DNA of 32,768 nt from Candidatus Poribacteria bacterium (GTDB taxonomy: Bacteria > Poribacteria > WGA-4E > JAJDTR01), in the NCBI GenBank assembly GCA_028820655.1, contig JAPPIK010000037.1, positions 1 to 32,768 on the forward strand, read 5' to 3'. Position numbers and translations under genes: made by a program. Shown one piece after another: positions 1 to 32,768 of the stretch (its first letter is position 1; the number at the start of each line of letters is the position of its first letter). The notes beneath the pieces were generated by a model. The model was not told the origin of the DNA. It made no database searches and saw only the letters and a list, made by a program, of their open reading frames with translations.

Positions 1-498
1 GAGAAGCATCAATTCTTGCACTCCAGCGGATCAAGGGAGTGGATAGATCAAGTGACTGAATAAGGAACGCGATAGAGATCCCGGTCATGTCAATAGATTC
101 TCGCGGAAGTGTCTCGGTGATATTTGCTCGTTCGACGAGATACATCCTAAAATCTAGGGTGCAAGAATTCGAGATTACAAAAGTCTACAATGCGGAAGAT
201 GAGAAATGACTATAGGGTTTACGTACGTTGTAACTCCGAAACCTAAGTGCGCCTCTTCTCGCGCAAGACAATTGCGCCTTCCATTATAGTTGTAGGAATT
301 CACGCTCATCAAATCAATTGCCGAAACACCGATTCCTGTCTTGGATGGAATTCCAAAGGTGTAGCTCCTTTTGCGCGCAATCTCCCGCCTGCGATTGCCT
401 CTCTCTTATTTCGCCGCTTTCCCCATGTATGCCGAAGCAGATAATGCTCATACTACCAAAATAACATGTGATCGTCCTGTAACTGCCGACATTTTGAG
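1..498. other. Spacer without a recognisable gene
   Basis: I see no convincing coding sequence in this stretch. The only open frame of note (247-444) has no ribosome binding site and no recognisable protein pattern. The first 90 bases contain degenerate copies of a GATCAAG...GAATA repeat that recurs at three other loci (see the separate entry). The right end leads into the promoter of the 6-phosphogluconate dehydrogenase gene. Confidence 0.6.
28..82 (+). repeat. GATCAAG-type dispersed repeat, locus 1
   Basis: Two adjacent degenerate copies read roughly GATCAAGNGAGTGGATA, followed by a GCGATAGAGAT tail. The same core recurs near 5341-5435, 13771-13804 and 32093-32125 in this window. It looks like a dispersed intergenic repeat. 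No coding function is visible. Confidence 0.55.
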
Positions 499-527
499 TT
501 GACTGTGTTTTCGCGGAAATGTATCAT
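499..527 (+). promoter_or_regulatory. Predicted sigma70-type promoter of gnd
   Basis: TTGACT at 499-504 and TATCAT at 522-527 are separated by exactly 17 bases. Transcription would start near 534, about 30 bases before the gnd start codon. Predicted from pattern and position only. Confidence 0.6.
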
Positions 528-564
528 GTGAATGTGAACCATATCCTTTAGGAGGGACAGGTAG

Positions 565-2031
565 TTGGAGAAAGCTGATATTGGGCTCATCGGATTGGCG
601 GTGATGGGCGAAAATCTCGTCTTAAACATTGAAAGCAAAGGCTATCGAACCGCAGTTTTCAATCGCACGGTTTCCAAGGTGGATCATTTCATTAACGGCC
701 GAGCTAGGGATAAGCAGGTGATTGGTACCAGCTCTATTGAGGAACTGATAGCCGCGCTTTCCACGCCGCGGAAGATTATCCTGATGGTCAAAGCGGGGGA
801 ACCCGTCGATCAATTTATCGAAATGTTGAGGCCGTTGCTCTCCGATGGCGATCTAATCATTGATGGCGGCAACGCGAATTTCGCCGACACGATGCGCCGG
901 CACGATGCCCTTACGGCCAGTGGTTTGCTCTTTATTGGTACCGGCATCTCGGGAGGCGAAGAAGGGGCGCTTAAGGGACCTGCGATGATGCCGGGCGGGT
1001 CAAAAAAGGCCTACACGCTGGTGGAACCAATCTTCACGAAGATCGCGGCCCAAGTTGACGGAGTGCCTTGTTGCTCATACATTGGTCCGAACGGCGCCGG
1101 GCACTACGTCAAAATGGTGCATAACGGTATCGAATACGGCGATATGCAGCTCATCGGCGAAGCCTACGCACTCATGACCCAGGCTTTGGGGATGAGCGCC
1201 GATGACATGCACCAACTATTCATCAATTGGAACGAAGGCGATTTGAACTCCTACCTCATCGAAATTACGGCGGACATCTTCACACAGTCAGATTCGTCCG
1301 GCGTGCCGCTTGTGGACACGATTCTCGACCAAGCGGGACAGAAAGGTACGGGAAAGTGGACCAGCACCTCGGCGCTGGATCTCGGGGTCGCGGCGGGCAC
1401 AATCGCAGAAGCGGTTTTCGCGCGGTATATCTCCGCGATAAAAAGTGAGCGCGTTGAAGCCGCGCAAGTTATCGAAGGGCCCACGGGAAAATACGAGGGC
1501 GACAGATCTGCCTTCCTGGATGCGATTCATGATGCACTCTATGCGGCTAAGATTTGCTCCTATGCACAAGGATTCGCGCTGATGCACCAAGCGAGCCGAG
1601 AGTACGATTGGGATCTCGACCTCGGGAGAATCAGCTTGGGATGGCGTGGCGGTTGTATCATTCGCGCTCGTTTTCTCCACCGGATCGCCGATGCCTACGA
1701 AAACAACTCGAGCTTGCCAAACCTGCTGCTGGACCCTTATTTCCGCGAAGTGATTGAATCAACCCAAGCGAACTGGCGCGAGGTGGTGGCGACCGCGACG
1801 CAACTTGGAATTCCGATACCGGCGTTCAGTTCCGCGCTGGCCTACTTTGATAGTTATCGCAGCGCTCGGCTTCCGGCGAATCTGATACAAGCGATGCGCG
1901 ACTACTTCGGTGCGCACACTTATCAGAAGATTACCCCGGATGGCGAAACTATCGTTGGGGACGATGGGTCGCCCACCGTGTTTCACACCGAATGGATGGT
2001 AGACGGAAGACCGGAAATCGCCGTTGAATGA
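565..2031 (+). CDS. gnd: 6-phosphogluconate dehydrogenase, decarboxylating
   Basis: This enzyme oxidatively decarboxylates 6-phosphogluconate to ribulose 5-phosphate with NADP in the cytosolic pentose phosphate pathway. The 488-residue product has the N-terminal Rossmann motif GLAVMGEN (10-17), the NRT cofactor motif (33-35), SGGEEGA (129-135) and the catalytic stretch KMVHNGIEYGD (183-193), whose lysine and glutamate are the family's acid-base residues. The family signature DQAGQKGTGKWT lies near residue 260. Length fits the long, dimeric Gnd type (about 470-490 residues). The start is TTG at 565, chosen because AGGAGGG lies 8 bases upstream and the Rossmann fold begins at once. It has its own promoter and no operon partner; a 1.3 kb repeat island follows. 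No glucose-6-phosphate dehydrogenase gene is in the window. The identification is secure. Confidence 0.97.
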   Translation: MEKADIGLIGLAVMGENLVLNIESKGYRTAVFNRTVSKVDHFINGRARDKQVIGTSSIEELIAALSTPRKIILMVKAGEPVDQFIEMLRPLLSDGDLIIDGGNANFADTMRRHDALTASGLLFIGTGISGGEEGALKGPAMMPGGSKKAYTLVEPIFTKIAAQVDGVPCCSYIGPNGAGHYVKMVHNGIEYGDMQLIGEAYALMTQALGMSADDMHQLFINWNEGDLNSYLIEITADIFTQSDSSGVPLVDTILDQAGQKGTGKWTSTSALDLGVAAGTIAEAVFARYISAIKSERVEAAQVIEGPTGKYEGDRSAFLDAIHDALYAAKICSYAQGFALMHQASREYDWDLDLGRISLGWRGGCIIRARFLHRIADAYENNSSLPNLLLDPYFREVIESTQANWREVVATATQLGIPIPAFSSALAYFDSYRSARLPANLIQAMRDYFGAHTYQKITPDGETIVGDDGSPTVFHTEWMVDGRPEIAVE

Positions 2032-2065
2032 ACGCTGATCCAGCCTAATGACTGGAACCTCTTCT

Positions 2066-2200
2066 CTCGCACCCATTCGGTAGGTTCGGTTTCCAACCGC
2101 ACCGTGCCACGCGCCACGGAAAAGCGGCATATCCACTTCGCTCGCACCCCATACGGTGGGTTCGATTTCCAACCGCACCGTGCCACGCTCTTACGGAAAA
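2066..2200. repeat. Direct repeat, two copies of about 55 bp, period 75-76
   Basis: Two imperfect tandem copies start at 2066 and 2141. Both contain CTCGCACCC, a variable TACGGTGGG/TTCGGTAGG part, and then TTCCAACCGCACCGTGCCACG, followed by a CGGAAAAG tail. The shift is 75 bases, becoming 76 after one extra C. The repeat is non-coding and lies just behind gnd. I do not recognise the family. Confidence 0.7.
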
Positions 2201-2374
2201 GAGCGCCACAAAACACCCCCTGCGGCGTACCCATCAACAATGGATTCGTATTCCCTTGGGTACCCCTCTCCGAATCGCGATTCCGATTCGCCCCATCTGC
2301 TAATTATGACTCGTCATTTTGGAGAAATGGTATAACCACTGTCAGCCAACATTTCTTTCCCGTCGCAACTCGCT

Positions 2375-2600
2375 ACTTTTAGATTGACAACTTAACATGC
2401 ATGTGGTATATTTTAGCAGGCCCTGGCAAAACATCATGGCGACGGAACTTTTTTCAGTTGGCACTTTGTTGGCATCACGATTCTTTAGGACTCGCTCACG
2501 CGGAGGAATTCTCCTTTTCAGACTATGCCAACACGCCGCATAAATCGGCGATCCGTTGGCAACACGCATCCAAATTCGGTTCAATTGGTTGAAGGAGTTC
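2375..2600 (+). repeat. Dispersed promoter-bearing element, copy A (5' block)
   Basis: This block aligns along about 220 bases with 31873-32085. The first 35 or so bases are nearly identical and contain a full promoter (2384-2412). Downstream similarity is patchy but collinear: GTTGGCA copies, TCACGATTC, a GGAATTCTCC/GGGATTCTCC box, ACACGCCGC and a terminal AAGGAG. A hairpin is formed by TGCCAAC (2526-2532) with GTTGGCA (2555-2561), enclosing CGCCG (2534-2538) with CGGCG (2546-2550). In copy B the outer arms are TGCTAAC and GTTAGCA, so both arms changed together. That pattern argues for a folded transcript. No protein is encoded with any confidence. Confidence 0.7.
2384..2412 (+). promoter_or_regulatory. 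Near-consensus promoter within element copy A
   Basis: TTGACA at 2384-2389, a 17-base spacer and TATATT at 2407-2412. The same boxes and spacing occur in copy B. No gene follows for almost 1 kb, so the expected product is a non-coding RNA starting near 2419. Confidence 0.65.
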
Positions 2601-2616
2601 AAACAAATTCTAACGG

Positions 2617-2885
2617 TAGGAGCGATCTCCAGGTCGCGATTCTCAGATTATCGTTGTCCCGGTAAAGGCTTCTTTTTTAGGAGCGATCTCCAGGTCGCGA
2701 TTCTTCATATATCATCGTCCCGGTAAAGGCTTTTTTTTTAGGAGCGATCTCCAGGTCGCGATTCTTCATATATCATCGTCCCGGTAAAGGCTTTTTTTTT
2801 AGGAGCGATCTCCAGGTCGCGATTCTCCACATATCATCGTCCCTGTAAAGGCGTCTTTTATAGGAGCGATCTCCAGGTCGCGATT
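2617..2885. repeat. 61-bp tandem repeat array, five cores
   Basis: Five copies of a 25-base core (beginning TAGGAGCGATCTCCAGG and ending TCGCGATT) start at 2617, 2678, 2739, 2800 and 2861, giving an exact 61-base period. The 36-base parts between cores are almost identical to each other (ATATCATCGTCCCGGTAAAGGC followed by a T tract), so this is a tandem repeat and not CRISPR. Within each core GCGATC and GGTCGC can pair around a short loop. A diverged piece of the core recurs at 32699-32717. Confidence 0.85.
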
Positions 2886-2936
2886 TCATAAGAAATCCGC
2901 TGCGTGCAATCAAGCGAAAGAGGGGTTAACGTATAC

Positions 2937-3045
2937 GAGCGCACTTTAGCGCACTTTGGCGCAGTGTGACGCACATGGCTTCAAGCCGCGCCCGGTAAGG
3001 CTTCAAGCGCAATTTCAGAGCTTATCCAAGGAGTGCGCTCTAATT
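2937..3045. repeat. Dispersed element copy A, 3' block closed by an inverted repeat
   Basis: The block is bounded by GAGCGCACT (2937-2945) and AGTGCGCTC (3032-3040), which are exact reverse complements. Inside are two copies of GGCTTCAAGC, the second within a 27-base stretch (2995-3021) that is identical at 32312-32338. The homologous block near the window end is closed by a different but again perfectly complementary pair, GCGCACAAA with TTTGTGCGC. The changes are compensating, which suggests RNA folding. Nothing here looks coding. Confidence 0.7.
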
Positions 3046-3352
3046 TCGAAACGCCGCCGCATTCGAGAATCGGGATTTACTTGCCGCCGCGCGCGCTATC
3101 AATTCATTTGAGAAGGCAACAAGCAGATTGGGATGTGACAAGTGTAATGATATCGGGTAAACTTAGGCTAGTGAATTGTTACACCCCCCTAGGAAATATT
3201 CGATGGATTTGGTTTCAGTATTCGAGCGGTTCCCGACACAAGCGCTTTGCACCGCCAACTCCTAGAACAACGATGACATCTTCGGTGCCTTCATCTATGG
3301 AGCCGTCACAGTCTAAAACGCTACCCGCGTACTTATCCCTACGGAGCGAATC

Positions 3353-4642
3353 ATGAACTACCAGCTGCACGAGTTAGCGACCCTTTTTCCCGGCATGACG
3401 GACGAAGAGTATCAGACTCTTCGATTGGATGTTCGGAATAATGGTCTTATACAGCCGATTGTATTGTGGCGCGAATCGGACGCCGACGACTGGGAAATCA
3501 TTGACGGCCGACATCGAGCGCTGGTATGCGAAGACCTGGGCATTGATCCAACCTACATTTATTTGCAGGGTGATATTGACCCGGTTCAGTACATTATCAG
3601 CGTGAACAGTCGCCGCCGGCATTTGACCGAAAGCCAACTGGGTATGATAGCCCAGAAACTGTCGCAGTATTCGCCCGACGATCCTCCGGTAAAAGCCAAA
3701 AATGACACTGTCCACGGACAGAATTACACCCAAAGAGAGGCCGCCGACCTGCTGGGCATCAGCACGAGCACGATAGCCCGTGCAAAGAAGATCGGCCAAT
3801 CGGGCACCCCGACACTCCAAAGTGCCGTGGCGTCCGGCTCGGTGGCCCTGCGCGATGCGGAAGCGATAGTTAATCGCCCTGCGGAAGTCCAAGATGAAGC
3901 CGTCCGGCGAGTGCAGGAAGCGGAGGCACAGGAGAAGCGGCTGAGAGTTCAAGATGCAATGAAGGACGTTGAACGCGAAATACGAAGGGCGAAGTGGGAA
4001 GAAACCCAGGCACAACGACGAGCGGCTCCAGCCCTGAACGAGGTGCAACTATTCCACGCCTCTTGCGCCGAGTTGCATCGGCACGTTGGCCCCGAAAGCG
4101 TAGATATCATCCTGACCGACCCGCCCTACAAGCCGGACACCCTATCCTGCTATCGAGATTTGGCTGAGTTTGCCGTTCATTCGCTCAAGCCGGGAGGCGT
4201 ATTGCTGGCAATGTCTGGCACATCACACCTGCCGCAGGTCATGGAATATCTGTGCAACACGGAGGGTTTAAACTACCATTGGACGCTGAATTACATGATG
4301 CCCGGCGGAAATCTGCGGTTTCACACCCGCGCTGTGCGAATGGGATGGAAGCCGGTGATCTGGCTGGTAAAGTGCAAGTCGGACGGGACTGACCGTTTCG
4401 ATGTCGTGGAAGCGCCCAGGCTGGCGATACAGGACACCCGCTTTCACGAATGGGGCCAGAATGAAGGCGGATTCAAGAAACTGCTGGACCTGTTCGCATT
4501 TCCGGGCCAAATCGTTTGCGACCCATTTTTGGGCGGCGGCACAACAGCGGTCGTCGCTCGTGCCGCAGGTTGCGGCTTTATCGGTGCTGACATTGACGGC
4601 AAATATCTGGAAATCACAGAGCAGAGATTGCAAGATGAATAG
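3353..4642 (+). CDS. ParB-domain DNA methyltransferase (beta-type motif order)
   Basis: This is a predicted adenine-N6 or cytosine-N4 DNA methyltransferase with an N-terminal ParB/Srx-like domain. Of its 429 residues, 1-90 carry the ParB motif IIDGRHRA (DGRHR at 51-55), 127-146 resemble a helix-turn-helix (QREAADLLGISTSTIA) and 180-225 are charged and helical. The C-terminal catalytic half has DPPY (256-259) before the SAM-binding DPFLGGGTT (390-398), the order typical of beta-class enzymes. The start ATG at 3353 has GGAG 6 bases upstream. Its last 8 bases overlap the next gene (ATGAATAG), implying translational coupling. Such ParB-methyltransferases are common in prophages and mobile islands; here no phage genes accompany it, only repeats. 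The target sequence cannot be read from the protein. Methyltransferase activity is near certain; its role (restriction or orphan) is open. Confidence 0.88.
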   Translation: MNYQLHELATLFPGMTDEEYQTLRLDVRNNGLIQPIVLWRESDADDWEIIDGRHRALVCEDLGIDPTYIYLQGDIDPVQYIISVNSRRRHLTESQLGMIAQKLSQYSPDDPPVKAKNDTVHGQNYTQREAADLLGISTSTIARAKKIGQSGTPTLQSAVASGSVALRDAEAIVNRPAEVQDEAVRRVQEAEAQEKRLRVQDAMKDVEREIRRAKWEETQAQRRAAPALNEVQLFHASCAELHRHVGPESVDIILTDPPYKPDTLSCYRDLAEFAVHSLKPGGVLLAMSGTSHLPQVMEYLCNTEGLNYHWTLNYMMPGGNLRFHTRAVRMGWKPVIWLVKCKSDGTDRFDVVEAPRLAIQDTRFHEWGQNEGGFKKLLDLFAFPGQIVCDPFLGGGTTAVVARAAGCGFIGADIDGKYLEITEQRLQDE

Positions 4643-5318
4643 CCGGCAGGAATCCAGCCCGTTTCTCGTCACCAACGACGATGACCATAGACAGGCCCTC
4701 GCTTATGCCAAGCAAAGCGTAGACTACACCTATAACCGAATGGAAATAGCGAAGAAACAATCTCGGCAGAACAATATCTATCTCGGCAAATTGATTGAGG
4801 GGCCTATATGCCGCGAGTTGGAAGACACCTACCGGATCACCGTTAATCGAAGCAGTGTCACTACCCACCACACACAGGCGGATAAAGGGGATGTACTGCT
4901 CTCTTTTGAGTGCAGCCAATCGCACACTGGCGACATAAAAGGCTTCCGTGTGCGCGGTGTCATCGGTGGAAGACAATCCAGAGCAAATGAAATGGCATCT
5001 CGGGCTTACGCCCTGGTCCCCGTTGACCAACTTGACCAGCGCCCGAAGGATATCTACATTTTCACCAATGTCATGCTGCAGTCGGGACAGGACCGGGAGA
5101 CAGGCATTGAAATCACGACAGCCCTCGCCTTATTGACCTATCCCCGTTGGGCTCCGGTCGGAGAGGTTAGCAAATGGCAAGAATACCCCAAAGGAAGCCG
5201 AGTGTACCCGTACACCCAAAGGGGAACACAGGTCCCCAATAAGGGCTCGAAATTCAGCGGCCTTCACGCGTTGTGGAAATTGCCGCCATACTTGGAGACT
5301 GACACAACAGCAACTTAA
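4635..5318 (+). CDS. Unrecognised protein coupled to the methyltransferase, possible restriction nuclease
   Basis: I do not recognise this 227-residue protein. The ATG at 4635 overlaps the methyltransferase stop by 8 bases, so the two are almost certainly co-translated; longer frames starting further upstream would only shadow the methyltransferase. It has no signal peptide or membrane segment. It contains an acidic helix (LIEGPICRELED, about residues 52-63), DKGDVLLSFEC (about 84-94) and a hydrophobic strand DIYIFTNVML (about 138-147). This order could fit a degenerate PD-(D/E)XK nuclease core, but a clear ExK is missing. The location behind a methyltransferase is the main reason to suspect a restriction enzyme; an accessory or specificity protein is possible. 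Confidence 0.6.
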   Translation: MNSRQESSPFLVTNDDDHRQALAYAKQSVDYTYNRMEIAKKQSRQNNIYLGKLIEGPICRELEDTYRITVNRSSVTTHHTQADKGDVLLSFECSQSHTGDIKGFRVRGVIGGRQSRANEMASRAYALVPVDQLDQRPKDIYIFTNVMLQSGQDRETGIEITTALALLTYPRWAPVGEVSKWQEYPKGSRVYPYTQRGTQVPNKGSKFSGLHALWKLPPYLETDTTAT

Positions 5319-5691
5319 CCCCTACGCCAAGCCACTGAATAGATCAAGTAACCGAATAGGATCAAACGAGTGATTGACGATTGATCAAGGAAGTGAATAA
5401 CGACTGATCAAGCGAGTGAATAGCGAGCGCGGTAGAACTCGCGTAGAAGTCCCATGGATATATTCTTGCGATAGAGTTCCCATAGTAAATTCTGACTGGG
5501 ATTCCTTCGGTGAAAAAAGGGGTTCCTAACATGAAGAACTTGAAACCTAAAAAGCGCGATTTCAAGCGGCGTAATGAATGACTCAATGTGGAAAATTATC
5601 TGTTCCAATACGGCGGCGATTTCATCCGTGAACTTTACACAATTTCGATTAATCCAAGATTATTCGAGAACACATTTGCTGTGGAGTCGTC
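5319..5691. other. Repeat-bearing spacer
   Basis: No gene is visible in this 373-base gap. The left half carries four degenerate GATCAAG-type repeat copies (5341-5435). The right half leads to the CoA-transferase start, which has GTGGAG about 7 bases upstream. A short frame from 5531 (16 codons) has no support. Confidence 0.55.
5341..5435 (+). repeat. GATCAAG-type dispersed repeat, locus 2 (four copies)
   Basis: Four consecutive degenerate copies of a motif close to GATCAAGCGAGTGAATAG are visible, the last followed by CGAGCGCGGTAGA. The tail matches GCGATAGAGA at the other loci. The motif family links this spacer to positions 28-82, 13771-13804 and 32093-32125. Confidence 0.65.
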
Positions 5692-6885
5692 ATGGCTCCT
5701 AGTGCGCTAAGCGATGTGAAGGTCCTGGATCTATCGCGGCATCTGGCTGGCCCCTACTGTGCTATGATGCTCGGAGATTTGGGAGCCGAAGTCATCAAAG
5801 TCGAACGTCCCGGTACGGGCGACGAGACGCGTCAGTGGCAGCCGCCATTCGCCGGCTGCGAGTCGGCGTATTACCTATGCTGCAATCGCAATAAGAAAAG
5901 CCTCACGCTCAATCTCAAACACGGGCGGGGCGTTGAAATCGCGCGAACCCTTGCTGAGTCCAGCGATGTGTTGATTGAAAACTTTCGCGTCGGTGGGGCA
6001 GACGAACTTGGTCTCGGCTACGACGAACTGATGCAGGTGAATCCGCGTTTAATCTACTGCTCCATCAGCGGCTTTGGACACACGGGACCCGATAGAGATC
6101 TGCCCGGCTACGACCTTATGATTCAAGCAAGAGGTGGAATCATGTCTATCACCGGGGAGCGTGACGGTACTCCCACCAAGATTGGAGTTGCTGTCGCCGA
6201 TGTCGCCACGGCGTTATTTGCCTGCAACGCCATCCTTGCGGCGCTGTTTGTACGCGAACGCACGGGTAAAGGACAACATCTGGACACAGCACTGCTTGAT
6301 TCGCAGATTGCGTTGCTGGCGAACGTTGGCAGCAACTTTCTCTGCTCGGGCGAGGTGCCTCGACGCTGGGGAAACGCTCACTCCGGTATCGTGCCATATC
6401 AAGCTTTCATGGCGGCAGATGATTACCTCGTGTTGGCTATCGGAAACAATGGGCAGTGGCAGCGATTCTGTAAGGTGGCGGATGTCGAGGGGCTCGGGAC
6501 TGATGAGCGATTTGCCACAAACTCACTCCGGGTCGCAAACCGCGGCGCCTTGATTCCGGCTCTGGAGGATCTGTTTCGGCAGCGAACCGTCGCCGAGTGG
6601 CTACGGCTCTGCGGTGAAGCGGATGTGCCTGCCGGTCAGGTGAATACCCTTGACGCGGTTTTCGCGGATCCTCAGGCGCTGGCACGAGGCATGTTGGTGG
6701 AGATGCCGCATCCGACAGCCGACACCATGCGGTTGGCCGGATCACCGCTTAACTTATCGGCAACGCCGGTGCAGATGCGTCTCCCTCCGCCGCTGCTGGG
6801 AGAACACACCGACGAGATTTTAGCCGGTGCACTCGGTTTCGACGAAACCACAATCGCCAATCTTCGACGAGTTGGTACTGTCTGA
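5692..6885 (+). CDS. CaiB/BaiF family (class III) CoA-transferase
   Basis: Class III enzymes move CoA between carboxylic acids through an enzyme-bound aspartyl-CoA intermediate. The 397-residue product has the typical N-terminus VLDLSRHLAGPYCAMMLGD with GAEVIKVERP (32-41), the NKKSLTLNLK segment (67-76) and the aspartate motif PGYDLMIQARGG, with Asp141 as the expected nucleophile. GKGQHLDTALLDS follows, then the C-terminal part with DVPAGQVNT typical of formyl-CoA, carnitine or glutarate CoA-transferases. Length is normal. The ATG at 5692 has a GGAG box 7 bases upstream. A PBP4-like gene begins 19 bases after the stop, so the two are probably cotranscribed without obvious metabolic reason. 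The acyl donor and acceptor cannot be predicted. Confidence 0.93.
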   Translation: MAPSALSDVKVLDLSRHLAGPYCAMMLGDLGAEVIKVERPGTGDETRQWQPPFAGCESAYYLCCNRNKKSLTLNLKHGRGVEIARTLAESSDVLIENFRVGGADELGLGYDELMQVNPRLIYCSISGFGHTGPDRDLPGYDLMIQARGGIMSITGERDGTPTKIGVAVADVATALFACNAILAALFVRERTGKGQHLDTALLDSQIALLANVGSNFLCSGEVPRRWGNAHSGIVPYQAFMAADDYLVLAIGNNGQWQRFCKVADVEGLGTDERFATNSLRVANRGALIPALEDLFRQRTVAEWLRLCGEADVPAGQVNTLDAVFADPQALARGMLVEMPHPTADTMRLAGSPLNLSATPVQMRLPPPLLGEHTDEILAGALGFDETTIANLRRVGTV

Positions 6886-6904
6886 AGTACGAGGAATCAG
6901 AATA

Positions 6905-8434
6905 TTGTTCAAGACGAAACTTCACATCTTACGTTGGACGGGCGGTGCCCTTCCTCCCTGGTCCCCCATTCTGCTTCTCTTCCTCTTTTTTCTCCACGGT
7001 TGCGGAAAACCGGTCACCATTGATGTTTCCAAATCGGGCGGGGAGAGTGACGTTCTCCGTCAATTGCAAGCGGAGATTGATGCGATTTTGAATGATCCGG
7101 TGCTTGCTCCCTCTAATGTCGGAATAAAGGTAGAGTCGGTCACAACAGGTGAAATTCTGTACGACTCTGGCGCCGACAAGTTGTATCATCCCGCCTCGAC
7201 AATGAAACTGCTAACCGCTGCCGCCGCCCTCGTGAAACTGAAACCAAACTATCGCTTTCGCACTACGCTCTATGCCGATGGAATCGGAAGGGGACGTGTC
7301 CGAGGGAATGTCTATCTCAAGGGTAGAGGTGATCCCCTGTTTGCCGTCGATCATTTGGAAGAGATGCTTGCCGCGCTTGCCCAATTCGGCGTCAAGAGGA
7401 TCGACGGTGACGTTGTCGTCGATGACACCTATTTTGACGACGTTCCCAAGGGGAAAGGCTGGATGTGGGATGATGGTCCGATTGGAGGGTATTATTCGCA
7501 TCAAAGTGCATTGACAATTGACCGCAACGGCGTGGAAGTTACGGTGTTGCCCGGTGCCGAAATGGGAGAGCCGGTGCGCGTGCGGCTCGATCCCGAGACG
7601 GAATACTTGATGGTTGTCAATGACGCGGCTACAGTTGCAGTTTCCGAGGAGAAAACCTTGCACATTGAACGTCAGACAAGACCCGTGCCAGCCAATGTGC
7701 TGACGATTCGTGGCTCCATGCCTGTTAATCAAGAGAAGGTGGTTCTGCGCGTGGACATCGTCAATCCCGCACTGTTCTGTGGTACGCTGTTTAAGGAGGC
7801 GCTCGTTCGACACGGTATATCGGTTGAAGGTGTCGTACGGCAGGGCGTCGTTCCCAATGGCGCATCCGAAATCACGGTTCACACCTCGCCGCCGCTATCG
7901 TTCATCCTTCGGAAGATGAACAAGCGGAGCGATAATCTCATCGCGGAACTGCTGTTGAAGACACTTGGCGCGGAGATCGTGGGCGCGGCTGGCACCTCGG
8001 AAAAAGGGCTGCGGGTGATTAACCAGTTTCTGAATGAAACCGGGATCGCTAAATCTCAATCTACACTCGCGGATGGGTCGGGAGTGTCGCGCTACAATTT
8101 ATTGTCTGCCTCGATGCTGACGAACCTTCTGGTGCACATGTTCCGAGATTTTTCGGTGATGCCAGAGTATGTCATGTCGCTCCCAGTTGCCGGTGTGGAC
8201 GGAACGCTTTCGTGGAGGATGAAACAATCTGAAGCCGAAGGGGTTTTGCGAGCCAAGACAGGCACGATGAGAGGAGTAACAACGCTCGCCGGTTATGCAA
8301 TGACGGAGGATGCAGAAATCTTGGCGTTTGCTATGCTGATGAGCCACTACGTAGGTTCGTCCAACCCTCGCCGGGCGTTACAGAATAAAATCGGGAAGGT
8401 TCTTACACGATTCAGCCGTGTTTGTAGGGAATAG
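6905..8434 (+). CDS. dacB: D-alanyl-D-alanine carboxypeptidase/endopeptidase, PBP4 type, predicted lipoprotein
   Basis: PBP4-type (peptidase S13) enzymes trim or cut D-alanine cross-links in periplasmic peptidoglycan. All three penicillin-binding motifs are present: SxxK as STMK (98-101), SDN (342-344) and KTG (451-453), plus DGSG (390-393). I take TTG at 6905 as the start because GAGGA lies 9 bases upstream and it yields a signal segment (SPILLLFLFFLHGC) ending in a lipobox-like LHGC with Cys33. The frame is open back to 6827, but that would overlap the CoA-transferase. The 509 residues match the usual PBP4 length, including the large insert between the first two motifs. Lipid anchoring is inferred; many PBP4s are soluble periplasmic proteins. 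Confidence 0.92.
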   Translation: MFKTKLHILRWTGGALPPWSPILLLFLFFLHGCGKPVTIDVSKSGGESDVLRQLQAEIDAILNDPVLAPSNVGIKVESVTTGEILYDSGADKLYHPASTMKLLTAAAALVKLKPNYRFRTTLYADGIGRGRVRGNVYLKGRGDPLFAVDHLEEMLAALAQFGVKRIDGDVVVDDTYFDDVPKGKGWMWDDGPIGGYYSHQSALTIDRNGVEVTVLPGAEMGEPVRVRLDPETEYLMVVNDAATVAVSEEKTLHIERQTRPVPANVLTIRGSMPVNQEKVVLRVDIVNPALFCGTLFKEALVRHGISVEGVVRQGVVPNGASEITVHTSPPLSFILRKMNKRSDNLIAELLLKTLGAEIVGAAGTSEKGLRVINQFLNETGIAKSQSTLADGSGVSRYNLLSASMLTNLLVHMFRDFSVMPEYVMSLPVAGVDGTLSWRMKQSEAEGVLRAKTGTMRGVTTLAGYAMTEDAEILAFAMLMSHYVGSSNPRRALQNKIGKVLTRFSRVCRE

Positions 8435-8463
8435 TAATGCTGAACGGTCGGAGGGCTGTTGCT

Positions 8464-8491
8464 GTAAGGGACGCAGATCTGCGTCCCTTAC
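8464..8491. repeat. REP-like perfect palindrome 1
   Basis: A 28-base perfect palindrome: the arm GTAAGGGACGCAGA meets its reverse complement TCTGCGTCCCTTAC. It begins 30 bases after the PBP4 stop. It lacks a T tract, so it is more likely a REP element than a terminator. Three relatives are in the window, all with a central GATC and GGGA/TCCC shoulders. Confidence 0.85.
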
Positions 8492-8572
8492 GAGAATTAC
8501 GGTTTCGCGTATTTGATCGATTTTAGATGATGATTATATGGTTCGGTTAGCTGGGTTTTCTTCTTCCGACTC

Positions 8573-9057
8573 TCAGTTCGGCGGGTTGTTTTTGATGTAG
8601 GCTCGAATGTCATCCAAAGATTCGCCGGTCCGGATCACATGGTCGTAAAAGGAGCGTTGCCATGCATAGACGTGATCATTCCGTCGTCTTTTAATGATTC
8701 GACTGACGGGGGATTTGAATGCGTGAATAATCTTTGACAAATACATCTCCGAACGGTCGTGGGTCAGTTGTTGTAGGGGACGCAGATCTGCGTCCCTTAT
8801 AAGGATTATGATTCCGTGGATGTGATTCGGCATTACGACAAATTCATCTAATGCCGTGTTCTCAAAATGTTCGGGAATATCTTGCCAACAATCCGTTGCA
8901 ATCTGCCCAATTGTGCTTAACCTCATCTGATTATGACTATCTCACCAAGATTGTTAACTCGGTTGTGCGTGCAGATTGTCACAAAATAAAATCTCTCACG
9001 GGAATAATCATACGTCGGCAAGCCGTTTCGTTTTCGAGTTCGGTGATTTATAACCTG
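8573..9057 (-). pseudogene. REP-associated tyrosine transposase (RAYT, IS200-like Y1 fold), frameshifted
   Basis: RAYT proteins are single-copy Y1 transposases associated with REP palindromes. On the minus strand the N-terminal part reads TYDYSRERFYFVTICTHN up to GEIVIIR and then hits TGA near 8924. The protein continues in the next frame as MRLSTIGQIATDCWQDIPEH. The two parts join naturally if one base is restored, so a one-base deletion is likely. The C-terminal frame (8573-8926) has the metal-binding VVMPNHIHG and the tyrosine helix WQRSFYDHVIRTGES. No clear start codon is visible upstream of 9057. A REP palindrome (8775-8799) sits in frame inside the gene and encodes RDADLRPL. Function is probably lost unless programmed frameshifting rescues it. 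Confidence 0.8.
8775..8799. repeat. REP-like palindrome 2, inside the RAYT pseudogene
   Basis: The 20-base core GGGACGCAGATCTGCGTCCC (8777-8796) is a perfect palindrome and the same as the centre of palindrome 1. The outer arms carry one mismatch. About 30 bases on each side also resemble the sequence around palindrome 1 (GAACGGTCG before, GATTA after). Confidence 0.8.
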
Positions 9058-9140
9058 TGTTGATTGTGGTAGCAGCCTTCGGTGGTTGTCTACGGGCGTT
9101 TGTATGCTTGTTCGGGGACGGCACGGGAGGCGGTTCCGTA

Positions 9141-10256
9141 CTACGTAAGAGGTTCTAAAATCAATCGATCATAAATTGATTGCACCTGTTCGACATGCCT
9201 GGCGATACTGAAATGGTTCTCGGCGTGCACCCGCGCGGCTCTTCCCATCTGTTCGCAAAGCGAGGGATTCTGTATCATCTGAACGATTTTGGCTGCGATA
9301 CCTTCAATTGGCAATGGTGGAACAACCCAGCCCGTGATCCCATCGTCAATCATGTCTGTTGCGCTTCCAACAGGAGTGGCGAGGACCGGTTTGCCCGCCG
9401 CCATGGCTTCAGGGATGACACTTCCTGCCGAGAGGGTTACAAGAAGATCCAGCCCTTGCATGATTGCCGGCATGTCCTCCCGATGCCCCGTGACGGTTAT
9501 AAAATCCGCGAGATTCAATTCCGAGATTAACTGGCGCAGTTCCCGTTCATACGCAATGTGTTTCACGTTAGGTTGTGTTCCGCCAATAATCAGAAAGCTG
9601 ACATCTTGGCGCATGTTAAGGACGTGCGATGCGACCTCGACAAATTCCTTCTGACGCTTAAACGGCTCAATCCGCCCCACCATGCCAATCACGAATCGTC
9701 GCAGTGGGAATTCACTGCGGTGGGCATTTTGATCTGCTCTTGTTGTTTGAAATGCGCATAGGTCCACGCAGTTGACGATCACATTGATTTTATCGGGCGA
9801 GATTCCCGCTGCAAGAAATGGAGGCGTGAATTGCTCCGAGATGGAGATAATTGACGACATGTCGTGGAAGCCGTACTTTACCACCTGATCCGGACGAATC
9901 GGAGCCTTGACATGAGAAACGGTTGGAATCCCGCATTGGCGGGCGATGCGAGCTGAATAGGGATTGTGCCAGGAGTCCGCAACATGAATCAACCCTACCT
10001 GTCTTTCTGTAGTGAACTGACCAAGTCGAGACGCAACGGCATATCGATGAAGGAGGTATTTCCATTTTCGCCAAGCTGGAAGGGGATGGATGGCGGTATC
10101 GATTCCCGCAGCACGCAATTGCTCCGGAAACACTCCATCCTCGGGACATACGACCATCGGCTCATAGCGGCTCTTATCCAGATTTGTAACGAGATAAAGC
10201 AGCTGTCGTTCGGCACCGCCGAAGATTGAACCGCTCAAGTATAGGATGCGCGTCAT
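9141..10256 (-). CDS. Glycosyltransferase family 4 protein
   Basis: A predicted retaining GT-B glycosyltransferase that moves a sugar from a nucleotide-sugar donor, probably in envelope polysaccharide synthesis. The N-terminal acceptor domain begins ILYLSGSIFGGAERQLLYL, a common GT4 opening. The C-terminal donor domain starts at FVIGMVGRIEPFKRQKEF (about 190-207) and contains IPEAMAAGKPVLATPVGS. The second Glu of the EX7E motif is present, but the residue eight before it is Leu, so the first Glu is not in its usual place. The ATG at 10256 is preferred; a GTG two codons earlier (10262) is equally possible, and neither has a strong ribosome site. About 371 residues is normal. It is transcribed divergently from the ATP-grasp gene. 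Donor and acceptor are unknown. Confidence 0.88.
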   Translation of the reverse strand: MTRILYLSGSIFGGAERQLLYLVTNLDKSRYEPMVVCPEDGVFPEQLRAAGIDTAIHPLPAWRKWKYLLHRYAVASRLGQFTTERQVGLIHVADSWHNPYSARIARQCGIPTVSHVKAPIRPDQVVKYGFHDMSSIISISEQFTPPFLAAGISPDKINVIVNCVDLCAFQTTRADQNAHRSEFPLRRFVIGMVGRIEPFKRQKEFVEVASHVLNMRQDVSFLIIGGTQPNVKHIAYERELRQLISELNLADFITVTGHREDMPAIMQGLDLLVTLSAGSVIPEAMAAGKPVLATPVGSATDMIDDGITGWVVPPLPIEGIAAKIVQMIQNPSLCEQMGRAARVHAENHFSIARHVEQVQSIYDRLILEPLT

Positions 10257-10498
10257 AATCACGTCAGACGTTGGCTTGATGAGGCGAATGGAATTTGCGT
10301 ATCTTCATATAAAACCGATTAGCTGTCAAGGGTAATCCTTATACCGCAATTCATCGCTCTAATTATTTGAAACTGATTGGCAATTGGTAAGTGACAAGAT
10401 GGGCGAATTGGATGTAACCTTCAGTTTAGACATAGAGCCGATTTTGACATTGGCGGCCTGTTTCTACGCAGTCTCGTAAGACGTATGCCGTTTCCTAA

Positions 10499-11761
10499 AT
10501 GATGAAACTCAACCTTGTGGACCGTAAACCGCGTGTCCTTTTGTTGCTGCCGACGCGAACATATCGCGCGAGTGATTTCCTGTCTGCCGCACGGCAACTG
10601 GAGGTGGAGGTGGTAATCGCTTCGGATCACCCGCAGACGCTCTCCGAACTTTCACCGCTGAAGTCGCTGTCGCTGGATTTTCGCTGCCCGGAACAAGCCA
10701 CCCAAGACATTCTTTCATTTGCGGAAGAATATCCGATTGATGCCGTCGTCGGGGCGGACGATGATACGACCATTCTCGCCACTATGGCAGCGAAAGAGTT
10801 GTCTCTTCCGCACAATACAATCGAATCTGCGTATGCGACGCGGGACAAGCATCAATTACGAAGAATCTTAGAAGGGGCAGGGCTCCGTTCGCCGTGGTTC
10901 AAATTGGCCTCCGTCAATGAGAACCCGGAAAGAGTCGCGAATCGAATTGATTTTCCTTGCGTACTCAAACCTCTTTCCCTTTCGGCGAGCCGCGGCGTTA
11001 TTCGGGCAAACGACTCGGCGGAATTTGTGGACGCCTTTAACCGAGTGGCCGCCATTCTCCGATCGTCAAGCGATGAAGACGAGCATCATGGCGATGCGGA
11101 ACATCTGCTCGTTGAAGGCTTCATACCCGGCGTCGAGGTCGCGCTTGAAGGCATTGTGGTGCGAGGGGAACTCAAGGTGCTCGCCATTTTCGACAAGCCG
11201 GATCCGCTTGATGGTCCTTTCTTCGAGGAAACGCTCTACATAACGCCGTCCCGACATTCAACCCACGTTCAACAGGAAATTGCCGCCTGCACCGCGGATG
11301 CGGCGAATGCGCTTGGTTTGAGAGAAGGACCGGTGCATGCCGAGCTTAGGATTACGGACGATTGCGCTTGGATGCTTGAAATTGCTCCGAGATCGATTGG
11401 CGGGCTGTGCGCGCGAACCCTTCGCTTCGGTACTGGAATGTCGCTGGAAGAGTTGATTATCCGCCACGCCATCGGTCAAGATGTGAATTTGTTCGAGCGT
11501 GAAGTGCGAGCTGCCGGCGTAATGATGATTTCCATTCCGCACGCCGGAACCTTGCGAGAGGTACGCGGTAATTCACAAGCGGAGACGGTTGAAGGGATTG
11601 AGGAAGTTACAATTACGATTCCTATCGGCCAGAAGGTCGTTCCGCTGCCGGAAGGGAAGCGATACCTCGGGTTCATTTTCGCGCGGGGCGAAACTCCCAA
11701 CGATGTGGAATCTGCTCTGCGAAATGCGCATCGCCGCCTAGAGTTTATTATTGAACAGTAA
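10499..11761 (+). CDS. ATP-grasp carboxylate-amine ligase, L-amino acid ligase-like
   Basis: ATP-grasp ligases activate a carboxylate as acyl-phosphate and join it to an amine. The 420 residues show a preATP-grasp region (1-110), the ATP-binding lysine in FPCVLKPLSLSASRGV (Lys157), LLVEGFIPGVEVALEG (203-218) and the Mg/ATP motif WMLEIAPRSIGG (291-302). The C-terminal part (about 335-415) resembles the extra domain of L-amino-acid (dipeptide) ligases, with PHAGTLREVRG and KRYLGFIFARG. There are two consecutive ATG codons (10499, 10502) and no clear ribosome site. Substrates cannot be inferred; the divergent glycosyltransferase and downstream tat genes give no pathway clue. Confidence 0.82.
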   Translation: MMKLNLVDRKPRVLLLLPTRTYRASDFLSAARQLEVEVVIASDHPQTLSELSPLKSLSLDFRCPEQATQDILSFAEEYPIDAVVGADDDTTILATMAAKELSLPHNTIESAYATRDKHQLRRILEGAGLRSPWFKLASVNENPERVANRIDFPCVLKPLSLSASRGVIRANDSAEFVDAFNRVAAILRSSSDEDEHHGDAEHLLVEGFIPGVEVALEGIVVRGELKVLAIFDKPDPLDGPFFEETLYITPSRHSTHVQQEIAACTADAANALGLREGPVHAELRITDDCAWMLEIAPRSIGGLCARTLRFGTGMSLEELIIRHAIGQDVNLFEREVRAAGVMMISIPHAGTLREVRGNSQAETVEGIEEVTITIPIGQKVVPLPEGKRYLGFIFARGETPNDVESALRNAHRRLEFIIEQ

Positions 11762-11846
11762 ATCCAAGATTAAACGTCGAGTGAAAAGTACGGGCACCAA
11801 GGCGCCTACCAATCTGCGACTGACCGGTTTGGAGATGACAAATCGA

Positions 11847-11875
11847 TTGCAATCTTAAATCGAATTCATTATAAT
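11847..11875 (+). promoter_or_regulatory. Predicted promoter of the tatA-tatC operon
   Basis: TTGCAA (11847-11852), 17 bases, then a consensus TATAAT (11870-11875). Transcription would start near 11882, leaving a leader of about 70 bases before tatA. Confidence 0.65.
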
Positions 11876-11953
11876 ACCCGTAGGTCCTGCACACGCGTGC
11901 CAACTCGGGAGAAGTGTCAGGTTGAAAAATACGGCTTAAGGAGGGGTGTGAAA

Positions 11954-12199
11954 ATGCCAGGTTCACTAGGCGGATGGGAGCTGATCATTATTCTCGCGGT
12001 TGTCCTCGTGATTTTTGGCCCAAAGCGTCTGCCGGAGATGGGACGATCACTTGGAAAGGCAATTCGAGAATTCAAAAGCGCCGGTAAAGAGGTTCAAAGG
12101 GAATTCAACGAAACGATAGATCCCGACGCAGATTCGACAAAAACGTCAAACCGGGACACCAACGCCGGATCAACAAAACCGGAGAACAAAGAGGCGTAG
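11954..12199 (+). CDS. tatA: Sec-independent translocase subunit TatA/TatE
   Basis: TatA forms the protein-conducting oligomer of the twin-arginine pathway, which exports folded proteins across the inner membrane. The 81-residue protein has one N-terminal membrane helix ([16 protein letters not shown]), the conserved [16 protein letters not shown] hinge and amphipathic helix, and a polar, disordered tail. The ATG at 11954 is chosen because AAGGAGG lies about 9 bases upstream; the frame stays open back to 11897, but that part has no family resemblance. tatC follows after 16 bases. No separate tatB is in the operon, so this TatA may serve both roles, as in other minimal Tat systems. Confidence 0.94.
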
Positions 12200-12215
12200 T
12201 AGACAATCGGTTATC

Positions 12216-13046
12216 ATGACTGACTCTGAAGACGCGTCTATGACTTTTTGGGAACATCTTGAAGAACTCCGAAGGCGGCTGATTGTTATAGCCATCGCAA
12301 TTGGTACTTTTAGCATTCTGAGTTTATCCTTCGGTCGACCGATTGAGGCGATTCTGCGATTCCCGATGGAGACATCCATCAGCAACATATTGGCAGCCAT
12401 CATTGACCGCACGGTTGGCGTAGAGGGGTCTATGATGGGATTTCTCTCGGTTTCCTTAAAAGCCGGCGCATCGAATGTCGAAGCCGAACTACTAAAGATA
12501 GGGCCTGTTGAAGGTATCAAGGCATATCTCAAAATCAGCATTACGAGCGGCTTTCTGCTGGCTTCTCCGATTGTGCTCTATCAAATTTGGGCGTTCATAT
12601 TTCCAGCCTTGACGAGGAAAGAGAGAAGGTATGCTCTACCGCTTTTCTTCGTTATCGTCGTGTTTTTTGTGATTGGCGTCGTTTTCGCCTACCTGATTGT
12701 CACTCCAACAGTTCTGCACTTTGCCGATAGCCTCTTTCCGACTGCAAAAGACATGTGGGACATTGAGAAATACGTAAACTTTATGACCGGACTACTGCTG
12801 GGCTTTGGTATAGCGTTTGAGCTTCCGATTGTCATGGCGTTTCTGTCTTGGATCGGTGTTGTCGACTCGCGAGGATTTCGCGCAAAACAGAGCTATGCTG
12901 CCGTCGGAATCTTTGTCATGTCGGCATTGCTGACTCCGGCGGATCCACTCTCGATGTTCTTGATGGCGGTTCCGCTGATCGTGTTGTATCAACTGGGAAT
13001 CTTCTTCGCCTTTCTGCTTGAACGGGAATCCGAAAGCCATGCCTAA
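12216..13046 (+). CDS. tatC: Twin-arginine translocase receptor subunit TatC
   Basis: TatC recognises the twin-arginine signal peptide and organises the translocase. The 276-residue product begins with the TatC signature MTFWEHLEELRRRL and has six predicted membrane helices, with the conserved SPIVLYQIWAFIFPALTRKERR at the second helix and cytoplasmic loop, and a late SALLTPADPLS. The first periplasmic loop is longer than in E. coli TatC by roughly 25-30 residues (about 55-100, including RTVGVEGSMMG). The start at 12216 has no good ribosome site; ATG at 12240, right before TFWEHLEEL, is an alternative. It lies between tatA and a zinc-ribbon gene whose ATG overlaps its stop. Confidence 0.94.
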   Translation: MTDSEDASMTFWEHLEELRRRLIVIAIAIGTFSILSLSFGRPIEAILRFPMETSISNILAAIIDRTVGVEGSMMGFLSVSLKAGASNVEAELLKIGPVEGIKAYLKISITSGFLLASPIVLYQIWAFIFPALTRKERRYALPLFFVIVVFFVIGVVFAYLIVTPTVLHFADSLFPTAKDMWDIEKYVNFMTGLLLGFGIAFELPIVMAFLSWIGVVDSRGFRAKQSYAAVGIFVMSALLTPADPLSMFLMAVPLIVLYQLGIFFAFLLERESESHA

Positions 13047-13788
13047 TTCCAACTTGCAAGAACAACTGGGATTGCTTCACCAACTTCAGCAGATTGAACT
13101 GACAATTATGTCGCTGCAACAGCAACGCCAAGCCGTACCGCTTAAGGTTGCAAAATTGGGCGAGGAAATTCAGGTACACCAAGGAGCATTGGATGCGAAA
13201 AAGGAAGCACTCGCGGAAGCGGAGCGCGAATTGCGTTCAAAAAATGCCGAACTCACGGACCATCAGGAACAGCGACTGAAATACGAAACTCAACTGCGTG
13301 AGGTGAAAACCAACAAGGAATACCAAGCGCTGGATAACGAGATCGGTTTTCTACAGAAAAAGGAAGCTGAAGTTGAAGATGCTATCTTGGGCATCATGTT
13401 GGACATTGATCGATTTCAAGAGGAACTTCGGCAGGAACAGGTTTCCTTTGACGCAGAAAAGGAGAAAGCCGGTAATCGGAAAACCACGTATGAACAGGAA
13501 GGGAAAGATCTAGACGCACAGGTCGTGGAGCAACAGGATGAGCGTAAACGCTTTTCGCCCGACATTGATAAGAATTTGATGTCTAGCTACCAAGCGTGGG
13601 GAAGGCGCAACAAATCAGCATTCGTATCAATTGTAAAAAATAATGCGTGCGGCGGTTGTCGAATCGCAATCCCGCCCCAGACACTCAAGGAAGCCCGCAA
13701 GTTCGAAAAGGTTGTCCAGTGTTCAAGTTGTAAACGCATCCTTTACCCTCTTCCCGAGGAAGAAGAATTCGATCAAGCGAACGAATAG
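13039..13788 (+). CDS. Coiled-coil C4-type zinc-ribbon protein (CT398/DUF164-like)
   Basis: A 249-residue cytoplasmic protein with a long antiparallel coiled coil (about 1-190, rich in Gln, Glu and Lys) followed by a C-terminal zinc ribbon: CGGC, then CSSC, with the typical IPPQ between them. The family is widespread and its function is not settled. The middle motif YETQLREVKTNKEYQALDNEI is its hallmark. The ATG at 13039 overlaps the tatC stop (ATGCCTAA), so translation is probably coupled; a longer frame from 13018 would run into tatC. The last codons (DQANE, stop) are written in a copy of the GATCAAG dispersed repeat. An inverted repeat follows the stop. Confidence 0.88.
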   Translation: MPNSNLQEQLGLLHQLQQIELTIMSLQQQRQAVPLKVAKLGEEIQVHQGALDAKKEALAEAERELRSKNAELTDHQEQRLKYETQLREVKTNKEYQALDNEIGFLQKKEAEVEDAILGIMLDIDRFQEELRQEQVSFDAEKEKAGNRKTTYEQEGKDLDAQVVEQQDERKRFSPDIDKNLMSSYQAWGRRNKSAFVSIVKNNACGGCRIAIPPQTLKEARKFEKVVQCSSCKRILYPLPEEEEFDQANE

Positions 13789-13804
13789 TGTGTGCGATAG
13801 AGAC
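13771..13804 (+). repeat. GATCAAG-type dispersed repeat, locus 3, overlapping a gene end
   Basis: GATCAAGCGAACGAATAG at 13771-13788, then GTGTGTGCGATAGAGA. This copy includes the stop codon of the zinc-ribbon gene, unlike the other loci, which are intergenic. Confidence 0.6.
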
Positions 13805-13849
13805 CCTTCAAACGACTAACCAGAGTCAGGAATTACTATTGCACACACT
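13787..13849. repeat. Long inverted repeat behind the tat operon
   Basis: AGTGTGTGCGATAG (13787-13800) pairs with CTATTGCACACACT (13836-13849) over 14 positions with a single G-T pair. The 35-base loop holds a smaller stem, GACT/AGTC (13814-13827). No T tract follows, so it is not a standard terminator, though it could protect the 3' end of the operon transcript. Confidence 0.6.
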
Positions 13850-14345
13850 GCGCGTCACTTTGATTAATAGATAATCCTCCCCACATCGCTGATTGCCCTC
13901 TCACCTCTCCATCTTTGAAAAGCGCCATCGCCCGTCTTAATCTCTGGCCGACGATAATCAAATGATCGGATTGGGAAAACTCAGGGGTAAGAACGGCAAT
14001 TGCGGTGGTAATTCGTTTGGCCGGTCGGAGTGCGCGATGTTCAGGATGATTGCTTCTGCTATCTTGATGTTAACTTCCCCCGATTTGAAAATAGGATTTG
14101 TTGGTCGTATACTCACCGTACAATTTGACTCCCAAAAAATTCCGGCTGTGGCGGATGCGAGAAGGGCGCTGTCTGAATTACGGATGTCGTGGACTACAAG
14201 CAGTTTTTCGCATTTGCGATATTTGATCCGCGAAACCCTCAATTCTGCGGCAGACCACGATTCAGACTCTTCCCTAATTGATTCCTAGAGTAGAGATTGT
14301 GGGGTAGCTACTGCCCACTAAAGGCGAGCGATCAAACGTGAATTT
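13850..14345. other. Spacer without a supported gene
   Basis: Overlapping open frames exist on both strands (13962-14288 plus, 13958-14242 minus). Neither has a ribosome site or a recognisable protein pattern. I regard the stretch as non-coding or as decayed sequence. Confidence 0.5.
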
Positions 14346-15683
14346 CTAATTGTTGGCGTATTTCAGTTCCGACAACAGCCGAGTGATGCCCTCTTGAATG
14401 TGTCCTTCCACGGACGGTTCCGGGGGCAGTCGATGTTTCAGCGATGCCTCGTAACCACCGGCAAGCCCGAGGTCGTAATCCTTCTTCGTGGCGATGTAGC
14501 CCGAATTCCCGTTCGTATAGCCGAACACCAACGTGTGCTTGAACGGCGAGATTTCATCGGCGAACAACTGGTACTCCGCAAACATCTCGCCGGGCAGCGA
14601 CAGGATACATAGTTCATCGCCAACCGCGAAAGCGCGCATGGGCAGCGGGATAGATTCACGCACATCGTTTTCGGCGCGTTCCAGCAACCGTTGATAGTGA
14701 AGGCTACCCGGCTCCTCGACGAGCAGTTGCTTGCACAGTTTCACCGTTGGCCGCTGGAGCGGCAGCGACAACGTCATTGATTGCGACTTCAGCGGCGTTG
14801 GCGGAACGGTTTCGAATTCGCCCATGGCGCGTTTTACCGCGGCAGCAAGCGAAAGTCCGGCAGCATCGCAGGCGCCGAATCCGCCGCGAAGCGGGAAGCC
14901 GTTGATGTTGGCGCTGCACCCCTGAGCGAACATAAACACCCCTTCCGCCTCCCCGTTTTCCCCTAATAAGCCTCGCAGATGACCAATGGCAAATCCGGGA
15001 TAGTCGGGTCCAACCACCGTTTGAACGTGACTGGGCGCGTGGTCGAAATCCATAATGATGACCGGATGTGCGGCGTAGGAAAACAGTACGCCGATGCGTT
15101 CACCGCTACTGCCGTAAGCGCCCAACACATCTACCCAAGGTACAATGGGGCCCTTGGGGTTTGGCGCCATCGTGATTTCTCCATCATCCTTCATGAAGCG
15201 GCGGTTGTATGCAATCTGCACGGGTTCGCGCCCCACGTGTATCGTGGCAGGTTGCAAATTGTCGATAGCATTTTTTGTAATCGCCGCGAGGTGACCTGCC
15301 AGTTCAGACTCGAACGAGGGGGCTTCCTTAATGTTTGGATCGCTTTCGTCCGGCTCGTTATGGGTGTGACTACAGTTGATGACGATATTTTCTTTGGGGA
15401 TGCCGGTTGCCTGGTGGATGGATTGGAGCAGCACATCCGTGCGCTCGTAGGAGATTTCGGTCATATCCAATGTGACGATTGCAAGGGATCCTTCATTGTC
15501 CTCCAAAACGAGGACACGAGCGTAGAGATCGCCGTAGAGGGGTATCAACTCCCCCTCTTTGGGAGTATAATACCCATCGCCAACCTCGCCAATCCAATTA
15601 ACGTCGGCTAAACTCTTCAGCACGACTTTGGGAGTAATGACGGTTTCAGCTGCGCCGGCTTTCAGTTCAGTTTTGTCGGACAT
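14346..15683 (-). CDS. Neutral/alkaline ceramidase-like hydrolase domain protein
   Basis: The 445-residue protein resembles the N-terminal domain of neutral/alkaline non-lysosomal ceramidases, zinc amidases that cut ceramide into sphingosine and fatty acid. It starts with KAGAAETVITP, the usual GxAxxxITP opening, and has VINCSHTHNEPD (102-113), matching the zinc-site SHTHSGP motif, then FSYAAHPV near residue 200 and FAQGCSANING near 257. There is no signal peptide and the C-terminal domain of true ceramidases is absent, so this is the short cytoplasmic-looking version whose substrate is unknown. GGGAGA lies about 12 bases before the ATG. It follows the oxoamine synthase gene by 93 bases on the same strand. 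Confidence 0.85.
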   Translation of the reverse strand: MSDKTELKAGAAETVITPKVVLKSLADVNWIGEVGDGYYTPKEGELIPLYGDLYARVLVLEDNEGSLAIVTLDMTEISYERTDVLLQSIHQATGIPKENIVINCSHTHNEPDESDPNIKEAPSFESELAGHLAAITKNAIDNLQPATIHVGREPVQIAYNRRFMKDDGEITMAPNPKGPIVPWVDVLGAYGSSGERIGVLFSYAAHPVIIMDFDHAPSHVQTVVGPDYPGFAIGHLRGLLGENGEAEGVFMFAQGCSANINGFPLRGGFGACDAAGLSLAAAVKRAMGEFETVPPTPLKSQSMTLSLPLQRPTVKLCKQLLVEEPGSLHYQRLLERAENDVRESIPLPMRAFAVGDELCILSLPGEMFAEYQLFADEISPFKHTLVFGYTNGNSGYIATKKDYDLGLAGGYEASLKHRLPPEPSVEGHIQEGITRLLSELKYANN

Positions 15684-15776
15684 TTTAATTCCATCTCCCT
15701 ACATTTTCAGTGCTTTAATAGTGTCAATCAAGTTTCTCGGGGGCCAGACAAAATGCGCCAGTACCAAGTTACCGAT

Positions 15777-16955
15777 CTAGCGGAGCGGAGGCGCGGCAGT
15801 TCGCGCCGCGGCAAACCCATTGAGCGCTTCCTCCAATTCTTCGTGCGTGTGGTTTGCCGTCGGCGTAATCCGTAGGCGGCTCGTGCCGGCAGGTACTGTC
15901 GGAGGGCGGATGGCAGGGACAAAGATTCCTTCGTTTAGCAACGCCTCCGAAAACCGCGTCGTCATGTTCGCCTCCCCGATGATTAGCGGTAGAATATGTG
16001 TCTCGTTAGGAAGCAGTTGAAATCCGGCTCCCGATAGCCCGGTTCTGAGGCTGTGGACATTTGCAAACAACCGGTAGCGAAATTCGGGACTAGAGCGGAT
16101 TATATCGATCGCGGCTGACGCTGCCGCTAATGTGCCGGGGGGCAGAGCCGTGGTGAAGATGAAACCGCGTGCCCGGTTTATCAGGATATCGATGAGGGAT
16201 TTACTCCCGGCCACGAATGCCCCCACGCCTCCCACAGCCTTGCTCAACGCACCAATTTGGATAATGCCGCGATCTGCCACGCCCAAGTAATCCACCAAAC
16301 CGCCGCCGGTTTGTCCCAGTATCCCGAACCCGTGTACGTCGTCCACCATTAGCATGGCGTCATACGTCTCGGCTATGTCGCAGATTTCGGCCAGAGGCGG
16401 AAAATCGCCATCCATACTGAATACTCCGTCCGTAACAATCAGTCGACGACGGAAGTTCGAAGATTCAGCGAGCAGTTCTTTTAGGTGTTCCGGGTCGCAG
16501 TGTCTGTAAATTTGCGTGGTTGCCCTACTGAGACGACAACCCTCGATGAGACTAATGTGGTTGCGTTCATCGCTCAGGATGAGGTCGTCTTCCCCAGCGA
16601 GAACGGGAATTGTGCTGATGTTAGCGAGGTAGCCGGAACTGAAAACCAGCGCGGCTTCCGTGTTCAACATCGCCGCTATCTTCGTCTCGAGTACGTCGTA
16701 GAGGTGGTTGTTCCCCGCGATCAGGCGTGAGCCGCTCGCGCCGACGCCGTATTCCCGCACGGCTTCGCTAGCAGCCTTTATTACTTGGGGGTGCCTACTC
16801 AAGCCGAGATAATCTGTAGAGGCGAGGGAGATTACGTCGCGGCCATCAAGGAGAACTCGTCCGGTCGGGGCACCCATCATTGAGCGCAGTGAACGCCAGT
16901 GGCCCGCCCGTTCCAGTTCGACCCTCTCCGTTTCTAGCCAGCAATCGATCTTCAT
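15777..16955 (-). CDS. Alpha-oxoamine synthase (BioF/KBL/SPT family, PLP enzyme)
   Basis: These fold-type I PLP enzymes condense an amino acid with an acyl-CoA and release CO2 and CoA. From ATG at 16955 the protein has 392 residues. It shows SLASTDYLGLSRHP (43-56), GVGASGSRLIAGN (70-82), DERNHISLIEG (129-139), the cofactor aspartate region VDDVHGFG (204-211) and the PLP lysine Lys239 in GALSKAVGGVGAF. The frame stays open to 17045, but the extra 30 residues have no family match. BioF (8-amino-7-oxononanoate synthase) is the default call; glycine C-acetyltransferase or serine palmitoyltransferase remain possible, since no other biotin gene is near and a ceramidase-like gene follows. A gene symbol is therefore withheld. 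Confidence 0.88.
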   Translation of the reverse strand: MKIDCWLETERVELERAGHWRSLRSMMGAPTGRVLLDGRDVISLASTDYLGLSRHPQVIKAASEAVREYGVGASGSRLIAGNNHLYDVLETKIAAMLNTEAALVFSSGYLANISTIPVLAGEDDLILSDERNHISLIEGCRLSRATTQIYRHCDPEHLKELLAESSNFRRRLIVTDGVFSMDGDFPPLAEICDIAETYDAMLMVDDVHGFGILGQTGGGLVDYLGVADRGIIQIGALSKAVGGVGAFVAGSKSLIDILINRARGFIFTTALPPGTLAAASAAIDIIRSSPEFRYRLFANVHSLRTGLSGAGFQLLPNETHILPLIIGEANMTTRFSEALLNEGIFVPAIRPPTVPAGTSRLRITPTANHTHEELEEALNGFAAARTAAPPLR

Positions 16956-17300
16956 TCCCAAGGCAATCGTACCTGTCTCCCTAGGTAGGGTTGAACGAAA
17001 ACTCGCGAAAATTACCCACTGAAAGAGGCGAATTTGGGATTCCAAGCTGTCCGAAATAATTGCAATTCAAGTGAACCCAACATCGCTCGCATTCTTCAAT
17101 AGTAGGGTTTCACTATATTTCTTCAAGCAGTTCAATCGGAATGGGGGAAGTTTCTTTGGACACCTAGAAGGTTTTCGCTGTTGCTTGCTCAACCCAACCT
17201 ACACCCATAGAGGCGGCACGCCATCAAGTCGGGACACCAGCGATTGTCACTACAATCTTGGAACGTCGCGAAGGTCGTCCATAACAGGCTGATTCATATT
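16956..17300. other. Spacer between oxoamine synthase and glycosidase genes
   Basis: About 345 bases with no convincing gene on either strand and no repeat seen elsewhere in the window. It should hold the promoter of the minus-strand oxoamine synthase, but I find no clear one. Confidence 0.45.
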
Positions 17301-19700
17301 TTAACCCGCCGTTTTCTCGAATCGTACACTGGCATGTACCAAATTATCGGTCGGGTTAAAGGTCAACTCGTAGATCGGGGCGTTCAATCTGTACTGATAA
17401 TTTGCGCCAAAACAGGATGTCCCGGCGGGGACATACCCGTCCGGCACGTGGATGAATAGTGTACCCTTCCCATGACGCGGCGGTTTGCAAACGGCAAGGA
17501 AACTTTGGCTCTTCCGATCCCAACCGGCAGAGAGGATTTCTTCGCCGCCCTGCGTGAAGTGGATGTCCGTGGAAATCAATTGCGGTGTATCTCGTTCAGT
17601 ACGTAAACAGAGAAGCCTTGCCGATCGAGATGGCATGTCCGACACGGCGACTCTGCCCCGGACGACACCAAGGTATTGACGGTTCCAAAAGTCGTGTACG
17701 AGATAGAATTTGGATGCATCCAAGCCGAGCGCGCCTAGATCTAAATTGACATCATCCACCTGATCCTTCCAATTGAACACACCCAAGATATTCCACGAAT
17801 CAAAGGGCGCTTGCACCTGCAGGTTCCAAATCTGCGGAAATCTATTTTGGTAAAGATCTATAGGTGTCGCCGACTGGCCGGTCAGTGGAAACAGTTTCGC
17901 CAGTAACTCGGCACGCGCGGGGCTCAACGATGAAAACTCGTCCGCACACGTCATAATTCCACCGCTCAAAGCTGCCGCCGTCATTGCCACGATAACTTCG
18001 TTGATTGGACGCGGCTCGTCGATAGCTATCGCCCCGAACTCATTTGTCCACGCGGTATTGTGCATTGACATGTACGCCGCATGGTTGCTAATAATGTGCT
18101 TCAACCCGCGCGAATCGTTCCACAGTCCACTAACAAGATAGTCACCGTTTGCCGCAAGCGGATGATTCACTGAAAACCCACCTATACTTGGCGTCGAGCA
18201 GGTGTTGTGCCCTTCAAGGAGCACATTCCTCGAGCTTTCCCCTACAACTTGGTTCAATAATTTAATGCCAAGGCGGTACAACTCAATGGAGGTGAGAGAT
18301 TTATCGTGCCAAACGAAATTGCCGAATTCCGCTAGTGGACCGATCGTATAGGACAACAGATTTGCCTTGATGAGATCGCACCCCCACTCATCGACAATCT
18401 GGCGGAGGCGTTCCCGTATGTTCGCCCGCGCTCCGGGCTGAGAAGCGTCAAGCAAAGCGACCGATGTACCATTATCGAGCGTTACCGCGGCAGGTTTATC
18501 TTCACGATCCTTTAGAAAGTATTCGGGATGTCTTTTTATTAATTTGGAGTTAATCGCAACACTGAACGGATCGAATCTGATTCCGGATTTCAACCCTTTC
18601 GCGTGGATTTTGTCTACAACAGATTTCATCCCATCTGGAAAGTGTTGCGGGTGCACCGCGTTGCTTCCAGCGGACTGCTGCCACTCGTCTTCGATCTGAA
18701 TATATTCCACGCTGCCCGATTGCGAGGGATAGAACAAACGATTTTGCGAAATCTGGTTGACTTGGCCCAGAATATAGGCGGCATCTACCCGTTTCTTCTT
18801 ACCGGTACGCTGCACGTTCCATCCGGAGAAGACACCCCCCGATTCTTGTGCATTCATGCGTTTTGAAACCATCTCGGTGTAAAGTTGATAGGAGTCGGTA
18901 GGGGAGGCACTGAAATTGAGGTAAGCGATCTCCGACTTCAACTCCTGGCCGGGCGCACACGATTGATGTTCACACCGATGGCGCAGTGCCCAACCATCAA
19001 TTCCTTTCTCTTTCTGATCCTTTTGCGTTTGAGAGTCGTATCCGACATCAACCGTTGACCACCACTTATGGGCACTAAGGAATCCGAAAACGAGGGAGCG
19101 TTGACTGTTGGTATCGTAAAGGACACCGTCGTAACAGGGTTGATTCGAGACTTTCTTGTTGATGTTGAACCCGTCGTAAATCTTCCTGACGCCTTGGTTA
19201 AGAGACGGATTCACGTTGAGAAAGAGATGGTAATCCGAGGGTACGCTTCCCAAGTAAACCCCTCCACGCGCATCCGGATTGAGCGATGACACGCCGATAA
19301 CTGTAAGCCGATCCAACTTTATGTCGGCGTTGCCCAAGTTCTCGACACCGACGGTCAGAATAATGTAAGGCGCTTTGCTATAGCATTTTAGGTACAGGTT
19401 AATACGTATGCGCCGCGCGTCCGACTGGTAAGAAAATTTCACCGGCTGATACACGCCGAGATCATCGTCTTCGGTGGGATCCGCAACGAACTCACGAGTT
19501 CCATCGGACTCTGAAGTGGCAAGCGACGTCCCATCCTGAAGCACAATCCTAGTGTAAGCATTTCTGATAATAGCATGTCCCGTTTGATCTACATAATCCC
19601 ATGTCCCTTTAGAGAGATTGTACTTTACTTGAAACTGTTTGCTTTGTGCCACGACGGAGTGACCTTGTCTTGTGACATCCAAATCACTAACTCTTTGCAT
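17301..19700 (-). CDS. GH36-like (clan GH-D) glycosidase, alpha-galactosidase-related
   Basis: The 799-residue protein has the architecture of GH36 enzymes: an N-terminal beta-sandwich (about 1-290), a TIM barrel (about 300-660) and a C-terminal beta domain. Barrel landmarks are GWNVQ (293-297), YIQIEDEWQ (333-341, normally IDDGWQ), KGLKSGIRFDPFSV (368-381) and DEWGCDLIKANLLSY (437-451). In active GH36 members the last motif ends K-x-D, with Asp as nucleophile; here it reads KAN, Asn447. The acid-base region LLEGHNTCSTPS also departs from the usual EGCSSGG. It may be inactive, use another residue, or belong to a divergent subfamily. No signal peptide, so a cytoplasmic location is likely. The ATG at 19700 has GGAGG about 13 bases upstream. 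Substrate unknown. Confidence 0.75.
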   Translation of the reverse strand: MQRVSDLDVTRQGHSVVAQSKQFQVKYNLSKGTWDYVDQTGHAIIRNAYTRIVLQDGTSLATSESDGTREFVADPTEDDDLGVYQPVKFSYQSDARRIRINLYLKCYSKAPYIILTVGVENLGNADIKLDRLTVIGVSSLNPDARGGVYLGSVPSDYHLFLNVNPSLNQGVRKIYDGFNINKKVSNQPCYDGVLYDTNSQRSLVFGFLSAHKWWSTVDVGYDSQTQKDQKEKGIDGWALRHRCEHQSCAPGQELKSEIAYLNFSASPTDSYQLYTEMVSKRMNAQESGGVFSGWNVQRTGKKKRVDAAYILGQVNQISQNRLFYPSQSGSVEYIQIEDEWQQSAGSNAVHPQHFPDGMKSVVDKIHAKGLKSGIRFDPFSVAINSKLIKRHPEYFLKDREDKPAAVTLDNGTSVALLDASQPGARANIRERLRQIVDEWGCDLIKANLLSYTIGPLAEFGNFVWHDKSLTSIELYRLGIKLLNQVVGESSRNVLLEGHNTCSTPSIGGFSVNHPLAANGDYLVSGLWNDSRGLKHIISNHAAYMSMHNTAWTNEFGAIAIDEPRPINEVIVAMTAAALSGGIMTCADEFSSLSPARAELLAKLFPLTGQSATPIDLYQNRFPQIWNLQVQAPFDSWNILGVFNWKDQVDDVNLDLGALGLDASKFYLVHDFWNRQYLGVVRGRVAVSDMPSRSARLLCLRTERDTPQLISTDIHFTQGGEEILSAGWDRKSQSFLAVCKPPRHGKGTLFIHVPDGYVPAGTSCFGANYQYRLNAPIYELTFNPTDNLVHASVRFEKTAG

Positions 19701-20290
19701 TGTGCGGGTTGAACCTCCATCTGGGGGAGAAACCGAAAGCAGAGGTGCGAAGCGAATTCATCTCACCGAGAATATCGTACATGTCAATTCGCAGGATTGG
19801 TCAGAGGTTGTCCGAAGGGAGCAGGAGAGTGAAGGAGTGGGTGTTTCGTTTTTTATGAAAGCTGTCGCCTGAAGTTTATATCGCTCGCACATCGGTCGGG
19901 CTCTGATCGGAATTGTTCACATGGCGCAGGAGAACTGACTGGCACCACGAATTTAAAGCGTCACACCTGAACGATGAATCCCCCTCAGCTAGTTGACTGT
20001 TAAAGTATAGCTTAGAGACCTCGGCAAAGTCAAAAGCAAAATCCGGAGCAATCCCTGACAGATTGTTTTAAGCTACAGCTTAATTGAATAAGCAGTGAAT
20101 AGTAAGAACGTGAAGTAGTAGGGAACAATGATCGTTGTTCCCTACATGGAAAGAATGGTAATCACTGGCTATGGCCCTTGAAGTCACCAATGGAGTAGGT
20201 GAAATGATGCTGGCCGATTACCACCTTGTCTACCGCGCACGTTGTCTTTCCGATCAATTGTCGTTAACCTGTGTCTTTCCGCTTTTTCTT
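19701..20290. other. Spacer with one REP-like palindrome
   Basis: No gene is supported in this stretch between the divergent glycosidase and moaD genes. It contains the palindrome at 20118-20145 and nothing else I can interpret. Confidence 0.5.
20118..20145. repeat. REP-like palindrome 3
   Basis: Arms GTAGGGAACAA (20118-20128) and TTGTTCCCTAC (20135-20145) flank TGATCG. Same length, shoulders and central GATC as palindromes 1 and 2, with different but still paired inner arms. Confidence 0.8.
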
Positions 20291-20319
20291 TTGTGTTCAA
20301 ATCTCAAATCGGGTATAAT
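20291..20319 (+). promoter_or_regulatory. Predicted promoter of moaD-moaE
   Basis: TTGTGT (20291-20296), 17 bases, then consensus TATAAT (20314-20319). Transcription would start near 20326, about 60 bases before the moaD start. Confidence 0.65.
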
Positions 20320-20384
20320 TGTCTTGATTGGCAGCCAGTCTACTCATGGGCGATATTGACCATACGCCCGCGCAAGGAGAGTTC

Positions 20385-20630
20385 ATGAAAGTTACAGTAA
20401 AATACTTCGCTGTGTGCCATGAAGAGTTGGGGAGAGAGGAAGAGGAGATGGAGTTGCCGGAGGGGGCGACGTTGAGAGCTATTCTCGATCGCCTTGAAGA
20501 GGAGTGGCCCGAGATTACCGAGTTTTATCAGGTAATGCAGATGTCTGTCAACTGGGACTATGCAACAGAGGACACCGAACTCTCGGATGGAGATGAAGTC
20601 GCACTGATTCCGCCGGTGACGGGAGGTTAG
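20385..20630 (+). CDS. moaD: Molybdopterin synthase small subunit (sulfur carrier)
   Basis: MoaD is a ubiquitin-fold carrier that holds sulfur as a C-terminal thiocarboxylate and donates it, within the MoaD-MoaE complex, to precursor Z to form molybdopterin. The 81-residue protein starts MKVTVKYFAVCHEELG, has the LPEGATLRAILDRLEEEWP core and ends in the obligatory Gly-Gly (IPPVTGG). The ATG at 20385 has AAGGAG 5 bases upstream; the frame stays open to 20328, but that part is foreign to the family. moaE begins 1 base after the stop. No other molybdenum-cofactor gene is in the window. Confidence 0.95.
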   Translation: MKVTVKYFAVCHEELGREEEEMELPEGATLRAILDRLEEEWPEITEFYQVMQMSVNWDYATEDTELSDGDEVALIPPVTGG

Positions 20631-20631
20631 A

Positions 20632-21087
20632 TTGTTCAAGATCACCGATGAAGTTATTGACACTCAACGTGTTATTAGCGTTGTCGAAGCTGATGATGCG
20701 GGAGCAATTGTCCATTTTTTGGGCACCGTGCGGAACAACACGGGTGGACGCAGGACGTTGTATCTTGAATATGAGGCCTACGCGCCGATGGCGGAAAAAA
20801 AGATGGCGGAGATTGCTCATGAAATTCGAGAGAAGTGGGGGCTGGATCGCGTCGCCATGATTCATCGCGTGGGGCGCGTGGAGATTGGCGAGGTGAGCGT
20901 TGCCGTCGCCGTGGCGTCGCCGCACCGCAGCGATGGATTCGAAGCGTGCAAGTACGCCATGGATCGGCTCAAGCAAGTTGTACCAATCTGGAAGCGCGAA
21001 ATCTGGGAGGATGGCGCGGAGGAGTGGGTAAAGCCGGATCCTGTTTATTTTGATGTCGATAGGGGAGTGCGTAGGTCCGATGGATGA
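20632..21087 (+). CDS. moaE: Molybdopterin synthase catalytic subunit
   Basis: MoaE binds precursor Z and, with two MoaD thiocarboxylates, builds the dithiolene of molybdopterin. The 151 residues match the family throughout: VHFLGTVRNNTGGR (27-40), LYLEYEAYAPMAEKKM, IHRVGRVEIGEVSV (77-90), SPHRSDGFEAC and the catalytic-lysine segment DRLKQVVPIWKREIW (111-125, with Lys114 and Lys121). The start is TTG at 20632 with GGGAGG 5 bases upstream, overlapping the end of the moaD region. It forms a two-gene operon with moaD. Confidence 0.95.
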   Translation: MFKITDEVIDTQRVISVVEADDAGAIVHFLGTVRNNTGGRRTLYLEYEAYAPMAEKKMAEIAHEIREKWGLDRVAMIHRVGRVEIGEVSVAVAVASPHRSDGFEACKYAMDRLKQVVPIWKREIWEDGAEEWVKPDPVYFDVDRGVRRSDG

Positions 21088-21189
21088 CGCTTATTAAATC
21101 GAGATCAATGATTGCAGGTTTATGCCCCGTGCTAGATTAGCCAGATTTTGAGCTTTCCAATATCTCGCACTACTTTGACAATAGTATAA

Positions 21190-21711
21190 TCAGGCATTAT
21201 TTCGCTCCGATAGAATCTCTCGGATTCCCACCGGGAGTTCCCTAACGGGGATCATTTCATCAAGCCGTTTTGTTAATTTAAACGTTACCCCCTGTCCTTC
21301 CGCCATCCGCACCAATCTGCCTGCCTTGTGTTCAGCAACCATTCCTTTACGCCACACGCCGAAAACTATATCATGCGGGCAAATCCCTAAGCAAAGGAGG
21401 TAATCATATTCCCGATCCAATCGAACATGGTTGAACTGGAATGTTCCATTAGCGCCCAGCGAAGCTGTCTTGATCTCGAGTTGAACTGTTCCAATTCGTA
21501 TGTCCGTCTTTGACGTACGGTCTCCGTTTCCGGTCTCGATCCCATTCTGTAGAAGATACTGGCGAATGAACTCCTCTCCGATTTCGCCGCGATTCGTGTT
21601 GCCAAGCATTCGGTAGCGAATCAACGGAGAATCTCTCCAAATATCCTCGGGCGAATGCTTCCGAATGATTGAGGCTAGCAGGTCAACTGGATTCACTTGG
21701 GAGGCTCCCAT
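21190..21711 (-). CDS. Predicted type II restriction endonuclease, PD-(D/E)XK fold
   Basis: A 173-residue protein with a readable nuclease core: helix RGEIGEEFIRQYL (41-53), then KTDIRIGTVQLEIKTAS with Asp70 and the Glu79-Ile-Lys81 (ExK) motif, followed by a strand DYLLCLGICPHDIVFGVW. It is small and soluble with no extra domain. The ATG at 21711 lies inside the end of the methyltransferase gene (19-base overlap in another frame), so the nuclease is made after and coupled to the protective methylase, as expected for a type II system. Target specificity is unknown; I do not recognise a named enzyme. Confidence 0.8.
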   Translation of the reverse strand: MGASQVNPVDLLASIIRKHSPEDIWRDSPLIRYRMLGNTNRGEIGEEFIRQYLLQNGIETGNGDRTSKTDIRIGTVQLEIKTASLGANGTFQFNHVRLDREYDYLLCLGICPHDIVFGVWRKGMVAEHKAGRLVRMAEGQGVTFKLTKRLDEMIPVRELPVGIREILSERNNA

Positions 21712-22418
21712 GCGCGTTTGTCTGATCCGCGTTTCCAGAATACTAGAAAGTACGAGTGATTTTTTCGCGCATGAACCTGACGCACTGTTCGACTGACACC
21801 GGGCTTGTTCTGACGCATTACCACGAACAAGTCCTCCGCCACGAAACCTATCCGCTCATAGGCTTGCATGATTTCAACATGAGTAAATCTCTGGCGATTG
21901 GCGCAGACCTCGTCTTGGCATTTCACGATTAGCACGCCGCGTTCGCGTAGTACCCTATGTGCTTCCACAGCAGCATCCTCGTAGAGCGATAGGACTGCCT
22001 CATGGTATTTCTTTGTAGTCCTGTTCCCGGTGCGGTTGTTTCTGTAGTGATGCTCGAACGCCCGGTGAACGGTATGAGCCGTTCCTCCGGGAGAATGCAT
22101 GTATGGTGGATCGAGCACAACGCAGTCGATTTCACCGTCTATGTAAGGAAGATCTCTGCAATCAACCCCGGTCAGGATGTCGGATGGCCTCAAGCGATAA
22201 AGATCTTCAGGTATTCGCCTCCAAAATACGCCTTTCCCGTAGGTGACATCAGCGACAATGCTACCCGGAGCAACGTACAATCCAATTACATGGCGGAAGA
22301 CATCATCATTCCCTTCGGTATAAGCGCTAAATACAAGATCGTTAGTCGGCTTGCCATTGCGAACCCGACGACGCGCTCGCGTTGCTTGAGGAACTCCGGT
22401 AATAGTCAGTTGGTTCAT
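21693..22418 (-). CDS. Site-specific DNA methyltransferase of a type II system
   Basis: A 241-residue SAM-dependent DNA methyltransferase. The SAM-binding motif I is VADVTYGKGVFW (55-66) and the catalytic motif IV is LDPPY (102-106), so motif I precedes IV, the order of alpha and gamma classes; its small size favours gamma. DPPY points to exocyclic amino methylation (adenine-N6 or cytosine-N4). The ATG at 22418 is preferred because AGGAG lies 7 bases upstream; the frame extends to a TTG at 22475 without support. The nuclease gene overlaps its 3' end. Together they form a compact restriction-modification unit with no control-protein gene visible. Confidence 0.88.
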   Translation of the reverse strand: MNQLTITGVPQATRARRRVRNGKPTNDLVFSAYTEGNDDVFRHVIGLYVAPGSIVADVTYGKGVFWRRIPEDLYRLRPSDILTGVDCRDLPYIDGEIDCVVLDPPYMHSPGGTAHTVHRAFEHHYRNNRTGNRTTKKYHEAVLSLYEDAAVEAHRVLRERGVLIVKCQDEVCANRQRFTHVEIMQAYERIGFVAEDLFVVMRQNKPGVSRTVRQVHARKNHSYFLVFWKRGSDKRAWEPPK

Positions 22419-22657
22419 GTCCGTGCTCCTAATTTCAGTGTCGCGTTTTACGCTACCTTTTAATGACACTTTCAACCACAGCGGCAGCTAATAGTTCTTC
22501 AAACTTGCCGAAGGTTATAACCATCAGCCCGATTTTTCTGTTCTCTTTACAACTTCACTTTACCAGATTCTAGAAACTAGTGCAATTTGATCTGCCTTAA
22601 GATGCCAGAATCAGAACGATTCGCCATACTTGCTGGCGGAATAATTGATAGCCTTCA

Positions 22658-23686
22658 TTAACGTTGCCACCACCTCTTGCTCCGAGACTTAATTCCTTCC
22701 GCTTCTTGACCGGTAGTAGACTCCAACGATTTTAGTAAACGCGACAATTCCTTGTCCTTACCAGATATCGACAGCGCGTCTTGACACGCCTTAATCGCGC
22801 GTTTACCCATCGTTTCATTTCCCTTTGATTGGTACGCAACCCCGCAGATTTGTGCGACTGCTCGGTAATAGTCGGCTGGATCCACGTCTCCTGTCGGGGA
22901 ATCCCCGGTCCGCTCAAGCGTCAATAATCCATCTTCCCATAATTGAGCCTTGGCATCACAAATTACCTTGTGACACAGTGCTTCCGAGTTTGAACCATCC
23001 AACCAATGTGCCTGTTCGTAGCAGGCGGCGGCCTCCTCATAGGCTTCGTTTACGACGTGCAACTTCGCCAACTCGCTATAAAAAACGCCCAGCCCGCTTT
23101 CTTGAATTGCGTAGCGATTTGATTGTGTACTCGTCAGCCAGTCTCGTTCCTCCAAAAATTCAATCGCGCTGTTTTTCTCCTCGTCCGTAATAATCACGTC
23201 GGTGAGTAGATGTTTTGCGACGGCGGCGTTCGGGTAAATTTTCGTGCGGCTCTTCATTAAGGGGTAGGCTTGCACGCCTTTATCCATCTGAATCAGTTTC
23301 AATCCGGTAGCGATTCGGAACAACGAAACAATCTGATCGCTATTTTTTCGCGCCCTTTCCTCAAATATCTGTTGCTGATTTTGCGCTATGTGCTGATTTA
23401 ATGCGCTCAACTCATCCCTGTATTCCGTAACGTCGGGATCGAGTTGGTGCGCTTTACCAAAAAACCTTTGCGCCGCAAATATTTCATTCCATTCTCGGTA
23501 GATTAAACCGAGTTGAAAATTGGCATCGGCGAGTACCTCGGCTGCCGGCGCGGCGAGCAAAACAGTATCATAGGCTTGGATAGCACGCCCGAGTTCCCCC
23601 TCTTCGGTCAGAGATTTGGCGTGACTGTTAAGTTCATCCAGTGAAGATTGCGCGCCGTCCTTGTCGAGAAGTAAATTCTTCCGCAT
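22658..23686 (-). CDS. TPR-repeat protein of unknown role
   Basis: A 342-residue soluble protein with TPR-like helical repeats near residues 18-90 (GELGRAIQAYDTVLLAAP, then ADANFQLGLIYREWNEIFAAQRFFGKAHQLDP) and again near 200-235 (ELAKLHVVNEAYEEAAACYEQAHWLDG). No signal peptide, enzyme domain or membrane span is present. It probably acts as a scaffold. It starts 14 bases after a small acidic protein on the same strand, forming a two-gene unit between a restriction system and a lipid locus. The partner and role are not predictable. Confidence 0.75.
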   Translation of the reverse strand: MRKNLLLDKDGAQSSLDELNSHAKSLTEEGELGRAIQAYDTVLLAAPAAEVLADANFQLGLIYREWNEIFAAQRFFGKAHQLDPDVTEYRDELSALNQHIAQNQQQIFEERARKNSDQIVSLFRIATGLKLIQMDKGVQAYPLMKSRTKIYPNAAVAKHLLTDVIITDEEKNSAIEFLEERDWLTSTQSNRYAIQESGLGVFYSELAKLHVVNEAYEEAAACYEQAHWLDGSNSEALCHKVICDAKAQLWEDGLLTLERTGDSPTGDVDPADYYRAVAQICGVAYQSKGNETMGKRAIKACQDALSISGKDKELSRLLKSLESTTGQEAEGIKSRSKRWWQR

Positions 23687-23700
23687 TTGTCAGTTGAATC

Positions 23701-23919
23701 CTATGTCTCGGCAGGACTATCGGACACCCAATCTTGGGTGTTCTCGCTAAATCGATCCGCCAACTCATCCGAAATTGTCTGTTTAATCAGTTCAATGAGA
23801 TCCTGTCGAAATTTTCCCCAGTCTTCCCCTCGCCGTGTAAATCGATACTGGCTATCAATCTCGACGTACATGGTGTCCTTTGGTTCAGAAAGAGATTCAA
23901 AGTAGCGCACAACTTTCAT
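23701..23919 (-). CDS. Small conserved-looking hypothetical protein
   Basis: Seventy-two residues beginning MKVVRYFESLSEPKDTMYVEI. The ATG at 23919 has a strong GGAGG box 4-5 bases upstream, which decides against the longer frame from 23988. The composition is mixed and acidic with a predicted C-terminal helix. No family is recognised. The strong ribosome site and the short gap to the TPR gene support it being real. Confidence 0.6.
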   Translation of the reverse strand: MKVVRYFESLSEPKDTMYVEIDSQYRFTRRGEDWGKFRQDLIELIKQTISDELADRFSENTQDWVSDSPAET

Positions 23920-24003
23920 ACCACCTCCGCGAATTGTTGTAGATTGAAAACTGAAACCTGTTAATTGGTGCCATCTTTTAAACAACATTCTTGAAGATTC
24001 TAT

Positions 24004-24031
24004 GGAGGGAATAATGATCGTTATTCCCTAC
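24004..24031. repeat. REP-like palindrome 4
   Basis: Arms GGAGGGAATAA (24004-24014) and TTATTCCCTAC (24021-24031) around TGATCG, with one mismatch near the outer end. Compared with palindrome 3, C to T in the left arm is matched by G to A in the right arm, so pairing is preserved. Confidence 0.78.
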
Positions 24032-24116
24032 AATCTCAGTTTCACTCGCTAACGATTTTTGCGTAAGCAACAGTCTTTCAGTCTCCGAGATACTAGATCC
24101 GTAGATTCGAACAACA

Positions 24117-24860
24117 CTAATCTGGTTTAGAACTCCACTCACAAATCTTCCAACCCGATTCAGTTGCTATCTGCCGGAGCGCCTTGCCCGGATTCACCAC
24201 AACCGGTGTGCCAACGCAGCGTAACATCGGCAGGTCGGCGCGGCTATCGCCGTAAGCGAAACTCGCGGCCAAGTCTATGCCGTGCTCATGAGCGAAGGCT
24301 TTCGCCACACGCGCCTTTTCCTCCTCCCCCAGCGGTGTGGTCATCAACTCACCGGTGAACTTCCCATGATGTTCAGTGAGAGACATAGACAACGTGTGAT
24401 CTGCATCCAAGTAGTCCGCAAGCGGGGCCATGATGAAATCGAGCGATCCGGTCACGAGCACAACGAGATCTCCCTTGGCTTTGTGTTCGCGAACCTGGTC
24501 CGCCCCCTCCGGGAAAATCTTTGAGCCGAGAAGAGCATCGAATGTGTCTAGAGCCAACCTCTTCAGACGTTCCACCTCCATCCCGCGGTAGTTCCGGTAG
24601 AAAACCTGATTGAACTTGGTACGGCTCAGGTTGTCCAAGAGGAGGTAGTAAGGGATTTTCAGTAGGAAGCCAGCCAGCCAAAACGGGCGAATTAGAGGAT
24701 GAAGCAACTGCAACCTAAACCGCACGTAGTAGTGAACGATGGTCGAATTTACAAGGGTGCCGTCAACGTCGAAGAAAGCAGCCACTTGCCGGTTGACTTG
24801 ATTGCCGTTTGTGCGCACCACGGCGCCGAGAGACTCCATAGTCACTTTGGAGTTATTCAT
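24117..24860 (-). CDS. HAD-superfamily subfamily IB hydrolase (SerB-like phosphatase)
   Basis: A 247-residue phosphatase of the HAD-IB group. Motif I is FFDVDGTLVNS (29-39; nucleophile Asp31, acid-base Asp33), motif II is VLVTGS, and motif IV is YGDSRADLPML. A hydrophobic stretch (FWLAGFLLKIPYYLLL) suggests membrane association. The ATG at 24860 overlaps the stop of the large upstream gene (ATGAATAA), so translation is coupled. In related bacteria this HAD type is fused to, or next to, PlsC acyltransferases, which fits the C-terminal domain of its neighbour. A phosphatase acting on a phospholipid intermediate is the most natural inference; phosphoserine phosphatase activity is less likely. 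Confidence 0.85.
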   Translation of the reverse strand: MNNSKVTMESLGAVVRTNGNQVNRQVAAFFDVDGTLVNSTIVHYYVRFRLQLLHPLIRPFWLAGFLLKIPYYLLLDNLSRTKFNQVFYRNYRGMEVERLKRLALDTFDALLGSKIFPEGADQVREHKAKGDLVVLVTGSLDFIMAPLADYLDADHTLSMSLTEHHGKFTGELMTTPLGEEEKARVAKAFAHEHGIDLAASFAYGDSRADLPMLRCVGTPVVVNPGKALRQIATESGWKICEWSSKPD

Positions 24861-27800
24861 GAGCCGCGTCACGCAACCGTTCAATTCGAGTCCGCACTTC
24901 GTCGGCAATTTTCCGGTAGATGTCTCGCTTACTAGTCTTCATGGTAGAATCTTGAGGGGTGCCTGGAGCGACCGGTTCGCCGAAAACGACGCGAACCTTG
25001 CTCTTGCGGGGTAACGACTTTCCTTTGGGTAAGGCCTCATAGGTGCCGCTCACGTGCGCAGGCACCACAGGGACACCAGATTCGAACGCAAGCAGGCCGA
25101 GCCCGGGTTTGAAGGGTTGAAGCTTCCCGTTTAAGGAGCGCGTGCCTTCGGGATAGATGAGCAAGTTTTCGTGCCGGAGAAGTGCCTCCTGTGCAACGCG
25201 AAGGCTTTGGAGGGAGTTTTCCGTCCGGTCGAACGGCAATGCATTGAGACACTGGCTAACAAACCACGCTTTCATTCGACTGTTGAAGAAGTAGTCTCTT
25301 GCGCTCAGGGGACGTAAGTTTCTTGATTCTGCCCCTAGAGCGGTCATAATCGCCGGTGTATCAAGGTGGCTGCTGTGATTTGACGCGATGATATACGGCG
25401 CCCCGATTGGAATATGCTCTACCCCGTGGCACTGAAGCGAGAACCGGCGTCGGAAGATCGTCCGAATGCCGAAGCGAATGAGTTTGGCAAAATGGCTCGG
25501 ACGCAAGGCTAGTTCACCATGCTCCGCGGCGACTGAGGAATCGAGGGACACATCATCGGCAGCCGGCGCGGTCTCCGCGTCTAACGTGTTGACAACATCG
25601 ATCACATCCCCGACTGTACGGACCATTGCAGCGAGATCGTCCGGTACCTGTTTATTCAACTTGGATTCAAGCAGCAACAGCAGTTCAACACGGGTCATCG
25701 AATCCAATCCGAGATCCGTGTCAAGAGCACTCTCCGGACGGATACGGTTTGACGGAACACGAGACAATCGCACAAGTTCGTCGACAACCTCGGCTTCTCG
25801 GCTGCCCGGTTCCCACTCTCCGATAGCCTCATCCGGCGAGGTTGCTTCGGCGGGACCAACCGGCTGGGCGTCGTCCGCCACGAACTGTCTGAATAGCATC
25901 GTCTTGACACGCAGACGGTCAATCTCGCCGTCAGAAGTCATGGGTAACTTTTCCTCCCAGAAATGTACTTTTTGCAGATTCTGATGTGAGGGTAAGCTGC
26001 GGGCACATGATAGCAGATGTTTCTGAATTGACTCTTGGACATCCAACCGAGCGTCGTCCTTGGGGCAATTCGGCACAATTACAGTGTGCACTTCCTCACC
26101 GAACGAGTCTGGCGGATCTATTCCAACGACGCAAATCTCGGAGATGTGGGGACTATGTCGATATAGTTCCTCAAGTTCGACCGGATAGATGTTTTTGCCG
26201 GTGCTGGCAATGATGACATCCTTTTTGCGACCCGTGAGAAAGAGGTAGCCGTCATCATCAATGTAACCGAGATCACCGGTGTAGAGCAATCCATCTCGGA
26301 GAACCTCCCGAGTCGCATCCGAATTTCGGTAGTAGCCCGCCATCGTACTTGGACTCTTCGTGACAATTTCGCCAATTCCGTCGGCGTCCGGATCGGCTAT
26401 CTGGAACTCCACCTCATTTACCGGCGGCCCGACGGAACCCGCTTTGCTCTTCCCGGCAGGATTCACGCTTAACACGGGCGCCGTTTCCGTCATGCCGTAG
26501 CCTTCAAGGATCGTGAATCCAAAACGCTTGAACCCATCGTAAACCTGACGCGGCAAGGCGGCACCGCCGCTTATCAAGACGCGAACATGTCCGCCTAGTG
26601 CCTTTTTTACTTGCGCAATCACGGCTGGATCAACCGGCTCGTCCGCGTCGGTCGGGGTTTTAAGGACATACCTTTTAATGGCGTCATAGAGCAGTTTGTA
26701 CAAACGCGGCACTCCGATAATGGCGGTCGTTTCCATTTCCCGCATGGATCCCAAGATTGCGGTTGGTTTAAATGTGTTGATATAGGTGACACTGGCACCG
26801 CCATAGATAGCCATCAGAAAACTGCAGGAGAAGCCTAGGGCATGATACAGCGGCAGAATGGCTAGGACTCGATCCGTTTCGGCTGGGGGCAGCACCTGTG
26901 CGACAGCGTGGAGATTAGCCAGAAACCCCTTATGAGACAACATCGCGCCTCTTGGATCTACGGTCGTACCCATTGTAAAGATAATTGATGCAGTTGCCTC
27001 AGGCTGGACTTTTACAGTTGGAAAATCAGCAGGAATCTCATCAATAGGAGACACATCCTCCTCGGCACCCGATGGCGCGCAGAGTTGATTCAGATTCAAT
27101 ACGTCCAGATTTTCCCTTTCGCCGGAAATAGAGCGCAGCTGTTCAAAAAGGGACTCGGACGCGAGAACCGCTTTTGCCTCTGTGAAGTCGGCAAGCGCTA
27201 TCACTTCGACTCTGGCCGTCTGCGGATCGATAGGCACAACAGTGGCGCCAATTTGGACAGTTGCTAGATAGGTGATTCCCCACTCAGGCTGATTTTCGGA
27301 AATGAGAATCACCTTATCGTCTTGGCGATAGCCACGTTTCCAAAACGAAAACGCGATCTGTCGCGATAAATCATAGAGTTGACGGTAGGAATACCGTACC
27401 CACTCCCCGCCCCGTTCAATCTGCAAGGCTATATTATCCCGATAAGCCTCGGCCTGCCGCTCAACGAGATCCAAAATTGTTTGACAATTGCGTATTGATC
27501 CGTGTTCGCACGGATCAGCGTCGTTGTGTACGGCGTTTGAACGCTCAATTTCTTTGAGCATTTTCACCGACGGATCGGCGTCCATTTTGAGAATGAAGCG
27601 CTTAATTCCCGGTATATGGATATTCTGAAGGTAGTGCTGCCAATCGAACTTTGAGATATCAAGGTTGAAGCGGCGCTGATCGGCTGCGGTTAGCGATCCG
27701 GACAGTTGTCCAATTTTGGAGGTTTCAAACTTGAAGTTAATTCGCGTATACGGACCGTAGATGCGAATGTAATACTGAAGACCTTCTAGTGCATTTTGTA

Positions 27801-29178
27801 TCACGGCTATGCGACGGTTTCGCTGTCTCGCCCATCTTAGCGGGATCAATTCAAGCAGTCGACTCGCTGCTCTTAGCGCTCCCAGCTTGCGTGACAATTT
27901 GCCCTGAAATTTCTCAAGACCGGGATATTTCCACACCGGTGGGGGAATGGGCTTTCCACTATCCAGCATCGGATACTTGATAAAGTGGTCGTGAGAGCCG
28001 TCCACTATGTTTCGGAAATACAGTGGGTTTTGGGAGCCGGTCGCCACGTGGTAGACCTCAATTCCGCGCCTGTGATAGGTCTGTTTTGCCGCGATTAAAA
28101 TGGCGTTAACTACAAAGTCCACGGGGATGATATCAAGGATAATATCCGGAACCGCAGGAAAATCGGGCAGGCGTCCCTTCCCGAAACCAACGATAAGCGG
28201 ATCCGCCATTCGTAACCCATCAAGCCAGCCCGGTCGTGGGTCTTCTAAGCTGCTCTCAATAATCGATGGGCGAATGATTGCTACCGGTAAATCGCCCCGC
28301 GTCTTGGCGACCATCTGTTCGCCCAGCGCTTTCATATAGGTGTACGTGTCATTCCAGCCGCGTGACTGTGCTCGTTGTAGCCCTTCATCGACCAAGCGCC
28401 CTTCAATCCATTTCTTGCGAATGGTATCATACTGGCGACGATAACCGTCGCTGTCTTCCCGCTCTTCTCCTACCTGTTCCAAAGCCTCGCGTCGGAATTG
28501 GTCGCTCCGAGGAGATTCATCCGCCTCTGCTCTTATCTTTTCCGCAATCTGTTGGACTTCTTCAATTTCTTCCTCAAGCGAAAGAGGGATCCTTTCTCCG
28601 GTCTCTTCGGCAATCTTTCGGGCATGAACTTCGTACGGTGGGTGTAATTCCTCCGAGATCATCCCCGGGTTCGTTCCGCACACATAGGCGGTCGAAACGT
28701 GAAGAAGCACGGCGTCATTGCATCCTCGGACGAACTCAACCGCCTGTTTTGCGCCAAGTACGTTGCTATGCAACGACATATCCATCGGGGGATCGAAGTT
28801 AACCAACCCGCCGCTATTTATGAAGATTTGGACTTCGTCCTGTAGTTCTTCGTAACGAGCATCGGGCATGCCAAGTCGTTCGTAGGTCAAATCGCCGTCT
28901 ACCGCGTACACCTTCTCGCGAATCCAATTGTCGAATCCATCGCCGTGGATTCGCCTGAGTTTGGCGAAGACGGTCGACGTAAAGAACTCGTCTTCTAGAC
29001 GGTCAGCGGCGGAACTCACTTTGCCGCTGGGATTGGTTCGACTGCGAACGAGCAAGTAGATCCGTTTTATGTCCGGCAAATCCGCGAGTATCTTGGCGAC
29101 CACCGGCTTGCCTAAGAAGCCCGTAGCGCCCGTTATTAGTATCGTTTTGTTATGAAAAAATTCCGAGATGGTGTTCAA
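24853..29178 (-). CDS. Multidomain lipid enzyme: fatty acyl reductase, AMP-binding, carrier and PlsC acyltransferase domains
   Basis: A 1441-residue fusion. Residues 1-400 are a fatty acyl-CoA reductase-type Rossmann domain (TGATGFLG 16-23; active-site Tyr279 and Lys283; IIRPSIIESSLEDPRPGW 301-318), with its C-terminal domain to about 530. An acyl-CoA synthetase-like domain spans about 560-1095 (GYGMTET 893-899, TGDLG 967-971, GRKKD 983-987). A phosphopantetheine carrier follows (LGLDSM, Ser1160), then PlsC with NHSSHLD (1267-1273) and PEGTRS (1343-1348). The AMP-binding P-loop is unusual (TMGTTVDPRG) and the A10 lysine is Glu1085. The domain list matches, from memory, the myxobacterial ether-lipid enzyme ElbD, so ether lipid or fatty alcohol synthesis is inferred. 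The TTG start at 29178 is weakly supported. The HAD gene overlaps its end. Confidence 0.9.
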   Translation of the reverse strand: MNTISEFFHNKTILITGATGFLGKPVVAKILADLPDIKRIYLLVRSRTNPSGKVSSAADRLEDEFFTSTVFAKLRRIHGDGFDNWIREKVYAVDGDLTYERLGMPDARYEELQDEVQIFINSGGLVNFDPPMDMSLHSNVLGAKQAVEFVRGCNDAVLLHVSTAYVCGTNPGMISEELHPPYEVHARKIAEETGERIPLSLEEEIEEVQQIAEKIRAEADESPRSDQFRREALEQVGEEREDSDGYRRQYDTIRKKWIEGRLVDEGLQRAQSRGWNDTYTYMKALGEQMVAKTRGDLPVAIIRPSIIESSLEDPRPGWLDGLRMADPLIVGFGKGRLPDFPAVPDIILDIIPVDFVVNAILIAAKQTYHRRGIEVYHVATGSQNPLYFRNIVDGSHDHFIKYPMLDSGKPIPPPVWKYPGLEKFQGKLSRKLGALRAASRLLELIPLRWARQRNRRIAVIQNALEGLQYYIRIYGPYTRINFKFETSKIGQLSGSLTAADQRRFNLDISKFDWQHYLQNIHIPGIKRFILKMDADPSVKMLKEIERSNAVHNDADPCEHGSIRNCQTILDLVERQAEAYRDNIALQIERGGEWVRYSYRQLYDLSRQIAFSFWKRGYRQDDKVILISENQPEWGITYLATVQIGATVVPIDPQTARVEVIALADFTEAKAVLASESLFEQLRSISGERENLDVLNLNQLCAPSGAEEDVSPIDEIPADFPTVKVQPEATASIIFTMGTTVDPRGAMLSHKGFLANLHAVAQVLPPAETDRVLAILPLYHALGFSCSFLMAIYGGASVTYINTFKPTAILGSMREMETTAIIGVPRLYKLLYDAIKRYVLKTPTDADEPVDPAVIAQVKKALGGHVRVLISGGAALPRQVYDGFKRFGFTILEGYGMTETAPVLSVNPAGKSKAGSVGPPVNEVEFQIADPDADGIGEIVTKSPSTMAGYYRNSDATREVLRDGLLYTGDLGYIDDDGYLFLTGRKKDVIIASTGKNIYPVELEELYRHSPHISEICVVGIDPPDSFGEEVHTVIVPNCPKDDARLDVQESIQKHLLSCARSLPSHQNLQKVHFWEEKLPMTSDGEIDRLRVKTMLFRQFVADDAQPVGPAEATSPDEAIGEWEPGSREAEVVDELVRLSRVPSNRIRPESALDTDLGLDSMTRVELLLLLESKLNKQVPDDLAAMVRTVGDVIDVVNTLDAETAPAADDVSLDSSVAAEHGELALRPSHFAKLIRFGIRTIFRRRFSLQCHGVEHIPIGAPYIIASNHSSHLDTPAIMTALGAESRNLRPLSARDYFFNSRMKAWFVSQCLNALPFDRTENSLQSLRVAQEALLRHENLLIYPEGTRSLNGKLQPFKPGLGLLAFESGVPVVPAHVSGTYEALPKGKSLPRKSKVRVVFGEPVAPGTPQDSTMKTSKRDIYRKIADEVRTRIERLRDAAHE

Positions 29179-29660
29179 TTCAATCTACGCCTTTATGAAA
29201 CATCATAGGGACAAGAAATGTGGATATCTCAGAGAATGGAATCCATGGAAAACCAATATTGTCGGGTGGTGAAATGCCCCGTCTCTTCCCGAAGAATTGG
29301 ACGGTCTTGGATGTCAATCCATCAATCGGCATTGCTTGCGAACAAAAATTGAGAGGGGAAGGAGAAATTGACAGGAATTTAGTATAAGGGTATCATTCCT
29401 ACGGTGTCAATGCAAAACCAAATTGTCAGCAAAGCAAACGCGTCCGAATGCGCGAATTGAGCGGGCGATTGAAAGGTATAATTTCTGCGGCAACGAAAAT
29501 CTCTATGGCGTAGGATGTTCTGTCTGGATTATTATCAATACGAACTTTCCCCAGTCTTATCCAGTCAGTTGATCGTCGCCTTGGTTCCTCTATATTTCTT
29601 CGGCTGATCACTGAACCGGCCAGAGCAACGACAATCTCGGATAGGCACGCGGGATGACTG
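29179..29660. other. Spacer between the lipid locus and the CYTH gene
   Basis: No gene is supported. A good plus-strand promoter lies at 29368-29396, and a second, nearer to the CYTH gene, at 29661-29689. Short open frames on the minus strand (29426-29611) look like chance. Confidence 0.5.
29368..29396 (+). promoter_or_regulatory. Predicted promoter far upstream of the CYTH gene
   Basis: TTGACA (29368-29373), 17 bases, TATCAT (29391-29396). The next plausible start codon is almost 400 bases away, so it may drive a long leader or a small RNA. Confidence 0.5.
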
Positions 29661-29689
29661 TTGAGATTACTTTGACTGTGCGATATAAT
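29661..29689 (+). promoter_or_regulatory. Predicted promoter of the CYTH gene
   Basis: TTGAGA (29661-29666), 17 bases, consensus TATAAT (29684-29689). Transcription would begin near 29696, about 90 bases before the CYTH start codon. Confidence 0.6.
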
Positions 29690-29784
29690 TGAATCGCTTG
29701 GACGCTAGACTCAGCGTATTCCGCCGGCGCGACGACACTCAATGATTGGGAAGAAATCGAAATTTAGGGAAAACGGATTTGAAA

Positions 29785-30369
29785 ATGTCAGAATTGGCAC
29801 ACCGAAACCTTGAACTCAAGGCGGAATACGAGTCGATTGAACTGGTACACGCCAACCTTAAGGCGCTTGAGGCAAAATGTTCAGGCAACCTGTGTCAGGT
29901 CGACACTTACTTTAATGTTCCGAAGGGTAGACTGAAACTCCGTGAAGTCAAGGGGTACGGGGGGACACTCGTTTACTATGAACGTCCGGATTCGGCAGGA
30001 TCGCGGTACAGCCGTTACCAGCTCTGCGACATTGAGAATCACACGACGTTCAAACAGATGATGTCTGATGTGCTTGGAGTGAAGGTGGTTGTTGAGAAGA
30101 ATCGTGAGTTGTGGTTTTACGGAAACACACGCATTCACCTGGACAAAGTACTCAACCTCGGGGAGTTCATTGAGTTGGAAACCGTGATTCGGGATCAAAG
30201 CGAAGCAGAGGCTCTGGCGGAACATAATCACGTCAAGGATACACTGCACATTTCGGCAGCCAACCTGATTCCGGTTTCCTATAGCGATCTACTGTTAGGA
30301 AGCGTCTTGAAAACAGACCTTGAGACTGAATCCCGAGACCATACATTCTCCAATTGTGAAAAACCATAG
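29785..30369 (+). CDS. CYTH-domain protein, class IV adenylate cyclase-like
   Basis: CYTH proteins form a triphosphate tunnel and act as class IV adenylate cyclases, thiamine triphosphatases or polyphosphatases. The 194-residue protein begins with the tunnel motif HRNLELKAEY (6-15; consensus ExExK, first Glu replaced by Asn, as in many class IV cyclase-like proteins), then CQVDTYFNVPKGRLKLRE (37-54), YYERPD (64-69) and NTRIHLDKVLNLGEFIELE (114-132) with alternating acidic and basic residues. ATG at 29785 is preferred to the upstream in-frame ATG at 29746, since family proteins start just before this motif. It converges with the amidohydrolase gene at a 14-base gap. Catalytic reaction is not predictable; second-messenger synthesis is only one option. 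Confidence 0.82.
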   Translation: MSELAHRNLELKAEYESIELVHANLKALEAKCSGNLCQVDTYFNVPKGRLKLREVKGYGGTLVYYERPDSAGSRYSRYQLCDIENHTTFKQMMSDVLGVKVVVEKNRELWFYGNTRIHLDKVLNLGEFIELETVIRDQSEAEALAEHNHVKDTLHISAANLIPVSYSDLLLGSVLKTDLETESRDHTFSNCEKP

Positions 30370-30383
30370 GTCCGAACTTCGTC

Positions 30384-31238
30384 TTATTCTCCCAGCCGGT
30401 AAAAGCGCATCGCGTTCTCACGAAACAGTTTCTTCATTTCATCCTTGGAGCACCCATCTACTGCCCACACCAAGGTTTCAACCCACTGTGAATAACCGAT
30501 TGCCTGCGTTGAGACCGGCCAATCCCCGCCGTAAGCGACGCGGTCAAATCCGAAACATCCAATAACATGATTGATGTACGGTTTCAGATCTGCTGGTTTC
30601 CACCTCTCAAAATCAGCCGAGGTTGCAACGCCGGACACTTTGCAGAATACGTTTGGAAATTGTGATAACATTTCGATTTCGCGCGCCCATGGCTGAAAGA
30701 CATCATTCTTGATGTTGGGTTTTCCGATGTGGTCTAACATGAATTGGTTGTTCGGACATTGCTTAACGAACTCAATCACGTTGGCAAGTTGCGAGTCGAC
30801 AATGCATATGTCAAAACTCAGTCCATATTCATTCAGCAGTTGGACACCTCTGATGAATCCGGGTTGCAGGCAAAAGTCGAGGGATTCCGCCTGAATGAGG
30901 CGCCGAATACCTTTTACCAATGGGTTACCTGCCAAATCTTCGAGAACAGCTCGCGCACCTTCCCCATCTTCCAGTGGCGCCGATGCCACAATGCCCTTGA
31001 TTCGCGGTTCTTGTTTTGCGAGGGAAGCCACCCACTCAGCTTCACGTACGCGTTCGTCAGGATGGACATCGCATTCGACAAAAACGAACGACTCAACACT
31101 CGCGTCTCCACAAGCAGCACGAAAGTCATCCAACAGGTGCGGCTTTCTTATAGCCGGAACTTCATCAAGCCAAGGGTATCGCAGGTGTTCCGGATGCCAT
31201 AGATGCACATGCGTGTCTACGATTGGAAAACTATTCAC
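30384..31238 (-). CDS. Amidohydrolase-family protein, L-fuconolactonase-like
   Basis: A 284-residue TIM-barrel hydrolase of the COG3618 type, whose members open lactones such as L-fucono-1,5-lactone or 2-pyrone-4,6-dicarboxylate. It starts IVDTHVHLWHPEHLRYPWL, with the metal-site DxHxH (Asp8, His10, His12), and has FVFVECDV, FMLDHIGKPN (His170) and YGGDWPVS (Asp239, the usual catalytic Asp). I place the start at GTG 31238: the motif begins six codons later and an AAGGAG box lies 12 bases upstream, somewhat far. The frame is open to 31532, but those 98 residues resemble nothing in the family. Role in sugar-acid breakdown is inferred only from the family. Confidence 0.85.
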   Translation of the reverse strand: MNSFPIVDTHVHLWHPEHLRYPWLDEVPAIRKPHLLDDFRAACGDASVESFVFVECDVHPDERVREAEWVASLAKQEPRIKGIVASAPLEDGEGARAVLEDLAGNPLVKGIRRLIQAESLDFCLQPGFIRGVQLLNEYGLSFDICIVDSQLANVIEFVKQCPNNQFMLDHIGKPNIKNDVFQPWAREIEMLSQFPNVFCKVSGVATSADFERWKPADLKPYINHVIGCFGFDRVAYGGDWPVSTQAIGYSQWVETLVWAVDGCSKDEMKKLFRENAMRFYRLGE

Positions 31239-31872
31239 AATTTCTATTGTCTCCTTTCCCGAAGCGAAAGCGATTCTATAGTACCGGTGCGATGCTGTCA
31301 ATAGTAAATGCCGATCTCGGTAGCCTAGACGCATCAAAATACGATAGATATCTTTCCGAAATAGCTCTTTGCAGGTACGGTAACACTGCTGATTAGAATA
31401 TAGCAAGTTGCTACCCATTCCCGTAGATTGGGCTTCTAGCCGGACACTCTTATAGAATGCATCGCAAATCGGGTCAACGGTCGTTAAATCGACGAAATCT
31501 GCTTGCAGTGGATTGACAAATTCACGGCACACATGCGCATACTGCTTGGATCTGCCTACCCAAACCGAGCAGGACTACAATTTAACACTCGGAAAATCTC
31601 AAATCCTACTGTTAACAATAGGTAGCAACTTGGACAGAATAACTATACTATTTGATGCCTTCTCGAGAGAGGCCTTTGGTGATGTGGCAAACCTTGCACC
31701 GTCTGACAATATGCTCATGGTAACCATCTTGTGGCGTCCACTCTCGATTGAATTACCTATTCCGTGCATCAAGCGCCGGCTCCGATGTTTCTTGATGGGC
31801 CTGGGAAATACAGTTTGGTGGTAACCTGATAACTGCTGTCGATATGACTCTTCTTCCCTCCCGAAACTTGGA
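31239..31872. other. Spacer, possibly with decayed coding sequence
   Basis: Open frames extend here on both strands but none has a ribosome site or family pattern. A minus-strand fragment around 31655-31740 encodes CKVCH (31684-31698), a haem-type CxxCH motif, but it runs between stop codons and is about 35 residues. I treat the region as non-coding. Confidence 0.45.
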
Positions 31873-32085
31873 ACTTTTAGATTGACAACTTAACATGTAT
31901 GTGGTATATTTTAACATAGCGCCGGTCATGGCGGTGCAACTATTTTTTCTGTTGGCATCTTGTTAGCATCACGATTCCTGAGAACCCGTTCCGCCAAAGG
32001 GATTCTCCATTTCAAATAATGCTAACACGCCGCTCAAATCAGCGCTCCGTTAGCATCTCTTTCCACTATATCGCTTCAAGGAGAA
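31873..32085 (+). repeat. Dispersed promoter-bearing element, copy B (5' block)
   Basis: Homologous to 2375-2600. The leading 35 bases with the promoter are almost unchanged; the rest is diverged but collinear. The hairpin arms TGCTAAC (32020-32026) and GTTAGCA (32049-32055) replace TGCCAAC and GTTGGCA of copy A. The inner stem here is CGCT (32031-32034) with AGCG (32041-32044). Confidence 0.7.
31882..31910 (+). promoter_or_regulatory. Near-consensus promoter within element copy B
   Basis: TTGACA (31882-31887), 17 bases, TATATT (31905-31910), identical boxes and spacing to copy A. No protein gene follows within the window. Confidence 0.65.
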
Positions 32086-32092
32086 AATACGG

Positions 32093-32125
32093 TGATCAAG
32101 CGAGTGGACAGCGAGTGCGATAGGG
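32093..32125 (+). repeat. GATCAAG-type dispersed repeat, locus 4
   Basis: GATCAAGCGAGTGGACAG followed by CGAGTGCGATAGGGA. It lies between the two conserved blocks of element copy B, where copy A instead has the 61-bp array. Confidence 0.6.
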
Positions 32126-32255
32126 ATTCAAGCGTTCATTGAGACAAGAGATAACTGCATTTGATAACATACTGAACACGGCAAACTTATGGGCGCAACA
32201 TTGCTTCCTAGTCTGCTATCGAGGCGTTCCTGAAAAAGTGGGTCGAAAAATACGC

Positions 32256-32365
32256 GCGCACAAAAGCGCACTCACGTGGCACGTGTAATACATGGCTTCA
32301 AGCCTCTCCACGTAAGGCTTCAAGCGCAATTTCAGAGCGTGTCGAATTTGTGCGCTCTAATCTCA
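32256..32365. repeat. Dispersed element copy B, 3' block closed by an inverted repeat
   Basis: GCGCACAAA (32256-32264) and TTTGTGCGC (32347-32355) are exact reverse complements enclosing two GGCTTCAAGC copies. The stretch 32312-32338 is identical to 2995-3021. Similarity ends shortly after the right arm (GCTCTAAT). Confidence 0.7.
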
Positions 32366-32559
32366 AGTGAATACACTACTAACAAAGGAATTCAAATGAA
32401 GAACTAACACTACCAGAAAGCGCCAATCGTAATTTTTCGCTTTCCAATATTTCCGGGATATGTTTTGTCGATGCGTTTTGGGTATTTTTTGCAAAAAAAC
32501 ATTAACGTCACCCACTCGCGTCTTTCGATAATTTCTTACGTCGCAAATGCTTTAATCGT
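32366..32559. other. Spacer without recognisable gene
   Basis: AT-rich sequence following the element. A frame of 60 codons from 32465 has no family resemblance and runs into the terminal repeat. Nothing else is visible. Confidence 0.4.
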
Positions 32560-32614
32560 GATTCCCCGCTCCAGCGGAGTCGTAGGGTGTGCACCGCGCA
32601 CCAGCCTTTTAATC
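32560..32614. repeat. 55-bp exact repeat, copy 1
   Basis: Identical over 55 bases to 32714-32768. It contains the hairpin-forming CCGCTCCAGCGG and GGTGTGCACCGCGCACC, where GGTG and CACC pair. Non-coding. Confidence 0.85.
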
Positions 32615-32698
32615 TGTGGGCTCAACGTGAGTTGTATGACACAATAAACCATTTTCCCTGTAGGAGATCAAAGGAATGAATAATGACTGCGATAGAAA

Positions 32699-32768
32699 TC
32701 TTCTCCAGGTTGCGATTCCCCGCTCCAGCGGAGTCGTAGGGTGTGCACCGCGCACCAGCCTTTTAATC
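32699..32768. repeat. 55-bp repeat copy 2 fused to a piece of the tandem-array core
   Basis: 32699-32717 resembles the 61-bp array core (TCTCCAGGTTGCGATTC against TCTCCAGGTCGCGATTC), and it runs directly into the second exact copy of the 55-base repeat (32714-32768). The repeat reaches the window edge and probably continues. Copies are 154 bases apart. Confidence 0.75.

What the first reader, a model, noticed from the sequence alone, without database searches (positions are those of the whole stretch)
2375..2600. Dispersed element with a near-perfect promoter and a covarying hairpin
Seen: 2375-2600 and 31873-32085 are homologous. Both begin with TTGACA, exactly 17 bases, TATATT, and no protein gene follows. 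The downstream hairpin has arms TGCCAAC/GTTGGCA in copy A and TGCTAAC/GTTAGCA in copy B. One base changed in each arm and pairing was kept, while much of the surrounding sequence diverged. Inference: the element is transcribed into a structured non-coding RNA, or is a small mobile element carrying its own promoter. I do not recognise it as a known RNA family.
Basis: partly seen in the sequence, partly recalled or inferred. Interest (0 to 1): 0.75.

Follow-up and report, generated by a model that had tools for sequence, protein, structure and literature searches.

The report
Transposon-borne promoter and hairpin module
A small DNA module, with a strong bacterial promoter followed by a conserved and probably RNA-forming hairpin region, has spread to dozens of places in two sponge-bacterium genomes by riding inside two unrelated kinds of disabled transposon, and it usually sits pointing at a neighbouring gene.

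Summary
Both window copies are homologous, carry TTGACA-N17-TATATT, and keep the hairpin by paired changes. They are 2 of at least 41 copies in this Poribacteria genome. A congeneric genome has at least 15 copies, one relative has 8 and another has 1; 69 other genomes of the order had none detected.

The family explains the dispersal. Copy B is a passenger in a non-autonomous element with IS5-type inverted repeats (left end 31345, right end beyond the window). In the congener the same module sits in about 575-bp elements with ISAs1-type ends and 10-bp target duplications, so two unrelated transposon types carry it. Copy A has no recognisable ends.

A 115-bp core is more conserved than its surroundings in three species, is non-coding, and matches no Rfam family. 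Three 8-mers change in concert: GTTRGCAT/ATGCYAAC/GTTRGCAT here, GTTCACAT/ATGTGAAC/GTTCACAT in the congener. This fits two mutually exclusive hairpins. A more distant genome lacks the fourth 8-mer.

The downstream gene runs in the same direction in 45 of 47 scored copies in the two congeneric genomes. Core-free MITEs are also biased, so this is suggestive only.

Most likely it is a mobile promoter plus structured leader or small RNA. Transcription and function are unproven; a protein-binding DNA site array is the main rival.

The parts
2384..2412 (+). Copy A promoter: TTGACA (2384-2389), 17 bp, TATATT (2407-2412), extended -10
   Evidence: Sequence; spacing is 17 in every G000 copy with a recognisable promoter except L025 (19) and L027 (21)
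2449..2563 (+). Copy A conserved 115-bp core (T-run to fourth 8-mer)
   Evidence: Covariance model match 119 bits
2457..2464 (+). Copy A 8-mer 1, GTTGGCAC
   Evidence: alignment
2468..2475 (+). Copy A 8-mer 2, GTTGGCAT (direct repeat of 8-mer 1, period 11)
   Evidence: alignment
2525..2532 (+). Copy A 8-mer 3, ATGCCAAC (inverted)
   Evidence: pair counts
2555..2562 (+). Copy A 8-mer 4, GTTGGCAA
   Evidence: pair counts
2922..3067 (+). Copy A downstream conserved block B (possible closing helix AGCGCACT..AGTGCGCT), separated from the core by a tandem-repeat array
   Evidence: BLAST between copies, alignment
31345..31363 (+). Copy B left inverted repeat TAGATATCTTTCCGAAATA of an IS5-type non-autonomous element; the right repeat is outside the window at contig 34306-34324
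31882..31910 (+). Copy B promoter: TTGACA, 17 bp, TATATT, extended -10
31919..31937 (+). Hairpin just after the promoter, followed by AACTATTTTTT (terminator-like by pattern)
   Evidence: hairpin sequence varies among copies; no termination shown
31943..32057 (+). Copy B conserved 115-bp core
   Evidence: Covariance model match 140 bits
31951..31958 (+). Copy B 8-mer 1, GTTGGCAT
   Evidence: alignment
31962..31969 (+). Copy B 8-mer 2, GTTAGCAT
   Evidence: alignment
32019..32026 (+). Copy B 8-mer 3, ATGCTAAC (inverted)
32049..32056 (+). Copy B 8-mer 4, GTTAGCAT
32114..32364 (+). Copy B downstream conserved block B

Best explanation
A dispersed, apparently Poribacteria-restricted passenger module that spreads inside non-autonomous transposons. 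Its parts are a strong sigma70-type promoter, a short variable leader, and a conserved 115-bp core. Shown: many copies; IS5-type ends in this genome and ISAs1-type ends with 10-bp target duplications in the congener; conservation of promoter and core above flanks; concerted changes of three 8-mers. Inferred: the promoter transcribes the core, whose third 8-mer pairs either with the second or with the fourth, giving two exclusive hairpins. The transcript acts as a structured leader, or a small RNA, that sets read-through into the same-direction gene downstream.
For: Copies: 36; 41 in G000, 15 in G001, 8 in G004, 1 in G014; 4 of 73 genomes of the order. Ends: TIR TAGACATCTTTCCRAAATA, 79 hits against 4 in the reversed control; an IS with the same ends carries HTH_Tnp_4 and DDE_Tnp_4 ORFs. 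Congener: CAGGGGAAACGCATCT ends, a same-ended IS with PF13808/PF01609 transposase, exact 10-bp duplications ATAGCTCGGA, CCTCAAAACT, CGGACGGGAT. Constraint: core identity 0.85-0.93 against 0.62-0.69 for adjacent element sequence in G004, same trend in G001 and G000; not coding. Covariation: pairing of 8-mers 3:4 in 93.7% of cells against 24-30% when slid, 32 double-changed cells against 12.9 shuffled; 8-mers 2:3 similar; on a G000 tree 8-mers 3 and 4 changed together in 3 of 3 independent changes. Promoter hexamers at 17 bp in nearly all copies that have them. Downstream gene co-oriented in 45 of 47 scored; same-strand neighbours 23 against 1 (binomial probabilities).
Against: No transcript data. 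Covariation rests on two to three variable columns; the tree test alone cannot reach significance (3 pairs). Folding z-scores range from -0.2 to -3.9. Core-free MITEs of the same genomes are also placed non-randomly upstream of genes, and G004 shows no orientation bias (3:4), so the bias is not specific proof of a promoter effect. Several old G000 copies and the G004 copies keep the core without recognisable transposon ends, and L024, L029 and L030 keep the core without the promoter. G004 lacks 8-mer 4.
Confidence: 0.55

Rival explanations
1. The core is a DNA site array. A host or element protein binds the 8-mers (two direct repeats 11 bp apart, one inverted, one direct) and represses or activates the promoter; concerted changes reflect changed protein specificity.
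For: Very few indels across about 110 bp and 36 copies in four genomes, so spacing is fixed, unusual for RNA loops; 11-bp direct repeats kept in all species with different sequences; a further GTTCACAT in G001 downstream.
Against: 8-mer 1 does not co-change fully with the others, although a protein reading the repeat should require it; one-sided departures at the A-U pair are mostly G-U (GTTGGCGT), as RNA pairing allows. No candidate protein was identified.
Confidence: 0.25
2. A stand-alone trans-acting small RNA gene that happens to have been multiplied by transposons; it ends at its own terminator and has no role for the neighbouring gene.
For: Own promoter; AT-rich hairpins AAATCAAGTTTTTTCTTGAAAACTTGATTT follow block B in many copies; G004 copies have no orientation bias.
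Against: Co-orientation with the next gene in G000 and G001; the same AT-rich hairpin also occurs away from the element, for example after a core-free promoter at C2:45315; 41 diverged copies of one trans RNA would be redundant.
Confidence: 0.15
3. Ordinary decaying MITEs with an incidental promoter; conservation only reflects recent common ancestry.
For: TIRs, target duplications and a trans-acting IS are present; core-free MITEs show similar gene-upstream placement.
Against: Core is clearly more conserved than adjacent element sequence in three species, shared between two unrelated transposon types, and changes in concert.
Confidence: 0.05

Closest known systems
Promoter-bearing MITEs such as MITEAba12 of Acinetobacter (PMC6382973)
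   Same: Short non-autonomous TIR element, many copies, outward sigma70-type promoter; for MITEAba12 transcripts were reported from one of its promoters
   Different: MITEAba12 is about 113 bp, only weak secondary structure was predicted and no genome-orientation preference was found; here a conserved core is shared by two unrelated TIR types
Putative mobile promoters (Matus-Garcia et al. 2012, as cited in PMC9208149; the paper itself was not read here)
   Same: Homologous promoter regions dispersed upstream of unrelated genes
   Different: Here the vehicle is identified and the promoter comes with a conserved, covarying 115-bp core
Mobile insertion cassettes / transporter IS (from memory)
   Same: IS ends without transposase carrying passenger sequence moved in trans
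   Different: The passenger is not a protein gene but a promoter plus non-coding core

Membership tests
Non-autonomous TIR element (MITE / mobile insertion cassette) | Terminal inverted repeats matching an IS with transposase in the same genome | tested here: met
   G000: TAGACATCTTTCC ends shared with IS at C9:21037-22029. G001: CAGGGGAAACGCATCT ends shared with IS at C108:1795-3046. Not met for window copy A, which has no recognisable ends
Non-autonomous TIR element (MITE / mobile insertion cassette) | Target-site duplication | tested here: met
   Exact 10-bp duplications in G001. For IS5-type copies only a flanking TA, which may be part of the repeat, is seen
Non-autonomous TIR element (MITE / mobile insertion cassette) | No transposase gene of its own | tested here: inconclusive
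   No Pfam hit in the element ORFs examined; the whole copy B element was not fully annotated and contains a run of N
Mobile promoter | Promoter active in the host | not testable with these tools
   No transcript data; consensus and conservation only
Known Rfam RNA family | Match at the curated threshold | tested here: not met
   Window none; five loci from three genomes at E up to 1 gave only two matches far below their families' thresholds
Integron attC/attI site | Core site GTTRRRY / RYYYAAC (from memory) | tested here: not met
   8-mers GTTRGCAT and GTTCACAT do not fit GTTRRRY

The most novel reading that the evidence does not exclude
A self-contained regulatory RNA module, with a three-arm switch in which one 8-mer pairs alternately with two identical partners, has been captured independently by unrelated transposon families and is kept by selection as cargo because it controls its own promoter's read-through into host genes.
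Probability: 0.25. Interest if true: 0.8.

Novelty: new variant of a known kind. Interest (0 to 1): 0.5.

Why it matters
If true, it shows a non-coding cargo conserved across different transposon vehicles, that is, a regulatory element behaving as an independent unit of selection in bacteria. It also gives a natural set of more than 60 variants, several upstream of housekeeping genes (for example groEL, ligA and rpsF, recognised by eye from their sequences), in an uncultured phylum.

Tried and rejected
Protein coding: rejected, every frame has stops in many copies and there is no codon periodicity. tRNA/tmRNA: none. Rfam: none. Integron attC: motif does not fit. TnpI-type recombination site (four repeats in 116 bp, from memory): rejected because 16-bp repeats spaced 11 bp would overlap and G004 lacks the fourth 8-mer. 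Promoter inherited from the transposase gene: rejected, the IS upstream sequences differ. Conserved synteny: only one shared location, upstream of a dicarboxylate symporter, compatible with chance. Viral contigs: no match. Exact-pattern scan of 84,980 species genomes: only Poribacteria records, which limits but does not exclude diverged relatives.

Full report
Observation. The two window copies are as described: TTGACA, 17 bp, TATATT, then a region with compensated arm changes. They match over about 187 bp, and a further homologous block lies downstream. The window is the start of contig C31 of a 5.88-Mb genome; the related records that bear names are Candidatus Poribacteria MAGs.

Copies. A BLAST search finds 36 matches in the genome. 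A covariance model from 36 aligned copies finds at least 41 here, 15 in the one congeneric genome, 8 in G004 and 1 in G014; 69 other genomes of the order gave none at that filter setting.

Vehicle in this genome. Young copies, including copy B, lie in 2-3 kb elements bounded by TAGACATCTTTCCGAAATA and its inverse. That repeat occurs 79 times against 4 for the reversed control. An element of 993 bp with these ends encodes HTH_Tnp_4 and DDE_Tnp_4 proteins, which I take for an IS5-type transposase. Copy B starts at 31345 and its right end lies outside the window at contig position 34324. Copy A has no such ends.

Vehicle in the congener. In G001 the same promoter-core unit sits in about 575-bp elements with CAGGGGAAACGCATCT ends, exact 10-bp target duplications in several copies, and a same-ended IS whose transposase has PF13808 and PF01609, which I assign to the ISAs1 type from knowledge of that family. 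The transposase genes' own upstream sequences differ from the element promoter, so the module is passenger DNA.

Core. Across species the layout is T-run, two direct 8-mers 11 bp apart, GAACCCGC about 12 bp later, an inverted 8-mer, and in G000 and G001 a fourth 8-mer. The 8-mers differ by species: GTTRGCAT (G000), GTTCACAT (G001), GGTTACCT (G004, no fourth). Pairing 3:4 is kept in 93.7% of cells and 2:3 in 88.6%, against at most 51% in any slid control, with double changes far above shuffles; 8-mer 1 does not follow at one of the two changing positions. On a tree built without the columns of 8-mers 2, 3 and 4, 8-mers 3 and 4 changed together in all three independent changes; that count alone is too small for significance. 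The core is better conserved than adjacent element sequence in all three genomes, is not coding and has no Rfam match. Two mutually exclusive hairpins (2:3 or 3:4) would explain the three-way constraint; protein binding to DNA is not excluded.

Promoter. The hexamers stand 17 bp apart in every G000 copy with a recognisable promoter except two. Similar promoters occur without the core elsewhere in the genome, so it is probably a common strong promoter type here. Three old copies have lost it, or never had it, but keep the core.

Placement. Using a simple codon-usage gene caller, the next gene downstream runs in the element's direction in 33 of 35 scored G000 copies and 12 of 12 in G001, and in neighbourhoods where both neighbours run the same way the count is 23 to 1. 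Control MITEs without the core are also non-randomly placed upstream of genes, and G004 gives 3 to 4, so this supports but does not prove transcription into host genes. The downstream genes are largely unrelated to one another: a few pairs share distant or partial similarity, and one pair is orthologous between the two genomes.

Verdict. Mobility and family are well supported; transcription, structure in vivo and function are inferred.

Noticed in passing
window 2618-2890: Tandem array of about four 61-bp units (GGAGCGATCTCCAGGTCGCGATTC...) between core and block B of copy A; similar short repeats lie in many other copies.
   Followed up: no
L101:4536-4574, L102:4689-4726 and 5462-5501, L103:4816-4862, L104 (minus strand, contig C15:258121-258156): Close relatives of the element promoter (TTGACAACTTTACATGTGTATAGTATATT and similar) without the core, at least one directly upstream of an ORF: possibly a common strong promoter type in this genus.
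   Followed up: partly
L165-L184 (congeneric genome G001): A core-free MITE of about 236 bp with the same ISAs1-type ends, 20 copies examined, nearly always with one given end facing the 5' side of a gene.
   Followed up: partly
L060:2445-2774 and matching parts of L061-L065: Conserved ORF-like stretch (..VRDSLREREIERFPDNVQRLRDIL..) in the right half of several IS5-ended elements; no Pfam match.
   Followed up: no
L093:6006-6120 and L138 (minus strand): Core copies upstream of the same dicarboxylate-symporter-like gene in both congeneric genomes, each with its own species' 8-mer type: independent insertion or sequence conversion.
   Followed up: partly
window 21693-22475 and 3353-4642: Two partial N6/N4 DNA-methylase domains, one with a weak ParB-N-like match, in the same window.
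   Followed up: no
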